A stretch of DNA of 64,000 nt, taken from NCBI RefSeq assembly GCF_000309385.1, contig NZ_JH976537.1:5232410-5296409 (forward strand). The letters run 5' to 3'. This DNA comes from Nodosilinea nodulosa PCC 7104 (GTDB lineage Bacteria > Cyanobacteriota > Cyanobacteriia > Phormidesmidales > Phormidesmidaceae). A program made the translations under genes and the position numbers. Position 1 is the first letter of the stretch; each line of letters begins with the position of its first letter. The notes under the pieces are model-generated. The model was not told the DNA's origin. It was given only the letters and a program-made list of their open reading frames with translations, and ran no database searches. Below are positions 1-64,000 of this stretch, piece by piece.

Positions 1-558
1 ACCCCCAGCAGCAACCCCAACCTCAGCCAAGAAGCCCAGGAGTATCTGGCCAATCGGCCTGTCATTTTGACTGGCGATGGTTTGGCAGGCGATGGTGCAG
101 CCAGCAGCCTGCCCATCGTCAACCCAGGATCGCGGCTGCTGACTTTGACTAACCCTTACACCAGCGGTACGGACGTGCAGCAGCTCCAGAGAGATCTGGT
201 GCGCTGGGGAGCCAAGATTTCGCCGGATGGAATATTTGGCCCGGCCACCCAGCAGGCAGTGGAAGCCTTTCAGCGATCGCAGGGGCTGCTGCCCGACTGT
301 ATTGTCGGCCCCATGACCTGGATCGCGCTGCAAAAACAGCCTCCCGCCTATCGACTGCTGCGGCTAACCAATCCCTACCTGACTGGCCCCGATGTGCTGG
401 TGCTGCAACAGGCGATCGCCCGCGCCGGTCAGGCGATCGCCGTCGACGGTGTATTTGGCCCCACCACCGATCGCGCCGTGCGCCAGTTCCAGGCCAGCCG
501 AGGCCTGGTCGCCGATGGCATCGTCGGTGCCCAAACCCGCGCCAGACTCGGCATCTAA
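1..558 (+). CDS. peptidoglycan-binding domain protein, 5' end missing
   Basis: The frame is already open at base 1, so the true start lies upstream; a TTG at 67 is only an internal codon. Two tandem copies of the PG_binding_1 fold are visible. Each has the pattern 'G.DV..LQ', then 'DG.FGP.T..AV..FQ', then 'DGIVG..T', which matches a three-helix peptidoglycan-binding domain. The first copy spans roughly bases 140-335 and the second 360-550. Such repeats anchor a hydrolase or other catalytic domain to the cell wall; any catalytic part would lie before the window. The gene ends at a TAA and is followed by a repeat-filled spacer. Function beyond wall binding cannot be judged. Confidence 0.85.
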   Translation, partial: TPSSNPNLSQEAQEYLANRPVILTGDGLAGDGAASSLPIVNPGSRLLTLTNPYTSGTDVQQLQRDLVRWGAKISPDGIFGPATQQAVEAFQRSQGLLPDCIVGPMTWIALQKQPPAYRLLRLTNPYLTGPDVLVLQQAIARAGQAIAVDGVFGPTTDRAVRQFQASRGLVADGIVGAQTRARLGI

Positions 559-620
559 CGCCTCCCTGAAAGCTTTCTTAGTCAGCAAAATGCTCTCTTT
601 TGGGTTACGGCCATTGGTGA

Positions 621-650
621 TTTTAGATTGGCGATTTTGGATTTTGGATC
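621..650. repeat. heptanucleotide TTTTGGA repeat, degenerate
   Basis: This is a run of 7-bp units: TTTTAGA, TTGGCGA, TTTTGGA, TTTTGGA, ending in TC. It matches the clean four-unit array at 53811-53838, which also ends in TC. Short tandemly repeated heptamers (STRR-type) are known from filamentous cyanobacteria. The array lies in the spacer between the peptidoglycan-binding gene and the RND pump. Confidence 0.75.
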
Positions 651-655
651 GGCGG

Positions 656-875
656 CTCAATTCTTCTAGTTCCATGCCGCGAAACGCTCGTCTGTGGGTT
701 ACGGCCAGTGCCCAGTTCGCCTATCTCCGAAATGGTTTGGTTGTGGCCTAACCCAAGCTACAGTTCTCAATTCTTCTAGTTCTATGCCGCGAAATGCTCG
801 TCTGTGGGTTACGGCCAGTGCCCGGTTCGCTTATCTCCGAAATAGTTTGATTACGGCCTAACCCACGCTACAGTT
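656..875. repeat. tandem duplication of a 110-bp unit
   Basis: Bases 656-765 and 766-875 are two head-to-tail copies with a period of exactly 110 bp and only scattered substitutions. Each unit contains an inverted pair, TGGGTTACGGCC near its middle and GGCCTAACCCA near its end. The unit therefore looks like a foldable interspersed element that has been duplicated in tandem. A partial extra copy of the GGGTTACGGCCA motif lies upstream at about 602-613. No convincing coding sequence runs through it. Confidence 0.9.
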
Positions 876-941
876 CCTCCCCCATCTCCTCTACCTCCCC
901 CACCTCCCCCACCCCATCACTCCCCCACTCCCCCTCTTCCC
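874..941. repeat. G-free C/T-rich low-complexity tract
   Basis: From base 874 to the A and T of the RND start codon there is no G for 70 nt. The tract is built from imperfect CCTCCCCCA-like units, so the strand is nearly pure pyrimidine. It abuts the ATG at 942 and leaves no room for a Shine-Dalgarno sequence. It may be a decayed tandem repeat. Confidence 0.85.
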
Positions 942-3900
942 ATGAACCCCTTCTACCGCAACCGCCAGCTCCTCCTCCTCACCCTGGTGCTCATCGTCGT
1001 CTGGGGTCTCTCCGCCTTCCTCACCCTGCCGCGCCTGGAGGACCCCGAGATCACCCAGCGCTTCGCCCGCATCACCACCTTTTTACCGGGGGCTACCCCT
1101 GAGCGGGTGGAGACCCTGGTGACCGAGAAAATTGAGGATCGCCTGTTTGAGCTGGAGGAGATTAAATCGCTGCAATCCACTTCCAGCTCGGGGATTTCGG
1201 TGGTTATGGTGGAACTCAAGGAGGCGATCGCCGACGTAGACCCGGTCTGGGCCAAGGTACGCAGCAAGGTGGATGACGCCGTGCCCGACCTGCCCGCCGC
1301 TGCCTCGGTGCCGGAGTACGCCGACAGCTCCACCAAGGCCAGCGCCCTGATTGTGGGCCTCACCTGGCTGCGGGACGATGCGCCCAACTACGCAATTCTG
1401 GGTCGCCTGGCGGAGGCCCTAGAGGATCGGCTGCGGGCCATTCCCGGGACGGATACGGTGGATGTATTTGGCGAGCCGGACGAGGAAATTCGGGTCAATA
1501 TTGCAGCGGCGGAGCTGTCGCGGCTGGGGCTGTCGGCCCAGGCACTCGCCCAGCAGGTGGCCACCAGCGATGCCAAGGTGTCGGCGGGGGAGTACCGCAG
1601 CGCCAGCAGCGAATACCTGCTCGAAGTCGACAGCAGCCTCAGCTCCCTGGAGCAGATTCGCGCCATTCCGATTCAGGCGGGTGAGGATGGCCAGGTGGCG
1701 CGGCTGGGGGATGTGGCCACGGTGACGCAGGGGGTGCAGGACCCGCCGACGGATCTGGCGCTGGTGAATGGGCATCCGGCGATCGCCCTCTCGGCCAAGG
1801 TCGAATCCGCCGAACGGGTGGATCTGTGGGCTGTTCAGGCTCGCCAGGTGCTCGCCGACTTTCGCCGGGAACTGCCCCAAGAACTGGATCTCCACGTCGT
1901 GCTCGACCAGAGCCAGTACGTGCAGCAGCGGCTCAACGGCGTGATTGGCAACCTGATTTTGGGGTCGGCCCTGGTGATCGGCGTATCGCTGCTGCTCTTG
2001 GGTTGGAAATCGGCGCTGCTGGTGGGCCTGTCGCTGCCGCTTACCACCCTGACCGTGTTTGGCACCATGAAAATCCTCGGGGTGCCCCTGCATCAGATGT
2101 CGGTGACGGGCATTATCATCGCCCTGGGGCTGCTGATCGACAACGCCATCATCGCGGTGGATGAGGTACAGGGGCGGCTGCGCCAGGGATTGCCGCCGGG
2201 GGAGGCCGTTTCGCAGACGGTGCGCCACCTGCTGGTGCCGCTGCTGGCCTCGACTCTGACCACGGTGCTGGCCTTCATTCCCATTGCCACCTCGCCCGGC
2301 AGTACAGGGGAATTCATCGGCGCCATTGGGCTGACGGTGATTTTGGCTCTGCTCAGCTCGCTGGCCCTGTCGCTGACGGTGATTGTGGCGCTGGTGGGGC
2401 GGCTGCACCAGTGGAATCCGCTGCCTGTGCGGTGGCACTGGTTGCAATATGGCTTTGCTAACGAAGGGTTGGCCAGCGGTTATCGGTGGACGCTGCGGGC
2501 GGTGCTTCGTCGCCCCTGGGTCGGGGTGGGGCTGTCGCTGATTCTGCCGGTGGTGGGCTTTGCGGTGTTTGTCACCCTACCCCAGCAGTTCTTTCCGCCT
2601 ACCAACCGCAACCAGTTTCAGATCGAATTTGAGCTGCCCACCCAGGCTTCGCTGGATGCCACCCAGGCCCAGGTGCAGCAGGCGCGGGATCTGGCCCTGA
2701 AGCATTCTGAAATTGAGGATGTGCACTGGTTTATGGGCCGCACCGCGCCGCCCTTTTTCTACAACGTGCTCGACAACCGCCGCAACGCCCAGAACTACGC
2801 CCAGGGAATTGTGCAACTGGCCAGCACCCACCACATTCGCGAAACCATTCAAACCCTGCAAAGGGAGATGGATGCGGCCTTTCCCCAGGCCCAGGTGCTG
2901 GTGAAGCAGCTGGAGCAAGGGCCGCCCTTCGATGCGCCCATCGAGCTGCGGGTCTACGGGTCGGACATGACGGGCCTTCGGGAATTGGGCGATCGCCTCC
3001 GCGCCGAGCTGGCCCAGGTGCCCAATGTAATCCACACCCGCGCCACCCTGAGCGAGGCGCTGCCCAAGCTGGCCCTGACCGTCGACGACGCCCAGGCCCG
3101 CCAGCTGGAGCTGGACAACCAGGCGATCGCAGGCCAGCTCAACGCCGCCCTCGACGGGCGCACGGGCGGCTCCGTGCTGGATGGCACCCACGACATTCCG
3201 GTGCGGGTGCGGGTGCCCGAGCCGCAGCAGGGGGATCTGGGGGCGATCGCCTCGCTGGAGATGGTCACCGCCCAGGGGAACATGCCCTTAGATGCGATCG
3301 CCTCTATGGCCCTGGTGCCCGACACCGCCACCATCAGCCGCCGCGATGGCCAGCGGATCAACACCGTGCAGGCGTTTATCACCGCCGGGTCGCTGCCCAG
3401 CACTGTTCTCGCTACCTTCCAAAAACGCTTGGCAGCACAGAACTTTGAACTGCCCCCCGGCTACCGCATCGAGTACGGCGGCGAGGCCGACGCCCGTGGC
3501 ACCGCCGTCGGCAACCTGCTCTCCACCGTCGGAGTGCTGATGATTTTGATGACCGCCACCCTGGTGCTGTCGTTCAACTCCTTTGGCCTGGCGACGCTGA
3601 TTGGCACAGTGGCAATTCTCTCGGTGGGTCTGGCCGCCCTGGCGCTGAAGCTGTTTGGCTCCATCTTTGGCTTTACCGCCATTCTCGGCACCCTGGGGCT
3701 GATTGGTCTGGCCATCAACGACTCAATTGTGGTGCTGGCGGCATTGAGGGAGCATCCGGAGGCTCGCCTGGGCCAGCCCCAGGCGGTAGAAGATGTCGTT
3801 TTTCACGCCACCCGCCACGTGATCGCCACCACGGTGACAACCATTGTTGGCTTTGTCCCGCTCATGCTCGATCCGACCGGGTTTTGGCCGCCGCTGGCGA

Positions 3901-4028
3901 TCGCGATCGCAGGCGGCCTCGGCGGTGCCACCCTGCTGGCCCTCTACTACATTCCCTCGGTCTACCGGCTGCTGACTCGCCGGAACCCTACGCCAGTGGC
4001 CCAAGTCTCGGTAGAGCCTGCGGTATAG
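942..4028 (+). CDS. RND-family efflux transporter (AcrB/HAE type)
   Basis: Inner-membrane proton-driven exporter of the RND superfamily, 1028 residues, a normal length. The N-terminus has a single transmembrane helix followed by the first periplasmic porter region. A transmembrane block around residues 335-480 carries 'GLLIDNAIIAVDE' near residue 398, with one Asp where AcrB has an Asp pair. A second porter region follows, then the final transmembrane block. The TM10 segment near residue 925 reads 'GLAINDSIVVL', so the AcrB Lys940 equivalent is absent. No membrane-fusion partner is adjacent; the upstream gene is a wall-binding protein, so the adaptor must be encoded elsewhere. There is no Shine-Dalgarno because the leader is G-free. 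The gene converges on the CDF transporter. Substrate is unknown. Confidence 0.93.
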   Translation: MNPFYRNRQLLLLTLVLIVVWGLSAFLTLPRLEDPEITQRFARITTFLPGATPERVETLVTEKIEDRLFELEEIKSLQSTSSSGISVVMVELKEAIADVDPVWAKVRSKVDDAVPDLPAAASVPEYADSSTKASALIVGLTWLRDDAPNYAILGRLAEALEDRLRAIPGTDTVDVFGEPDEEIRVNIAAAELSRLGLSAQALAQQVATSDAKVSAGEYRSASSEYLLEVDSSLSSLEQIRAIPIQAGEDGQVARLGDVATVTQGVQDPPTDLALVNGHPAIALSAKVESAERVDLWAVQARQVLADFRRELPQELDLHVVLDQSQYVQQRLNGVIGNLILGSALVIGVSLLLLGWKSALLVGLSLPLTTLTVFGTMKILGVPLHQMSVTGIIIALGLLIDNAIIAVDEVQGRLRQGLPPGEAVSQTVRHLLVPLLASTLTTVLAFIPIATSPGSTGEFIGAIGLTVILALLSSLALSLTVIVALVGRLHQWNPLPVRWHWLQYGFANEGLASGYRWTLRAVLRRPWVGVGLSLILPVVGFAVFVTLPQQFFPPTNRNQFQIEFELPTQASLDATQAQVQQARDLALKHSEIEDVHWFMGRTAPPFFYNVLDNRRNAQNYAQGIVQLASTHHIRETIQTLQREMDAAFPQAQVLVKQLEQGPPFDAPIELRVYGSDMTGLRELGDRLRAELAQVPNVIHTRATLSEALPKLALTVDDAQARQLELDNQAIAGQLNAALDGRTGGSVLDGTHDIPVRVRVPEPQQGDLGAIASLEMVTAQGNMPLDAIASMALVPDTATISRRDGQRINTVQAFITAGSLPSTVLATFQKRLAAQNFELPPGYRIEYGGEADARGTAVGNLLSTVGVLMILMTATLVLSFNSFGLATLIGTVAILSVGLAALALKLFGSIFGFTAILGTLGLIGLAINDSIVVLAALREHPEARLGQPQAVEDVVFHATRHVIATTVTTIVGFVPLMLDPTGFWPPLAIAIAGGLGGATLLALYYIPSVYRLLTRRNPTPVAQVSVEPAV

Positions 4029-4046
4029 ATAATCGGACCTATTTAC

Positions 4047-4949
4047 TCAGTAGGTAATCTCTTGTTCTGTATACTCCTGGGGCTCGATGTGAATCGTGAT
4101 TCGAGCCGGGCCGTAGAGGTTTTCAAGGCGATCTTCCACGGCTTCAGTCACCACATGGGCAGCGCGGATATCGGTGGGTTTGACCACCAGGTGCATGTCG
4201 ATAAACACCTGTCGCCCCAGCAGCCCTCGGGAGGCGATGTTGTGGCAGTTGACCACGCCGGGCACCTGCATTACCTGGGCGTGGATGGCTTCCGGCGCGA
4301 TCGCCATTTCGTCCACCAGCCAGGGCAGATTTTCCCGCAGCACCGTCCATCCGCTGGTAAAGACCAGCAGCGCCACCGGAAAGGCCAGGGCAACATCCAG
4401 CCAGTTTAACCCCCGCCAAACCCCAATTAGCCCGGCCAGTACCACAATGGTGACCCAGATATCGCTCATGGTGTGGCGGGCATCGGCGACCAGAATTTTG
4501 CTGTTCAGGGCCAGGCCGACCCGCCGCTCGTAAAAGGCCACAAAGATATTGATGCCCAGCACAGCCAGCATGATCCAGAGGGCTGTGGCGCCCATGGTCA
4601 CTGGCTTACCCCCCGTGACCAGGCGCTCGATGGCGCTTTTGAAAATTTCAAAGCAGGCAATGCCCAAAAAAGCGGCAATGCCCAGAGCGCCAATGGCCTC
4701 AAACTTTTGGTGGCCGTAGGGATGGTCGCGATCGGGCTGGGGATCGGCCAGGCGATTGGTGGCCAAGCCCAGCACGTTGTTGGCGCTGTCGGTCACGCTG
4801 TGCAGCGCATCGGCCAGCAGGCTCAGCGATCCGGTCAGCCACCCCACGGCGGCCTTGAGCGCTACCACCGCTAGGTTTAGAGCCAGGGTGATTAACAACA
4901 CCCGCTGCACCGCCTGGCGGTTATCGGGAGTAAGGGGACGATCGACCAT
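4047..4949 (-). CDS. cation diffusion facilitator (CDF) metal transporter
   Basis: Membrane antiporter exporting divalent cations such as Zn, Co, Mn or Fe in exchange for protons. The product is 300 residues from the ATG at 4949; a GTG seven codons upstream is the alternative. Two hallmark HxxxD metal-site motifs are visible in the transmembrane part: 'ADALHSVTDSANNV' near residue 40 and 'ADARHTMSDIW' near residue 155. The last third is the cytoplasmic dimerisation domain (ZT_dimer), including 'GVVNCHNIASR' and 'VEDRLENLYG'. It converges on the RND pump with only 18 bp between stop codons. Metal specificity cannot be read from the sequence. Confidence 0.93.
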   Translation of the reverse strand: MVDRPLTPDNRQAVQRVLLITLALNLAVVALKAAVGWLTGSLSLLADALHSVTDSANNVLGLATNRLADPQPDRDHPYGHQKFEAIGALGIAAFLGIACFEIFKSAIERLVTGGKPVTMGATALWIMLAVLGINIFVAFYERRVGLALNSKILVADARHTMSDIWVTIVVLAGLIGVWRGLNWLDVALAFPVALLVFTSGWTVLRENLPWLVDEMAIAPEAIHAQVMQVPGVVNCHNIASRGLLGRQVFIDMHLVVKPTDIRAAHVVTEAVEDRLENLYGPARITIHIEPQEYTEQEITY

Positions 4950-5323
4950 AGGTAACCAGTGAGTGAACACACCAATAAGCAGACTAGCTGGGAGTGCCTT
5001 AGGAACACCAGAGACTATCCCTGGGTCTACATTACTGCCTCAGCGGCGGTCTTAGAATGCCGCAGTTTTTGCCGATTCAGGGCAATCGTCACCCGTGGAA
5101 ACTTGGTATTCGGTCCCTTAAGAGCAGCAGCGCGCCGCTATGATCGGTAAAGTTTGCTTAAGGATTCCGTAAATCCCCGTAGAGATCAGATTTCAGAACC
5201 AGGGTTGCGCGGCTAGTTTAGGAGGAAATGATCGTTTGCGATCGCAGCTATCTTTTCCTGTCGAGCTAACCCTAGTCTGGCAGCCAACCTCGCTGAGATA
5301 TTTTCTTGCCCCATCCCACCGCA
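4950..5323. other. 374-bp divergent spacer
   Basis: This lies between the divergent CDF and PEP-CTERM genes and must hold both promoters. It includes one GCGATCGC site near 5237. I see no clear -10/-35 pair, repeat or RNA gene. Confidence 0.5.
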
Positions 5324-6187
5324 ATGAAACACTGGTCTGCTGCTATCTCATCTACCCTTGGCTTGACGGTGGTGCTGGCGCTGGCGCCAAGGCTTGCGGT
5401 GGCCGCCGAGGCAGTCCCCCCGGACCTGATTGAGCTGAGCGATGGTAACTCGGTCTATCGAGCCGATCTCCTGCGCTTTAGCGAAGACCAATCGTGGCTG
5501 GTGGACGGGGTTGAAACGCTGTTCACCGATCTGTACTTTCTAAATCTAGGCGGCAGCGCTGCCCTGCGGGAGCAGCGACTCGAAGACTTACAGCCAATCG
5601 CCTTTAGCCAACCCACTAGCAATTCTCTCAGCGCCAGCTTTTCAACCTTTGGGGCCAACCTAAATTTCTCCATTAACTCTGTGCTGCTGGGGGGCATCCC
5701 CGGCAGCTATCGCGCCGCCCGCCACGAAACCGTAACCCTGACCAATACCGGCACCGACTGGCTCGATGTCAGTCTGTTTAAGTACATCGACTACGACCTC
5801 CAGTTCGACGGTGTGCTCAACAACAACAGCGCCTTCTTTGCCGACAATACGCTCACCCAAACCGATGCCACCGGGGCGCTGGCTACCCTCACTGCCGATC
5901 AGACTCCCACGGCGGTGCAGATTAGCCCCTACGGCCTGCTGCTAGCTCAGCTGTACAACTCTCCTGCCACCGGCTTGCAAAACAATCCTGGCCCCCTAGT
6001 CGATGGCGATGCCACCGCTGCCTTTCAGTTCGATCGCACCCTGGCCCCCGGTGAGTCAGTGATGTTTAAGTTCGTCATGGAAGTACAGCGCCAGGCAACA
6101 ACAAAGGCCGTCCCCGAACCAGGAACAGCCTTTGCTTTTATTGCGGTGGCGGCGGGGCTGGCGCTACTGCGCCGCCAAACTAGCTGA
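5324..6187 (+). CDS. PEP-CTERM sorting-domain exported protein
   Basis: Secreted protein of 287 residues starting at the ATG at 5324, which begins the signal peptide 'MKHWSAAISSTLGLTVVLAL' ending near 'AVAAE'. An upstream TTG at 5306 is in frame but unlikely. The C-terminus has the tripartite sorting signal: 'VPEPG', a hydrophobic helix, then 'RRQTS'. PEP-CTERM proteins are processed by a dedicated exosortase; none is visible in this window. The mature part is rich in Asn, Thr and Asp, with beta-type patterns such as 'TVTLTNTGTDWLDVSLF', suggesting a beta-sandwich cell-surface or matrix protein. Biological role unknown. Confidence 0.88.
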   Translation: MKHWSAAISSTLGLTVVLALAPRLAVAAEAVPPDLIELSDGNSVYRADLLRFSEDQSWLVDGVETLFTDLYFLNLGGSAALREQRLEDLQPIAFSQPTSNSLSASFSTFGANLNFSINSVLLGGIPGSYRAARHETVTLTNTGTDWLDVSLFKYIDYDLQFDGVLNNNSAFFADNTLTQTDATGALATLTADQTPTAVQISPYGLLLAQLYNSPATGLQNNPGPLVDGDATAAFQFDRTLAPGESVMFKFVMEVQRQATTKAVPEPGTAFAFIAVAAGLALLRRQTS

Positions 6188-6199
6188 CTGCGCGCAAGC

Positions 6200-6436
6200 C
6201 TAGCACTTGTGCAAATTGATACCGGCTTCTTTGGCCATGGCCTCTAGGCCTTTAGATTGCAGGGTTTTGATGGCTTTAGTCGACAGGCGCAGCTTGACCC
6301 AGCGCTTGCCCTGGGGCCACCATACCCGCTTCTCCTGCAGGTTGGCCTCCTGCAAGCGCTTGGTACGGCGGTGAGAGTGGGAGATTGAGAAGGCATTATT
6401 CGCCTTTTTTCCGGTCAATTCACAATGACGAGCCAT
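6200..6436 (-). CDS. rpmB: 50S ribosomal protein L28
   Basis: Small basic ribosomal protein of 78 residues. It begins '[20 protein letters not shown]' at the ATG at 6436; the longer frame upstream is not conserved-looking. The family signature 'ELTGKK' is followed by 'SHRRTKR' and '[13 protein letters not shown]'. L28 contacts 23S rRNA and helps subunit joining. It is monocistronic here, with the PEP-CTERM gene converging 12 bp away. Confidence 0.97.
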
Positions 6437-6705
6437 GGATATTCTCCGACAGTAGGCAAACGGCACAATAGCGCAGTTTTCAATTATAGCAGAGGTGTCT
6501 GCTAATCAACCGGCTGAGGCACAGTTTGGCAACCCCCAATCCATGGTCCAGCTTCCCGTAGGTGCGCAGTATGCGGCGCACTTGTGCACTGGCGATATTT
6601 AGGGGGAGATCAGGCCAGGCTCGGTATTCCGCCTTAGCCAATGTCAGTTCGGGGTCAGCCGAGGCCGCAGCGAGAAAAGCGATATGGTCTGCATTAAAGC
6701 TACCC

Positions 6706-8637
6706 CTAGGCGAGAAACGGCGGGGCGGGGCAGTCGAGGGTGATGACCACGGCGCGCAGCAGGCCCATTTCGGCAGGGGTAACGTCGTTGTCGGCCAGTA
6801 CGGTGTGGGCACAGGCATCGACGATGGCCTGCTTTAGCTTCGGGCTGATGTGCTCCAGGCGGGCCAGGCTGGCGCTGATATCGGCACCGCGGACGGGGGG
6901 CAGTTGGTTAGGGGAGGGCTGCTTTTTGGCCCCTGGCAGCTGCGAGATGCCCAGTTTAAAGGCATAGAGAGCATCCTCCGGTCGGCTGTGGCCAACCCGA
7001 GCCAGCAGGGCCAGCAGGGTGAGGGCGTCGCCCCAATGGTCTTGGAGGGTGTCGGGGGTTGACTCGGGGGGCCGGGCGGCACTGTCAGACAGCCGTTTGC
7101 GCAGAATTAGCTGTAGCGGGTAGGTGGACAACAGCAGGCGACCCCCCGGCTGGCTCAGGGCCTTAGCGGTTTGCATAAACCGCTGCCCCGCCTCTGGAGA
7201 CAGCTGCTGGAGGGCGGGGATCAGCGCCTCTAGCAGCAGCAGATCCTGCCCCGACTCCAGGGCACGAGCGTACTTATAAAACTGCCCGACCCGCTGCTTA
7301 CAGTCGGCCCCGTGGGTGGCGGCCAGATACTCAATCTGCTGGGTTTGGAGGGCGGGCTTGGTTCGCACCAGCAGGGCGTACACCAGCTCGGCGGCCCGAC
7401 TGGGGTTCTGGAGGGCGGCTTTGACATCGGGGGGCAGCTGGGCCAGCAGCGATCGCACCTGGTCCAGCCGCCGCGCATCGGTGGTGCCAAGGGCCGTCAT
7501 GAACTGGCCTGCGGAGGGGGGCGCGATCGCGGCAGACCCCTGGCGCACAGAGGTTTGACTACCGCCATGCAGCCCCATCACCAGCGACTCTTCCGCCGCA
7601 GCGGGCGAGGATGGGACCATCGCCTGAGCCGACTCGCCAGGGACGGGCACCCGCCCCAGCCGCCGCAGCCGCTCGCTCAGGGGCGGGTGGGTGGCAAACC
7701 AGCCCCCCAAAAACGACAGGCTGCCGTTGGCTTCACCAAAGAACAAATGGCTGGCGGTTTCGGCCATCGGCGAGGCCACCGCAGAACCCGCCGAAAGCTG
7801 GCCTATTTTGCGCAGAGCCCCGGCAATGCCGTCGGGGTTACGGGTGTACTGCACGGCGGCGGCATCGGCCAAAAACTCGCGCTCGCGGGCTACGGCACTT
7901 TTGATCAGGCGTCCCCCCAGCACCCCCAGGTAGCCGATAACGAGCATGGCCATCGCCGCCGCCAGGATCGCGCCCCCAGCTTTGTCATCGTCCTTCGACC
8001 GCCGCGACCCGCCAGAGTAGTAGCTCATGCGCAGAATGACGCGCCCGGTGATGTAGATCAGCAGCAGCCCGTGAATTACCCCAATCAGCTTCAGATTGAG
8101 GCCCATATCGCCGTTGAGGATATGGCTAAATTCATGGCCAATCACCCCCTGTAGCTCGTCGCGGCTGAGCTGGTCGAGGCAGCCCCGGGTAACTCCAATG
8201 ACGGCCTTATCGGCGGAGTAGCCCGCCGCAAAGGCGTTGATGCCCGGCTCGTCGTCGAGCAGATAAATGGCCGGGATGGGAGTGCCCGAGGCTAGGGCCA
8301 TCTCGCTGACCACGTTGACGAGGCGCTGTTCCGCAGGATCGTCGGTCAGGGGGTTGAGCTGTCGCCCGCCCAACCCCTGGGCTATGCTGTGGCCGCCCTG
8401 GCTGAGCTGGGCCATTTTAGCGGCGCCGCCCACAACCATAAAGCCCAGGGTGCCGCTGGCCACCCAAAACAGGATTCCGGGCTGCCACAGCGCTCCTCGC
8501 CCGCCCGCCTGGGTGGACAGAAGGGCGATCGCCACTCCGTAAAACGCCGCAATCATCATCAGGATCGACAGCCCAAACAGCACCAGCAGCTTGGTGGTAT
8601 TGCGCCGGGCCTGATCTTGGTGCTCAAAGAAATTCAT
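6706..8637 (-). CDS. M48-family membrane zinc metalloprotease (HtpX-like)
   Basis: Integral-membrane metallopeptidase of 643 residues, much longer than the roughly 290-residue HtpX. The N-terminal half is the M48 core: transmembrane helices near residues 20-75, the zinc motif 'GHEFSHILNGD' near residue 168, two more hydrophobic segments, and 'EFLADAAAVQYT', which supplies the third zinc ligand. The second half is a soluble alpha-helical extension of about 300 residues with 'DNDVTPAEMGLLRAV' near its end, which resembles the TerB-like tail of other cyanobacterial members. The stop of the lemA-like gene is 3 bp upstream, so the two are almost certainly cotranscribed. Likely role is quality control of membrane or envelope proteins. 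The 270 bp after the stop contain no convincing gene. Confidence 0.92.
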   Translation of the reverse strand: MNFFEHQDQARRNTTKLLVLFGLSILMMIAAFYGVAIALLSTQAGGRGALWQPGILFWVASGTLGFMVVGGAAKMAQLSQGGHSIAQGLGGRQLNPLTDDPAEQRLVNVVSEMALASGTPIPAIYLLDDEPGINAFAAGYSADKAVIGVTRGCLDQLSRDELQGVIGHEFSHILNGDMGLNLKLIGVIHGLLLIYITGRVILRMSYYSGGSRRSKDDDKAGGAILAAAMAMLVIGYLGVLGGRLIKSAVAREREFLADAAAVQYTRNPDGIAGALRKIGQLSAGSAVASPMAETASHLFFGEANGSLSFLGGWFATHPPLSERLRRLGRVPVPGESAQAMVPSSPAAAEESLVMGLHGGSQTSVRQGSAAIAPPSAGQFMTALGTTDARRLDQVRSLLAQLPPDVKAALQNPSRAAELVYALLVRTKPALQTQQIEYLAATHGADCKQRVGQFYKYARALESGQDLLLLEALIPALQQLSPEAGQRFMQTAKALSQPGGRLLLSTYPLQLILRKRLSDSAARPPESTPDTLQDHWGDALTLLALLARVGHSRPEDALYAFKLGISQLPGAKKQPSPNQLPPVRGADISASLARLEHISPKLKQAIVDACAHTVLADNDVTPAEMGLLRAVVITLDCPAPPFLA

Positions 8638-8639
8638 GG

Positions 8640-9230
8640 CTAGCTAAAGGAAACTCGGGGCACGTCTTTGACCTCGGGTGCGCTCTCTTCCAGCAGCTGG
8701 GCAGGGTTAAAGTTAAACGTGTCTGCCACCAGGTTGCCCGGAAACATTTCCCGCTGGGTGTTGTAAAGGGTGACGGCGTCGTTAAAGGCCTGACGGGCAA
8801 AGGCGATTCGATTTTCGGTGGAGCGCAGTTCTTCTATGAGCTGAGCCATGTTTTGGTTGGCCTTGAGGTCGGGGTAGGCCTCCGAGAGGGCAAAAAACCG
8901 ACCCAGGGTACCGTCTAGCACACCCTCCGCTGCGGCCAGCTGCTGCATGGCACGGGGATCGCCGGGGGTCTGGGCCGCCTGGCGACTGGCATTCATGGCG
9001 CTGTTGCGGGCGGTGATCACCGCCGCCAGGGTTTCCTTTTCGTGGGCCATGTAGCCCTTGACGCTTTCCACCAGGTTGGGAATCAGGTCGTAGCGACGCC
9101 GCAGCTGCACGTCGATCTGGGCGTAGGCATTTTGGTAGCGATTGCGGCCCCTGACCAGGCGGTTGTAGAGATTGACGCAAAAAGCGATCGCGATCAGCAC
9201 CACGGCCACCAGCAGTATCAGTACCCCCAT
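8640..9230 (-). CDS. lemA: LemA family protein
   Basis: Membrane-anchored helical-bundle protein of 196 residues. An N-terminal transmembrane helix ('LILLVAVVLIAIAFCVNLYN') is followed by the family block 'YAQIDVQLRRRYDLIPNLVE' and a long helical region including 'AYPDLKANQNMAQLIEEL', which is diagnostic of LemA. Its stop lies immediately before the start of the M48 protease gene. A LemA-HtpX/M48 pairing is common in bacteria and suggests a shared envelope stress role. The molecular function of LemA is not established. Confidence 0.95.
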   Translation of the reverse strand: MGVLILLVAVVLIAIAFCVNLYNRLVRGRNRYQNAYAQIDVQLRRRYDLIPNLVESVKGYMAHEKETLAAVITARNSAMNASRQAAQTPGDPRAMQQLAAAEGVLDGTLGRFFALSEAYPDLKANQNMAQLIEELRSTENRIAFARQAFNDAVTLYNTQREMFPGNLVADTFNFNPAQLLEESAPEVKDVPRVSFS

Positions 9231-9383
9231 GGGTAGGTCCTCAAAAACGGCATCGTACCCCCAGTTTGCCCAGGCTCAGCGGTTGGGTAAATGGGCAGTA
9301 GATGAAGTTGTATTGCTTGACAGCAGAATCACGGTAAAGCCGTGGTTCATGCTGGGGGGCGGCCTTGCCGATCTGCTCCTGCC

Positions 9384-9914
9384 CTAGCGACCTGGGCGGG
9401 CCAGGGATTCTGGCGGCGGAAAGGGCATGGGCTGATACCACTGAGGTCGCGCCGGTGTAAACGGGGACGGTTCGGCTAGCTGCTGTTTTACCTGGTTGAG
9501 GTCCTGGTTGAGTTCGCGAATGCGGCGAGAGAGCAGTCGAATGACGTTGACGGCGATGCCCGGCGTTTCGTCGATGGCGTCGTAGAGCTGCTGCTGGGTG
9601 AGCACCAGGCAGGCGCAGGGATCTAGGGTAGTCACCGAGGCCGATCGCGGTTCGGCGTCAAACACCGACATTTCCCCAAAGCATTCCCCCTGCTTGAGCT
9701 GGGCCACCTGCTGGCCGCCAATGTGTACGCTGACCCGCCCCGACACCACAATGTACATCGATCGCCCTTCCTGGCCCTGGGTAATGATGGTGTAGTTGCC
9801 TTCGTAGAACACCTCATCCATAACCGAGGCCAGCCGCACCAAAAAGTCGTCCCGGAGTTCTTTGAACATGGAGACGTTGCGGATAAAAAGAAGTCGTTCG
9901 ACGCTGTTTAACAT
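9384..9914 (-). CDS. cyclic-nucleotide-binding domain protein
   Basis: Stand-alone cNMP-binding (CRP/cap-type) beta-roll protein of 176 residues. The domain runs from about residue 12 to 125. It contains 'GRVSVHIGG' and the phosphate-binding cassette 'GECFGEMSVFDAEPRSASV', with the Glu and Arg expected for cAMP or cGMP binding. A helical tail and a Pro-rich end follow. No DNA-binding helix-turn-helix is present, so it is not a transcription factor of the CRP class. It lies 45 bp downstream of the transporter/HEAT gene on the same strand, probably in one operon, and may act as a detached regulatory domain for it. Confidence 0.9.
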   Translation of the reverse strand: MLNSVERLLFIRNVSMFKELRDDFLVRLASVMDEVFYEGNYTIITQGQEGRSMYIVVSGRVSVHIGGQQVAQLKQGECFGEMSVFDAEPRSASVTTLDPCACLVLTQQQLYDAIDETPGIAVNVIRLLSRRIRELNQDLNQVKQQLAEPSPFTPARPQWYQPMPFPPPESLARPGR

Positions 9915-9959
9915 ACCGGAGGATGGCGGGGAAAGGTTCTCAGCCCTTGGTCGGCCTGG

Positions 9960-12900
9960 TTAGTGAGGCAGGCTCGGCTCCAAATTATAGGTGTTGATCA
10001 GGTGTTTAACCTGGGCTAGCACCAGACGATCGGAGTCTTGCTCTAAAATTGGCAGCAGCTCCCGCAGGGCGCGGGGTGAGGCCACGGCCAGATAGGCCAG
10101 CACCGCTTCGCGCACAAAGCCGGTGGGGTGCTGTAGCAGGGCCAGGGTGTGCTCGGCGGTGAGGTTCCACCGCTGCACCCGGGCCAGGTGAAAGCAGCAG
10201 GCCGTGGCCCAGTCGGATAAAAAATTGCGCAGGTCGAGCAGCTGCCGCAGGCGATCGCCCGGGGGCAGCTGCTGGTAGGGAATCAGCGGCGTAGACAGGG
10301 CCAGGCGCTTGAGTTTTTCGGGGTCGGGGCGGCGATCGAGCAGCAGCAAAATCGATCGTTTGTTGGCCACATCCACTACGTTGTCGAGGATTTCAATGCC
10401 CCGCGCCCAGCTGGAGGCCGAGCCGCTGAGGCTGACCTGGGCCGCCTGAATGGCCGTGGCGGGCGACACAAAGCGCAGCAGCATAAACAGCCGTTCGGTG
10501 GCGTCGCTTTGCAGCCCGTTGAGGGCCTCGCGCAGCAGATCGGCCTCAATGCCCCCGACCCGGCTAGCGGACAGATCGACCTTGGCGGCCAAGATCTGAC
10601 CGGCAAAGGCCAGCTCGGTGTTGAGCAAATCTTCGATGCCGCCCCGGCCCAGCAGGCGATCGAGGGCGCCGTCAATCAGCGCCGATCGCTTCACCCCCGA
10701 CTCCTGGTAGAGGCTGAGCAAAATCCGCAGAATGTGGCGGCGGGTGTTGCCCCAGGTGGTGATCAGGTTTTGAATGAGAAATTCCAGGGCGGGCAGGGTG
10801 CCGATATTGCCGATCACCTGCCAGGCCTGGTTGCGCAGAATCTCGGGCCGGTAGTTGTCGAGGGCCAGCTCTTCCAGCATGGGCAGGGCCTCGTTGCCCA
10901 GGCGGGTCAGGGCGGCCACGGCGGCCTCGCGGGTTGATTTGTACTGCAAGGCTTTGAGCAGCGAGGGGTAGTACTTTTTGTATTGGGTAGCCGCGATCGC
11001 CTCCAGCAGCGCCCGCCGCACCCGCAGCGAGGGGTCCTGCAGCAGGCTGTCGATGTAGATGCTGAGCGACTCCATATAGTCGGCTTCGCCCAGGGCGCGG
11101 CAGCCCATCACCCGCTCGCGCTCCTCATCGTGCACCAGCATTTTGCGCAGGGTGGCGGTGGCCTCGGCCCGCTCCTGAATATTGCCCCGCCGCAGCATCA
11201 GCGATGCCGCCGTACCGCGCACCACGGCATCGACCTCGGGCTGTAGGTAGGGCCGCAGGTCGTTGATGTTGAACCGCTCCTGGGCCAGCCACACGTAGCG
11301 CAGGGCCAGGGCCAAAATCTCCGGCGTTTGGTTGGGGGTCTGCAACAGCGCCTGCACCTGGGCGGTGTAGGCACCGTTGGGATGCTCCAGCATGGCCTCC
11401 AGACTCTGGCGCTGCAGCCCCTGGGGCATGTCGTCCAGGCGGGGGGCTAAGATTTCTCCCACATTTTTGGGGTCGATGTGGCTGAGCAGCTCGATGCACG
11501 ATCGCTTGTTGGCCTCCAGCCCCGGCTGCTCCAGCTGCTCGATAAAAGCCCGCTTGAGCACCCGCAGGTTGGCGTCGGAGAAGGTCAGCAGGCCGCGCTC
11601 GGCCCCGCGCACCAGCAGGTTGAGGTAGCGCGATCGCAGCATGACCATAATGGCAAACCACACCAGGGCCGCCACCACCGTCCCCAGCAAAAACAGCCGG
11701 GCCTGCACCAGAACGTCGCTGAGGCCAACCCGGTTGCACAGCGCAATGGTGACTAAAATCGCCAGCCCGGTGCCGCCCATCGCCAGCGGTTCGGCAATGC
11801 CGCTCACCCACGACTGCACCGTACTGCGCACCTGGTCGGGAATGGGCTGAAACAGAATTGGCCGGGTGGTGGCCACCAGGGTATAGCGCAGCCACTCGTC
11901 AAAAAACTTCAGCACCACCAGCCCCACAAACAGGGCCGACACCGCCAGCCGGGCCGGATAGCTGGCCACCAGCGTAATTAGCCCAATGGTCACAATTACC
12001 GAGGGCAGCACCAGGGCTACTTTAAACACCCCCTCCCGCTCGATCAGGCGGCTGGAGGTAAACCACTGGGTAAATAGCTCAATCAGCCCTAGCAGACCGC
12101 TAAAAAAGCCCAAAAATGCCGCGATCGCCGCCACGTCCAGGCTGGTTTCGAGCTGGTTAAAAAACTGAAATTCGATCGAGAACAGCAGCATTTGGGCTAG
12201 CACAAAGAACGAAAACAGCAGCACCACGTACTGCCGTATCGGCCCCTGGAGTCGCTGGCGCGATCGATAGCTCTCCACCGACTCCGCATCCTCAGCCTGC
12301 CGCCGGGGAGAGTCGGGGAAGGCGTGCTCATAGTTGCGGCTGAGGTGATACAAAATGATGGCCCCAATCACCATCACCACAAAGGACAGCAGCAGCACAT
12401 TTTGCAGCCCAATCAGCCGCAGCAGCAGGTACACCGAAAAGCCGCTCAGCACATCGGCCACCAGGTTGCCGCTGCTGATAATCGGATAGGCCCGCTTGAT
12501 CTCGCGAATGTTAAACAGCTGGTTGGCCGTCACCGATAGGTTGAGGTCGTTGAGGCCGTAGATCGCCTCAATCCACAGCCGCATCGAAAACACCATGGGG
12601 GCCGCCAGCCACTCCACCGTCAGCCCCCAGCGAAACCCCAAAATAGGAATCGCCATCAGCATGGCGATGATCACAATCACCCGGCGCAGGGGAAACAGCC
12701 GCTGCAGCCAGGAATACACTACGCTTAGCCCTAGCCCTACCCCGGCGCTAAAAATATAGATCCACGGCAGGCTAGCGGCCCCGTAGGCGCCCAAAAACAG
12801 CGCCGCTGAGCTCACCTCCAGCCACAAAATGCCCATGGAGGTGGCGGTGTAGAAGGCGAACATGAGCAGCGTGCGCTCCTCTTCCCCGGGGCGCAGGTTG

Positions 12901-12962
12901 ATGACATCGAGAAAACGCCCCCGCAGGGACTGAATTTCTTGAACCGGGCCAGATAAGCTCAT
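9960..12962 (-). CDS. NTP/NDP- or MFS-like transporter fused to HEAT repeats
   Basis: Large membrane protein of about 1000 residues from the preferred ATG at 12962 ('MSLSGPVQEIQSLRGRFLDV'); an upstream start at 13097 would add a Pro-rich, unconserved-looking extension. Roughly residues 25-440 hold about 12 hydrophobic helices resembling nucleotide-exchange or major-facilitator transporters, with 'SVTANQLFNIREIKRAYPII'. The remaining 550 residues are helical HEAT-like repeats, for example 'PSLRVRRALLEAIAATQYKK' and 'PTGFVREAVLAYLAVASPRA'. The cyclic-nucleotide-binding gene follows 45 bp downstream. Substrate is unknown; calling it a nucleotide exchanger is a family-level guess. Confidence 0.8.
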   Translation of the reverse strand: MSLSGPVQEIQSLRGRFLDVINLRPGEEERTLLMFAFYTATSMGILWLEVSSAALFLGAYGAASLPWIYIFSAGVGLGLSVVYSWLQRLFPLRRVIVIIAMLMAIPILGFRWGLTVEWLAAPMVFSMRLWIEAIYGLNDLNLSVTANQLFNIREIKRAYPIISSGNLVADVLSGFSVYLLLRLIGLQNVLLLSFVVMVIGAIILYHLSRNYEHAFPDSPRRQAEDAESVESYRSRQRLQGPIRQYVVLLFSFFVLAQMLLFSIEFQFFNQLETSLDVAAIAAFLGFFSGLLGLIELFTQWFTSSRLIEREGVFKVALVLPSVIVTIGLITLVASYPARLAVSALFVGLVVLKFFDEWLRYTLVATTRPILFQPIPDQVRSTVQSWVSGIAEPLAMGGTGLAILVTIALCNRVGLSDVLVQARLFLLGTVVAALVWFAIMVMLRSRYLNLLVRGAERGLLTFSDANLRVLKRAFIEQLEQPGLEANKRSCIELLSHIDPKNVGEILAPRLDDMPQGLQRQSLEAMLEHPNGAYTAQVQALLQTPNQTPEILALALRYVWLAQERFNINDLRPYLQPEVDAVVRGTAASLMLRRGNIQERAEATATLRKMLVHDEERERVMGCRALGEADYMESLSIYIDSLLQDPSLRVRRALLEAIAATQYKKYYPSLLKALQYKSTREAAVAALTRLGNEALPMLEELALDNYRPEILRNQAWQVIGNIGTLPALEFLIQNLITTWGNTRRHILRILLSLYQESGVKRSALIDGALDRLLGRGGIEDLLNTELAFAGQILAAKVDLSASRVGGIEADLLREALNGLQSDATERLFMLLRFVSPATAIQAAQVSLSGSASSWARGIEILDNVVDVANKRSILLLLDRRPDPEKLKRLALSTPLIPYQQLPPGDRLRQLLDLRNFLSDWATACCFHLARVQRWNLTAEHTLALLQHPTGFVREAVLAYLAVASPRALRELLPILEQDSDRLVLAQVKHLINTYNLEPSLPH

Positions 12963-13312
12963 GCGGAAGAGGATAGGGTTGGCTAGTGCCTCAAGGATAC
13001 CCAATCTCAGGGATCTAGGCTTGGGTTTGGCGGGTGGGGGAAGCGGCAGGGCAGGGCGTTGGGGCCGCCCCAGCGGAGAACTCCTGAGCAATAGCAATTC
13101 CGAGCGATTCCGCCACTGGGCTGAGACCTCCGGCAGAGGATGGAAATGCCTGCGGTAAAGAACCGGGTTTTGCGGCCTCAGCAGCGGCGTGAGACATTGC
13201 CGTAGGTTAAGCAGGCGGCTCTAAGGAAAAGCTTTTCGAGATAATATTGAGGTTTGCTGGTTTATTTGCCGTCATCGGTCAGCGCCGACCTTCGTTTATT
13301 TTCCCAGGCCCT
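12963..13312. other. 350-bp divergent spacer
   Basis: Separates the transporter/HEAT gene from ilvN and should hold promoters for both. An A/T-rich patch around 13230-13255 (containing GATAATATT) is a plausible ilvN promoter region. I see no repeat or structured RNA. Confidence 0.4.
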
Positions 13313-13885
13313 ATGGTTAACCCTTCCACGCTGCCCAGTTCAGCTCTAGCGCCTCAGCAGGCCATCAAGCACACCCTCTCTGTTCTGGTTGAAGACGAAG
13401 CCGGGGTGCTGAGCCGCATCGCTGGCCTCTTTGCCCGGCGCGGCTTTAACATCGAAAGTCTGGCCGTAGGGCCAGCGGAAACCGCCGGTATTTCTCGCAT
13501 CACCATGGTTGTGCCGGGCGATGACGCCGTGATTGAGCAGCTGACCAAACAGCTCTACAAGCTGATCAACGTGCTCAAGGTCAACGATGTTACCGATACC
13601 CCCTGCGTTGAACGCGAGCTAATGCTGCTCAAGGTCAACGCCACCAGCACGACTCGCTCGGAGGTGATTGAGTTTGCCCAAATCTTTCGCGCCCGGGTCG
13701 TGGATGTCTCGGAGGACTCGGTCACCCTGGAAGTGGTAGGCGACCCCGGCAAGATGGTGGCGATCGTGCAGGTGCTCAATCGCTTTGGCATTCGCGAAAT
13801 TGCTCGCACCGGCAAAATTTCCCTGCCCCGTGAGTCGGGGGTAAACACCGAATACCTCAAGTCATTGGAACGCAAGTTCCAGTAG
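13313..13885 (+). CDS. ilvN: acetolactate synthase small (regulatory) subunit
   Basis: Regulatory subunit of acetohydroxyacid synthase, the first common enzyme of branched-chain amino-acid synthesis; it confers valine feedback control. The ATG at 13313 gives 190 residues. After a short Ser/Pro-rich lead the ACT domain begins at '[20 protein letters not shown]' and contains '[13 protein letters not shown]'. The C-terminal domain includes '[20 protein letters not shown]' and '[11 protein letters not shown]', typical of the family. The in-frame start at 13247 would add an unconserved stretch. No catalytic subunit gene is adjacent. Confidence 0.96.
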
Positions 13886-14042
13886 TTTAGACTGGCCATC
13901 GACAGGGTAGGACATGAAGTCGTTCTGCCCTGGCTGTCGGCAAAATCTGCCAGCGGGCAGCCGTTGGTACGTGCGGGCGGTTTGCCCTCTACTTTGCCGG
14001 TGCGCAAATGTTTTAGCATGCTAATTTAGCTGGATTTTTGCT

Positions 14043-14867
14043 ATGCCCCCTCAATCCACCATTCCCGTCGTGGTCAATGGCGCCTACGGCAAAATGGGCC
14101 GCGAGGTCATCAAGGCGGTGGCCCAGGCCGAAGATATGACCCTGGTGGGGGCCATTGGCAGAAATCCTGAATTTCTGGGGCAGGACATTGGTGACGTGAT
14201 TGGCTATCGGCCTCTGGAAGTGCCGATTATGAATGACCTGGAGGCTACCCTGGTGGCGGCCCAAAGCGAGGGGCTGGCGGTAATGGTCGATCTCACCCAC
14301 CCCAGCCGCGTGTACGAGTCGGTGCGGGCGGCGATCGCCTACGGCGTGCGCCCGGTCGTCGGCACCACCGGCCTCACCAATGCCCAAATTCGCGATCTGG
14401 CCGAGTTTGCCGACAAGGCCAGCATTGGCTGCCTGATCGTGCCAAATTTTTCCATTGGGGTGGTGCTGATGCAGCAGGCGGCCCAGCAGGCGGCCCAGTA
14501 CTTTGACCATGTGGAGATTATCGAGCTGCACCACAACCAAAAGGCCGATGCCCCCAGCGGCACGGCGGTGCAGACGGCCCAAATGCTGGCTGAGGCCCAG
14601 CAGACCTTCAACGTCCCTTTGGTCGACGAAACCGAAACGATTCCTGGCGCACGCGGGGGGACTACCGCCGAGGGTATCCACATTCACAGCGTGCGGCTGC
14701 CCGGCCTGATTGCCCACCAGGAGGTTTTGTTTGGCTCGCCGGGGCAGCTCTACACCCTGCGCCACGACACCAGCGATCGCGCCAGCTTCATGCCGGGGGT
14801 GCTGCTGTGCATTCGCCGGGTGATGGCGCTCAAGTCGCTGATCTACGGACTCGATAAGGTGTTGTAG
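14043..14867 (+). CDS. dapB: 4-hydroxy-tetrahydrodipicolinate reductase
   Basis: NAD(P)H-dependent enzyme of the diaminopimelate/lysine pathway, 274 residues. The N-terminal Rossmann fold shows '[14 protein letters not shown]' near residue 12. The substrate-binding and catalytic loop reads '[15 protein letters not shown]' near residue 160, with the His pair, the catalytic Lys and the 'SGT' motif. 'GFPGARGG'-type residues appear as '[20 protein letters not shown]'. Length and motifs are normal. It converges on the DUF2062 gene with a 4-bp gap. Confidence 0.97.
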
Positions 14868-14871
14868 GGCG

Positions 14872-15426
14872 CTAGGGCTGCTCTAGCTTGCGCTGCATTC
14901 GGGCGATTTGGCGCGATCGCACCCGCCGAATCAGCGGCAGGCCGCCAAAGTAGCTCAAAACCCCCGCTACCACACCCACCACGGTGCTGCCCAACATCAG
15001 CCGCACCGAGACCTCGGTGCCCATATCCATCCAGCCCTTGAGACTGTCAAGATCCTGAAACGCCTCGGTGGCGCTGCCCCCCAGCAGCCATAGCCCCACC
15101 TGATAGTTAAATGCAAAAATAGGGACGTAGGTCAAGGGATTGCTGACCCAGGTGGCCGCCGCCGCCATAATGCGGTTGCCACGCAGCACCGTAGCAACCC
15201 CGACTCCAATGATGATCTGAAAGCCAAACAGCGGATAACAGCCGGAAAATACTCCCGAGGCTAGGCCCCTAGCCAGCTGTTCAGGACTGCCCTGGAGCCG
15301 CAGAAAACGCAGATACACGTAGCGAAGCTGCCGCCGCCATTGAGGCTGAGTAATTTTGCGCATTAGAGGCTTTGGACTAGGTGGCAATTCAGCGGAGGAT
15401 GTTTCAGGCGTGGGCGCAGTAGTCAT
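14872..15426 (-). CDS. DUF2062 membrane protein
   Basis: Membrane protein of 184 residues from the ATG at 15426; a TTG 14 codons upstream is less likely. The DUF2062 core begins with 'GSPEQLARGLASGVFSGCYP' and continues 'LFGFQIIIGVGVATVLRGNR' and 'WVSNPLTYVPIFAFNYQVG', followed by a C-terminal transmembrane helix. Members occur in many bacteria and in glycosyltransferase clusters, but the function is unknown. The N-terminal 40 residues are Pro/Ser/Thr-rich and probably disordered. Confidence 0.9.
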   Translation of the reverse strand: MTTAPTPETSSAELPPSPKPLMRKITQPQWRRQLRYVYLRFLRLQGSPEQLARGLASGVFSGCYPLFGFQIIIGVGVATVLRGNRIMAAAATWVSNPLTYVPIFAFNYQVGLWLLGGSATEAFQDLDSLKGWMDMGTEVSVRLMLGSTVVGVVAGVLSYFGGLPLIRRVRSRQIARMQRKLEQP

Positions 15427-15689
15427 AGACGAGGGTACACCAGAGGCTAAGTTCCCTTGGGCTGCCAAGGAAAATGAGAAGAGAGATGGCTCAACAGTTC
15501 AGATGGGTAGCCGTTACCGGCGGCTTGGTAGACTATCCCTGTGGTCAGGCCGAAAAAATCAGGTTTAAAGTCTCAGCTGTAAAAGCTTAGAAGCACGTAA
15601 AGATTTTTTTCTATTCTACCCACCAGAATGGCGCTTTAGCAGGCTCGTTCCAGGGCTTCAACATCACTTCACCGTGCGAGATAGATGCT

Positions 15690-17111
15690 ATGGATGGCAG
15701 TAGTGCTGCTACTGAGGCGGGTTCGTTACCTCCAATTGCCCAAGGGGAGACCATCGCCGCGATCGCCACGGCCATTGCCCCCCAGCAGGGCAGCGTTGGC
15801 ATTGTGCGGCTGTCGGGCGCCACGGCACTGGCGATCGCCCGCACCCTGTTCTACGCCCCTGGCCAGCAGCCCTGGGAAAGCCACCGCATTCTCTATGGTC
15901 AGGTGCGCCACCCCCAGACCCGCCAGCCGGTTGACGAAGCGCTGCTCTTGCTGATGCTGGCCCCTCGCTCCTACACCCGCGAAGATGTAGTGGAGTTTCA
16001 CTGCCACGGCGGGCTAATGGCGGTGCAGCAGGTGCTGCAACTCTGCCTCAGCCAGGGGGCGCGGCTGGCGGAACCGGGGGAGTTTACCCTGCGAGCTTTT
16101 TTAAATGGACGGCTCGATCTGACCCAGGCGGAGGGGATCGCCGATCTGGTGGCGGCCCAGTCTAGCCTGGCGGCCCAAACGGCGCTGGCGGGGGTGCAGG
16201 GCAAGCTGACTCAGCCGATTCGTCAGCTGCGATCGACCTGTCTGGACCTGCTGGCGGAGGTAGAAGCCCGCATCGATTTTGAGGACGATCTGCCGCCCCT
16301 GGACGAAGCCCTGGTCCGCCAGCAAATTGATGCGGTGCTGGGCGAAGTCGAGCGCATTCTGGCCACGGCGGAGTCGGGGGAACTGCTGCGCACGGGGCTG
16401 AAGGTGGCGATTGTGGGTCGCCCCAACGTGGGTAAGTCGAGTCTGCTCAACGCCTGGAGCCGCAGCGATCGCGCCATTGTCACCGACCTGCCCGGCACCA
16501 CCCGCGACGTGGTGGAATCGCAGCTGGTGGTGGGCGGCATTCCCATTCAGGTGTTGGATACGGCGGGCATTCGCGAGGCCAGCGATCGGGTCGAACAGAT
16601 GGGGATCGCGCGATCGCGCCAGGTGGCCCAGGGGGCAGATCTGGTGCTGCTCACCGTCGATGCCACCGCCGGGTGGACCGACGACGACGAGGCACTGTAC
16701 GAGTCGGTGCGCGATCGGCCGCTGATTTTGGTGGTCAATAAAGTGGATTTAGTCACCGCCGATGGGCTGGCCGCCCTAGCCCTGCCGCATGACCTCGCCA
16801 TCGTGCATACCGCTGCCGCCCAGCAGCAGGGCATTGAGGCCCTAGAGCAGGCCATTCTCAGCGCCATTCACGCCGACCGGCTCACCCCAGGCAACCTGGA
16901 GTTTACGGTTAACCAGCGCCAGGAATCTGCCCTTACCCAGACTGAGCTGGCCCTGCGCCAGGTGCAGCAGACCATCGACAATCAGCTGCCGTTGGACTTT
17001 TGGACGATTGATCTGCGGGCGGCGATCGCCGCCCTGGGCAGCATTACCGGCGACGAAATCACCGAGTCGATGCTCGACGAAATTTTCAGCCGCTTCTGCA
17101 TCGGTAAGTGA
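15690..17111 (+). CDS. mnmE: tRNA uridine-5-carboxymethylaminomethyl(34) synthesis GTPase
   Basis: MnmE (TrmE), which together with MnmG modifies the wobble uridine of certain tRNAs; 473 residues. The N-terminal formyl-tetrahydrofolate-binding domain includes '[20 protein letters not shown]' and '[12 protein letters not shown]'. The inserted G domain (about residues 230-385) has the P-loop '[11 protein letters not shown]', the G2 'GTTRD', the G3 'DTAG' and the G4 'NKVD'. The protein ends in the invariant 'FCIGK', whose Cys is catalytic in the modification. All key residues are present. The start at 15690 matches family length. Confidence 0.98.
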
Positions 17112-17142
17112 TCCTGAAACCCTGAGCGCCTACCCTAGGTGA

Positions 17143-17796
17143 CTACTCCGTCAAATCCCCAAACCGTTCGCGGTAGCGGGCCAGCTCAGTTTCGAGTTCA
17201 TGGACTCGCTGCTGCTCTCGCTGCAAGGCCTGGACCAATTCATCGGGGATCAGCAGCTTTTCGCCAGTATCAGGCCGATAGAACCCAATTAGGGTGTTTT
17301 CCACCACCAGGCGCAGGTTGAGTCGCTGGCTAATGCTATCGGTAATGGGTACGTAGTCTTCGCCCTGTAGGGAATAGCCCCTGAGCTGTTCAGCAATCCA
17401 CTCGCCCTTGGGGTCAAAGAGCCAGTATTCCTGCACCTCTAGCTGAGCGTAGAGGGTTTTCTTGAAGGACTGCTCTTGCTCCTGGGTGCCTTTGGATGTC
17501 ATCTCAAAAATGACGGCGGGAGTTTGACCTTCTTCCCAAATTTTATAGTTGTCACGGCCGCCGGGTTCCACCTCAAAAATGACCACTACGTCAGGAGCCA
17601 CCCGCAGCTTAGGGTATCCCTGGGCATAGTAGAGAAACTGATGGCCTAACACCGCAGCCCGCTGCCCAGACAGGTACTGGCGCAGCACCTCCAGCGTGAT
17701 CAGCATGGCGTAGAGATGGACAAAGGTTTCGGCCACAGGCTCGCCGTCTGAGGACGGGTAGGTTGAACTAGAGACCTGGGGAGATAGAGCCGTCAT
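17143..17796 (-). CDS. Uma2 family (DUF820) restriction-like endonuclease fold protein
   Basis: Protein of 217 residues with the PD-(D/E)XK nuclease fold that is greatly expanded in cyanobacteria. The pattern is 'RVAPDVVVIFE', then 'PAVIFEMTSKGTQEQE', then 'KKTLYAQLEVQEYWLFDPKG', giving candidate catalytic Asp, Glu and Lys. The C-terminus is a short coiled coil ('LQREQQRVHELETELARYRE'). Members are often linked to mobile elements, but their cellular role is not established. There is no partner antitoxin or transposon next to it. Confidence 0.93.
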   Translation of the reverse strand: MTALSPQVSSSTYPSSDGEPVAETFVHLYAMLITLEVLRQYLSGQRAAVLGHQFLYYAQGYPKLRVAPDVVVIFEVEPGGRDNYKIWEEGQTPAVIFEMTSKGTQEQEQSFKKTLYAQLEVQEYWLFDPKGEWIAEQLRGYSLQGEDYVPITDSISQRLNLRLVVENTLIGFYRPDTGEKLLIPDELVQALQREQQRVHELETELARYRERFGDLTE

Positions 17797-17891
17797 GGGT
17801 ATCCCTGCGTACAGCTACCTCCAGCTTAGTCCCTGAGTTGAGATTCCTGGTCTGGTTCCAGCATGGGATCGATCCCCGACGGGTGGCGGAC

Positions 17892-18557
17892 CTAGGGCTT
17901 CTTCATCGCCAGGGTGAGGCCGTCGGCGATGGGCACCAGGCTGGCAACGACGCGATCGTCGTTGTGGATTGTGTCGTTGAAGGTGCGCAGGATGCTGGTG
18001 CGGCTGTCGGTTACCTCAGGGTCAGCCACCCGACCCGACCACAGCACGTTGTCTACGGCGATCAGCCCACCGGGGCGCACCAGCTGCAGCGCCTGCTCGT
18101 AGTAGGTGGGGTAGCTGCTCTTGTCGGCGTCGATAAAGGCGAAGTCGAAGCTGCTGCTTTCCCCCGACTGAATCAGCTGATCTAGGGTTTCGGTGGCGGG
18201 AGCAATGCGCAGGTCAATTTTGTCGATGACTCCAGCTTTTTCCCAGTAGCGGCGGGCGATCGCCGTATACTCTGCGCTGACATCGCAGGCCACCAGCTTG
18301 CCCTCGGGCGGCAGCGCCAGGGCTACCCGTAGGGCGCTGTAGCCGGTAAACACGCCGACTTCCAAGGCTTTAGTTACCCCCAAAAGCTGTACCAGCAGCG
18401 CCATAAACTGCCCCTGTTCGGGGGCAATTTGCATCTGGGCCATGGGGTGCTGGGCGGTTTCGTGGCGCAGAGCGGTTAGCACCTCAGGCTCGTGCACCGA
18501 GTGGTTGATCAGGTAGCGATAGAGGCGATCGTCGAGGGTGAGGGTTTGGTTACTCAT
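17892..18557 (-). CDS. class I SAM-dependent O-methyltransferase (family 3)
   Basis: Soluble methyltransferase of 221 residues similar to caffeoyl-CoA-type enzymes. Motif I is 'ALEVGVFTGYSALRVALALP' near residue 62. The 'VACDVSAEYTAIARRYWEKA' block follows, then the metal-binding and active-site region 'DFAFIDADKSSYPTYYEQAL' and 'GGLIAVDNVLWSGRVADP'. The Asp residues that bind a divalent metal are present. The natural substrate in cyanobacteria is unknown. It sits alone. Confidence 0.93.
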   Translation of the reverse strand: MSNQTLTLDDRLYRYLINHSVHEPEVLTALRHETAQHPMAQMQIAPEQGQFMALLVQLLGVTKALEVGVFTGYSALRVALALPPEGKLVACDVSAEYTAIARRYWEKAGVIDKIDLRIAPATETLDQLIQSGESSSFDFAFIDADKSSYPTYYEQALQLVRPGGLIAVDNVLWSGRVADPEVTDSRTSILRTFNDTIHNDDRVVASLVPIADGLTLAMKKP

Positions 18558-18741
18558 TGCTGCAGAGATAGGGGGCCGCAGAGATAGGGATGGGACCGGG
18601 GCAAATAGGAAGAAAGTCAGCGGTTTTGCCGCCGCTAAAACAAATCTGCCCTACCATAGCACCGCAAGTGTAGAACCTGAATTCGGCCCTTAAACTTGCC
18701 GAAAGCGAGACTAAGTCTTAGGCCCAGGGGAGAACAAGGCC

Positions 18742-18933
18742 ATGGACACAGATACGGTAGTGCAAATTTCGGCTATGACTGGCTGGATTATTGGCGTGAG
18801 CCACAGCAAGGACCGGGGCTATCAGTGCTGGATCGTCAATCCTGACCTGGATGTGCTCAGTGACGGCACGTTTTACACCACCAGCAGCGCCGCCATGTCC
18901 GCCGGACGAGCATTTGTGGAACGCCACAGCTAG
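18742..18933 (+). CDS. small hypothetical protein
   Basis: A 63-residue frame with a purine-rich ribosome-binding site (AGGGGAG, about 9 nt before the ATG). The product has a compact pattern, 'TGWIIGVSHSKDRGYQCWIV', then 'LDVLSDGTFYTTSSAAMSAG'. This looks like a small beta-alpha fold rather than random translation. No membrane segment or known motif is recognised. It converges on the membrane protein at 18938. Confidence 0.6.
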   Translation: MDTDTVVQISAMTGWIIGVSHSKDRGYQCWIVNPDLDVLSDGTFYTTSSAAMSAGRAFVERHS

Positions 18934-18937
18934 CAGG

Positions 18938-19303
18938 TCAGCCAGGCAGTAAACCCGCCGGCAGACGCAGAATGTTGAAATAGACCAGGCCCGCTGCGAT
19001 CGCCGTATAGGCCGTGGAGCTGAGGAACCCGATCCACAGATCGCGCCGCCAGTTCGACTCGCGATCGCCCATCACCATATCCGTTGCGCCCCACTGCATC
19101 ATCGCCATGCCCAGCACATTTGAGAGCCAGTAGCCGATCGCCGTAGCGGGCAGCAGCCACTGCCGATGCCCCAGGGTAACCAGGTAGGCAAACCCGTAGG
19201 CAATGGGCAGGTTAAAAACGACATCGTTCCACCAGGAGAGGGGCGACAACAGATACCCCAACCCTAGCCACACACCGCCCCGCAGCCGTTTATGCCACAC
19301 CAT
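18938..19303 (-). CDS. hypothetical membrane protein
   Basis: 121 residues with about three or four hydrophobic segments, including 'VVFNLPIAYGFAYLVTLG', 'WLLPATAIGYWLSNVLGMAM' and 'TAYTAIAAGLVYFNIL'. Its start overlaps the end of the SRPBCC gene by 14 bp, so translational coupling is likely. Family not recognised. Confidence 0.72.
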   Translation of the reverse strand: MVWHKRLRGGVWLGLGYLLSPLSWWNDVVFNLPIAYGFAYLVTLGHRQWLLPATAIGYWLSNVLGMAMMQWGATDMVMGDRESNWRRDLWIGFLSSTAYTAIAAGLVYFNILRLPAGLLPG

Positions 19304-19874
19304 ACCGCGCGCACAACACCCGTCTCATCTGCCTCATATTACCGGGTAGGTCAGTTTTCATCGCCTGCTCAACCAAAAAAGACGGAACCGGAATCGTTGG
19401 GGCCGCCTGCACTGAGTAACTCAGCAGGGTGCCCTGGTTAAAATCTTGCAGGTGCAGGTCCGCAGCAAAGTGCGAAAAGGTGCCCTGCTCCAGGCGGAAC
19501 TGGATAGCTTCACAGGTGGTTTCAACCACCCTGAGATAAATTTCAACCTGGGCGGTGAGCAGCATGAACCCCTTGCGGCCCACCTGGTAAAGACGCCGGT
19601 AGCGCTGGGTGGCCGTCTTTACGGTCTCTAGCACTTCGCTGTGCACAATATTTGGAAAATACTGGGTCCAACAACTGTAGTTGATGACCTGGGGCCAAAT
19701 TTGAGGCCGTGCCAGGGGCACGTACATGTGGGCCGTTACGGCACCGCCATCCTGGTTGGTTTGAGATTGAAGCAACACGTCTCCCCGCAGCAGGGCTATC
19801 TGGTCCCCAGGAGAAAACTGAGCGAGAAAATCGTTTACGGGTCTAACCTCTCGAGCTACCTGCGCTTTGCTCAT
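19290..19874 (-). CDS. SRPBCC (START-like) domain protein
   Basis: Protein of 194 residues from the ATG at 19874; an earlier in-frame start at 19910 adds 12 residues. The pattern 'HMYVPLARPQIWPQVINYSC', then 'WTQYFPNIVHSEVLE', then 'YRRLYQVGRKGFMLLTAQVE' and a long C-terminal helix ('VEQAMKTDLPGNMRQMRRVL') fits the polyketide-cyclase/START-like fold that binds hydrophobic ligands. It overlaps the downstream membrane-protein gene, suggesting the two work together. Ligand unknown. Confidence 0.8.
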   Translation of the reverse strand: MSKAQVAREVRPVNDFLAQFSPGDQIALLRGDVLLQSQTNQDGGAVTAHMYVPLARPQIWPQVINYSCWTQYFPNIVHSEVLETVKTATQRYRRLYQVGRKGFMLLTAQVEIYLRVVETTCEAIQFRLEQGTFSHFAADLHLQDFNQGTLLSYSVQAAPTIPVPSFLVEQAMKTDLPGNMRQMRRVLCARYGVA

Positions 19875-20195
19875 AACCACTGCTCTACTCCTCCTGATAA
19901 TGGGACCCAACCTCCGGGCTTTGGGCAGGGACTGCCAGCCCCGGGAGGTCTATGGTCGAAGGCTAGTTCCCTCAAGCCATCACAAGCTCGATACCATATG
20001 GCGCCTTAGCTTGTTACCGTAGTAAGCACTGAGTTGTTTGGCCCATGCTACCGCTGTAGCGCTGGTTTTTCCTATTAAATGCCAGCCAGCCCTGGGGTAT
20101 GGGGGAGACTGTAGTATCATTACGGGGCTTTTACCAATGACCATCAGTATTCCCCCGGAGTCAGCAAAAGCTTTATAAACGGAGACATCGCTGCT
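19875..20195. other. 321-bp spacer
   Basis: Lies between the divergent SRPBCC and small membrane-protein genes. I see nothing definite in it apart from presumed promoters. An 80-residue frame on the minus strand (19980-20222) lacks family-like features and is not called. Confidence 0.4.
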
Positions 20196-20384
20196 ATGGG
20201 TCGTCGCCGCTACCCCCTGCAACCGCTAACTAAGCTATTTTTAGCCGCCCTGGGTTTAACGGCTATTATCTGGATTTTACGGGGTCTGTCAGTGTTGGCC
20301 TTCTTGCCGGGCCTGGTAATCTGGCTGCTGATTTTGCTGTGCTTTGGTTTGGGTATTGCCAGCAGCCTTCAGCGTATTCGCTAA
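20196..20384 (+). CDS. small two-helix membrane protein
   Basis: 62 residues. A basic start 'MGRRRYPLQPLTKLF' is followed by two hydrophobic helices, 'LAALGLTAIIWILRGLSVLA' and 'FLPGLVIWLLILLCFGLGIA', and a basic tail 'SSLQRIR'. The amphipathic layout and clean hydrophobic blocks argue for a real gene. Family not recognised. It stands alone, with a hairpin and a palindromic element downstream. Confidence 0.72.
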   Translation: MGRRRYPLQPLTKLFLAALGLTAIIWILRGLSVLAFLPGLVIWLLILLCFGLGIASSLQRIR

Positions 20385-20480
20385 GTTCTGGGTTAAGCAT
20401 GTCTGGGTTGAGTCGGAGGGCCAAATAAACCCAGCTTAAGTTTCCGGGTTTTCTCCCTTCGGGAGACACTTCGTCAACGG

Positions 20481-20526
20481 CTCCGCTCAACCCTCTGCCC
20501 AGTAGCAGATCGGGCAGAGGGCGGAG
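20481..20526. repeat. hairpin-forming repeat
   Basis: CCCTCTGCCC at 20491-20500 and GGGCAGAGGG at 20512-20521 form a perfect 10-bp stem. It is flanked by a further CTCCGC/GCGGAG pair (20481-20486 and 20521-20526) sharing one base. There is no T-run, so it is more like an interspersed palindrome than a terminator. A direct repeat of GCTCAGTCACGGCG (20649-20662 and 20673-20686) lies further on. Confidence 0.7.
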
Positions 20527-20541
20527 TCGAAATGCGTTGTA

Positions 20542-20623
20542 TATAGCTATGGCCAGTCTGGTTAAGACAGATCTCCTATGAACGCTCAAACGTTTGAACG
20601 TTACCAACGTGACTATGGCTATA
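20542..20623 (+). repeat. MITE-like palindromic element, copy A (shortened)
   Basis: An 82-bp copy starting with TATAGCTATGGCC and ending with GACTATGGCTATA. The central palindrome AACGCTCAAACGTTTGAACGTT is present with one mismatch. Compared with copy C, 22 bp of the right arm are missing. The same element recurs at 24780-24884 (inverted) and 47295-47398. Confidence 0.88.
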
Positions 20624-20674
20624 GATACCTCAGACCTGCTTACTGAACGCTCAGTCACGGCGGCTCACAGCGGC

Positions 20675-21589
20675 TCAGTCACGGCGCTTGATCTTAAAGG
20701 AGTCGAACGAGGGCGGTGGGGGTGTGGTTAGGGGCGTTCCCCAGGAGCGAGTGGGGCCTCGATGGCGCAGGGCAGCGACATTCACCAGGGCTCCCACTGG
20801 CACCAGCAGGATTAACCCGTACAGCGTGCCTAGATTGAGACCAAGGGCGAGCAATAGCCCGTAGGCAATATTTTGGTGGATCAGCCAACTCAGCCCCCAA
20901 TGGCGCAGCCCCAGCCCCACCAGCGCCAGCCCCAGGGCTATTCTTACCCCGGGCCACAGGGCCAGTCCGGGTACCCAGCGGCGGGGGGAAAGGCGATACA
21001 TCAGGCCCAGGCCCAGACCCAGGCTGGCTAGGGCGATCGCCCATCGCCCCAGCCACCAGATTCTCTGCCCCAGGCCAGGGTGGGGTGAAGCCGTCGATTG
21101 CCCGACCAGGGTGAGCACCAGCTCTGCCAGACCCAGACCCAGCAGCGTTACCCCCCAGGGCAGGAGCCGAGTGCGCCAGCCGACCGGGCGGGAAGGGGCG
21201 CTGCCGTAGGCCTCGGCCACCAGCTGCACCAGTTTTTGACTGCCGACCACCAGGCAGACCCAGGCTGCCAGGCCGACGATCCCAAGCCCCCAACGGCCTA
21301 AAAAATTGGCGCTGGCGTCTGCCCCTGCGATCGCCAAGCTAGTTTGCAGCCCGTGGGCCAGGGCCAGGGCAGGCAGAGGTAGCCCCTGATTTTGCTCCAG
21401 GTGCAGCAGTACAAAGCTCAGCCCCAGCAGCCCCAGCAGCCAGAGAAAGGCAATGGTTGCTACCACCTCAGCCCAGCGCGATCGCGCCGCCTGTAGCCCC
21501 ACCTCTCGCCAGAGCCGACCGCTGCCATACAGCGCTATTGTGCTGGCCCATACGCCAGGACTCAAGAAGGACAAAAACCGCTTTATCAT
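20675..21589 (-). CDS. hypothetical polytopic membrane protein
   Basis: 304 residues with at least six hydrophobic segments, such as 'VVATIAFLWLLGLLGLSFVL', 'GRWGLGIVGLAAWVCLVVGS' and 'NIAYGLLLALGLNLGTLYGL'. It starts 'MIKRFLSFLSPGVW', and its last residues are charged ('SFDSFKIKRRD'). No transporter or enzyme motif is recognised. It lies 128 bp downstream of sasA on the same strand and could be cotranscribed. The stop codon falls in a short direct repeat. Confidence 0.75.
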   Translation of the reverse strand: MIKRFLSFLSPGVWASTIALYGSGRLWREVGLQAARSRWAEVVATIAFLWLLGLLGLSFVLLHLEQNQGLPLPALALAHGLQTSLAIAGADASANFLGRWGLGIVGLAAWVCLVVGSQKLVQLVAEAYGSAPSRPVGWRTRLLPWGVTLLGLGLAELVLTLVGQSTASPHPGLGQRIWWLGRWAIALASLGLGLGLMYRLSPRRWVPGLALWPGVRIALGLALVGLGLRHWGLSWLIHQNIAYGLLLALGLNLGTLYGLILLVPVGALVNVAALRHRGPTRSWGTPLTTPPPPSFDSFKIKRRD

Positions 21590-21717
21590 GGCCCCTATCT
21601 TGCCATAGGCATGGGAGGTTGATGCAGGGTGAGGAGTAGATGGGCAGCTCAGAAGAGCCAGCGCTGCTCCGCAAACATTACAGAAGTTTTTCTAACCAGC
21701 ACCTCAAGGGCAGAGGC

Positions 21718-22890
21718 TCAGGCCCGATAGACGGGAAGCGTGAAGTAAAACGAGCTGCCTTCGCTGGGGGTAGAGTCGACCCAAATTTGACCGTAGTGGG
21801 CGCGAATGATCCGCTGGCAGAGCGCCAGCCCCAGCCCGTACCCTTCCTGGGTGACATCTCGCTGAAGGCGATAGCTCTCTTCAAAAATTTTGTCGCGGTT
21901 CTCGGGGGGAATGCCGGGGCCAGTGTCGGTTACAGAGACCTGAACTTTCTGGGTGGTGCGGTGGAGGGCAACAATGGAGACTTGTCCTCCCTGGGGGGTG
22001 TATTTGATGGCATTGTCGAGCAGGTTGGTCACCACCCGTCTGACCTGACTGCCGTCGGCATAGACCGTGGGCAAATCCTGGGGAATTTCGGTCGTTAACC
22101 CCTGCTGCTTTTCGTGCAGTCGGTTTTGGAAGGCATCTACTACCTCAAGGCAGAGCGCCGATAGGTCGAGTTCCTGGGGCACAATCTGTAGCTCCATGGA
22201 GGCGCCTCGGGCCGCTTTGAGAATATCGGTAATCATGCGGTTGATAGCCCGCACCTGGGTTTTGGCATGCTTGAGCAGCTGGCCGGTCAGCTCCGGGGTG
22301 AGGGTGAGGGTGCGCGCCTGGTTGGGGGCATAGCCCAGCTCTAGGGTTTCGATGGCAATCGAGGCAGCGGTGAGCGGGTTGCGCAGATCGTGGGCCATCA
22401 TGGCAATGATGCGGTCTTTGAAGCGCAGCTGGGCCTCAAGCTCTTCGCGGGTTTGGTTGAGCTGAAAGATTTCGTCAGAGAGCTTCATCAGCTCAGCCGA
22501 ATAGTTGACAGGATTGTCTGGCTCGGTTGGCAGCCCGGCGGGTTGATCGGCGTCGGCATCGGCCAGGTTGAGGGCATCGAGGTGCTCTTGCTGCCACTTT
22601 GGCCACCACCGCTCCAGCTGATTGACGATGTCGCTGCCAGCCAGCATTTGCTGGGGGGCCGGAGAAATTTTGATCAGGGCGGGGCTAGCCACCAGCTTGT
22701 AATGCTCGGCCAGGTAAGGCTGCTCGCCAATATCGACCACGTCCAGGTTGAATTCAAAGTGGGCTTCTAGGGTTTTCAGATACCGTCTGATCTGGCGCAT
22801 CTGCTGGGCCAGGCTGGGCCGCTTGTCAATAAATAGCAGCAGCTTGAGAGGCACTCGAACATCATCAAAGGAAGTGGAGGAACCCTCCAT
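21718..22890 (-). CDS. sasA: circadian clock histidine kinase SasA
   Basis: Clock output sensor kinase, 390 residues. The N-terminal domain (about residues 14-105) is a KaiB-like thioredoxin fold ('LKLLLFIDKRPSLAQQMRQI', 'LVASPALIKI') through which SasA competes with KaiB for KaiC. A linker leads to the dimerisation helix with the phospho-accepting His in 'MMAHDLRNPLTAASIAIETL'. The ATPase domain carries the N box 'NLLDNAIKYTPQGG', the G1 box 'DTGPGIPPE' and the G2 region 'GYGLGLALCQRII'. All catalytic boxes are intact. By established knowledge it phosphorylates RpaA to drive circadian transcription. The kaiABC and rpaA genes are not in the window. Confidence 0.97.
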   Translation of the reverse strand: MEGSSTSFDDVRVPLKLLLFIDKRPSLAQQMRQIRRYLKTLEAHFEFNLDVVDIGEQPYLAEHYKLVASPALIKISPAPQQMLAGSDIVNQLERWWPKWQQEHLDALNLADADADQPAGLPTEPDNPVNYSAELMKLSDEIFQLNQTREELEAQLRFKDRIIAMMAHDLRNPLTAASIAIETLELGYAPNQARTLTLTPELTGQLLKHAKTQVRAINRMITDILKAARGASMELQIVPQELDLSALCLEVVDAFQNRLHEKQQGLTTEIPQDLPTVYADGSQVRRVVTNLLDNAIKYTPQGGQVSIVALHRTTQKVQVSVTDTGPGIPPENRDKIFEESYRLQRDVTQEGYGLGLALCQRIIRAHYGQIWVDSTPSEGSSFYFTLPVYRA

Positions 22891-23369
22891 TACTATCTCC
22901 TAAAAGTCTGAAAACCAGGTTCTATCCATGATTTTACCCTGACTACCAGACTCTCTACAGCCCAATCTAAATGCTCCCCCGGTCGGGGGCGGGGCGAAGG
23001 AACAATCGCGACCAGTTGCAAAGCTGGCCCATGGGAGGATGCACTTTTGAGTCGCTGGCCTAAAACTGTACCTAGCGACAAATTAACGTGGAGCACAGCG
23101 CGATCGCCCGTGGGGCTAAGCGCAAAAACTGCAGCTCAGCATAGGTCAAAGCACACCAGAGTTAGGTCCTAACAAAGAGTTGTTACGGTTCACGATAAAA
23201 CGGTGAATCGGGCCGCCGAGGTCTACTACATTGAAACTAGGGCGAAAACGCTGAAAGAACCGCAGGCTGGCCTCTTAGAGCGCTGAGTAGGCCTTCAGGC
23301 ATAGCTGGTGCGCAGGCTTCTTCACGGTTGCATAGTTCGTCAAAAAATAAATAAGAGGGGGTAAATAGA
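22891..23369. other. 479-bp divergent spacer
   Basis: Long gene-free stretch between sasA and the secreted protein gene. It contains a GCGATCGC site near 23099 and presumably both promoters. I see no repeat, terminator or recognisable RNA. Confidence 0.45.
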
Positions 23370-23951
23370 ATGGGTACCAAAATGTTTCAAACCACGCTAT
23401 TTTCCGCCCTGGTAAAATCACTTTTGAGCCAGGGTGGGAATAGCGATCGCCATCCCCTATCGTACGTGTTAGCTGGTGCCGCCGCCGCCGCTGCCCTGGG
23501 TGCTGTAGCTCCGGCGCAGGCTCAAACTGCCCCTGCCCAAACCGCTACCGAATCCACGGCGATCGAGACCGCTGCCGCTGTGCCGTCGGCTTCGGGCCGC
23601 TATTTGTTCGGTCAAGTGCCCCAGCCTGACCAAATTGGCCAGGGCTACGTAGTGCTTGAGCGCAACGGCGATCGCGTCTATGGCGCCCTGTACTACCCGA
23701 GTTCATCCTTTGACTGCTTCTACGGTCAGGTGCAGGGCACCGATCTGGCCATGACGGTCATCGACAGCTACGAGCAGGAAGCTTATCCCTACAGTTTGGC
23801 CCTCGCCGATGCGCCCCCGGTGGCCACCAGCGAAACCACCGGAGATCTAGCGCCCTTTGGCCTCAGCGGCTTCTTTGCCATTCAAAACCTCAGCGCCAAC
23901 GACCATCGCATGCTCAACGTCTGTCGGGCAGCCGTGGCTCCAGGGCAGTAG
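23370..23951 (+). CDS. secreted hypothetical protein
   Basis: 193 residues. A strong ribosome-binding site (AGAGGGGG, 8 nt before the ATG) supports the start. A positively charged lead is followed by a hydrophobic Ala-rich segment ending 'GAVAPAQAQT', a likely signal-peptidase site near residue 50. A low-complexity Thr/Ala linker follows, then a conserved-looking domain: 'GRYLFGQVPQPDQIGQGYVV', 'RVYGALYYPSSSFDCFYGQV' and a closing 'LNVCRAA'. The two Cys may form a disulfide in the periplasm. The pattern resembles a cyanobacteria-restricted family of unknown function. Confidence 0.85.
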   Translation: MGTKMFQTTLFSALVKSLLSQGGNSDRHPLSYVLAGAAAAAALGAVAPAQAQTAPAQTATESTAIETAAAVPSASGRYLFGQVPQPDQIGQGYVVLERNGDRVYGALYYPSSSFDCFYGQVQGTDLAMTVIDSYEQEAYPYSLALADAPPVATSETTGDLAPFGLSGFFAIQNLSANDHRMLNVCRAAVAPGQ

Positions 23952-24046
23952 AGGGCCGCAAAAGTGAGCCAGTCGTTATCCAGTTGACGGTTAGACCAGA
24001 GGCGCTAGTCTATGCTTAAAGCTCTTCTACTACCGTTGCAGGTCGC

Positions 24047-24508
24047 GTGAACGCAGCAGAACAGGCCAACAGTATTGAATTTGCCAGCAAAATAGCTGCC
24101 GTGGTGGGCCTCTTCAAAGCAGAGCTGCCCGATTTGCGGGCCGACCTCAAGCCCTGGGCCAACGATCCCGACACTCGCGATCTGGTCGATCCAGACTCTA
24201 TTGATGTGGGGTTTCATTTTCCGGGGGTGAGTCGGCTATTTCAATGCCGCAGTCTGCTGGTGCAAATTCGTCTGTACACCGATCCAGAAATCGGCGATGG
24301 CCACAGCTCCCTGTCGAGGGCAAAAACCCGAGTGATTGGGTTGGACTTAGCCGGGTTTGACCATCGAGGCAGGCGCTGGAGCCTTTCCACCATCGACAAC
24401 TGGAGTTTTTCGGGTGAAGTCACCCCCGATCCCACCGCTCGAGAGCGGCTGCGTCGGTGCTGTCGCCAGGTGTTTGCCCTGTTTAATGCGCCCTCGCAGG
24501 TGGGCTAG
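24047..24508 (+). CDS. conserved-looking hypothetical protein
   Basis: 153 residues from a GTG start; no clear Shine-Dalgarno. It appears soluble, with 'DPDSIDVGFHFPGVSRLFQC' and 'RSLLVQIRLYTDPEIGDG' and a helical C-terminus 'RERLRRCCRQVFALF'. No domain is recognised. The next 440 bp are repeats. Confidence 0.7.
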   Translation: MNAAEQANSIEFASKIAAVVGLFKAELPDLRADLKPWANDPDTRDLVDPDSIDVGFHFPGVSRLFQCRSLLVQIRLYTDPEIGDGHSSLSRAKTRVIGLDLAGFDHRGRRWSLSTIDNWSFSGEVTPDPTARERLRRCCRQVFALFNAPSQVG

Positions 24509-24530
24509 TCGACTGCGGCACAAGTATGGG

Positions 24531-24616
24531 GACTATTGCCAATCGCGAGGGAGCAGGGGAGCGAGGGAGCCAAGCGAGCTGGAATGGTCGACATATTTCC
24601 GCCTTCGAGCATTAGG
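24531..24616 (+). repeat. 86-bp interspersed repeat, copy 1
   Basis: Aligns without gaps to 47181-47266 at roughly three quarters identity. Conserved cores are GACTATT, AGGGAGCCAAGCG and GCCTTCGAG. In both places it lies just after a gene's stop codon and upstream of a palindromic MITE-like copy. Confidence 0.82.
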
Positions 24617-24779
24617 ACGGTTGGCGGAGTCCCCGCCGCTCCTGTTTGAATACGGTCGGCAGTTTTGCGCCAAATCGGACTAAATTCTAGTTGTTTCTCC
24701 CAAATTTCTAAAGTTCGAATGCTATGCGCCTTTACAGATTGTCCTTTATGGAATCGGGGATTGGGCGGCTTGGATTTGG

Positions 24780-24884
24780 TATAGCCATAGGCACGTTGGT
24801 TAGGACATTCAGAAACCCTATGAACGTTCAAACGTTTGAACGTTCACTAGGAGACAGGCCTTAATCAGACTGCCTACAGCTATA
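24780..24884 (-). repeat. MITE-like palindromic element, copy B
   Basis: A 105-bp copy in the opposite orientation to copies A and C. It starts TATAGCCATAGGCACG and ends CTACAGCTATA, with the central palindrome around AACGTTCAAACGTTTGAACG intact. The two arms are imperfect inverted repeats of one another over the whole length. The rest of the 24509-24949 spacer contains nothing else I can name. Confidence 0.9.
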
Positions 24885-24949
24885 TCAGATCTCTGTGGCC
24901 GCAAAATCGGGGCCGCTGAAAACAGGCGCGGTTCAAGCTGCGATCGCTG

Positions 24950-26959
24950 CTACCAGCTTGTCTTCAGACCCTCAAACCGGATTGTGTCTTGCAGCGCTGC
25001 CATCGAACCGCTGGGGATCACCTCCATGGGGTCGCTGATGGGGGTATTGGGCGACATCAGCCAGCCTGCCGTTACCCCAGCCGCCGCCCCGGTCTGCCAC
25101 TCGCTGTAGTGAATGCGGGTAGTGGCATTGGCGATATGGCTAGCGGCGATGGCTTTGCCGCCGATCAAAAGATTGTCGACCCCTTGGGGGATCAGGCTCT
25201 CTAGAGGAATTTGCAGCGGCCTGACGCGGGACTCCTGGGCGGGGGCTGCGATCGCCTCTCCAGAGGGCTTCCAGTTGCGGTAGCGGCAGCCGTGAATATC
25301 AATGGCGTAGTGGGTTAGGCCCACAGCGGTAGGGCTAAAGTTGCGCGACTGGGGAAAGTTATAGCGCAAGTCGTTTTCGCGAATCATAAACTCCTCCTGC
25401 CCGTAGGCGGCCCGGCCCACAATCCGCCGACCTTCGCGAATGTAGGGCACCATACTCAGCCCCGACAGGGTGCCCAGGGGGCTTTCACTGCCGTAGAGAT
25501 AGGCCAGGGGATAGTTGGGAGTTACCTGGGTCTCCAGCAGCCAGCGGGCAAACATCAGGGCGTTCTCTTCCCCAAACTTGAGGGCCGACTGCGACAGGCC
25601 CCCCATCCAGTTTTGGTACTGCCCCAGGGCCTCTAGCTCCGACGCCTTAAGCACCAGAGGCGGATTCATCCAGTTCCAGTCGTTGCCCCGGTTCCAGTTG
25701 ATCATGGCGATATCGCCGGGGGCCGGGGCGCCGATATAGGGGTTGGTGCGGGTGTGGCTAACGATGCGCCGATAGTGAAAAATACTTTTGCCCGCAAAAA
25801 ATGGAAAGCCCTCCAGGTCGAAGTTGGACTGGTGTTCTTGCAGGTTGTAGGTGGGCTGGAGCCGCGACAGGGCCGCTAGACTGTCGCCGCTGTCGTTGTG
25901 AATGGCGAGGGCAAAGGGGTAGGTAAAGGCCTGGGTGCAGTCGGGGTTATCAAAGGCGGCGGCATCGGGCTCGCCACTGGTGTCCTTAGACTCAGACCCC
26001 AGGTGGTAGGGCACCTTGGCCCAGGCCACCAGTTCGCCAGTGTCGGTGGCGTCAATGACGATCATCCGCTGGCCGGGGGGAGCTTGCAGCTTGACGGGCA
26101 CCCGGTCAAAGTCGGCGGTGGGCGACCAGCTGTACCAGTCGGCCAGTTCCACAGACAGCCGCCCCTTGGGCCTGTAGTTGGGGTCTTTGGGAATGCGCCT
26201 CACTCCGTATACGGCGGTGATTCGGCGTCCCGTGGCGTCAAATTCGGCCCCCTTGAAGGCTGTCATCGTGGCCCAGCGGCTGGCCGGGGCGCTGGGGTGG
26301 GCTTCGGTTAAAAGCTGCTCGGCGGCCTTGGCCCCGGCCTGGGGCGGAAAGCACAGGGTACCGACCCAGCAGCTGTTGATATCGGCCACCGATCGCGATT
26401 GACCGCCGGGGCTCCAGGCGGGTAGATCGACGCTCTGCTGCTTGATCAGCTGGCGAAACCGCTGCCAGCTGGGGGATAGATTTTGGGCCTGGCGCATTCT
26501 CAGCGATTCATCGAGGGCCGACACCCCCTGGACGCTGACCTGCCCCCCCAGCCAGGGGGCGACTTCAATCAGGCAGGTGGTGGCGCCGGTAGCCATGGCG
26601 TGGGCGGCGGCGGCCACGCCCCCCAGGGACCCCCCAACCACGACCACCTGGCACTGCCAGACCTCCTGAAAGCTGGGCAGTGGGTCAACCTGGGGCCGGC
26701 CGTTAAAGACCAGGGGCAGGGGCAGGGAGTGCAGTCCGAGGGCGGGCGCAATCTCGCCGCCCGCCCCGGGCGCAGGCGCAGGGGACCAGCGCGATGCGCT
26801 CAGCCCCGCGATCGCCCCTATGCCAAACATGACAACGACCAGTGCCGATAGATTTCGCCATCGAAGCCGCCGCCGAATCTGCCTGCGATCGCCCTTCACG
26901 CCCTCTGCCCCGGTAAATACTGCCAAGGTTTTAGCACACCTTCCCCGGGCCGATCGCAC
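24950..26959 (-). CDS. FAD-dependent oxidoreductase, membrane-anchored or exported
   Basis: Flavoprotein of up to 669 residues from a GTG at 26959; the exact start is uncertain, and a GTG at 26899 would also precede the hydrophobic segment. That segment ('LSALVVVMFGIGAIAGLSAS') looks like a signal anchor. The dinucleotide-binding fold starts 'CQVVVVGGSLGGVAAAAHAM' and continues 'TTCLIEVAPWLGGQVSVQGV', typical of the FAD_oxidored family. 'MIVIDATDTGELVAWAKVPY' and the C-terminal 'VDNLLIGGKAIAASHIANAT' are further FAD contacts. Substrate unknown. It stands alone with repeats downstream. Confidence 0.88.
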   Translation of the reverse strand: MRSARGRCAKTLAVFTGAEGVKGDRRQIRRRLRWRNLSALVVVMFGIGAIAGLSASRWSPAPAPGAGGEIAPALGLHSLPLPLVFNGRPQVDPLPSFQEVWQCQVVVVGGSLGGVAAAAHAMATGATTCLIEVAPWLGGQVSVQGVSALDESLRMRQAQNLSPSWQRFRQLIKQQSVDLPAWSPGGQSRSVADINSCWVGTLCFPPQAGAKAAEQLLTEAHPSAPASRWATMTAFKGAEFDATGRRITAVYGVRRIPKDPNYRPKGRLSVELADWYSWSPTADFDRVPVKLQAPPGQRMIVIDATDTGELVAWAKVPYHLGSESKDTSGEPDAAAFDNPDCTQAFTYPFALAIHNDSGDSLAALSRLQPTYNLQEHQSNFDLEGFPFFAGKSIFHYRRIVSHTRTNPYIGAPAPGDIAMINWNRGNDWNWMNPPLVLKASELEALGQYQNWMGGLSQSALKFGEENALMFARWLLETQVTPNYPLAYLYGSESPLGTLSGLSMVPYIREGRRIVGRAAYGQEEFMIRENDLRYNFPQSRNFSPTAVGLTHYAIDIHGCRYRNWKPSGEAIAAPAQESRVRPLQIPLESLIPQGVDNLLIGGKAIAASHIANATTRIHYSEWQTGAAAGVTAGWLMSPNTPISDPMEVIPSGSMAALQDTIRFEGLKTSW

Positions 26960-27039
26960 TTTGGCATGCTCCGTTACAGGCCACGCCGGGTCAGTGTGAA
27001 CCTGGTAAAGTAGCCACAGATTTGCTAAAGCCTGGCCCT

Positions 27040-27448
27040 ATGACCCCTGATCTGCCCCTAGCTTCGACCCCCTCTGGCTCCCACTCTGCGCCCTCCTCCA
27101 GCCAGGCAGAAGGGGCCGCCGAACCCCTGTCCCTGCTGCCGGTCGAGGCGGTGCAAAAGTACCTGAATCGCTCGCGGGCCTCGGTGTACCGCTACGCCAA
27201 CACCGATCCCGAGGTGCTCAACCCCCCCCTACGACCAGAGCAAGCTCAACCCAGAGCTGCGCCGCGACAAGGACGATCCCCTGGAGTTTCGCCCCCAGGA
27301 GGTTCGCCGGTTTGCGGAAGAAGTGCTGGGCCTCCACCCCACGATTCAGGTGCAGCCCCCCGAAGAGACCATCACCCAGGGGCTGATGCGGCAAATCCTG
27401 AGCGAGCTGCGGGCCATTCGCGAGCTGCTAGAGCAGCAGCAGCGCTAG
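27040..27448 (+). pseudogene. helix-turn-helix-like hypothetical gene, single-base frameshift
   Basis: From the ATG at 27040 the frame encodes a convincing domain, 'LPVEAVQKYLNRSRASVYRY', then 'ANTDPEVLNPP', which looks like a small DNA-binding helix pair. At a run of eight C (27222-27229) the frame is lost. Skipping one C continues as 'YDQSKLNPELRRDKDDPLEF', 'RPQEVRRFAEEVLGLHPTIQ' and 'LRAIRELLEQQQR', ending at a TAG at 27446. The total of 409 nt is one base over a multiple of three, which fits a single inserted C. Either the gene is a recent pseudogene, the run is a slippage switch, or it is a sequencing error. Unshifted translation gives Pro/Arg-rich nonsense. Confidence 0.85.
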
Positions 27449-27938
27449 AGAAAGTTGAGAGGCGATGTAAGGGGTTGCTGGTGCCTTGCCCAGGACCGAG
27501 GGGCCGTGAACTTTTGTATAAAGCCTGGGTCAGGGCGCGCAGGCTTGAGGGGCTTATTCTTATTGGTCCTTTGCGCTGACATGCCTGGGTTGGCCAACTC
27601 CCCGCACCCCCGGCCCAGAGTAATATCCGTAATTTCTGGAAGTCGTCGGGAATGCTAGATTCAGGATTGGTTTAAACCAGTAGGCCTTAAATCTGGCCTC
27701 AGGTTAAGCCCTAGGGGTGATCAATGTCATGGATTGATTGCTATAACCTTGCGTATGGTTTTAATGGAACCGTTTTCCACCTCAATGTCGTCGATAATTT
27801 CGTCCATGGCGAGTACACGACGGCGGTGGCCTCAGTAGGGGCTACCCCTGAAGGTTGGATATGTGGGATTGCCTGGGCTTTCGCGGTTTTGCCCCGACCT
27901 CAGGCAGCTATCCCTTGTTGATTTCTGTTACTGCATGT
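27449..27938. other. 490-bp spacer without a convincing gene
   Basis: A 65-residue frame at 27724-27921 has a possible ribosome-binding site but no family-like pattern. I see no repeat, terminator or RNA. Confidence 0.35.
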
Positions 27939-28127
27939 ATGGATTCTGCCAGTCAGCCTGAGACCCCTGGGGGGGAACCCCCTAGTCCTTCATCGAATAT
28001 GCTGGGCGTGTTAATTGCGGTATTGACCCTAACGCTGCCGCTGTTTATGGTCGCCCACTTCTCGTCAGCTACAGAAAATCTTGAAAGGCCGTCTGTCCTC
28101 ATGATGCCCACCTCGACGGGTCGCTAG
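27939..28127 (+). CDS. small single-pass membrane protein
   Basis: 62 residues from the ATG at 27939. A Pro/Ser-rich N-terminus leads to one clean transmembrane helix, 'MLGVLIAVLTLTLPLFMVAH', and a short polar tail. No strong ribosome-binding site is seen. The sharp hydrophobic block supports coding, but the family is not recognised. Confidence 0.5.
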   Translation: MDSASQPETPGGEPPSPSSNMLGVLIAVLTLTLPLFMVAHFSSATENLERPSVLMMPTSTGR

Positions 28128-28349
28128 GCGCCTACAGCCTTGACTCCCAAGCTCGCTCAGCGCCCGATCTCGGGCCTGGGCCACCGCCTAAAGTTTTGGG
28201 GCCGTGGCCCTAACCTTGCGGAAAATGGGCTGCTGCCCCGTAGAATACTATGTCGGAAGGGAGGTTTCTAAGGCCCGGCGGTTTATCGTGGGCGTTAGGT
28301 CTTGCCTTCCTCTCGGCAATGCTAATTTATTATCCCTTGGAGTATCGTT

Positions 28350-28859
28350 GTGGACCTATCCCGTATTCCAGCCCAGCCTGAGCCTGGACTGCTGAACGTG
28401 CTGGTCGAAATTACTGGCGGCAGCAAAAATAAGTATGAATTTGACAAGGATTTAAACGCCTTTATTCTTGACCGGGTGCTGTTTTCGTCGGTGAAATATC
28501 CCTACGACTATGGTTTTGTGCCCAACACCCTGGCCGACGATGGCGATCCCCTGGACGGCATGGTGCTGATGGATGAGCCCACCTTTCCGGGATGCGTGAT
28601 TGCGGCGCGGCCCATCGGCATGCTGGAGATGATTGACGGCGGCGATCGCGACGAGAAAATTCTCTGCGTGCCCGCCGAAGATCCCCGCTACGCCAGCGTT
28701 AAATCGCTGGACGATGTCGCCCCCCATCGGCTGGATGAGATCGCCGAATTTTTCCGCTCCTACAAAAATTTGGAGAAGAAGGTGACCGAAATTTTGGGCT
28801 GGCAGAACGTCGATAAAGTAGCGGCCCTGGTAGAGCAGTGCGTAGCCGCCGCCAAATAA
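28350..28859 (+). CDS. ppa: inorganic pyrophosphatase
   Basis: Soluble family I pyrophosphatase of 169 residues hydrolysing PPi to phosphate. The start is a GTG at 28350 with a GGAG-like site 7-8 nt upstream. Key blocks are '[20 protein letters not shown]', '[11 protein letters not shown]' and the metal-binding '[11 protein letters not shown]', with the Asp residues that bind Mg. The C-terminal '[11 protein letters not shown]' is also typical. A perfect bidirectional terminator separates it from petF. Confidence 0.98.
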
Positions 28860-28893
28860 CACGATTTGCTCGTATCAAGTTCTGTTGATTAAC

Positions 28894-28931
28894 AAAAGGG
28901 CGCTGCCTAGGATTCTAGGCAGCGCCCTTTT
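28894..28931. terminator. bidirectional intrinsic terminator
   Basis: Perfect 17-bp stem AAAAGGGCGCTGCCTAG (28894-28910) and its complement (28915-28931) around a GATT loop. It is flanked by A-run and T-run ends, so it can terminate both ppa (+) and petF (-). Confidence 0.95.
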
Positions 28932-28999
28932 AGTCGTTAAGAAACCCGTTTGACGGCCTGACCCCACAGTTTAGATCTGCGGAGATAGGCCCTTCGAAC

Positions 29000-29299
29000 T
29001 TAGTAGAGTTCTTCTTCTTGGTGGGTGATGATGGTGCAGTCAGAGGTGGGGTAGGCAACGCAGGTCAGCACGTACCCAGCGCCAATCTGGTCATCATCCA
29101 GGAAAGACTGATCGGATTGATCAACGGTACCAGCGGTGATCTTACCGGCGCAGGTGGAGCAGGCCCCAGCCCGGCAGGAGTAGGGCAGATCTAGGCCCTG
29201 CTCTTCAGCGGCATCAAGAATATAGGTATCGTCGTCAACGTCGATGGTTTGGTTGAGACCTTCGGCCTCGTTCATCAACGTAACCTTGAAGGTTGCCAT
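29000..29299 (-). CDS. petF: plant-type [2Fe-2S] ferredoxin
   Basis: 99-residue soluble electron carrier that accepts electrons from photosystem I and passes them to FNR, nitrite and sulfite reductases. The cluster ligands are all visible: '[14 protein letters not shown]' gives three Cys in the C-x4-C-x2-C spacing, and '[11 protein letters not shown]' gives the fourth. The acidic surface ('EEELY' end, '[16 protein letters not shown]') matches photosynthetic ferredoxin I. It converges on ppa through a strong terminator. The sir enzyme at 57421 is one expected partner. Confidence 0.98.
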
Positions 29300-29636
29300 G
29301 GTGCTATCCTCTCGTCAAATACAGATTCTACGTCGATCTATAAATCACAGAACAGCCTTGGGATAAGGTTTCCAGGATTTGCTCTGAGCAGATCTAACAC
29401 AATCTTGATACTACGGGAAAACCTGAAGACTGTCTTGCCTTTTTGGGGCTTGGCTGAACGGGATTCGTAATCAAACCGATTGGTAATGGATTGGTTTGCT
29501 TATGGGTTTCAGGATCCTAAACGCTAGACGGTGGCGATACCGACGGCGGATGTGCAGCAATTTGACCAGAAAAACACCCCAAAAAAGGGGCAGGCTAACG
29601 GGCAGCCCGCCCCTACGACGAAATAGGAGAGCTGGT
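29300..29636. other. spacer upstream of petF
   Basis: 337 bp. It holds the petF promoter region and, at its far end, the terminator of the DUF4278 gene. TAGAAT on the minus strand (29325-29330) is a possible -10 for petF, but I see no good -35. Confidence 0.4.
29581..29613 (-). terminator. intrinsic terminator after DUF4278 gene
   Basis: Read on the minus strand, GGGGCGGGCT and AGCCTGCCCC form a stem with one mismatch around CCGTT... and are followed by six T. The G/C arms also resemble an interspersed cyanobacterial palindrome (TAGGGGCGGGCT). Confidence 0.75.
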
Positions 29637-29822
29637 CTACACCGGTTGGGTATATTTGACACCCCGGTAGGTCAGATCGACTTCGTGATGACGGTTGTTT
29701 TGACGGTGGACATGGCGCCAAGTGGCCGGAGCGCCTCGGTAGGTGCCGACGATATCTACACCATCGTTCTGCCCCTGGGGCAGCTGCACCTCGTACTGGG
29801 CACCGCGATAGGACAATTTCAT
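29637..29822 (-). CDS. DUF4278 domain protein
   Basis: 61-residue protein starting 'MKLSYRGAQYEVQLPQGQ', the hallmark of DUF4278, a short cyanobacterial family. The end repeats the motif as 'EVDLTYRGVKYTQPV'. Middle residues are rich in His and Arg. Function unknown. It is a single gene followed by its own terminator. Confidence 0.9.
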   Translation of the reverse strand: MKLSYRGAQYEVQLPQGQNDGVDIVGTYRGAPATWRHVHRQNNRHHEVDLTYRGVKYTQPV

Positions 29823-30235
29823 GGCAAAAAGCTCCCTGCTCAGGGTATGAATACTCAGGCAACGCTACCCTCAGCTCGGTTGCGCAAAAAAGAGCAAACC
29901 CACCGATAAACTGTAGCTGTTTTTACAGTTTAATAAACGGAAACCTGCATTTCAAGCTCGGCGATCGCCCTTGACAGAATTTTTAGGGTTCGCTCCCCGG
30001 CTGGGGCGCTGCTAAAGTTGAGGCATAAATGGGGTCGGGTCAAACGGCTGTTCGACCATAGGAGAGGCGCCTAATGTTTAGTTCATACTTCCCAGCAGCC
30101 TGAGCAGGGTCAGCCCCTGGGGATAGAGCGGGGCTTAAACAGGCTGTTTTGGATTTCTGGTCGCTAGCTGGGGCTAGGCGTGTCATCAATTCTGGCTAAA
30201 ATCCTGATTCCACCAGCCTTGTCACGCCCGACCCC
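29823..30235. other. spacer with no clear gene
   Basis: 413 bp. It contains a TTGACA (about 29971) without a matching -10, a GCGATCGC site, and a strong ribosome-binding site (GGAGAGG) before a nine-codon frame at 30074-30103. No larger gene is convincing on either strand. Confidence 0.4.
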
Positions 30236-30303
30236 AAAAACAGGCTAGGGGCTGTAACCGTTGATTTTTGGCCCATCAGCAACTAATTGATGACAGCCCC
30301 TAG
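30236..30303 (-). terminator. terminator-like inverted repeat after the 54-residue gene
   Basis: CTAGGGGCTGT (30245-30255) and ACAGCCCCTAG (30293-30303) are perfect 11-bp complements enclosing a 37-nt loop. On the minus strand the stem is followed after a few bases by five T (30236-30240). It overlaps the stop codon of the small gene. Confidence 0.6.
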
Positions 30304-30464
30304 GACTTGCGGCTGTTTTCGGCCTGCTGGAGGTTGAACTCGGCCTGGGTGAGCAGGGCGGCCACCTGGCAGGCGGCATCGGGAGAGAGGGAGGGCTGGC
30401 TTTCGGCTAAAAAGTCAAGGTAGCCGTTGAAGGTGCGCATGATGATTTGCTTGTTTTGCAGCAT
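30300..30464 (-). CDS. small hypothetical protein (54 residues)
   Basis: Starts at an ATG at 30464 preceded by a strong GAGGAGAT ribosome-binding site about 7 nt upstream. The product begins 'MLQNKQIIMRTFNGYLDFLA' and continues with 'DAACQVAALLTQAEFNLQQA', a largely helical soluble protein. The good start signal, helical periodicity and a following terminator argue for a real gene. Family not recognised. Confidence 0.75.
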   Translation of the reverse strand: MLQNKQIIMRTFNGYLDFLAESQPSLSPDAACQVAALLTQAEFNLQQAENSRKS

Positions 30465-30640
30465 GGGTTGATCTCCTCAAAAATCCTGGGCTTGCAGACA
30501 GCCTCTGCCCCATGATAAGCGTCTGCCCCACGGGCAAAGCCGCCCAAGCCTGGCCGCTAATGTCGTTATACTAAACAATCGTTTTCCGTTTTTTGGGGCC
30601 GTTTACCAGGCTGTTTGCTGAGAAAGGTGGGGCTGTTTCC

Positions 30641-32071
30641 ATGGCCGATTTAGTTTTGTTTTGGCACCGGCGCGACCTGCGCCTGGGCGACAACGTGGGG
30701 CTGGCGGCGGCGCGCGATCGCACCCCCCAGGTAGTTGGCCTGTTCTGCCTCGACCCCGGCATTCTCCAGGGCGATGCCGTTGCCCCGGCGCGGGTGGCCT
30801 ACATGGTCGGCTGTCTGGCGGCGTTGGGCGATCGCTACGCCAAGGCAGGCGGGCAGCTGCTCATTCTCCAGGGCGATCCCCGCCAAAAAATTCCCGCGCT
30901 GGCCCAGGCCGTAGGGGCCGACGCCATCTACTGGAACCGCGATGTGGAGCCCTACTCGCGCCAGCGCGATACCGACGTGGCGGCGGCGCTGAAGGATGCT
31001 GGCATCGAGTTTCACACCAAATTTTGGGATCAGCTGCTCCATGCCCCAGGGGAGGTGCGCACCGGGGCGGGGGACCCCTACACCGTCTACACTCCCTTCT
31101 GGCGCAACTGGATTAAGCACGACAAAGCTGAGCCATTGCCCCTGCCGGAAGGGCTAAAATCCCTCAGCGCCAGGCAGCTAGAGGCGGCTAAAAAAGCAGG
31201 CTGTATCGATCTACCCAGCGCCGCCGATCTGGGATTTACCTGGGAAAACGGCTTCCCGATTGAACCGGGGGAGCAGGCGGCCCTGGAGCGACTGACTGAC
31301 TTCTGCGAGGACGACCGCGCCATTGCCACCTACGACGAGCAGCGCAATTTTCCCTTTGTGGACGGCACCTCGCGCCTCAGTGCGGCGCTCAAGTTTGGCG
31401 CCGTGGGCATTCGCACCCTGTGGGCTGCTGCCGATGCCGCCTACGGGCGCTGCCGCAGCGACGAGACCCGCGACAACGTGCAAACCTGGCAGCAGGAGCT
31501 GGCCTGGCGCGAGTTTTACCAGCACGTGATGTACTTTTTCCCGGGGCTGGCCGACGGCCCCTACCGATCGCCCCTGAAAGACTTTCCCTGGGTCAACAAC
31601 GAAGACCAGTTTGCCGCCTGGTGCGAGGGGCGCACCGGCTACCCGATTGTGGATGCGGCCATGCGCCAGCTCAACGAAACCGGCTGGATGCACAACCGCT
31701 GCCGCATGATTGTGGCCAGCTTTTTGACCAAAGACCTGATTATTAACTGGCAGTGGGGTGAGAAATACTTCATGCAGCGCCTGGTCGATGGCGATCTGTC
31801 GGCCAACAACGGCGGCTGGCAGTGGAGCGCCTCCAGCGGCATGGACCCAAAGCCCCTGCGGATTTTTAACCCCGCCAGCCAGGCCCAGAAGTACGACGGC
31901 GAGGCCGAATACATTCGCCAGTGGGTGCCCGAACTGCGGTCGGTGGATACCGGGCCGCTGGTGACGGGCAAAATTTCGCCGGGCGATCGCGGCGACTACC
32001 CGGCCCCAATTGTCGATCACAAAACCCAGCAGGCGTTGTTTAAAGATAAGTACAAAGCCCAGAAAGGCTAG
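30641..32071 (+). CDS. phrA: class I deoxyribodipyrimidine photolyase
   Basis: Light-dependent DNA repair enzyme of 476 residues that splits cyclobutane pyrimidine dimers. The ATG at 30641 gives the family start 'MADLVLFWHRRDLRLGDNVG'. The N-terminal antenna-binding Rossmann domain spans about residues 1-130. The C-terminal helical FAD domain contains 'WQQELAWREFYQHVMYFFPG', 'RTGYPIVDAAMRQLNETGWM' and 'NNGGWQWSASSGMDPKPLRI', all typical of CPD photolyases. The cyanobacterial branch usually carries 8-HDF as antenna, but this cannot be read directly. It converges on the ABC1 kinase gene. Confidence 0.96.
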   Translation: MADLVLFWHRRDLRLGDNVGLAAARDRTPQVVGLFCLDPGILQGDAVAPARVAYMVGCLAALGDRYAKAGGQLLILQGDPRQKIPALAQAVGADAIYWNRDVEPYSRQRDTDVAAALKDAGIEFHTKFWDQLLHAPGEVRTGAGDPYTVYTPFWRNWIKHDKAEPLPLPEGLKSLSARQLEAAKKAGCIDLPSAADLGFTWENGFPIEPGEQAALERLTDFCEDDRAIATYDEQRNFPFVDGTSRLSAALKFGAVGIRTLWAAADAAYGRCRSDETRDNVQTWQQELAWREFYQHVMYFFPGLADGPYRSPLKDFPWVNNEDQFAAWCEGRTGYPIVDAAMRQLNETGWMHNRCRMIVASFLTKDLIINWQWGEKYFMQRLVDGDLSANNGGWQWSASSGMDPKPLRIFNPASQAQKYDGEAEYIRQWVPELRSVDTGPLVTGKISPGDRGDYPAPIVDHKTQQALFKDKYKAQKG

Positions 32072-32080
32072 GGCGCGACG

Positions 32081-33727
32081 CTACCGCCGCCGCCTTGGCC
32101 GCACAATGCTAAACAGCAGCCAAAGGCCAAAGAAGCTGGCCGCCGCGAACAAAATAATGCTCAAGATCTGCCCCTGGGACGACTGCCGCCCGGTGGCCAC
32201 GATCGCCGCCCCAATGATCAGCGCCGCCACCACAACACTAAAGGCCTGGCGATTCGAGGCCTCATCCATGCTGCGGCGCAGATCGTCTAGCCCCTGAATG
32301 CTGAGGCTAAACTTGAGCTGCTCTGAACTGAGGCGATCGAGCAAAAAGCCAAACTGGCGCGGCGAGCTGAGCGACAGGTTGCGAAACTCCAGCCCTGTGC
32401 GCAGCAGCGCCTGGAGCGGATCGTCCCCCACCAGCTGCTGGCGGAACAGATCGGCCATCAGCGGGCGCACCTCGTCGATTAAATTCACGCCGGGGTTAAA
32501 CTGCCGGGCGGCCCCCTCCAGATTGGCCAGCGATTTGGTAAACAATCCCACATTGGCGGGCCAGCGCAGGTTGTTGCGAATGCCTGCCGACAAAATTTCG
32601 CCAAAAATTTCGGCGGTGTTGATCTGCTCCAGGCTGAGGCCGTAGTAGCGCCCCAGCAGGCGAGTGTAGTCGCTCTCTAGCCGGGCCAGATTGACGGGCT
32701 GGAGGGGTTCGGCCAGCTGGAGGGTGAGCTGGGTGCAGCGCTGGGCATCGCAGTTGACAATCGCCAACACCATCTCGGTCATGGTGTTGCGAGTGCGCGG
32801 GTCCATGTGGCCCATCATGCCGCAGTCGAGCAGGGCCACTCGGCCATCTTCTAGGTAAAAAATATTGCCGGGGTGGGGATCGGCATGGAAAAAGCCATCG
32901 ACAAAGTACTGCTTGAAGAACGCCCGAAATAGCAGCGTGGTAGCCGCCGCCCGCGGACCAGCCTGGCCGCTGTGGGCATCTTCGGGGGCCAGGTCGGCTT
33001 TGAGTAACGGCTTACCCTCCAGCCACTCCATGGTCATAATTTTGGAGTTGGTCAAATCCCAGTAAATTTCCGGGACGATCAGCTGCTTGGCGTCGTACCA
33101 GGTGCTTTTAGAGAGGTTGCGGCGCAGCTGGTCGGTGTAGCTTGCTTCGGTGGTGAAGTCGAGTTCGGCGTTGAGGGCATCGGCAAATTCCTCGGCCAGA
33201 TCGACGACGTTGTAGCGCTGGCCAAACTGGGTGGCCGACACCAGCCGCGCAATGTCACGAATCAGCGTCATGTCGCGCTCGACCTGGCGCTCAATGCCCG
33301 GACGCTGCACCTTGAGCGCGACCTGTCGACCATCCTTGAGCACCGCCCTGTGGGTTTGGGCAATGGAACCCGCCGCGATCGCCAGATAGTCCAACCGCTC
33401 AAACAGCTCCTCCGGCGGGTGAGCCAAGTGCTGGCGAATATGGGCTTCGATCTCACCACGGTCTACGGCGGGCACCGTAGTTTGCAGGCTGCTGAGCTCT
33501 TCGATATAGGCCGGGGGCATGAGATCGGGGCGGGTGCTCAATAGCTGGCCCAGCTTGACGTACACCGGCCCCAGATCGGTCAGAATATTGCGCAGCACCG
33601 CCGGGGGCGGCAGTTCGGGTTCGTCGGCCCTGCCCCCCACCAGGAGCCGCCGCATATAGTCCCAGCCGTGGCTCAGCACGACTTCAACGATTTCCCTCTG
33701 TCGGGCCAAACGAGACGATGAAACCAT
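32081..33727 (-). CDS. ABC1/UbiB family atypical kinase
   Basis: 548-residue membrane-associated protein-kinase-like protein. The family signature 'GPVYVKLGQLLSTRPDLMPP' lies near residue 50, followed by 'YIEELSSLQTTVPA'. The kinase-like core has the Lys in 'VALKVQRPGIERQVERDMTL', the catalytic loop 'DGFFHADPHPGNIFYL' and the metal-binding 'LLDCGMMGHMDP'. Two hydrophobic helices lie at the C-terminus ('VVVAALIIGAAIVATG', 'SIILFAAASFFGLWLLFSIV'). In cyanobacteria several paralogues support prenylquinone metabolism or stress tolerance; which one this is cannot be told. Confidence 0.95.
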   Translation of the reverse strand: MVSSSRLARQREIVEVVLSHGWDYMRRLLVGGRADEPELPPPAVLRNILTDLGPVYVKLGQLLSTRPDLMPPAYIEELSSLQTTVPAVDRGEIEAHIRQHLAHPPEELFERLDYLAIAAGSIAQTHRAVLKDGRQVALKVQRPGIERQVERDMTLIRDIARLVSATQFGQRYNVVDLAEEFADALNAELDFTTEASYTDQLRRNLSKSTWYDAKQLIVPEIYWDLTNSKIMTMEWLEGKPLLKADLAPEDAHSGQAGPRAAATTLLFRAFFKQYFVDGFFHADPHPGNIFYLEDGRVALLDCGMMGHMDPRTRNTMTEMVLAIVNCDAQRCTQLTLQLAEPLQPVNLARLESDYTRLLGRYYGLSLEQINTAEIFGEILSAGIRNNLRWPANVGLFTKSLANLEGAARQFNPGVNLIDEVRPLMADLFRQQLVGDDPLQALLRTGLEFRNLSLSSPRQFGFLLDRLSSEQLKFSLSIQGLDDLRRSMDEASNRQAFSVVVAALIIGAAIVATGRQSSQGQILSIILFAAASFFGLWLLFSIVRPRRRR

Positions 33728-33871
33728 TGGACGCCGGAGTACAGACTGCTCGATGCTAACGCAATCACGTTAAGGCTTTATTTCCGTCGTTGGGCCAGGC
33801 TGCCCTGAACCAAGTGACTATTGATGAACCAGCGGTGGGGCTTTCTTCACCCAGTGCTATTATGCTTGGGC

Positions 33872-34023
33872 GCGATTGGTTCTGGTGGGGATCAGCCACC
33901 AGAGGTAACGGGGAAAGTGCAGTGTAAGGCTGCCGCTGTCCCGCAGCTGTAAGGCGATGTTGGCGTTCAGCCCATGGATGCACCGAACGCTAACATCGCC
34001 AAGCCAGAATGCCCGCCGATCGC
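33872..34023 (+). promoter_or_regulatory. cobalamin (B12) riboswitch
   Basis: The closing stem GCGATTGG (33872-33879) pairs with CCGATCGC (34016-34023), one G-U included. Inside are the conserved AACGGGGAAAG, then CTGTCCCGCAGCTGTAAGG, and finally GCCAGAATGCCCGCC, which match the cobalamin riboswitch core order. An internal long hairpin (GCGATGTTGGCGTTC with GAACGCTAACATCGC) is also plain. It ends 33 nt before the hupE start, so it most likely acts by hiding the ribosome-binding site when cobalamin is bound. Confidence 0.92.
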
Positions 34024-34055
34024 AATGTTGCTCTTTCTTCGTCTGCGAGGTACGG

Positions 34056-34769
34056 ATGAATTATCGTTTTACGGCCCTGGGTTCCATCCAGGCTAAGCTG
34101 CTGTCGAATTCTGTGGGGCGCGGTGTTGCTTGGGCGATCGCCCAAGCGGGCCGGTCGTTGAGCCTTGCGGCGCTGCTGCTACTGCTGCTGCCGCTGCCCA
34201 GTTTTGCCCACCACCTGACGGGGGGTAAGCTGCCCACCACCTCTGCCGAGGGCTTTATGTCGGGCCTGGGCCACCCCATTATCGGGCTCGATCACCTGGC
34301 CTTTGTGGTGGCCATGGGCCTGCTGGCCGCGATCAGCACCTGGGGGATTGCCATTCCCATCGCCTTTGTGCTGGCGACCATGGCCGGGGCCGGGCTGCAC
34401 CTGGCCAGCATTACCCTACCGGCGGCAGAGCTGGTGATTGCCGGGTCGGTACTGGGGGCCGGGGTGCTGCTGACCCTGAGCCAGCGCCCTCAAAGCTGGG
34501 TAATGGCCGGATTGGCCGCCCTGGCTGGCCTGTTCCACGGGTTTGCCTACGGGGAGTCTATTTTTGGCGCTCAGCCTATGCCGTTGGTGGCCTACCTGGT
34601 GGGCTTTACGACGGTGCAGATGGCCATTGCCCTGGCGGCCTTTCTGGTGGGTCGGCAGATTACGCAGCGATCGCCCGCGCGCTTCGGGCAGCGGGCAGGC
34701 CTGGTGATCTGCGGCATTGGCGCCGCCTTTTTGGCCACCACGCTGCTCAATACCCTACTGCCGGTTTAG
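34056..34769 (+). CDS. hupE: HupE/UreJ family protein, probable cobalt transporter
   Basis: Membrane protein of 237 residues. The ATG at 34056 has a GAGG site 5 nt upstream; a longer frame starting at 33957 would run through the riboswitch and is rejected. A signal peptide ends near 'LPSFAHH'. The family motif 'HPIIGLDHLAFVVAMG' follows, then five or six hydrophobic helices, including 'GLFHGFAYGE'. HupE/UreJ proteins transport nickel or cobalt. Because a cobalamin riboswitch controls this copy, the likely substrate is cobalt for B12 synthesis, which is inference from the regulation. The motif His and Asp are the probable metal ligands. Confidence 0.93.
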   Translation: MNYRFTALGSIQAKLLSNSVGRGVAWAIAQAGRSLSLAALLLLLLPLPSFAHHLTGGKLPTTSAEGFMSGLGHPIIGLDHLAFVVAMGLLAAISTWGIAIPIAFVLATMAGAGLHLASITLPAAELVIAGSVLGAGVLLTLSQRPQSWVMAGLAALAGLFHGFAYGESIFGAQPMPLVAYLVGFTTVQMAIALAAFLVGRQITQRSPARFGQRAGLVICGIGAAFLATTLLNTLLPV

Positions 34770-34869
34770 CTGTCGGTCTAGTTGACCCATGGCCAATCAG
34801 GGCTTCACCTTGACCCCTCTGTGGCGTGGTTCAAGGTGCGCCCGGTTTTACCCCAGCTGATTCAGGCTG

Positions 34870-35796
34870 CTATGGTTCCCTAGGCACCAGCCTGTCCAGG
34901 GGCGCTGGCAGCGTTTGCAGCATCTCTAGAAACGCATAGACGGCGGGGCTGTGCAGGCGGCCTTCCAGCAGGGCCGCCGCCAGCGAACGGCTGAGGGGCT
35001 GGGGCAGCGGGCAGGTAATTATCCCCTTTGGCAGTGGAATTGCGGCCAGGTGGGGCAAAATCGTCATGCCCAGCCCCTGGACCACCATGCTGAGAATAGC
35101 GGAGTCTTCGTTGAGTTCGTAGGCCACCGCCAGCTGGACGGGCAGCTGGGCCAGGTACTCGCGCAGCAGAGCGTAGCTGTTGTCCTGAGGCACGGGCAAA
35201 ATCAGCGGATAGCGCTGAAACTGCTCCCAGCTCGGAGCTTCTACATTGACCTGGGCACCGGGGGGGAAAAAAGCCAGGTAGCGATCGGCAAACAGGTCGT
35301 AAATCTCCAGCCCCGAGGTTTTGTAGAGGTCGATTAAGCCGATATCGGCCACCCCCTCCTTTAGCATGGCCTGAACCGTGCCGTGGTTAACGCAGTGGGT
35401 GATGGTCACCGCAATGTTGGGATGCCGTTCTTTAAACGCCGCAATTCCCTGGGGCAGCCAGTGGGTGGCCAGACTGCGAATGGCGGCCACCCGCACCAGG
35501 CCTGTCTCTAGTCCCCGCGATCGCTCGGCAATCTGGCCCAGCTGCTCCAGGTTTTGCAAAATCTGCCGGGCGTTGTCGAGCATCTCCTGGCCGACGGCGG
35601 TGAGCATGGCCCCTCTGCGCCCCCGCGAAAACAGCACGACGCCCAGCTCCTCCTCCAGGGCCGCAATGGCGTAGCTAATGGCCGATTGGGTCATGTCTAG
35701 ATCGAGGGCGGCCTTGCCAAAGCTGCCGCTGTCGGCCACCGCCACCAGGGCCCGCAGCTGAAATAGCTTTATGCGCGATACATCAATGGCACTCAT
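34870..35796 (-). CDS. LysR family transcriptional regulator
   Basis: 308 residues. The N-terminal winged helix-turn-helix (about residues 10-68) reads 'FQLRALVAVADSGSFGKAAL', 'MTQSAISYAIAALEEELGVV' and 'LFSRGRRGAMLTAVGQ'. The substrate-binding domain follows. It is divergent from the alanine dehydrogenase gene across 131 bp, the classic arrangement for a LysR regulator and its target, so ald control is a reasonable inference. It is clearly paralogous to the LysR protein at 60406. Confidence 0.93.
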   Translation of the reverse strand: MSAIDVSRIKLFQLRALVAVADSGSFGKAALDLDMTQSAISYAIAALEEELGVVLFSRGRRGAMLTAVGQEMLDNARQILQNLEQLGQIAERSRGLETGLVRVAAIRSLATHWLPQGIAAFKERHPNIAVTITHCVNHGTVQAMLKEGVADIGLIDLYKTSGLEIYDLFADRYLAFFPPGAQVNVEAPSWEQFQRYPLILPVPQDNSYALLREYLAQLPVQLAVAYELNEDSAILSMVVQGLGMTILPHLAAIPLPKGIITCPLPQPLSRSLAAALLEGRLHSPAVYAFLEMLQTLPAPLDRLVPREP

Positions 35797-35927
35797 GGGT
35801 TGACATTATCACTGTGCTTTGAACCCAGCCGCTGCAATGCCTACAGTTAGCTCAATGAAGGGGATTTGGCCCAGCGCTCAACCCCCGCCGCGATCGCAAA
35901 CTATCCTCAGCAACCCTAGGCGTGACC

Positions 35928-37043
35928 ATGCAAATCGGACTTCCTAAAGAAATCAAAGATCAAGAGTTTCGAGTTGGCCTTACCCCCGCTGCCGTGCACA
36001 GTCTTTGCCAGCAGGGACACCAGGTGGTGGTTGAAAACGGCGCTGGGGCCGGCTCGGGCTTTGCCGACCAGGACTATGTGCAGGCCGGGGCCAGTCTGGT
36101 GTCTGACCCGGCCCTGGCCTGGGCGCAGACCATGGTGGTCAAGGTAAAAGAGCCGCAGCCGTCGGAATACCGCTTCTTTCGGCAAGATTTGATTCTGTTC
36201 ACCTACCTGCACCTGGCGGCTGAGCCCCAGTTGACTGAGGCGCTGATGGCCAGCGGGGTGAATGCGATCGCCTACGAAACCGTCACCACCGCCGACGGTC
36301 GCCTGCCCCTGCTCACCCCCATGAGCATCATCGCTGGCCGCCTGTCGGTGCAGTTTGGCGCGCGCTACCTCGAAAAGCAGCAGGGCGGTCGCGGCGTACT
36401 GCTGGGCGGCATCCCTGGCGTGCCCGCCGGTACGGTGGTAATTCTGGGCGGCGGCGTGGTCGGCACCGAGGCGGCTAAAATGGCCGTTGGCCTGGGCGCT
36501 AAAGTTAAAATTCTCGACATCAGCGTCGATCGCCTGGCCTACCTAGAAACCCTGTTTGGCTCTCGGGTAGAGCTGCTCTACAGCACCCCCGCCCAGGTCG
36601 CAGCCGCCGTGCTCGACGCCGACCTGCTGATTGGTGCGGTGCTGGTGCCCGGCCGCAAGGCCCCCACCCTGGTGAACAGAGCCCTGGTCGCCAGCATGAA
36701 GCCCGGTTCCGTCATCGTTGACGTGGCTGTAGATCAGGGCGGCTGCATTGAAACCCTGCGGCCCACCTCCCACAGCCAGCCCACCTACGTCGAGTCGGGG
36801 GTGGTTCACTTCGGCGTGCCCAACATGCCGGGCGCTACCCCCTGGACCGCCACCCAGGCCCTCAACAACGCCACCCTGCCCTACGTGACCAAACTGGCCC
36901 GAGACGGCATCGATGCCCTGGTGACCGACCCCTCGCTCCGGCAGGGCCTGAATGTGGCCAGGGGTGAACTGGTGCATCCTGCGGTGCGGGACGCCTTCCC
37001 AGACCTGGCCGATCGCAGGGCTGGGCAGTTGGCAACCGTTTAG
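35928..37043 (+). CDS. ald: alanine dehydrogenase
   Basis: NAD-dependent reversible deamination of L-alanine to pyruvate and ammonia; 371 residues from the ATG at 35928. The start 'MQIGLPKEIKDQEFRVGLTP' contains the substrate-binding Arg, and the catalytic Lys lies in 'VVKVKEPQ'. His is present in 'FTYLHLAAEPQL'. The NAD-binding fold is 'VVILGGGVVGTEAAKMAVGL'. C-terminal 'VPNMPGATPWTATQALNNAT' is family-specific. A strong terminator follows. Confidence 0.97.
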   Translation: MQIGLPKEIKDQEFRVGLTPAAVHSLCQQGHQVVVENGAGAGSGFADQDYVQAGASLVSDPALAWAQTMVVKVKEPQPSEYRFFRQDLILFTYLHLAAEPQLTEALMASGVNAIAYETVTTADGRLPLLTPMSIIAGRLSVQFGARYLEKQQGGRGVLLGGIPGVPAGTVVILGGGVVGTEAAKMAVGLGAKVKILDISVDRLAYLETLFGSRVELLYSTPAQVAAAVLDADLLIGAVLVPGRKAPTLVNRALVASMKPGSVIVDVAVDQGGCIETLRPTSHSQPTYVESGVVHFGVPNMPGATPWTATQALNNATLPYVTKLARDGIDALVTDPSLRQGLNVARGELVHPAVRDAFPDLADRRAGQLATV

Positions 37044-37075
37044 GCGGCTCAAAGCTCTGCCTGAACCATGAACTG

Positions 37076-37109
37076 GGGGTGTGGCCACAGACCACACCCC
37101 TGATTTTTT
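37076..37109 (+). terminator. intrinsic terminator after ald
   Basis: GGGGTGTGG (37076-37084) pairs perfectly with CCACACCCC (37092-37100) around a 7-nt loop and is followed by TGATTTTTT. Confidence 0.93.
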
Positions 37110-37158
37110 GCGCGCTACCCACGCCAATTAGGCCCACGGCTATGGGACAATCCCAGAC

Positions 37159-39594
37159 CTAGCTCCGCAGGGTTACCCCAAACTGCTTCTCCAGGGTGGC
37201 GCGCACCTTTTGATGCACCGGGTCGACGGTGTCGTCAGTCAGGGTCTGGTCGGGGGAGCGGTAGATTAGGCGGAAGGCCAGGCTGCGCTGCCCCTGGGGC
37301 ACAGTCTCGCCCCGGTACTCGTCGAACAGCGCCACCGACTCCAGCAGTTTGCCCCCGGCTTTGGTGATAGTAGTGGTCAGATCCGCCACAGATACCTCCA
37401 GGGGAGCATAGAAGGCCAGGTCGCGATCGCTGGCTGGGAAGGTCGAGTAGGCGGCAAACTTCACCGACTTTTGCAGCACCGGCACCAGGCAGGTCTCCAG
37501 GGCCGACCAGTTGAGCTGAAACACGTACACCTCGGCGGGCAGCTGGCGCTGCTGCCGCAGCTGGGGATGGAGCTGGCCGAACCGCCCCAGTTCTAGCCGC
37601 CCCCGCACCCACAGCGACGCCGTGCGGCCGGGGTGAAAGCGGGGGTCGGTGCTGTCGGCGCGGTAGTCTACCGCCAGGCCCAACCGATTAAACACGCTGT
37701 CCAATATGCCCTTGGCCTCGTACCAGGTCAGAGGCTGCTCCTGGCCGCTGGTCACCCACTGGCTCGATCGCCCGTCGCCGCCCACAATGCCGCCCACGGC
37801 TATGGCCTCGTGGATGTCGTCGTCGTCCTGCCAGAAAATGTGGCCGATCTCAAAGCCGTTGAGGGGACCATTGCCCTGGTTGAGATTGAAGGCGTAGGCG
37901 TCGATCAGGCCGTCGATCAAATCCTGGCGCAGGGCCGAATATTCGGGGAAGAGGGGGTTGGCCAGGGTGACCTGGCGATCGCTGATCGGCCTGGTCAGTG
38001 AGTAGTGCAGCAGCTCCGTTAGCCCCGCCGCCCGAAAGGATTCCCGCAGTCGTCGGTGCAGCGCTGCCTCCACCGACAGATAGCCCCCCACCGCCTTCTG
38101 GGGCAGGGTGTCGGCAAAGTGGTTGTAGCCGTAGAGGCGGGCCACTTCTTCGATCAGATCGACTTCGCGCTCCAGGTCGCGGTAGCGGTAGGGGGGCACC
38201 GTCACCGCCCATACCCCTTCCTCGCCGCCGGGGGCAACCTGACACCCCAGGGTTTCGAGCAGCGCCTGAATGGTTTCGGGGGGCAGCTGCTGGGGCGTAT
38301 CGCCCAGGTTGGTGACCTTGCCCAGCAGCTGAGCTACCCGGCTCAGCCGCAGGGCAATCACCCGTTCGGGAATGGCGGCGCCGAGGGGGGTGGTGCCAGT
38401 GGTTTGGGCCACCACCCTGGCTCCGGCCAGCTCTTGCAGCAGCTGGAGGGCGCGATCGCAGGCCAGCCGCAGCTCAGCCGGGTTCACCCCGCGCTCGTAG
38501 CGGGCCGAGGCCTCGGTGCGCAACCCCTGACTGCGGGCCGATTTGCGAATCGCCGCCGCGTCAAAGAAGGCCGCCTCCAGCAGCACCGCCACCGTGCCCT
38601 CGTGAACTTCGGTGGCCTCGCCCCCCATCACCCCGGCCAGGGCCACGGGCTGATCGCTGGCGGTAATCAGCAGCGTCTCGGGCTGGAGCTGGCGCGTCTG
38701 GCTATCGAGGGTGACCAGGGTTTCCCCCGACCGGGCATAGCGCACGCCCAGGCTCAGTTCGCCCGCGGCCAGCAGGCGATCGCGATCGAAGGCGTGCAGC
38801 GGCTGACCCCACTCCAGCAGCACGTAGTTGGTGATATCCACCACATTATTAATAGGGCGCGTGCCCGCCGCCACCAGCCGCTGCTGCAACCACTGGGGCG
38901 AAGGACCGAGGGCAACATTCTCCAGCACCGTACCGATGTAGACGGGGCAGGCTTTCTCGTCGGTGAGCGTGATTTTGGGGGCCGATTTGCTCTGCGGCAC
39001 TGCGATCGCCTCGGCCGTGGGCAGGTGCAGCGCCGCCCCCGTAATCGCCGCCACCTCGCGAGCAATGCCAACCATGCTGAGGGCATCGGCCCGATTCGCC
39101 GTAGAGGTGACATCCAAAATCACGTCGTCGAGACCCAGCAGGGGGCGCACATCCTGCCCCGGCTCCAGCGCCTCGGCCTCAAAAACATGAATACCGTCCG
39201 AATCCTTAGCCAGACCCAGCTCCGCCAGCGAGCAGATCATCCCGGCGGAGGGCACCCCCCGCAGCTTGCGCGGCTTGATGGTGAGATCGACGACGGGCAG
39301 ATACGTATCCACAGTGGCTACCGCCACGTAGATGTCGGCCCGCACATTGGCGGCTCCGCACACTATAGTTGACCTATCGGCCTGGCCAATATCAACCACG
39401 CAGACGCTGAGCTTGTCGGCATCGGGGTGCGGGGTGCGCTCTACCACTCGACCCACCACCACGCCATCGGCCCAGGTGCGCCGATCCTCAATGTCTTCCA
39501 CCTCAAAGCCCGCCATGGTTAGGGCATCGGCTAGCTCGGCTGGAGACAGCTGGACGTTGACGTATTCGTTAAGCCAGTTTAAAGATATGCGCAT
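37159..39594 (-). CDS. pheT: phenylalanine-tRNA ligase beta subunit
   Basis: Beta subunit of the (alpha-beta)2 synthetase, 811 residues. Domains in order: start '[12 protein letters not shown]', the EMAP/OB tRNA-binding domain (about 40-150, '[20 protein letters not shown]'), the B3/B4 editing region (about 200-390, '[20 protein letters not shown]', 'RYERGVNP'), B5 ('LGCQVAPGG'), the catalytic-like core ('[18 protein letters not shown]') and the C-terminal anticodon-binding fold ('[20 protein letters not shown]'). Length and order are normal. pheS is not adjacent, as in other cyanobacteria. Confidence 0.98.
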
Positions 39595-39981
39595 GGTGGG
39601 CTGGTTGGACTGCTAAAAGAAGCTAAAACGCTGTGGTTTATTGCCCAAACATTCTACCCTGCGGGCATTGCATCTACCCAAGGTCGTGCCTCTGCCCAGT
39701 TATCCCTCTGGCGCATAATAGGGCATGGGGATCAGGGGTTCATCGACTTTTCACATTTCACTGAGATTTTGGGCCGAAGTATATATCCCCGTGGGTGAAT
39801 GCTATAACCCCTCTCGGAAAGAGGGAATAATTGGGGTAATGTGGCATTACCGCTGGGGGCGGCCCGCACAACTCCCGTATCGTCGGCATTGTGGCTCCCC
39901 TCCGCACTGCCCCGCTGCTGGTTAACTCACCCCCAGGCGTAGCCCTCGGGCCTCGTCTAGACATCCACCACCCTGGGCCGC
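39595..39981. other. 387-bp divergent spacer
   Basis: Lies between pheT and the protein kinase gene. It contains two small hairpins, CCCTCTCGGAAAGAGGG and TAATGTGGCATTA (about 39810-39850), and presumably both promoters. No repeat family shared with other parts of the window is seen. Confidence 0.45.
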
Positions 39982-41568
39982 ATGAGCTACTGCATCAGTC
40001 CCGATTGTTCAAAGCCTAAAAACCCCCCCACCGTCAGCCATTGCCAAAATTGCGGGGCAGAACTGCTGCTGCGGGGTCGGTACCGGATGATTCGCGCCCT
40101 GGGGCGGGGTGGCTTTGGGGCGACATTTCTGGCCCGCGATGAGCTGCTGCCGGGCAAGCCCCCCTGCGTGATCAAACAGCTGCGGCCTTCCGCCGAGGCT
40201 CCCCACATCCTCGATATGGCCCGCGACCTGTTTAAGCGGGAAGCCAAAATTCTTGGCATGATCGGCAACCATCCCCAGCTGCCCCGCCTGCTCGACTACT
40301 TTGAAAGCGAGCATGAGTTTTTTTTGGTGCAGGAATACATCAACGGCCTCACCCTACAGCAGGAGGTCAAACGGGGCGGTCCCTTTACCGAAGCAGGGGT
40401 AAAGCAGTTCTTAAGCGAAATTTTGTCGATGGTGCAGTACGTGCACGACAACCACGTCATTCACCGCGACATTAAACCTGCAAACATCATTCGCCGCGAT
40501 CAGGACAAAAAGCTCGTCCTGATTGACTTTGGCGCCGTCAAAGATAAGGTCAACCCCACCCTGGCGGCCAACTCCGATCAGACAGCCCTTACCGCCTACG
40601 CCATTGGCACCCCCGGCTACGCCCCGCCCGAGCAAATGGCCATGCGCCCGGTGTATGCCAGCGATATTTACGCCCTCGGGGTGACCTGCATCTATCTGCT
40701 GTCCGGTAAAGCCCCCAAAGATCTCAACTATGACCCCAACACGGGGGAACTGCTGTGGCGAGAGCAGGTGCACATCAGCGATCACTTCGCCGGGGTGCTA
40801 GAAAAAATGCTGGAGATCTCGGTGAAGCACCGCTACCAGACGGTGGAGGCGATCCATCGCGATCTGGACCTGGAGCCCTACATGGAGAGTCTGGCCCAAA
40901 ACATGGCCTTCCCCTCCGCGTCGGGGCCGAGCACCACCGGCTTTACCAGCAGCGCTGGGCCAATCAGCAATTCCTCAAGCCAGCCGAGGATCAGCAACTC
41001 CGGCGGTTCCCCCTCCTCTCGCATGGCGGCGGCCATTCGGGCCCGGCGGGAGCGATCGCACTCGGATGCCAAGAGCCCTCCCCTGGTGCCGAGCCGCAGC
41101 GGGTCGCCCTCCCCGCGCCCCAAGATGGCCCCTGCCACCGTGCTCTCATCGGACGACGTCAAGCAAAAGTACACCAAGGGTCGGCGCGATTTTTCGCTGC
41201 AAACCTTCAAAGACCTAGACCTCCAGCGCACCCTGCTGGCGGAGGTCAACTTCAACCAATCAAAACTGCCCAGCGCCAACTTCCAGGGCGCTGATCTGAG
41301 CAATGCCAACTTTGGTCGCGCCAACCTCAGCCGGGCCACCCTGCGCAACGCCAAGCTGGTCAAGGCCTACTTCCACTATGCCAATCTGGAGGGGGCCGAC
41401 CTGCGGGGCGCTAACCTGGCCCACGCCTGCCTTTCCAACGCGAACCTGCGGGGCGCCAACCTCTGTGGAGCCGACCTGACTGGGGCGCTAATCTCAGACG
41501 ATCAGTTAGCCACCGCCCGCACTAACTGGTCAACGGTGATGCCCAACGGTCGCCGGGGCGTACTTTAA
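39982..41568 (+). CDS. serine/threonine protein kinase with pentapeptide repeats (SpkB-like)
   Basis: 528 residues. An N-terminal zinc-ribbon-like Cys motif, 'CISPDCSKPKNPPTVSHCQN' followed by another Cys, precedes the Hanks-type kinase domain (about 30-300). That domain has the G loop 'LGRGGFGATFLA', 'HVIHRDIKPANI', 'LIDFGAVKD' and 'GTPGYAPPEQ'. A Ser/Pro-rich linker of about 90 residues follows, then a pentapeptide-repeat domain ('ANFQGADLSNANFGRANLSR') of about ten units. Catalytic residues are intact. The same order of Cys motif, kinase and pentapeptides is found in Synechocystis SpkB, linked to oxidative stress; orthology is not tested. Confidence 0.93.
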   Translation: MSYCISPDCSKPKNPPTVSHCQNCGAELLLRGRYRMIRALGRGGFGATFLARDELLPGKPPCVIKQLRPSAEAPHILDMARDLFKREAKILGMIGNHPQLPRLLDYFESEHEFFLVQEYINGLTLQQEVKRGGPFTEAGVKQFLSEILSMVQYVHDNHVIHRDIKPANIIRRDQDKKLVLIDFGAVKDKVNPTLAANSDQTALTAYAIGTPGYAPPEQMAMRPVYASDIYALGVTCIYLLSGKAPKDLNYDPNTGELLWREQVHISDHFAGVLEKMLEISVKHRYQTVEAIHRDLDLEPYMESLAQNMAFPSASGPSTTGFTSSAGPISNSSSQPRISNSGGSPSSRMAAAIRARRERSHSDAKSPPLVPSRSGSPSPRPKMAPATVLSSDDVKQKYTKGRRDFSLQTFKDLDLQRTLLAEVNFNQSKLPSANFQGADLSNANFGRANLSRATLRNAKLVKAYFHYANLEGADLRGANLAHACLSNANLRGANLCGADLTGALISDDQLATARTNWSTVMPNGRRGVL

Positions 41569-41572
41569 AGCC

Positions 41573-42754
41573 CTAGGGCAGAGCGGCGGCCTTGGTCTGC
41601 GCTGCCCCTGCGCCGGAACCACCATCAATGGTTTCTGTCGCTGACCCCAGGTAGGGCGCGTTGCGCAGGGCCACCAGGGCTTCTTTGAGAATTACCGCAG
41701 CGGGGACGGCGACAATCACCCCCAGCAGCCCCCCCACCCTGGCTCCCGATAAAATGGCAATAAAGACCCAAAAGGGGTTTAGCCCGGTAACGCTGCCCAG
41801 CACCCGAGGGGCAATGCCGTTTTCGACCAGCTGCTGCACGATCAGGGCGGAGATCAGCATGGGGATGGCAATTTTGATGTCCCGCAGGGCCACCAGCAGG
41901 GTGACGATAATCACCCCCACGGTGCCGCCAAAGGGCACCAGGGCCAGCAGCCCCACGGTAAGGCCAAACAGGGAGCCAAAGGGCACGTTAAGCAGCCCGA
42001 AAATAATGGTCAGGGCGGTGCCAAAACAGCTGGCGACAATAAACTGGCCCAAAAAGTAGTTGCGAAAGCTCTGGCGCAGGGTTTCTGAGAAGGGCTGCTG
42101 GAGGCGGGTGGGCAACAGGCCTATCACCCCCTGCCACACCTCTTCGCCGTGCTGAAGCAGGTAGAAGGTGAGCACCACGGTGAGCACCACGTCGAGCAGC
42201 TTGTTGGCGGTAAACACGGCCACGTTGATGGTGAGGTTGAGGGCTTCCCCGGCGATCGACTGAATCTCGCGCTTGAGGCGATCGCTGGTCTGGGTAATCA
42301 GCCCGTCGAGGTTAATCGGCCAGCCCCATTCGGCTAGTTTGCCGTCAAGCACCATCAGCTGGGTTTTGCCCGAGTCAAACCAGTCGGGCAGGCGCACCAC
42401 CAGCTGCTGGCCCTGGTCGATGACAAAGGGCAGCACAATAATCGCCAGCCCCGAAAACCCCACCAGGGCCAGCACCAGCACTAGGGTGGCCGCATAACCG
42501 CGCTTGAGGCCCAGGGTTTCGAGCCGACCCATGGGATAGCTGAGCAAAAACGCCAGCAGGCCAGCGATCAGCACTGTGACTAAAATTGAGCGAAAGTAGC
42601 CAAAGATAACGGATATGGCCCACACGTTGAGCACCACCAGGGGCGTGGCCAACAGTACCAGGACCGATTGGGCCATGGGGCTAAGTTGTTCCCACCAGCG
42701 GGCTAGCCAGCTTTTTGGGGTGGGTTGATCGCCCTGTGCTACACCGTACTCCAT
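41573..42754 (-). CDS. AI-2E family transporter (permease)
   Basis: Polytopic membrane protein of 393 residues. Hydrophobic segments begin with 'SVLVLLATPLVVLNVWAISV' and the family region 'LIAGLLAFLLSYPMGRLETL'. The conserved C-terminal block has 'FGTALTIIFGLLNVPFGSLF', 'LVPFGGTVGVIIVTLLVAL' and 'GLNPFWVFIAILSGARVGGL'. Members export small molecules or act as Na/H antiporters; the AI-2 label is historical. It converges on the kinase gene with a 4-bp gap. Confidence 0.93.
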   Translation of the reverse strand: MEYGVAQGDQPTPKSWLARWWEQLSPMAQSVLVLLATPLVVLNVWAISVIFGYFRSILVTVLIAGLLAFLLSYPMGRLETLGLKRGYAATLVLVLALVGFSGLAIIVLPFVIDQGQQLVVRLPDWFDSGKTQLMVLDGKLAEWGWPINLDGLITQTSDRLKREIQSIAGEALNLTINVAVFTANKLLDVVLTVVLTFYLLQHGEEVWQGVIGLLPTRLQQPFSETLRQSFRNYFLGQFIVASCFGTALTIIFGLLNVPFGSLFGLTVGLLALVPFGGTVGVIIVTLLVALRDIKIAIPMLISALIVQQLVENGIAPRVLGSVTGLNPFWVFIAILSGARVGGLLGVIVAVPAAVILKEALVALRNAPYLGSATETIDGGSGAGAAQTKAAALP

Positions 42755-43018
42755 AGATTTGATTGGGTTGGCTAAAGGGGTCGGGGTGTGGCCATTGCGG
42801 CCATCTACAGCCTACGGCAAAGCAGCGGGTTTCAAACTGGAGCGATCGCCCTTTTTTGTCGCGGGCATAAAGGTTCTCCTCAACCGCTAGGCGCCCCAGG
42901 GGGTAATATGTAAACAATTTAAAACAAACCCTAGCCCGACCTCGCCATTAGCGTCTACCGCTGGCCCCTATATCAGACCTAGAACCGTCTAGCCCAACCT
43001 CGTAACGCCACTCTCCCT

Positions 43019-43729
43019 ATGCTTGCCTCTCACCCCAGCTCCACGCCAGGCATTACCTTTAAGCATGTCCATCCCCAAAAAGTGCTGGTGCTGGGTGACA
43101 GCCTGGTGTACGGCTTTGGTGACCCCGAGGGCGGCGGCTGGGTCGAGCGCCTGCGCCGCCTGACCATGGCCCCAGGCCGAGAGGGGGCTGTTTTCTATAA
43201 CCTGGGGGTGCGGGGCGACGGGGTGGGTCAGGTGCACCAGCGCCTCGACCAGGAGTTTCGCTACCGGGGTGAATTGCGCAATCGCCTGCCCGACCTGATT
43301 GTGCTGTCGGTGGGCATTAACGACTCGGCCCGAGTGGGCAGCTCCCTGGGCCGCAACCGCACCGACTTCGACGATTTTCAAGCTCAAATAGAAGCGCTGC
43401 TGACCCAGGCGCGGCAGCTGTGTCCGGTGCTATTTGTGGGCATGACCCCCGTAAACGAGCAGGCCATGCCTTTTTCTGAAGTGCTGTACTACAGCCACAG
43501 CGACCAGTGGCGCTACCGCGAGGCCACCCGCCTGGCCTGTACCAGCCACAATATTCCCTACCTCGATGTGCTGAATCTCTGGTTGGGGCGAGGCGAAGCC
43601 TGGTGGTCGCCGCTGATTTCTGCCGACGGCCTGCACCCCAATGTGGCCGGGTATCGGGCCCTGCTGCACGACATCTTGGGCTGGGATGCTTTTCAAACCG
43701 CCGTCGATCTCCCCTCCGTCCAACTTTAG
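43019..43729 (+). CDS. GDSL/SGNH-type esterase or lipase
   Basis: 236-residue SGNH hydrolase. Block I 'VLVLGDSLVYGFGD' carries the catalytic Ser, 'NLGVRGDGV' the block II Gly, 'VLSVGINDSARVGSSLG' the block III Asn, and 'DGLHPNVAGY' the catalytic Asp and His. There is no signal peptide, so it is probably cytoplasmic. It lies 9 bp upstream of the DUF2252 gene and is likely cotranscribed. The ester substrate is unknown. Confidence 0.93.
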   Translation: MLASHPSSTPGITFKHVHPQKVLVLGDSLVYGFGDPEGGGWVERLRRLTMAPGREGAVFYNLGVRGDGVGQVHQRLDQEFRYRGELRNRLPDLIVLSVGINDSARVGSSLGRNRTDFDDFQAQIEALLTQARQLCPVLFVGMTPVNEQAMPFSEVLYYSHSDQWRYREATRLACTSHNIPYLDVLNLWLGRGEAWWSPLISADGLHPNVAGYRALLHDILGWDAFQTAVDLPSVQL

Positions 43730-43738
43730 GTTAGGGAC

Positions 43739-45184
43739 GTGACATCTATACCCGTCGTGCAATCTCCCGATTTTCATCCCCAGGCCGCTCCCCTATCGGT
43801 AGCCGAAGCGATGGCGGCAGGCAAAGCCCTGCGCCAAAGCGTTAGACGGTCTGACCAGGGCCGCTACGCCCCTGCTGCCGATCGCCTAGATCCGGTAGAG
43901 CGGCTCATGGCCCAGGATGCTAACCGCATTTCGGACCTGGTGCCCATTCGCTACGGGCGCATGCTGGCGTCGCCGTTTGCGTTTTTGCGGGGGTCGGCGG
44001 CTCTTATGATCGGCGACATTGCCTCAGCCCCGACCACTGGTCTCTACGTACAGGCCTGTGGCGATATGCATGTGTCCAATTTTGGGGTGTTTGCCTCCGC
44101 CGAGCGCAACCTGGTATTTGCCATCAACGACTTTGATGAAACCTACCCCGGCCCCTGGGAGTGGGATCTGAAGCGGCTGGTAGCCAGCGCCGTAGTGGCG
44201 GGGCGATATTTGGGAGGCAATTCTCAGGGCGATTCGGGCCGGACTCGCGCCCTCTGTAAAGACGCGGTACGGGCTACGGTGCAGTCCTACGCGGAGCACC
44301 TGCAAACCTACGCTGAGCTAGGCTACCTCGACCTGTGGTACGACACCATTACCACCAACGAACTGCTGGAGAAACTGCCCGACAGCGCCGAGAAGTACGC
44401 CCAGCGGGTGCTGACTAAGGCGCGTCGTCGCAACCACCTACAGGTGCTCGACGAAATGACCAATCTGGTAGACGATCGCCACCACATCGTCGAGTCGCCG
44501 CCGCTGGTGGTGCGGGCTGAGACCCTAGGCAACTGGTCTAAGGTAGAGACCGATTTAAGAGCGTTGATGCAGGACTACGGGACATCGCTGAGTGGCGATC
44601 GCCGCTTTTTGCTGTCGCGCTATCGGCTGATGGACGTAGCCCACAAGGTGGTAGGTGTGGGCAGCGTCGGCACCCGCTGCTGGGTGGCCTACCTGGAGGG
44701 CAAAAACGCCAGCGACCCGCTCTTTTTACAGATCAAAGAGGCCCAACCCTCGGTGCTGGCCCCCTACGCGAAAGCCCCTTGCAGCTACCGCCTACCCGAC
44801 CAGCATCAGGGCCGACGAGTGGTGATTGGCCAAAGGCTCATCCAGGGGTCCCCGGATATTTTTCTGGGTTGGGGCACCCTTGGCAGCATTCACTACTATG
44901 TGCGCCAGCTGCGCGATATGAAGGGCGGAGTTAAGCTCGACCCCGACAAATTTCGAGTTTCTAAATTGCCTGACTACTGCGCCCTTTGCGGCTGGGCTTT
45001 GGCCCTGGCCCATGCCAAGTCGGGGGATGCCACCATGCTGTCGGGCTATATTGGCAAAGGCGAAACCCTGGCCGATGCCCTGGTGCCCTTTGCCGAAGCC
45101 TACGCCGACCAAAACGATCGCGACTACGACGCCTTAGTGGCCGCTGCCAAGCAGGGACGCATCCCCGTTGAGCAAGACGCCTAG
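43739..45184 (+). CDS. DUF2252 protein (kinase-like fold)
   Basis: 481 residues from a GTG at 43739. The family core is present: 'FLRGSAALMIGDIAS', 'CGDMHVSNFGVFASAERNLV' and 'AINDFDETYPGPWEWDLKRL'. The His-Asn and Asp pattern resembles aminoglycoside-phosphotransferase/kinase folds. C-terminal 'ALCGWALALAHAKSGD' is also typical. The activity is not established. It forms a likely operon with the GDSL gene and converges on ridA. Confidence 0.93.
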   Translation: MTSIPVVQSPDFHPQAAPLSVAEAMAAGKALRQSVRRSDQGRYAPAADRLDPVERLMAQDANRISDLVPIRYGRMLASPFAFLRGSAALMIGDIASAPTTGLYVQACGDMHVSNFGVFASAERNLVFAINDFDETYPGPWEWDLKRLVASAVVAGRYLGGNSQGDSGRTRALCKDAVRATVQSYAEHLQTYAELGYLDLWYDTITTNELLEKLPDSAEKYAQRVLTKARRRNHLQVLDEMTNLVDDRHHIVESPPLVVRAETLGNWSKVETDLRALMQDYGTSLSGDRRFLLSRYRLMDVAHKVVGVGSVGTRCWVAYLEGKNASDPLFLQIKEAQPSVLAPYAKAPCSYRLPDQHQGRRVVIGQRLIQGSPDIFLGWGTLGSIHYYVRQLRDMKGGVKLDPDKFRVSKLPDYCALCGWALALAHAKSGDATMLSGYIGKGETLADALVPFAEAYADQNDRDYDALVAAAKQGRIPVEQDA

Positions 45185-45187
45185 ACC

Positions 45188-45694
45188 TTAGTCTAAACAG
45201 CCTTCGTCTAGGTCGGTGGCGGTTATGGGCGGTAGGGTGGCGGGCTGAATGGGGCGACCCAAAATCATGCTCTGGAGGCGAGCAGGGGGCGATGGCTGAG
45301 GCGGGGTTTCGTCACCGAGGGCATCTACCTCAACTTCGACCAGCATGTCGGGGTTCATCAGGGCCGGAATTTCGACGGTGGTATTGACTGGCGGGTGGTC
45401 GGCAAACAGCTCGTGGTGGGCACGGGCGATCGCCTCCCAGTGAGCCATGTCGGTGACATAGATCCGGGTTCTGACCACATCGCTCAGGTCGGCCCCCACT
45501 TCCTGTAGCGCCTGCTGAATGATTTCAAAGCAGCGCTTGGTTTGGGCGTAGGCGTCGCCCGGCGCAAAGGTGCCGCCCTGGCCGTCGCTGGGGGCGGTGC
45601 CTGAGACAAATATCTGCTGGCCCACCCGCAGCGCCCGGCAGTAGCCAACCTTCTCTTCCCAAGGGGTGCCCGAAAATGCCCGCTGCCGCGCCAT
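45188..45694 (-). CDS. RidA family protein
   Basis: 168 residues with the RidA/YjgF fold. 'YCRALRVGQQIFVSGTAPSD' is followed by 'RTRIYVTDMAHWEAIARAHH', 'ELFADHPPVNTTVEIPAL' and 'DMLVEVEVDALGD'. The Arg that binds substrate carboxylates in RidA proteins aligns in 'VVRTRIYV'. Classic members deaminate reactive imine intermediates; this one has a 35-residue C-terminal extension, so it may be a distinct subgroup. Confidence 0.92.
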   Translation of the reverse strand: MARQRAFSGTPWEEKVGYCRALRVGQQIFVSGTAPSDGQGGTFAPGDAYAQTKRCFEIIQQALQEVGADLSDVVRTRIYVTDMAHWEAIARAHHELFADHPPVNTTVEIPALMNPDMLVEVEVDALGDETPPQPSPPARLQSMILGRPIQPATLPPITATDLDEGCLD

Positions 45695-45868
45695 TGCTTT
45701 GCCTAGCGTAAAAACAGCCTTAGCATACCTTTATTTTTGCGGTCCTGTCGGGCACCTGTAGAGAGAGACTGAGGCGCAAAATGCTTAGAAAATTAGAACG
45801 CTTTTGCCGGGGGCGATCGCCCTGGCAGTAGGCTTACAATCATCCCCGCGCTAGGCCTGACAATTTCT

Positions 45869-47158
45869 ATGGCGACTCCCCTCGATGCCAGCGATCGCGA
45901 CCGGATTTGTGCCGTGGCCCAGCGGCTCTACCAGGCGGCCAGGCCAATCAAAATTCTCAAGGCGATCGCCTGGCCCGACCGGGTTAAAGCCGACTTTTTT
46001 GCCCAGGGCGCTAGAGAGCTGCCCCAGGTCGAGTACCCAAGCTTCGATCCGCAGCCGGTGCTGGAGTTAGTCCACGCCGCCCGACGGGATATTTTAGGTG
46101 GCTCGGTGATTGACGCCTGGCTGGAGCGCCAGGCCTACGCCCTGGAAACCGGGGCCAGAATGCTGGCGGTCGTCGGCACCCCCGCCTTCTTTGAGCACTC
46201 CCGCCGCGCCTACGGCGAACCCACCACCCCCATGCGGTTCGACACCGAAACCACGCTGGATTTAGCCTGGCAGATCCAGTCCGTCATTCAGCAGCTTGAC
46301 CACATCAACATTGATATTTCGCCGCCGGAGTTTCACGATGCCAATTTTGTGGCCCAAGAGATTGAGGTCGCGGTCAAACAGCACTTCGGTGACGCCGCCC
46401 CCGAAATTCAGGTGGTGGATGCCCTGTCGGCCAACGCCCTGGCTTCGGCCAGCCGCATTCGCCTGCGCCGCGATGCCCGCTTTACCGATCGCGATGCGGC
46501 CCAGCTGCTGCACCACGAGGCCCATATCCATGTCGCCACTGCTCTCAATGGCAAGGCCCAACGCCTGCTGCCCATTCTCTCGGCGGGGCACCCCGGCACC
46601 ACCCGCACCCAGGAAGGGTTAGCCGTATTCGCTGAAATCCTCAGCGGTACTATTGAGCTAAATCGCTTTCAGCGCCTGGCCGATCGCGTCTTTGCAATCC
46701 AAATGGCGGTGGAAGGCGCTGACTTTTTGCAGGTGTACCAATATTTTCTGGAGCGCACCGACAGGCCCGATCAGTCCTTTGAGAGCGCCCGGCGGGTGTT
46801 TCGCGGCGGGGTGATGACCGGCGGGGCACCGTTTACTAAGGATGTGGTGTATCTGTACGGGCTGCTGCAGGTGAGCACCACCATTCGGGCTATGTTTAGC
46901 GCCGGGCGGGCCGACTGCCTGCTGCTGCTGTTTTGCGGCAAGCTGGATATCTACGACCTGCCCGCCCTGGCGGAACTGACGGCGGCGGGGCTATGCCAGC
47001 TGCCCCAGTTCGTGCCGCCCTGGGTGAGCGACCCCCGCTACCTGCTGGCCCTGCTGACCTACTCGACCTTTATGAACCAGATCGAGTCGGAGCGAGCCAC
47101 CGCCGCCGTTAAAAAGCTGCTCGAAAATACCCCTGTTGTAGATGTGTCAGGCCGCTAG
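45869..47158 (+). CDS. DUF1704 / QEGLA-motif putative metallopeptidase
   Basis: 429 residues. The family is annotated as flavohemoglobin-expression-modulating QEGLA protein because of the 'TRTQEGLAVFAEI' motif, seen here near residue 250. Upstream is 'LLHHEAHIHVATALNG', an HExxxH zinc-binding arrangement near residue 215. The eukaryotic tubulin carboxypeptidase MATCAP belongs to the same DUF1704 family and uses this motif, so a metallopeptidase or carboxypeptidase role is a reasonable inference. No partner gene is evident. The bacterial substrate is unknown. Confidence 0.9.
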   Translation: MATPLDASDRDRICAVAQRLYQAARPIKILKAIAWPDRVKADFFAQGARELPQVEYPSFDPQPVLELVHAARRDILGGSVIDAWLERQAYALETGARMLAVVGTPAFFEHSRRAYGEPTTPMRFDTETTLDLAWQIQSVIQQLDHINIDISPPEFHDANFVAQEIEVAVKQHFGDAAPEIQVVDALSANALASASRIRLRRDARFTDRDAAQLLHHEAHIHVATALNGKAQRLLPILSAGHPGTTRTQEGLAVFAEILSGTIELNRFQRLADRVFAIQMAVEGADFLQVYQYFLERTDRPDQSFESARRVFRGGVMTGGAPFTKDVVYLYGLLQVSTTIRAMFSAGRADCLLLLFCGKLDIYDLPALAELTAAGLCQLPQFVPPWVSDPRYLLALLTYSTFMNQIESERATAAVKKLLENTPVVDVSGR

Positions 47159-47180
47159 TAATCTGAGGCGGAAGCTTAGG

Positions 47181-47266
47181 GACTATTTCTGCGAGCTAGG
47201 GGGCGGGGGAGCCAGGGAGCCAAGCGTGCCAAAACGGTGAAGATATTTCAGCCTTCGAGTACTAGC
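47181..47266 (+). repeat. 86-bp interspersed repeat, copy 2
   Basis: Ungapped match to 24531-24616. It begins 23 bp after the DUF1704 stop codon and lies 28 bp before palindromic copy C. Confidence 0.82.
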
Positions 47267-47294
47267 CGAAAACGCGCGCTTAAACCTCAGCTGC

Positions 47295-47398
47295 TATAGC
47301 TGTGGCCAGTTTGGTTAAGACAGGTCTCCTATGAACGTTCAAACGTTTGAACGTTCATAGGGTTTCTGGATGTCCTAACCAACGGGACTATGGCTATA
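47295..47398 (+). repeat. MITE-like palindromic element, copy C
   Basis: The best-preserved copy, 104 bp. It begins TATAGCTGTGGCC and ends GGGACTATGGCTATA. Its centre (47328-47361) is a perfect 34-bp palindrome, CCTATGAACGTTCAAAC and its complement. The arms are imperfect inverted repeats along the whole length. The right end covers the stop codon of the thioesterase gene. Confidence 0.93.
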
Positions 47399-47804
47399 CC
47401 TGCAAATAGGGTGTAAATAAGGTCTTTTCTTCAGCGGTTAAACGCTTGGGGCGCATCGTCTTGGCATCTACAAATAACCCTTTTTGCCTACCCTCGGCGG
47501 CAAGCAACTGGTCGCCATTGTGAAACCGGAACTGCATCACGGCGGAGGCATGGCGCAGCTCAGATAGCCACATCTGAACCTGGACGCGATCGCCCAAATA
47601 CAGCGGCAGCTTATAGATAATGTTTGTCTCCACCAAAATTGGCGCGGTGCCCTGCTGGAGCACTTCATGAACGGGCATACCGACAGCCTCCAGCAGCTTT
47701 ATACGCCCAATCTCCATCCATTGAATATAAACCGAGTTATTCACATGACCAGCAAAATCAATGTGATAGGTATAAACCTCAAGATCGAAGAGAAGTTTGG
47801 GCAT
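47394..47804 (-). CDS. acyl-CoA thioesterase (4HBT hot-dog fold)
   Basis: 136 residues with the 4-hydroxybenzoyl-CoA thioesterase pattern: 'DFAGHVNNSVYIQWMEIGR', with the catalytic Asp, then 'TNIIYKLPLYLGDRVQVQMW' and 'HASAVMQFRFHN'. The last Val codon and the TAG stop lie in the terminal repeat of palindromic copy C. It is divergent from a TetR regulator across about 100 bp with two palindromic sites, so it is probably that regulator's target. Substrate unknown. Confidence 0.92.
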   Translation of the reverse strand: MPKLLFDLEVYTYHIDFAGHVNNSVYIQWMEIGRIKLLEAVGMPVHEVLQQGTAPILVETNIIYKLPLYLGDRVQVQMWLSELRHASAVMQFRFHNGDQLLAAEGRQKGLFVDAKTMRPKRLTAEEKTLFTPYLQV

Positions 47805-47838
47805 AGTCTGCGCTCAGCCAGGGAATGAATCGACGCAA

Positions 47839-47881
47839 GTCACCGCACAGTGACACGGTATCATGGTCACCGAGTGGTGAC
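47839..47881. promoter_or_regulatory. two operator-like inverted repeats
   Basis: GTCAC-6-GTGAC (47839-47854) and GTCACC-4-GGTGAC (47866-47881) share the half-site GTCACCG 27 bp apart. They lie between the divergent thioesterase and TetR genes and are the most likely binding sites of that TetR protein. Confidence 0.72.
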
Positions 47882-47900
47882 AAGCTGGCGAGGGGAACGG

Positions 47901-48512
47901 ATGGCGCGCGATAAAGAAGAGACCAAGGCTCGAATTTTGGCGGCGGTCGGTAAGCTCTTGGCCGAAGCTGGTTTTAAGGGCCTGGGGGTGAATGCGATCG
48001 CCCGTGAGGCCGGGGTCGATAAAGTCCTGATCTATCGCTATTTTGAGGGGCTACCCCTGCTGCTCCAGTGTTTTGCTAAAGAGGGAGACTATTGGCCGAC
48101 GGTGGATGAGCTGGTGGGCGATGAGTCGGTGGCGAAAGCGGAAACCCTGGCCGACTGGATGGCCTATCTGCTGTCAAGGTTTTCAGATAATTTGCAAGGG
48201 CGCCCCATGACCCAGGAAATTTTGCGGTGGGAATTACTGGAAGGCAACGCACTGACCCGTGAACTGGCCGATGTGCGCGACAAATTTGACCTAGACAGCC
48301 TGAAGTTTTTAGAGGAAAAACAGTCTTTTCCTCCAGACAAAGATATTCCGGCTATTAGTGCGGTTTTAGTCGCGGGGGTGGTCTATCTCATGCTGCGAAC
48401 TAAGTCTAGCAGCACGTTTATGGGCATCGACTTTAGCTCGCCTGCTGGTTGGCAGCGAATTCAAGCTGCCCTCGACTCGATTGTTCAGCTGACGGTTGAT
48501 GGTGACAATTGA
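47901..48512 (+). CDS. TetR/AcrR family regulator
   Basis: 203 residues from the ATG at 47901, which follows a GAGGGGA ribosome-binding site; the in-frame start at 47850 would run through the operators and is rejected. The N-terminal helix-turn-helix reads 'KARILAAVGKLLAEAGFKGL', 'VNAIAREAGVDKVLIYRYFE'. The C-terminal ligand domain is helical. It is divergent from the thioesterase gene. Ligand unknown; a fatty-acyl compound would fit the neighbour. Confidence 0.93.
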   Translation: MARDKEETKARILAAVGKLLAEAGFKGLGVNAIAREAGVDKVLIYRYFEGLPLLLQCFAKEGDYWPTVDELVGDESVAKAETLADWMAYLLSRFSDNLQGRPMTQEILRWELLEGNALTRELADVRDKFDLDSLKFLEEKQSFPPDKDIPAISAVLVAGVVYLMLRTKSSSTFMGIDFSSPAGWQRIQAALDSIVQLTVDGDN

Positions 48513-48719
48513 TGCTAATTGACCGACAGCATCGCGATCGACAGGGTGAGTGAAATACAGAGCCACCCAGCGTTAGAGAACGTTTTGCAGCACACTGCTA
48601 GCGCTACCTACCCCCAGAGAGACAAGCTGATCGTTAACCGGGGGGTAGCACCACGCCCTCGTAAATTTGCTCAATCGGGCAAACGATCCCATTGCCCCCA
48701 ACCCGTCATACTTAATTGA

Positions 48720-49574
48720 CTAGGCCAGCACCTTAGCCGGGGAAAGCGTCAGCACGTCGACGCCGTCTTTCGTCACCACTACAGTGTGCTCAAACTGGGC
48801 CGAGAGGGAGCGATCGACGGTGATCGCCGTCCAGCCGTCAACCAAAATTTCGGCCTCGTAGCTGCCGATGTTGATCATCGGTTCGATGGTGAAGACCATG
48901 CCGGGGCGCAGCTTCTTGCCCTTGCCCTTCTCGCCGTAGTGGGGAATTTGCGGCGCGGCGTGGAAGATGCGGTGTACCCCGTGACCCACAAAGTCGCGCA
49001 CCACAGAGAACCCTTCGCCCTCGGCATAGTCTTGAATGGCCGCACCAATGTCGCCCACCCGCGCACCGGGCTTAACGGCGCGAATGCCCCGCCACATGGA
49101 TTCTTCGGTGACTTCGACCAGGCGGCGGGCGGCGGGGGAGACATCGCCCACTAAGAAGGTGCGGGACGTATCGCCGTGGTAGCCGTCGAGAATGGGGGTG
49201 ACATCGATATTGATGATGTCGCCGTCGCGCAGGATGTCTTCACCGTTGGGAATGCCGTGGCAGATGACCTCGTTAATGCTGGTACAGATGGAGCGGGGGA
49301 AGGGCATTACCGTACCGGCATAGCCCAGGGGCGCACTCCTAGCTCCGTGCTTTTGGGTCCAGGCTTCGGCCAGGTCGTTGAGCTCCTGGGTGCTGACGCC
49401 GGGCTTAACGTGGGGCGTCAGGTAGTCGAGCAGCTGGGCGGCAAGCTGGCAGGCTTTGCGCATTTTCTCTAGCTCGCGGCTGGAGAGCAGAGTGATGACT
49501 TCGGAGGGTTGCTTTTGTTCTTCCACGGTGTGATTTGGCTGGGGTGAATGGCTAAGGGGAAATGCCTTGAGCAT
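48720..49574 (-). CDS. map: methionine aminopeptidase, type I
   Basis: Removes N-terminal Met from nascent proteins; 284 residues from the ATG at 49574. The metal ligands are visible: 'NIDVTPILDGYHGDTSRTF' (two Asp), 'GHGVHRIFHAAPQIPHYG' (His), 'FTIEPMINIG' (Glu) and 'FEHTVVVT' (Glu). The 'SICTSINEVICHGIPNGEDI' block holds the substrate His. An N-terminal extension of about 40 residues precedes the core. Confidence 0.97.
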   Translation of the reverse strand: MLKAFPLSHSPQPNHTVEEQKQPSEVITLLSSRELEKMRKACQLAAQLLDYLTPHVKPGVSTQELNDLAEAWTQKHGARSAPLGYAGTVMPFPRSICTSINEVICHGIPNGEDILRDGDIINIDVTPILDGYHGDTSRTFLVGDVSPAARRLVEVTEESMWRGIRAVKPGARVGDIGAAIQDYAEGEGFSVVRDFVGHGVHRIFHAAPQIPHYGEKGKGKKLRPGMVFTIEPMINIGSYEAEILVDGWTAITVDRSLSAQFEHTVVVTKDGVDVLTLSPAKVLA

Positions 49575-49705
49575 AGTGTAGGCATTTCGTCTGCGGTAAG
49601 AACACCAGGGTCTGAAATTAATCTTCACCCACCCGTTCTTGTCGCCCAGCTTTTGACTGGAGCAACGCCAAAAATGCCACTTCGTTAGTATAACAACCCG
49701 ATCCT

Positions 49706-50320
49706 TTATTCCTGCGGCAGCGGCAGCAGCGTGACGGAGATATCGACCCCGACCGGATCTTCATAATCAACCTGGCCATCGCCGTTTTCATCCCATACGG
49801 TGGTGGCAAAGAAGTCGCAGCGCAGGTCAACGGCATTTGGGTGAGTCTCCAGAAAAAGCGTGCCGTTTTTGATGGCGCAGTTGAATTCGGCCTGGGCGAT
49901 CGCGCTTGAGTAGAGAGCCTGTAGCTGGGGCCATAGGGCTGCGCATGGGTCATCGGTGGCGGGGCAGCGGTAGGGTTTGGCAAAGGGCTGATCTCGCTCA
50001 TGCAGGGGCAGCCGCCCGAGCCACTGTCCAGAACGTGACCCGTCATCTCCAGGAGGTGCCCAGCAGTAAAACCCGGCATAGTCGGCCCCGTCGGCCTCCC
50101 CGTAGCTCACGGCGGCCAGGGTGTCGGGTTCAGCACAGGCTGCTTCCAATCCGGCGACAGCGGCGGGAAAGCGCGATCGCGCCTGTTCCATAACATGCTG
50201 AATGCTGGTGCTATGCTGATCGGCAGGCTGGGGTTCGGCAGCGTTAGTGCCCCCCACAATTCCAGAGGTTTGGGCCAGAGCCAGACCGATTAGCAGCAGG
50301 CTATTGATTGGATTATTCAT
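49706..50320 (-). CDS. secreted hypothetical protein with EF-hand-like loop
   Basis: 204 residues. An N-terminal signal peptide 'MNNPINSLLLIGLALAQTSG' is followed by a mature part with four to six Cys ('LEAACAEPD', 'GFYCWAPPGD', 'YRCPATDDPCAALWP', 'EFNCAIKNG', 'LRCDFFATT'). The end has 'DENGDGQVDYED', which fits a calcium-binding EF-hand or dockerin-type loop. Likely an exported, disulfide-stabilised calcium-binding protein. No family is recognised. Confidence 0.8.
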   Translation of the reverse strand: MNNPINSLLLIGLALAQTSGIVGGTNAAEPQPADQHSTSIQHVMEQARSRFPAAVAGLEAACAEPDTLAAVSYGEADGADYAGFYCWAPPGDDGSRSGQWLGRLPLHERDQPFAKPYRCPATDDPCAALWPQLQALYSSAIAQAEFNCAIKNGTLFLETHPNAVDLRCDFFATTVWDENGDGQVDYEDPVGVDISVTLLPLPQE

Positions 50321-50408
50321 AATTTTGACAGCAATCTTGGCAGCAATTTCCGCATCTTACGCAGGCCATTTCCTGGGAGTCATCCATAGGTCGGCTCGGC
50401 CAATCTCA

Positions 50409-51536
50409 TCAATGATCCCACAGACGGCGGCGGGCGGGACCTTTGAGGCGATCGTGGGTGTCGCGCAGCAGGGTGGGGATATCCAGCTGTTCGGGGCAGC
50501 GGGGCAGGCAGTCGCCGCAGTCGGTGCAGCGGCTGGCCTTGCGACCAGGGAACCAGTGGCCCGCGTTCTCGAACATGCGGTAGCGGTACTCGCCAAAGGC
50601 CTGCATGTCGTAGGCCACGGCCAGGTTGCGCAGGCGCAGCACCTCGGGAATGTGGATGGCTTCGGGGCAGGGTAGGCAGTCGTAGCACTGGGCGCAGCGA
50701 TCGCTGCCCAGGGCGGTAGATTCCTGGGCCGAGAGCCGTTCTAGGGCCGCGAGTTCTTCAGCCGTGAGCGGCTGAGTTTGGCTTCCCAGAGACGCCAGGG
50801 GAGCCAGTTCCGCCGGGATGGCGGGGCCGGTGCTGAGGGTGGTAACGCGGGGATCGCTGAGCAGCCAGCGGTAGGTTAACTCCAAAGGGCTAAACGGGGC
50901 GCAGAGATCCTTCAGCACCTCCGGCGGGCTGTAGAGCATGCCGCCCTTGTCGCCGGGGGAAATGATGAAGACGCCCAGGTCGTGCCGAGCCGCCAGCTCC
51001 AGAATGGAGGCGTGGCGCTGAAAAAAGTAGTAGTAGTGCAGATTGACGAAATCGAACTGGTCGGTGGCGATCGCCCCCTCAATCACCTCCCGGCTGCCGT
51101 GGGTGGAGAAGCCCACGTGGCCAATCTTGCCCTCGGCCTGAAACCGGCGCACCGCCGCCATGCAGCCCTGGGGATCGCGCACCCAGGCCAGGTGCTCGGG
51201 AGTGTTTAGCCCGTGGATGGCCAGGCAGTGGATGTAGCCTACATCCAGTCGATCCAGGGACTCCTCAAGGCGCTGGGCCATGGTAGCAGCGCTGGGCTGG
51301 GGCAAAATTTTGGTGGTGATAACGAGGTTGCCAGGGATCGCAGCCGTTTTGAGAAAAGCCCCTAGCCAGCGTTCGCTGGTGCCGTAGCCCTGGGCGGTTT
51401 CGATGTGGTTGATGCCCAGGGCCAGCCCAGCGGCCAGCGTTGCTCGGAATACGTCCTCGGAGGCCAGGGCGCGCATGGTGCCCAGCGACAGCACCGACAG
51501 GGAGAGATTGGTGCGACCAAACCGCCGATAGTCCAT
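50409..51536 (-). CDS. aldo/keto reductase with C-terminal ferredoxin-like domain
   Basis: 375 residues. The TIM-barrel domain (about 1-280) has 'HIETAQGYGTSERWLG', with Glu where many family members have the catalytic Asp, the Tyr, 'LVITTKILPQ' (Lys) and 'CLAIHGLNTPEHLAWV' (His). The C-terminus carries two Cys clusters, 'CAQCYDCLPCPEAIHIPEV' and 'CTDCGDCLPRCPEQLDIP', typical of a 4Fe-4S ferredoxin-like domain. This fused form is common in cyanobacteria. It suggests electrons may come from an iron-sulfur cluster as well as NADPH. Substrate unknown. Confidence 0.93.
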   Translation of the reverse strand: MDYRRFGRTNLSLSVLSLGTMRALASEDVFRATLAAGLALGINHIETAQGYGTSERWLGAFLKTAAIPGNLVITTKILPQPSAATMAQRLEESLDRLDVGYIHCLAIHGLNTPEHLAWVRDPQGCMAAVRRFQAEGKIGHVGFSTHGSREVIEGAIATDQFDFVNLHYYYFFQRHASILELAARHDLGVFIISPGDKGGMLYSPPEVLKDLCAPFSPLELTYRWLLSDPRVTTLSTGPAIPAELAPLASLGSQTQPLTAEELAALERLSAQESTALGSDRCAQCYDCLPCPEAIHIPEVLRLRNLAVAYDMQAFGEYRYRMFENAGHWFPGRKASRCTDCGDCLPRCPEQLDIPTLLRDTHDRLKGPARRRLWDH

Positions 51537-51591
51537 AGTTTGGGGCCGCGTTCCAAGAGCCGTTTACAAAGCAGAGCCGATGGGCCAGAAC

Positions 51592-52116
51592 CTAGGAATC
51601 GGAGCTTTCCAGGGGATCGTTGCTGGTGGATGACTTGCCCCGCTGAATGAAGTCGGAGGGGTTGAGGTTGGCCAGAAACGCCTGAAACGCCTGGGTTTCT
51701 GCCTCGTCGGCATCGCGATCGACAGGAATCGAAGCTTCGGCGATCACCTCTTCCATGACCCAGATGGGGGCGTCGAGGCGGAGGGCGATCGCGATCGCAT
51801 CGCTGGGTCGCGAGTCTAGCTCACGGCGAATCTCGCCCCTGGAGAGGGTGAGCAGAGCGTAGTAGGTGTTGTCTTGCAGCGAGTGAATCACCACTCGTTC
51901 CAGGGTCATATCCCACTCGTCGAGCAGGTTTACGAACAGGTCATGGGTGAGGGGACGCGGAGCGGGCTGGTTTTCAAGCACCGCAATGATGGAGTTGGCC
52001 TGCTCGCGGCTGATGTAGATGGGGACCTGGCGGCGATCGGTCGTGTCCCTGAGCAAAATCACCGGAGTTCGCGACATCGCATCTAGGGCAATCCCGGCGA
52101 CTCTCATTTCAATCAT
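51592..52116 (-). CDS. bifunctional nuclease family protein (DUF151)
   Basis: 174 residues from the ATG at 52116; the upstream frame is not conserved-looking. It begins 'MIEMRVAGIALDAMSRTPVI' and contains 'VPIYISREQANSIIAVLENQ', 'PRPLTHDLFVNLLDEWDMTL' and 'RRELDSRPSDAIAIALRLDA', the family core. Plant homologues have dual RNase and DNase activity; the cyanobacterial role is unknown. A Glu/Ser-rich tail follows. Confidence 0.94.
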   Translation of the reverse strand: MIEMRVAGIALDAMSRTPVILLRDTTDRRQVPIYISREQANSIIAVLENQPAPRPLTHDLFVNLLDEWDMTLERVVIHSLQDNTYYALLTLSRGEIRRELDSRPSDAIAIALRLDAPIWVMEEVIAEASIPVDRDADEAETQAFQAFLANLNPSDFIQRGKSSTSNDPLESSDS

Positions 52117-52427
52117 TGTCTTAGCCTCTTGGATCCGTTGACTGGCGTGCTCTAGCGTTCTTGTCAGCCTGGAAGCGATACCCTTTCCAGTGTACTGGGC
52201 TATTTGTGCGGCGGGCCATTTGCATGGGCGGCAGGCCGAAAGAAGCAAAATGGGGTGGTCTTAAAGTGGCTTTGATAGGGGTTGCCCGTTTAGTCTACCT
52301 AAAGCTTATCCATTGACCGATTGAATCCGAGATACTCTAAAAGAAAAAAAATATTGATTTTACGTATGCCCCGCTCGCGGGCCGGGTGGTCCGTAATTTT
52401 ACCGAGAGTTTCCCTGACCTTACGGCT
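52117..52427. other. 311-bp divergent spacer
   Basis: Between the nuclease gene and ribE. An A-rich patch (52338-52352) lies about 80 nt before the ribE ATG, and TTGACC at about 52313 may be a -35. No FMN riboswitch core is visible. Confidence 0.4.
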
Positions 52428-53084
52428 ATGTTTACCGGACTCATTCAAGCGACGGGCACGCTCTTTCACAAGGGCGACACCCAGGTCTATATCCGCTGGC
52501 AGACGGCTGCTCTACCCCCTACCCTGGCCGATGTGGAGCTGGGCGACAGCATTGCCGTAGACGGCATTTGCCTGACGGTGGAGACGATTTTGCCCGATGG
52601 TTTTGTGGCGGCGGTGTCGCCCGAAACCCTCGATCGCACCAGTTTGGGCAGGCTCGCTGACGGCAGCCGCGTCAACCTGGAGTCGTCGCTGCGGGTGGGC
52701 AGCAAAATTGGCGGCCACTTCGTCACTGGCCACATCGACGGCCAGGGGCAGCTGGAGGAGGCCACCGCCACCGCCGACGCCTGGCGGCTGAGCTTTACCG
52801 TGGGCGATCGCCGCGTGGCCCGCTACATTGTGCCCAAGGGCAGCATCGCGGTAAATGGCATCAGCCTGACGGTGGCCGACTGTAGCCCCAGCGGCAACTG
52901 GTTCGCCGTAGCGGTAATTCCCGTGACCTACCGCGAAACCACCCTGCAACACCTGCGCCCCGGCCAAACGGTGAACCTGGAGGGCGACGTGCTGGGCAAG
53001 TATGTCGAGAAGTTTATGGGGGGCGAGGCCGCACCCGCGGGGGACGGCCTTTCCCTGGAGTTTTTGGCCGAGCACGGGTATTGA
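52428..53084 (+). CDS. ribE: riboflavin synthase (alpha subunit)
   Basis: 218 residues from the ATG at 52428 ('MFTGLIQATGTL'). The enzyme dismutates two lumazine molecules to riboflavin. The two tandem lumazine-binding barrels each carry the motif: 'SIAVDGICLTVETI' with 'GHFVTGHIDGQGQL', and 'SIAVNGISLTVADC'. 'TYRETTLQHLRPGQTVNLEG' is also typical. Length is normal. Confidence 0.97.
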   Translation: MFTGLIQATGTLFHKGDTQVYIRWQTAALPPTLADVELGDSIAVDGICLTVETILPDGFVAAVSPETLDRTSLGRLADGSRVNLESSLRVGSKIGGHFVTGHIDGQGQLEEATATADAWRLSFTVGDRRVARYIVPKGSIAVNGISLTVADCSPSGNWFAVAVIPVTYRETTLQHLRPGQTVNLEGDVLGKYVEKFMGGEAAPAGDGLSLEFLAEHGY

Positions 53085-53119
53085 GGCCCCAAAGTTAAGA
53101 CCCCAGAGAAGACGGGCGG

Positions 53120-54637
53120 CTAAATCCACCCCCGCAGCAGCCAGCGGCGCTGGAGCGCCTCTACGGTGAGCGGGTTGCCCAGGTAAAGGGGCAGCCAGAA
53201 CCAGAAGCTGAGGGCGATCGCGCCCAGCAGCCCCAGGGCCAGCGGGCGATGGCGCGGGTTCTCCAGCCACTGCGCCATCAGCCAGGCCAGCCCCAGCCCG
53301 CTAAAAGCCACCATCCCCATGGCGTGATACAGAAACGTGCAGCGGCTGACCAGCACCCAGGGCAGCCAGTTGGTTAGGTAGTTAACCAAAATGAACCCCA
53401 CCACTGGCCCGGTGGTAGGGGTGCAGCCAGCTGCGCCCCCACGGGGTGTCTCGGTGGAGGCAGTGTTAGCCGCAATCTGCCGCCCCAGCCAGCCCAGCGC
53501 CAGCGCCAGCACCGCCGCCGTAGACAGCCACCAGAGCACCGGGTTGCCCATGGCGTGAATCGTGGTGGCGATCGCGCCTTGGCCCTGGCCAGCGCGATCG
53601 TAAAAGTAAGCCATGGGCCGCAGCATCAGCGGCCAACTGTACCAGGGCGAACAGTAGGGATGCTCGCCTTCCACCTCAGCCGAGTGGTGAAAGGCCCACA
53701 TCTGGCGGTGAACTTCTCCCAGCGATTCGCCGGTCATCGCCAGGTAGGGCAGCCACAGCAGCAGGTAGGTGAGCAGCGGAATCACGACCAGGTAGGCCAC
53801 TCGGCGGGAATTTTGGATTTTGGATTTTGGATTTTGGATCGAAGGGGGTATTTGGGGCTGTGGTCGGTGGGGCAGATCGGGCACAATCTCCCACAGCAGC
53901 AGCCCCAGCCAGAACCCGGCCCAGTTCCACTTGACATTGATGGCGGCCCCCAGGGCGATGCCTGCGGCCCAGCGCCAGCGAGCCGGGCGTGGCGCCCGCC
54001 GCGCCGCTATCCAGGCCCACTGGCCCAGCAGCCCCAGCGCCAGCCCGTAGATGTTGATCAACGCCAGGCGCGACTCCACCAGGGTCAGCCCTTCCATCGT
54101 CATCAGCAATCCGGCCAGGAGAGCGAATCGGTGCTGACGCAGCGTGAGGGGATCTCCCCTTCTCCCCTCAAAAAGTGGGGTAATTGCCTGCTTCAAAGTC
54201 CCGCTTTTTAAGGGAGATTTGGGGGGATCTTCCCCTGCGATCGCCAGCCGATCGCGCCCATAACCGGGGTGAATTGCTCCCAGATTCCAGGCCAGGGCCG
54301 CCAGCAGCAGCGGCACGGCTGAGCCCACCAGGGCATTGAGCCAGCGAAAGGCCAGGGGGCTCACCAAAGTGCCCTCTACCTCTACCGTGGGCCAGCCCAG
54401 CCAGGCGGCGGGCCACTGCCCCAGCCAGAGGCCTAGGGCAATGAAATACTTCCCCAGGGGCGGGTGGGCGTCGAAGCTGGGCGCACCCTGGAGGTCGTCG
54501 AGGGCAAAGGGCACATAGTAAACTTCGTCGAAGACCAGGGTGTGGGGTTGGCCCAGGTGCCACAGGTGCAGCGTCAGCGCCAGTGCCCCGACCCCCAGCG
54601 CCCCAGTCCAGAGGGGACTTTTGCGCCTCGCGCCCAT
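53120..54637 (-). CDS. PMT-type (GT39) membrane glycosyltransferase carrying in-frame repeats
   Basis: 505-residue protein O-mannosyltransferase-like membrane enzyme that uses lipid-linked sugar. The catalytic loop reads 'FDEVYYVPFALDD' followed by 'DAHPPLGKYFIALGLWLG', with the family Asp-Glu. About ten hydrophobic helices follow, including 'AGIALGAAINVKWNWAGFWL' and 'NPVLWWLSTAAVLALALGWL'. Two hydrophilic loops are clearly made of interspersed repeats read in frame: 'SIQNPKSKIQNS' and 'EDPPKSPLKSGTLKQ', ending 'GRRGDP'. A third, near 'STETPRGGAAGCTP', is a possible repeat. The frame stays open through all. It starts 4 bp after the GST stop, so they are probably cotranscribed. Acceptor unknown. 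Confidence 0.9.
   Translation of the reverse strand: MGARRKSPLWTGALGVGALALTLHLWHLGQPHTLVFDEVYYVPFALDDLQGAPSFDAHPPLGKYFIALGLWLGQWPAAWLGWPTVEVEGTLVSPLAFRWLNALVGSAVPLLLAALAWNLGAIHPGYGRDRLAIAGEDPPKSPLKSGTLKQAITPLFEGRRGDPLTLRQHRFALLAGLLMTMEGLTLVESRLALINIYGLALGLLGQWAWIAARRAPRPARWRWAAGIALGAAINVKWNWAGFWLGLLLWEIVPDLPHRPQPQIPPSIQNPKSKIQNSRRVAYLVVIPLLTYLLLWLPYLAMTGESLGEVHRQMWAFHHSAEVEGEHPYCSPWYSWPLMLRPMAYFYDRAGQGQGAIATTIHAMGNPVLWWLSTAAVLALALGWLGRQIAANTASTETPRGGAAGCTPTTGPVVGFILVNYLTNWLPWVLVSRCTFLYHAMGMVAFSGLGLAWLMAQWLENPRHRPLALGLLGAIALSFWFWLPLYLGNPLTVEALQRRWLLRGWI
53412..53442. repeat. palindromic insert 1 in the glycosyltransferase gene
   Basis: GTGGTAGGGGTGCAGC and GCTGCGCCCCCAC form an inverted repeat with a 2-nt centre and small mismatches. 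The TAGGGG...CCCC layout resembles widespread cyanobacterial palindromes. It encodes part of a hydrophilic loop and is the weakest of the three inserts. Confidence 0.5.
53811..53840. repeat. TTTTGGA heptamer array inside the glycosyltransferase gene
   Basis: Four exact TTTTGGA units followed by TC. On the coding strand it reads as 'SIQNPKSKIQN'. It matches the array at 621-650. Confidence 0.92.
54151..54229. repeat. 79-bp palindromic element inside the glycosyltransferase gene
   Basis: Starts GATCTCCCC and ends GGGGGGATC; the arms are imperfect inverted repeats with AAAAAG/CTTTTT cores. A second element with the same ends and nearly the same length (78 bp) lies at 62107-62184. It is translated as a hydrophilic loop. 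Confidence 0.85.
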
Positions 54638-54641
54638 CGCG

Positions 54642-55304
54642 CTACTGCCCCTGGGCGGCCATGCGCTGCTGCATGCGATCGCGGAAAGCAGCCAGATCCT
54701 CTTGGGTGGGTTGAGTCGTTTGCCAGGCGGGGCGCTCGATCAGGCGGTTGGTCCAGGCTTGCAGGGTGGGGTAGTTCTCCATGGGCAGCCCCAGGGCCTC
54801 AAACCAGGGGGCAAAGGTGCCCGCCACCACATCGGCCAGGGTGAGCTGGTCGCCGCAGAAAAAGGGCCGATCGCCCAGCTTGTCGGCGTAGAACGTGAGC
54901 ACCACCTCGGCCTTTTGCTGGGCCGCCGCGATCGCCTCGTCAGACTCTTGGCCAAAGCCCATCATTTGCTTGGTCAGCGGGTTGATGGCGGGCACCAGTT
55001 CATTCACCGTCACCATTTCGACCATGCGCATCTTGGCAATATCCTCGGGCGTGGTGGCCAGCAGCGAGGGCGTCGGGTACTTGGCCTCCAGATAGTCCAA
55101 AATGGCGAAGGATTCGATCACGGTGAAGCCATCGTCCACCAGCACCGGAATGTGGTGAAAGGGGTTGAGCGCCAGAAATTCGGGCTGAAACTGGTCGCCG
55201 CTGAGGGCAACGACGTGGGCGTCAAAGGGCAAATTTTTCTCCAGCAGCGCCACCCAGACCCGGCGAGAATTGATCGACAGCGGAGTATGGTAAAAGGTCA
55301 GCAT
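54642..55304 (-). CDS. glutathione S-transferase
   Basis: 220 residues. The N-terminal thioredoxin fold begins 'MLTFYHTPLSINSRRVWVAL', with the catalytic Ser region, then 'NPFHHIPVLVDDGFTVIESF' (cis-Pro and the glutathione-binding Glu-Ser). The C-terminal helical domain has 'FFCGDQLTLADVVAGTFAPW'. Likely detoxification of electrophiles. The glycosyltransferase gene follows within 4 bp. Confidence 0.95.
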   Translation of the reverse strand: MLTFYHTPLSINSRRVWVALLEKNLPFDAHVVALSGDQFQPEFLALNPFHHIPVLVDDGFTVIESFAILDYLEAKYPTPSLLATTPEDIAKMRMVEMVTVNELVPAINPLTKQMMGFGQESDEAIAAAQQKAEVVLTFYADKLGDRPFFCGDQLTLADVVAGTFAPWFEALGLPMENYPTLQAWTNRLIERPAWQTTQPTQEDLAAFRDRMQQRMAAQGQ

Positions 55305-55378
55305 GGTTCAACGGCCTCGCACTATAGATTCCTGTGCTCTAGCATTTCACAGGCGCGCACTATCATCTACCACCCGCC

Positions 55379-56437
55379 ATGAGTTACGTTCGTCCCAATA
55401 TTGAGGCCATGGCTGGCTACGTGCCGGGAGAGCAGCCCCGCCCCGGTTCAGGCATTATCAAGCTCAACTCCAACGAAAACCCCTATCCGCCGTCGCCCAG
55501 CGTCATTGAGGCGCTGCGACAGGTTGACTATGAGCAGCTCCGGCGCTATCCCGACCCGTTTGCCCGCCGCTTTTGCCAGGCGATCGCCGAGGTTCTGGGC
55601 GTACCCGCCGACTGGATCATTGTCGTCAACGGCAGCGACGACCTGCTGAATCTGCTGGTGCGCACCTGTGCGGACGACTCAGCCCGACCAATTGTCTACC
55701 CCACGCCGACCTACGTGCTGTACCGCACCCTGGCGGCGCTGCAGCCTGCCACCGTGGTCGAGGTTCCCTATCCCGACAACTTTCAGTTTCCGCTCAAGGA
55801 ACTGGTGGCGGCCCAGGGGGCAATTACGTTCATCGCGTCGCCCAATAGCCCGTCGGGTCATGGGGTGGCGCTGGCCGACCTGCGAGCACTGGCGCAGCAG
55901 GCTTCGGGCCTGGTGGTGGTGGATGAGGCCTACGTGGATTTTGCCGAGGGTTCGGCGCTGTCGCTGGTGCAGGAGTTCGACAACGTGGTGCTGCTGCGGA
56001 CCCTGTCGAAGGGCTATTCGCTGGCGGGGCTGCGGCTGGGGTTTGGCATTGCCCACCCGGCGCTGCTGGCGGAGCTATTTAAGGTGAAAGACAGCTATAA
56101 CGTAGATGCGATCGCGATCGCCCTAGGAACAGCGGCCATGCGCGATCAGGCCTACAAAAATGCTTGCGTAGCCAAAATCAAAGCCTCGCGAACGGCATTG
56201 ACCAAAGAACTGCGGCATCTGAGGTTCACCGTGCTCGATTCCCACGGCAACTTTGTCTTGGCCGCACCGCCCCAGGGCAATGCGGAGCAGCTGTATCTGG
56301 CCCTAAAAGAGCAGGGCATTTTAGTACGCTACTTCAAACAGCCCCGGCTAGACGACAAGCTGCGAATTTCGGTGGGCACCGAGGAGCAAAATCACGCCCT
56401 GATCGCCGCCCTAACCCGTTTAACCCGCACTACGTAA
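55379..56437 (+). CDS. hisC: histidinol-phosphate aminotransferase
   Basis: PLP-dependent enzyme of histidine synthesis, 352 residues. 'KLNSNENPYPPSPSVIEAL' is the typical start of the fold, 'NGSDDLLNLLVRTCAD' contacts the cofactor, and 'SPNSPSGHGVAL' and 'VVDEAYVDFAEGSAL' follow. The PLP-binding Lys lies in 'LRTLSKGYSLAGLRLGFG'. 'LRISVGTEEQNHALIAAL' holds the carboxylate-binding Arg. Normal length. Confidence 0.96.
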   Translation: MSYVRPNIEAMAGYVPGEQPRPGSGIIKLNSNENPYPPSPSVIEALRQVDYEQLRRYPDPFARRFCQAIAEVLGVPADWIIVVNGSDDLLNLLVRTCADDSARPIVYPTPTYVLYRTLAALQPATVVEVPYPDNFQFPLKELVAAQGAITFIASPNSPSGHGVALADLRALAQQASGLVVVDEAYVDFAEGSALSLVQEFDNVVLLRTLSKGYSLAGLRLGFGIAHPALLAELFKVKDSYNVDAIAIALGTAAMRDQAYKNACVAKIKASRTALTKELRHLRFTVLDSHGNFVLAAPPQGNAEQLYLALKEQGILVRYFKQPRLDDKLRISVGTEEQNHALIAALTRLTRTT

Positions 56438-56457
56438 TGCGACATGGACGCAGTCAG

Positions 56458-56761
56458 GGACTGTTTATATTGTTGGCTGTCAACATTACTCCAGACGGGG
56501 TTAAACACCGTCAGCGCCAGCGATCGCTGAGCCTGAGCGAGATCACGACAATGCTGGTGTGCTTCCACCAACAGCACTATCGAAACTTCAGGGCGTTCTA
56601 CCGCAAGCATGTCTGCGCGCATTGGCGAGAGGCCTTTCCCGGCCCAGCTACAACCACTTTGGGGAATGGATGCCCTCAGAGATGCTTCCCTGTGCCTGTA
56701 CCTGAAGCACTGTTTTGGCCCTTGCACCGGCCTCAGCGTCGTAGACCACCTTCATGGCTAA
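56458..56761 (+). pseudogene. IS982-family transposase remnant
   Basis: Translation in three successive frames resembles the N-terminal half of IS982-type transposases: 'RSLSLSEITTMLVCFHQQHY' and 'RNFRAFYRKHVCAHWREAF', then after a shift 'SYNHFGEWMPSEMLP', then after another shift 'LCLYLKHCFGPCTGLSVVD'. A stop at 56759 ends it, and the catalytic C-terminal half is missing. No terminal inverted repeats are seen. It fills most of the spacer between hisC and the CRR7 gene. Confidence 0.75.
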
Positions 56762-56827
56762 GCCCTTCAATACTTTGAAATAAGGCTGGTTCGATAGACC
56801 GTAATGACCAGGCTGGGTTCAGCCTCG

Positions 56828-57085
56828 TTACTTCTCCAGGCGCACCACGTACCACTGCATAGCTTCGCCGGGGGCTAGCTCCAGTTCGCAGGCGGTGTCG
56901 CGCAGGTGCTGGGCTTGCTCGGTCACGGTGCCAAAGCGCTGGAGGTCGCGGGGCAAGTCTTGCTGGCGATCGCGCAGCAGTCCCGCCAGCCGCTCCAGCA
57001 GCTCCTCGGGGGTGACAAACTCTTCCGCTGCGCCGGGCATCAGCACAACAAACATATCCTCTTGGTACATAATGGCGTCGGGCAT
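56828..57085 (-). CDS. chlororespiratory reduction protein 7 (CRR7) homologue
   Basis: 85-residue soluble protein. It begins 'MPDAIMYQEDMFVVLMPGA', continues 'EEFVTPEELLERLAGLL' and 'DLPRDLQRFGT', and ends 'ACELELAPGEAMQWYVVRLE', the CRR7 signature. In plants CRR7 is needed for assembly of the photosynthetic NDH-1 complex; a similar role in cyanobacteria is inference. It is divergent from sir. Confidence 0.85.
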   Translation of the reverse strand: MPDAIMYQEDMFVVLMPGAAEEFVTPEELLERLAGLLRDRQQDLPRDLQRFGTVTEQAQHLRDTACELELAPGEAMQWYVVRLEK

Positions 57086-57420
57086 GGAGTCAAACCTTAA
57101 GGAAACCTAGTTTGATCGTAAACGCCCTGGCTGCCTTTACCGTCTTTGGGGTACGTTTAGTGAGTGCTTCTGCGTTTCAGGGCCATCCCAGAGAGCACCG
57201 ATGTAATCACTCTTAATACTGTGAATTTCCGTTGGCAAGCTGGCCGATCGTTTGGATCCGGTGGTAGGATGAAGTGGGCATTCACCGCAATCCCGACCGG
57301 GTTACCGGAGAATTGGTGAATCGCGTCCGTCCAAGTCTCTGGGGCGCAGGCCGCTCTGCGGTGTTGTTGCCTATGCTTTCTGTCTAAGTTTTCTGTTTGA
57401 AGGGTTATTCGCCTGCCGCT
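57086..57420. other. 335-bp divergent spacer
   Basis: Between CRR7 and sir. No repeat or hairpin stands out; the sir promoter must lie here. I could not find a convincing regulator site. Confidence 0.4.
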
Positions 57421-59358
57421 ATGGTTCAGACTCCAATTAAATCTACGCCTGCTTCCTCCACCCCTGGGCCGACTCCCTCCAAGGTGGAAGTGATTAAAGA
57501 AAACAGCCACTTTTTGCGCGAGCCGGTGGCCAGCGAGCTGCTGCAAGACACCAATCACTTTTCTGAATCGGCGATTCAAATTCTGAAGTTTCACGGCTCC
57601 TACCAGCAGGACAACCGCGACAACCGCGCCAAGGGCCAAGAGAAGGACTACCAGATGATGCTGCGGACCCGCAACCCCGGCGGGTACCTCTCCCCAGAGC
57701 TGTATCTCACCCTCGATCGCCTGTCGGATGAGTACGGCAACGGCACCCTGCGGGCCACCACCCGCCAAGGCATTCAGCTCCACGGGGTGCTGAAGCAAAA
57801 CCTGAAGGCCACCATTGGGGCGATCGTGCGCAGCCTGGGGTCCACCCTGGGGGCCTGCGGCGACCTCAACCGCAACGTGATGGCTCCGCCCGCCCCCTAC
57901 AAAAATCGGCCCGAGTACCGCATTGCCCAGGAGTACGCCAACAACATCGCCGACCTGCTGCGGCCCCAAACCGAGGCCTACTACGAAATTTGGCTGGATG
58001 GCGAGAAGTTTCTCAGTGCTGAGGAGCACCCCGACGTGGTAGCCGCCCGCCAGCGCAACGGCAACGGCACCATCGTCCACAACAGCGAAGAGCCGATCTA
58101 CGGCACCCACTACATGCCCCGCAAGTTTAAGTGTGCGGTAACGGTGCCCGGCGACAACTCCATCGATGCCTACACCCACGATGTCACCCTGGTGGTGATT
58201 ACCGACAAGGTTGGTCAGCTGAAGGGCTTTAACGTGCTGGCTGGCGGTGGCCTGGGCCGCACCCACAACAAAGAAGAAACCTTTGCCCGCGTCGCCGACG
58301 AGATCGGCTACATCGACAAAGCCGACATCTACGACCTGATGAAGGCGATCGTGGCCACCCAGCGCGACTACGGCGATCGCCACAACCGCCGCCACGCCCG
58401 CATGAAATACCTGATCAACGACTGGGGCGTCGAGCGCTTTCGACAGCAGGTCGAGACCTACCTGGGCAAGCCGCTCAAGCCCTTCAAAAAGCTGCCTAAG
58501 TGGACCTTTTACGACTACCTGGGCTGGCACGAGCAGGGCGACGGCCACTGGTTTGTGGGCGTACCCATCGAAAATGGCCGCATTCTCGATCGCCAGGGTC
58601 TCCAGCTCAAAACGGCGCTGCGGGAAATCGTGCAGCGGTTCAAACTGCCGATACTGATTACCCCCAACCAGAGCCTGCTGTTCTACGAGGTCAAGCCCGC
58701 CGATAAAGACGAAATTCAGGCGATTCTCAGCCGCCACGGCGTGGTCAAAGAGACCGAGCTAGACCCTCTGGTGCGCTACGCGATGGCCTGCCCGGCCCTG
58801 CCCCTGTGCGGCCTGGCGGTGACCGAGAGCGAGCGAATTATGCCCACGGTGCTGGGTCGCCTGCGGGGGCTATTGACCAAACTGGGCCTGCAAGACGAGC
58901 ACTTTGTGGTGCGCATGACCGGCTGCCCCAACGGCTGCGCCCGCCCCTACATGGCCGAGCTGGGCTTTGTGGGCAGCGCCCCCGAGTCGTACCAGGTGTG
59001 GCTGGGGGGCTCGCCCAACCAGACCCGGCTGGCCCGCACCTACATGGAGCGCCTGCACGACAACGACATCGAGGCCACCCTGGAGCCGCTGTTTGTGTTC
59101 TTCCGCGACGGGCGCAAGAAGGGCGAGAGCTTTGGCGACTTCTGCGATCGCGTTGGGTTTGAGGCCCTGCGCCAGTTTGCCGAAAGCTACAACCCCGACC
59201 AGTACACCCCCCGTCATACCAAGGAGGGGCGGCACCGGCTCAGTATCTCCCACGATCTGTTTATGACCCTGCAAGCTACCGCCGACAAAGAAGGGCGGCC
59301 CATGGCCCAGGTCATGGCCGATGCCCTGGCGGTTTATATGCAAAAGACAGGGGCTTAG
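57421..59358 (+). CDS. sir: ferredoxin-dependent sulfite reductase
   Basis: Reduces sulfite to sulfide with six electrons from ferredoxin; 645 residues from the ATG at 57421. The sirohaem/4Fe-4S ligands are '[17 protein letters not shown]' and '[20 protein letters not shown]'. The substrate and sirohaem-binding Arg/Lys lie in '[15 protein letters not shown]', '[18 protein letters not shown]' and '[14 protein letters not shown]'. The 'RNVMAPPAP' block is typical of sulfite rather than nitrite reductases. A perfect 24-bp terminator hairpin follows. The expected electron donor, petF, is at 29000. Confidence 0.97.
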
Positions 59359-59377
59359 GGGTCGACGCACCAGGAAT

Positions 59378-59429
59378 TAGCTAAAAAAGAGGGAATGGAT
59401 CAATGGATCCATTCCCTCTTTTTTAGCTA
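59378..59429. terminator. perfect 24-bp inverted-repeat terminator
   Basis: TAGCTAAAAAAGAGGGAATG... (59378-59401) pairs perfectly over 24 bp with 59406-59429 around an AATG loop. The arms carry six A and six T, so it can work in both directions, for sir (+) and the tiny gene at 59515 (-). Confidence 0.95.
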
Positions 59430-59514
59430 TGGGTAAGAAGAGACCGGGCGCCTGCTGGGGTTTGCCAGCCAAGCTAGGCTTTATCCCTAAGCACCCGGCC
59501 TTGGGGGGGGCAAG

Positions 59515-59631
59515 CTAGACGACGGGGTTACTGCGATTGGGCAGTACCCACAGCAGCATGGGGCAGACCACAACGGTCATCACGGTAACAGCGGCAATAA
59601 TTTCAAGTCCGGCAACAAGAGCAGTGTCCAT
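59515..59631 (-). CDS. 38-residue single-pass membrane protein
   Basis: ATG at 59631 with a GGGAGG ribosome-binding site about 12 nt upstream, stop at 59515. The product, 'MDTALVAGLEIIAAVTVMTV' then 'VVCPMLLWVLPNRSNPVV', is one transmembrane helix with short polar ends, the size of small photosystem or cytochrome complex subunits. I do not recognise it as any named Psb, Psa, Pet or Ndh subunit. Confidence 0.7.
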   Translation of the reverse strand: MDTALVAGLEIIAAVTVMTVVVCPMLLWVLPNRSNPVV

Positions 59632-59781
59632 AATCGTTCGCCTCCCAGGGCAAAAATAATTGAGGCTCGTTCCTTAGAGAGCGGGTCTCTACTTCCGTCC
59701 TGTCGGTTACGGTAGCGTTCTTGAGGGGGCAGACAGGATGAACGGCTTCATTTTCTGTATCTACTATTACAGTTTAGCGTA

Positions 59782-59810
59782 TTTTTCAGTCCCTTACGGA
59801 GTTGTATAAT
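59782..59810 (+). promoter_or_regulatory. candidate sigma70-type promoter
   Basis: A perfect TATAAT at 59805-59810 with a weak TTTTTC at -35 and 17-bp spacing. Transcription would start near 59817 and give a leader of about 145 nt before the gene at 59963. The rest of the 59632-59962 spacer shows nothing else. Confidence 0.55.
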
Positions 59811-59962
59811 TCCGCAATATTTAGCCAGTGACAGTTTCTATCGAAGCTACTCATGGCAGGATGAAAGCTACTTTTTGTAGTCGGCCCCAGGCTTTTTTAC
59901 TATCAAGGGGTGGCAAAAATAGCCGCCTTTTCTACAGAACTCCTGCGATTGGAGGCACTACC

Positions 59963-60142
59963 ATGACTGCAATTAGAGCCTGGACGACCCAAAAACTAGC
60001 TGCCCTTGGCCTTTGGCTGGCGGGCGCCTTTGGGTTTGGCGCCGATTCTGCCCAAACCCCTGTCGCTAAAGACACCTGGACCCCAGATACCCTGACCAGC
60101 TTTGGGCTGGAAATGGGCAAAGGGTTTGGCTCTGGGTCGTAG
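59963..60142 (+). CDS. small hypothetical protein (59 residues)
   Basis: ATG at 59963 preceded by TTGGAGG, 8 nt upstream. It starts 'MTAIRAWTTQKLAALGLWLA' and has a short hydrophobic stretch, 'LGLWLAGAFGFGA', then a polar end 'SFGLEMGKGFGSGS'. It has its own promoter-like sequence and a terminator, so a real transcription unit is likely. An upstream in-frame GTG at 59828 is not supported. Family unknown. Confidence 0.75.
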   Translation: MTAIRAWTTQKLAALGLWLAGAFGFGADSAQTPVAKDTWTPDTLTSFGLEMGKGFGSGS

Positions 60143-60184
60143 CGCAGCCGGTTTTTTCGCCATCCTTCGATCAGACATGACATG

Positions 60185-60222
60185 GCCTCTGCTGTCTTAA
60201 CCCGACAGCGGGGCTTTTTTTT
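60185..60222 (+). terminator. intrinsic terminator
   Basis: GCCTCTGCTGTC and GACAGCGGGGC pair with one bulge and one G-U, followed by eight T (60215-60222). Confidence 0.9.
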
Positions 60223-60405
60223 GCGCTCAAATTTGTCCTGGGGAAATTTAAATTTCAAGGATTGCTAAATTTACGGTCGAAAGGGCGGGATGTTGGTTTA
60301 GAAATAACGCTCCATAGATGGGGCCACTGGCCAGGGAATTGGCTCTCTAAGTATTTTTACTGAAGCTCAAACCAAAATTTGAGCGCAGGGCAGGCCAAGT
60401 CAGCG

Positions 60406-61326
60406 CTAGGCTTGCTTTGCGATCGTGGTGGCGGTAAGTGGGGCGTCGCCCAGATTGTCGCTTAGGGTCTTGAGGACGTCGAGAAAGGCATAGATAGCGG
60501 GGGTGTGCAGGGCATCGCCCAGAACGGCGGCGCCAATGATTCGCACCAGCGGTTCAGGCAGGTCGAACACCTGCACCCGGTCTGGAATCGGCTCGGCGGC
60601 CAGGCGGGGCAGAATGGTGGCCCCCAACCCCTGGGCTACCAAATTGACGATGGTGGTATCGGTTTCCACCTCTGAGACGACGTTGAGCCGGTAGCCGTGG
60701 GCCTGAACATGGTCGTAGACGTCGCGCATCATGATGCGATCGGCGGGGGGCATAATCATCGGGTGCTGGGCCACCTCTGCCCAGGTCAGCTGCGGCCCGG
60801 CCAGCTGAAAGTCTGGGGGAAACAGGGCCACGTAGGCGTTTTTGAGCACTTCCCAGGTGTCGAGATCGGCGGCGGCGGGCAAGAGGGTAAAGCCAATGTC
60901 GGCGCGGCCCTCCCGCAGGGCTTTTTCGACCTGGAGGTAGTTGTCGTGCTCGCTCAGGTTGACGGCGATGTCGGGGTGGCGCTGCTTAAACTGGGCGATC
61001 GCATCGGGCAGCAGATGAATGGCAATGCTGCGAAAGGAGGCGATGCGCACCTGCCCGCCCTTCAGCCCTCGGGCCAGCTCAGCCTCCTCGGCAATGGCCT
61101 CGGCCTGCTGCAAAATGATCCGGGCGTGGCTGACGATGCGATCGCCCACAGGCGTCAGCCGCGCGCCGTGCCGCCCCCGCGAAAACAGCACGATCCCCAG
61201 GTGCTCCTCCAGGGCCGAAATGCTGTGGCTCACCGCCGACTGCGACATGTCGAGTTTGAGAGCGGCCTCGCTGAAGGTCTCTTCCTCGGCCACGGCGACT
61301 AAAATCCGCAGCTGAGACAGTTTCAT
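60406..61326 (-). CDS. LysR family transcriptional regulator
   Basis: 306 residues from the ATG at 61326 ('MKLSQLRILVAVAEEETFSE'); an ATG eight codons upstream is also possible. The winged helix-turn-helix has 'MSQSAVSHSISALEEHLGIV' and 'LFSRGRHGARLTPVGD'. The effector domain includes 'LVAQGLGATILPRLAAEPIP'. It is strongly similar in layout to the LysR protein at 34870. It is divergent from the DM13 gene and may regulate it. Inducer unknown. Confidence 0.94.
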   Translation of the reverse strand: MKLSQLRILVAVAEEETFSEAALKLDMSQSAVSHSISALEEHLGIVLFSRGRHGARLTPVGDRIVSHARIILQQAEAIAEEAELARGLKGGQVRIASFRSIAIHLLPDAIAQFKQRHPDIAVNLSEHDNYLQVEKALREGRADIGFTLLPAAADLDTWEVLKNAYVALFPPDFQLAGPQLTWAEVAQHPMIMPPADRIMMRDVYDHVQAHGYRLNVVSEVETDTTIVNLVAQGLGATILPRLAAEPIPDRVQVFDLPEPLVRIIGAAVLGDALHTPAIYAFLDVLKTLSDNLGDAPLTATTIAKQA

Positions 61327-61606
61327 CTGGTTTTGATGGTTATCCCTCATGCCGCCCGAATCTAGAGACGATGGCGCAATCTCTATGAGACTACAGCAGG
61401 TTGAGAGCTAAAACCGCTCACAGACTGACCATCCGGCCCCAGGGTAAGGGCGATCGCCTCGGCCCTGGCCCCCTGCTTTTCTGAACAGCCGCCTCTGCGG
61501 CTCATAATTTCCTCACCAGCCGCTCAGATTTAGATCAGCGGAGTCTCACCTGGGCCGCCCATGATGGCAGCAATCGTTGACTACCCCACTAACGGAGATG
61601 AAGACT

Positions 61607-62065
61607 ATGAAAAACCTGATGTTTGCGGTCCTGGCCTTGAGCGCCACCGCTGTTGCCCTGGGCGTTAGCATTGCGCCAGAGGTGGCGATCGGCTCCAAGC
61701 CACCCCTGGCCGCCGTGGTTTCAGCGGTATCCCTAGCCCAGGCCCCAGGCCAGTTTGTCACCGTAGAGCAAGACCACGCCACCACCGGTACCGCGCGCCT
61801 GGTCACCACCGACGGGCAGCAATACCTGGAGTTTGATCAGACCTTTGACACCGCTCGCGGCCCGGCGGTAAAAGTCATTCTCTATAAAGAGGCAGCGGTG
61901 CCCGTGTCGATTGCCGAAGGCGACTACCTGACCCTCGCCCCCCTGCAAAGCTTCTCCGGCGCCCAGCGGTACTTAATTCCGGCGGGGGTCAACATAGACG
62001 ATTACCAGGCCGTGGGCATTTGGTGTCAGCAGTTTAATGTGACCTTTGCCTACGCGCCTATCTAA
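61607..62065 (+). CDS. DM13-domain exported protein
   Basis: 152 residues from the ATG at 61607, with GGAG 9 nt upstream; an ATG three codons earlier overlaps that site. An N-terminal signal peptide 'MKNLMFAVLALSATAVALGV' precedes the DM13 domain: 'ATTGTARLVTTDGQQYLEFD', 'GPAVKVILYKE', 'LAPLQSFSGAQRYLIPAGVN' and 'YQAVGIWCQQFNVTFAYAPI'. The conserved Cys near the end is proposed to be redox-active in DM13 domains. Probably periplasmic. It is divergent from a LysR gene. Confidence 0.9.
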   Translation: MKNLMFAVLALSATAVALGVSIAPEVAIGSKPPLAAVVSAVSLAQAPGQFVTVEQDHATTGTARLVTTDGQQYLEFDQTFDTARGPAVKVILYKEAAVPVSIAEGDYLTLAPLQSFSGAQRYLIPAGVNIDDYQAVGIWCQQFNVTFAYAPI

Positions 62066-62106
62066 CAGGATGTCTGAAAAGTCCTATTTTTTGTAGCGAA
62101 AGCGAA

Positions 62107-62184
62107 GATCCCCCTCAATCCCCCTACCCTGCCCCCTTAAAACGAGGATTTTGACCCCCCTTTTTAAGGGGGGCAGGGGGGATC
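62107..62184. repeat. 78-bp palindromic element
   Basis: Starts GATCCCCCTC and ends GGCAGGGGGGATC, with inner CCCCTTAAAA and TTTTTAAGGGG arms. It matches the 79-bp element at 54151-54229 in ends, size and fold. The rest of the 62066-62406 spacer shows only the HCP upstream region. Confidence 0.85.
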
Positions 62185-62406
62185 AGCAGGCAGCTAAAGC
62201 TACAGCAGATCACGTTTCAAACGCCCTCTACGCATCTGGGTGAGGCGGAGTCTGGTTTGGGCCTTGGGAACCAGACAGTCAGGAGATGGCACCCAAGGCT
62301 TCACTTCCCGATTGTCTGCCCATCGACTCGTGCCATGTCCCTCCTGGTAAAGATGTGAGCCGCCCGGCCCCCGGCCTAGAGTGAAGTGTCGACATTGGAC
62401 GGCTTT

Positions 62407-62931
62407 ATGGCTTCTGAAACACAACACAATCAAATTACTCAGCAATCTACCGACGCGCTGTTTGAGCGCTACGACGCCCTCGGGGTAGATGACAAGCTGG
62501 CGCTGCTCTACTATATCTACGAGGCCATGGGCGATTCTGTCACCCCCGCTGCCCCCGGTGCCGCCGATCCTGAGCTAGCTGAGCCTTTAATCGAAGCGCT
62601 GTTTGACCTTTCAGAAGATGAGCAGCTTGAGGCCATGCGCCAGGTGGTGCGAAAGGACCAAAGCGACATATCTCAGCGCTACGGCGGCCTCAGCGCCAAC
62701 AATCAGCTGCTGGTGTGGTACGGCTGGGCCGAGGCCATGGGCAACCAGATCGTCGGCATGCCCAGCGACTACAAGGCAGAAGGTCCGGTGAAAGAAATTA
62801 TGTCTGACATCAAGGGTCTGGAGTTTCAGTCGCAGATTTCGCTGCTGCGGGAAGCGGCAACCCAGATGGGCTTTAGCAGTGTCACTGCTCCCCCTCCCCT
62901 GGCCGAAACTGGCACCACCGACAGTCTGTAG
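62407..62931 (+). CDS. hcp: helical carotenoid protein (OCP N-terminal-domain homologue)
   Basis: Water-soluble carotenoid-binding protein of 174 residues equal to the N-terminal helical domain of the orange carotenoid protein, without the C-terminal regulatory domain. The start at 62407 gives 'MASETQHNQITQQSTDALFE'. Core blocks are 'RYDALGVDDKLALLYYIYEA', 'DLSEDEQLEAMRQVVRKD' and 'LSANNQLLVWYGWAEAMGNQ', with the aromatic residues that line the carotenoid tunnel. HCPs bind ketocarotenoids and quench singlet oxygen or phycobilisome energy, depending on the clade, which I cannot assign. The ketolase gene crtO follows. Confidence 0.93.
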   Translation: MASETQHNQITQQSTDALFERYDALGVDDKLALLYYIYEAMGDSVTPAAPGAADPELAEPLIEALFDLSEDEQLEAMRQVVRKDQSDISQRYGGLSANNQLLVWYGWAEAMGNQIVGMPSDYKAEGPVKEIMSDIKGLEFQSQISLLREAATQMGFSSVTAPPPLAETGTTDSL

Positions 62932-62950
62932 ACCCGTCGCCGACACTTGC

Positions 62951-62980
62951 AGCCCCGACCCTGCTGATAGGGTCGGGGCT
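62951..62980 (+). terminator. hairpin after hcp
   Basis: AGCCCCGACCCT and its exact complement form a 12-bp stem around GCTGAT. The following T-run is poor (TGGTGTTTG), so termination may be partial. Confidence 0.75.
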
Positions 62981-63222
62981 GGTGTTTGAGCCACCTACTG
63001 CCGACCAGCCCAAGTTAACCCAAGGCCCAGGGCGATCGCCCCGCAGAAACCTGTTGCGGCGAAACGCTCCACGTTAGCGGTCAGAGAAGCGGCAAACCCC
63101 ACCTCCCTGGCGCTCTGGCCCCCTTGCGATCGGCAGCCGCCAGGAAACCGATGCCGCAGTCCACTGAAATTGGCCTCTCACCCCTCTGACAGAGGGCTTG
63201 CAGTTCCCGCTGCCTCGGCTCG

Positions 63223-63250
63223 CCTGTATTCCCAAACCTGTATTCCCAAA
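63223..63250. repeat. tandem 14-bp repeat upstream of crtO
   Basis: CCTGTATTCCCAAA occurs twice head-to-tail, ending 5 bp before the crtO ATG. A CCCTCTG-A-CAGAGGG palindrome lies at 63182-63196. Both fall in the 324-bp spacer after hcp. Confidence 0.85.
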
Positions 63251-63255
63251 TTTCC

Positions 63256-64000
63256 ATGAATAGCTACGACGTCATCGTGATCGGCGCCGGGCACAACGGC
63301 CTGGTTTGTGCAGCCTACCTGCTCAAAGCGGGCTACAGCGTGGCCCTGCTCGAAAAGCGATCTATCCCCGGCGGTGCGGCTACAACCGAAGAGCTGATGC
63401 CCAAGGAAGCCCCCGGCTTTTACTTCAACCGCTGCGCGATCGATCACGAGTTTATTCACCTTGGCCCCGTTGTCGAGGAGCTGGAGCTCAAGAAGTATGG
63501 CCTAGACTATCTGTTCTGCGATCCTGCCGTCTTTTGCCCCCACCCCGACGGCAAATATTTTCTCTCCCATCGCTCCCTCGATAAAACCTGCGCCGAAATC
63601 GCCAGGTTTAACCCTCGTGACGCCGAAAAGTATCGCGAGTTCATCGATTTTTGGCAGCGGCTAACCAAAGCCATTACGCCTGTGTTCAACGCGCCACCCC
63701 AGGCGATCGCCGATATTTTGGGCAACTACGATTTGGCCAGCCTCCAAAGCCTGTTCAGCATTTTGGGGGGGCCCCACGACATTCTCGACCTGATTCGGAC
63801 CATGCTGTCGAGTCCGAAGAACATTCTCGACGAATATTTTGACTCCGAGTTTATCAAAGCGCCCCTGGCTCGTTTGGCCTCTGAGTTTGGCGCGCCCCCT
63901 TCCCAAAAGACTATTTCAGTGGGGGGCATGATGATGTCGATGCGCCACAATCCGGGAATGGCGCGCCCCCGAGGCGGCACCGGGGCGCTGACTGAAGCGC
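63256..64000 (+). CDS. crtO: CrtO-type carotenoid 4-ketolase, 3' end missing
   Basis: FAD-dependent enzyme that adds a keto group to beta-carotene, giving echinenone or canthaxanthin. The gene begins at the ATG at 63256 and is open to the window end (248 codons). The dinucleotide fold is 'YDVIVIGAGHNGLVCAAYLL', followed by 'LLEKRSIPGGAATTEELMP', 'FNRCAIDHEFIHLGPVVEEL', 'YGLDYLFCDPAVFCPHPDGK' and 'RGGTGALTEA', close to the pattern of Synechocystis CrtO. It could in principle be another CrtI-like oxidoreductase, but the match is specific. It follows hcp on the same strand, so pigment and binding protein are neighbours. Confidence 0.93.
   Translation, partial: MNSYDVIVIGAGHNGLVCAAYLLKAGYSVALLEKRSIPGGAATTEELMPKEAPGFYFNRCAIDHEFIHLGPVVEELELKKYGLDYLFCDPAVFCPHPDGKYFLSHRSLDKTCAEIARFNPRDAEKYREFIDFWQRLTKAITPVFNAPPQAIADILGNYDLASLQSLFSILGGPHDILDLIRTMLSSPKNILDEYFDSEFIKAPLARLASEFGAPPSQKTISVGGMMMSMRHNPGMARPRGGTGALTEA

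What the first reader, a model, noticed from the sequence alone, without database searches (positions are those of the whole stretch)
47295..47398. A roughly 105-bp palindromic MITE-like element in three copies
Copies at 20542-20623, 24780-24884 (inverted) and 47295-47398 share ends of the form TATAGC...GGCTATA and a central AACGTTCAAACGTTTGAACG core. Copy C has a perfect 34-bp palindrome at its centre, and its arms are inverted repeats along the whole length. All are at gene ends. It has no coding capacity, so it must be mobilised by something else or spread as a REP-like sequence. I do not recognise it as a named family.
Basis: seen in the sequence. Interest (0 to 1): 0.62.

Follow-up and report, generated by a model that had tools for sequence, protein, structure and literature searches.

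The report
IS630-type MITE family, about 115 copies
The repeat is a 100-base non-coding "parasite of a parasite": a miniature transposon with about 115 copies in this cyanobacterial genome that appears to jump into TA sites using the enzyme of a known kind of insertion sequence (IS630), of which this genome itself seems to hold only a broken remnant.

Summary
The three copies are part of a family with about 115 cores in the 6.9-Mb genome, with sharp ends TATAGC…GCTATA. Two empty sites show a 100-bp element, TAGC…GCTA, plus a TA duplication. (1) Seven identical IS982-family copies carry the element at one site, and three otherwise identical copies lack it (1068 versus 966 bp). (2) Removing copy C restores the missing last four codons of a 4HBT-type thioesterase gene; nine relatives have the longer form. 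In the genome, copy C's own end supplies the TAG stop. The matching autonomous element is a 953–967-bp, two-ORF IS630-family insertion sequence, found intact in sister species, whose inverted repeats match both MITE ends at 21–24 of 28 bases. In the window's own genome I found only a 56-aa relic of that transposase, so the MITE looks orphaned there. None of 84 placed copies lies inside a called gene, and divergent promoter regions are avoided. The central palindrome carries more compensated paired changes than expected. This is a new family of a well-known kind; the points of interest are the missing parent, the IS982 vehicle and the possibly self-correcting core.

The parts
47295..47398 (+). 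MITE copy C with its TA target duplication (element proper 47297-47396, 100 bp)
   Evidence: joining the flanks over one TA restores the 140-codon thioesterase frame seen in relatives
47295..47322 (+). left terminal inverted repeat including TA: TATAGCTGTGGCCAGTTTGGTTAAGACA
   Evidence: family consensus form matches the IS630 end TATAGCTATAGCCAGTCTGATTAGGACA at 24/28
47371..47398 (-). right terminal inverted repeat including TA: TATAGCCATAGTCCCGTTGGTTAGGACA
   Evidence: family consensus form matches the other IS630 end TATAGCTATAGCCACTTAGGTTAGGACG at 23/28
47328..47361 (.). 34-bp perfect palindrome, central core
   Evidence: compensated paired changes among genomic copies
47394..47804 (-). 4HBT-type thioesterase gene (136 aa) whose TAG stop lies in the MITE end; four codons shorter than its orthologues (140-141 aa)
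24780..24884 (-). MITE copy B (105 bp, inverted relative to copy C)
20542..20623 (+). MITE copy A (82 bp, internal deletion of 22 bp that removes part of the right arm)

Best explanation
It is a non-autonomous miniature inverted-repeat transposable element of the IS630 (Tc1/mariner-like) group: about 26-bp inverted repeats (TAGC-N12-GGTTARGACA) around an unrelated palindromic core, 100 bp in all, inserted at TA with duplication of the TA. Shown: the ends, the TA duplication, the copy number, empty sites, and an IS630-family element with matching ends in sister species. Inferred: an IS630 transposase supplied in trans (cut and paste by the DDE enzyme) moves it; in this genome the supplier has been lost or visits on other DNA, leaving a 3' relic. 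A second route is shown: one copy inserted into an IS982-family element 28 bp before its transposase gene and has been carried to further sites by that element. Insertions survive almost only between genes, mostly with a gene's 3' end on at least one side, where the element's end can serve as a stop codon.
For: 115 cores and 40 scored full-length copies in the genome. Ends sharp to the base in 32 aligned copies. IS982-family copies of 966 bp (three, empty) and 1068 bp (seven, loaded) with identical insertion-sequence DNA over the stretch compared; six of seven loaded copies have their own 4-5 bp duplications. Copy C absent at the end of the orthologous gene in nine relatives; joining the flanks gives the orthologous C-terminus AAEV. 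IS630 elements of 961 bp with HTH_Tnp_IS630 and DDE_3 proteins and matching ends in two sister genomes and Tildeniella torsiva. End pattern TATAGC-N12-GGTTARGACA in 44 of 117 genomes, reversed control 0. 0 of 84 placed copies inside a called gene against 68% of TA positions.
Against: No intact matching transposase was found in this genome: the DDE_3 elements whose ends could be defined have other ends, the best relative of the parent is a 73%-identical 56-aa relic plus one distant 29-32% protein, and no pair of exact family ends spans transposase length except pairs of MITEs (listing cut at 100 of 104). G024, with copies identical to the consensus, also shows none, though it is a draft. The MITE interior does not derive from the parent found. 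No movement was observed directly.
Confidence: 0.93

Rival explanations
1. A REP-like or other structural repeat spread by recombination or by a REP-associated transposase, kept for a role in transcript ends or DNA topology.
For: Strong stem-loops, intergenic and often downstream of genes, compensated changes in the core.
Against: TA duplication and exact empty sites, terminal repeats shared with an IS630 element, insertion into an IS982-family copy, and sharp outer ends 104 bp apart rather than a 20-40 bp unit.
Confidence: 0.03
2. A MITE that was spread by a non-IS630 transposase, or by a more distant IS630 enzyme still present in the genome.
For: The genome has 27 DDE_3 (IS630-type) matches, those with definable ends having other ends, yet the MITE copy in the IS982-family element points to recent activity.
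Against: None of those elements examined has ends like the MITE, while sister species hold elements that do.
Confidence: 0.12
3. A decayed MITE, no longer able to move in this genome, whose copies are mostly old.
For: Most copies in the genome differ by several percent from the consensus and no intact parent was found.
Against: Loaded and empty IS982-family copies are otherwise identical, and sister genome G024 holds several 100%-identical copies.
Confidence: 0.2

Closest known systems
IS630-family insertion sequences (two-ORF subgroup, 953-967 bp, ends TATAGC…GTTAGGACR)
   Same: Closely matching terminal inverted repeats that begin and end with TA; widespread in cyanobacteria including Tildeniella, Nostoc, Cylindrospermum, Microcoleus.
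   Different: The MITE has no coding sequence and its interior is unrelated to the parent beyond about 28 bp at each end.
Nezha MITE of Anabaena (Zhou et al. 2008, cited in PMC10969869)
   Same: A cyanobacterial MITE.
   Different: Sequence not compared; the paper is not in the library searched.
MITEs of Anabaena sp. 90 (PMC3542288)
   Same: 147 copies, 77-541 bp, 132 of them intergenic, and likewise no resident insertion sequence with matching ends.
   Different: There no insertion sequence with matching ends was reported; here one is found in sister species. Sequences not compared.
ISY100 (IS630/Tc1-mariner) of Synechocystis (PMC2170065)
   Different: From own knowledge its ends differ; not compared here.

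Membership tests
MITE | short, no coding capacity | tested here: met
   100 bp, too short for a transposase gene; only chance frames overlap it
MITE | terminal inverted repeats | tested here: met
   26-28 bp ends, imperfect
MITE | target-site duplication | tested here: met
   TA, from two independent empty sites
MITE | many copies at unrelated sites | tested here: met
   about 115 cores; 86 separate places read
MITE | shares ends with an autonomous element | tested here: met
   IS630 elements in sister species, 21-24 of 28 bases; 20,000 shuffles reach at most 18
IS630-mobilised element | TA target | tested here: met
IS630-mobilised element | intact transposase with matching ends in the same genome | tested here: not met
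   only a 56-aa relic with one end on contig 2; this is usual but not required for a MITE
IS630-mobilised element | movement by that transposase | not testable with these tools
   needs a transposition or excision assay
REP sequence | 20-40 bp palindromic unit (PMC3733652) without target duplication | tested here: not met
   100-bp element with TA duplication

The most novel reading that the evidence does not exclude
The 34-bp core is actively kept symmetrical: paired changes arise together through hairpin template switching (quasi-palindrome correction), or are selected because the stem-loop does something, such as protecting transcript ends or aiding transposition. Among 57 copies, 11 complementary double changes were seen against 2.6 expected, in about seven distinct classes, and no excess in the outer arms.
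Probability: 0.3. Interest if true: 0.5.

Novelty: new member of a known kind. Interest (0 to 1): 0.36.

Why it matters
It names the likely mobiliser of an abundant cyanobacterial repeat and gives the end pattern (TATAGC-N12-GGTTARGACA) by which sister families can be found across the class. It also gives a complete genome in which a MITE with signs of recent movement seems to have outlived its enzyme, an internal case of a MITE using another insertion sequence as a vehicle, and a large natural set of copies of a palindrome for testing whether hairpin correction shapes repeats.

Tried and rejected
A first end pattern with one N too many found nothing; my error, corrected. Plasmid and phage collections: no match. 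Resident IS630 elements as parents: rejected on their ends, though for some of them no ends could be defined. The seven copies with shared flanks were first considered as possible parents; they are an IS982-family element that carries the MITE. Rfam: no match on the element. Promoter scan of copy C: none; terminator scan: one weak site, not above the shuffles. Copy B flanks in relatives: orthologues align only from about 65 bp beyond the insertion point, so no second window empty site was obtained; copy A flanks were not searched. REP reading rejected.

Full report
What is there. Copy C (47295-47398) and copy B (24780-24884, inverted) are full length; copy A (20542-20623) has lost 22 bp beside the core. 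A search of the window's own genome (6.9 Mb, two contigs) scored 40 full-length copies at 90-100% identity out of 162 candidates; a core pattern allowing three mismatches gives 115 forward places and none for the reversed control. Aligned copies share sharp ends, TATAGC at the left and GCTATA at the right, with unrelated flanks. In the set I read, 86 separate places hold the element, 66 of them near full length, including a few that belong to sister families.

Target duplication and empty sites. Seven copies had identical flanks. They lie inside an IS982-family insertion sequence (NCBIfam IS982, E 5e-79) between its left end and its transposase gene. Three further copies of the same insertion sequence in this genome are identical over the stretch compared but lack the MITE. 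Two of those three share flanks, so they may be one insertion in a duplicated segment. The two forms measure 966 and 1068 bp, a difference of 102 bp, and the empty site reads GCTGA-TA-TCACG. This gives a 100-bp element TAGC…GCTA and a duplicated TA. Six of the seven loaded copies are flanked by their own 4-5 bp repeats, so the IS982-family element has carried the MITE to new places by its own transposition; the seventh (L113) has non-matching flanks. An independent case is copy C. The 4HBT-type thioesterase gene beside it (47394-47804, minus strand) is 136 codons long and stops at a TAG inside the MITE end. With the flanks joined over one TA the frame runs to 140 codons ending AAEV; eight relatives have 140 codons ending in the same or closely similar residues and a ninth 141. 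In a simple codon-usage gene call, five of the copies listed overlap the end of a gene by exactly five bases in the same way.

The mobiliser. The pattern TATAGC-N12-GGTTARGACA occurs in 44 of 117 related genomes, with no match for the reversed control. In one of them (L155) the two ends lie 959 bp apart around an IS630-type transposase. A search with that protein brought in many relatives; two in the same genus, L194 and L196, are 961-bp elements with ends TATAGCTATAGCCAGTCTGATTAGGACA (one base different in L196) and TATAGCTATAGCCACTTAGGTTAGGACG/A. The MITE ends match these at 21-24 of 28 bases, against a maximum of 18 in 20,000 shuffles. The first frame matches HTH_Tnp_IS630 and the second DDE_3 and NCBIfam IS630; the frames overlap near a run of eight A, which suggests frameshifting (inference). 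Named holders include Tildeniella torsiva (91% identical), Leptolyngbya sp. FACHB-60, Phormidium tenue and several Nostocales; their ends give the consensus TATAGCTATAGCCA-N4-GGTTAGGACG, with position 28 about half G and half A. Beyond about 28 bp at each end the MITE does not resemble the parent.

The missing parent. In the window's genome the IS630-type elements whose ends I could define have other ends, such as TAAGCTGTT or TATCAAGTCC, and none of those examined carries the MITE's ends. The only close relative of the parent transposase is a 56-codon 3' piece, 73% identical, followed by one family end. No pair of exact family ends lies at transposase distance except pairs of MITEs (listing cut at 100 of 104). 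Sister genome G024 holds copies identical to the consensus but no matching transposase; being a draft of about 620 contigs, it may simply lack it in the assembly. So the freshest copies are in genomes without a detectable supplier. I read this as loss of the supplier or supply from DNA not in the assembly; cross-mobilisation by a resident enzyme is not excluded.

Where it sits. Of 86 places, two had unknown context and none of the other 84 lay inside a called gene, while 68% of TA dinucleotides in the larger regions do (binomial p about 1e-42). Between divergent genes there were 13 of 84 against 28% expected (p 0.008); convergent gaps were not significantly enriched (30 of 84, p 0.23). The gene calls are approximate and the control regions were chosen around MITEs. 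The pattern fits removal by selection of insertions in genes and promoters; a target preference is not excluded.

The core. Among 57 near full-length copies, the core palindrome had 96 single changes and 12 double changes, 11 of them complementary, against 2.6 expected in shuffles (0 of 2000 reach it). The outer arms had four complementary doubles against 3.5 expected. The 11 fall into about seven classes, so relatedness explains part but probably not all; the shuffles ignore relatedness, and some copies were found through the core itself. Adjacent double pairs and transversion pairs fit template switching at a hairpin, a known process (PMC7202029, PMC8604942, abstracts only), but selection on a stem-loop would look similar.

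Comparison with what is known. It meets the defining features of a MITE tested here and shares its ends with the IS630 family. Anabaena sp. 90 has 147 MITEs without resident matching insertion sequences (PMC3542288), so an orphan MITE is not new in cyanobacteria. ISY100, an IS630-family element, needs only its transposase in vitro (PMC2170065, abstract), which makes supply in trans plausible. I found no published name for this family in the library searched; ISfinder could not be searched. Verdict: a real family of a known kind, apparently undescribed, with its likely mobiliser identified in sister species.

Noticed in passing
window 47154-47265 and 24504-24615: A second dispersed repeat of about 110 bp, 73% identical between these two places, with at least 20 further copies in this genome and many in G017 and G024; the 47154 copy begins at a gene's stop codon.
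   Followed up: partly
L015-L023 (IS982-family element), L089, L103, L106: IS982-family insertion sequence present with and without the MITE; seven loaded and three empty copies, two of the empty ones with identical flanks.
   Followed up: yes
L109 / L016 flanks: One loaded IS982-family copy has inserted into a sister-family MITE: a MITE inside an insertion sequence inside a MITE.
   Followed up: partly
L141 2674-2770: Sister MITE family with ends TATAGCAGCCGACGG…GGTTAGGACA and a different core; others with the same end pattern occur in many genomes.
   Followed up: partly
G011, G019, G021 contig ends: Many short matches to the last 30-34 codons of the IS630 transposase, many at contig ends, suggesting longer deletion derivatives of the parent.
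   Followed up: no
window 656-875: Tandem duplication of 110 bp, 92% identical.
   Followed up: no
window 33860-34034: Cobalamin riboswitch (Rfam RF00174).
   Followed up: no
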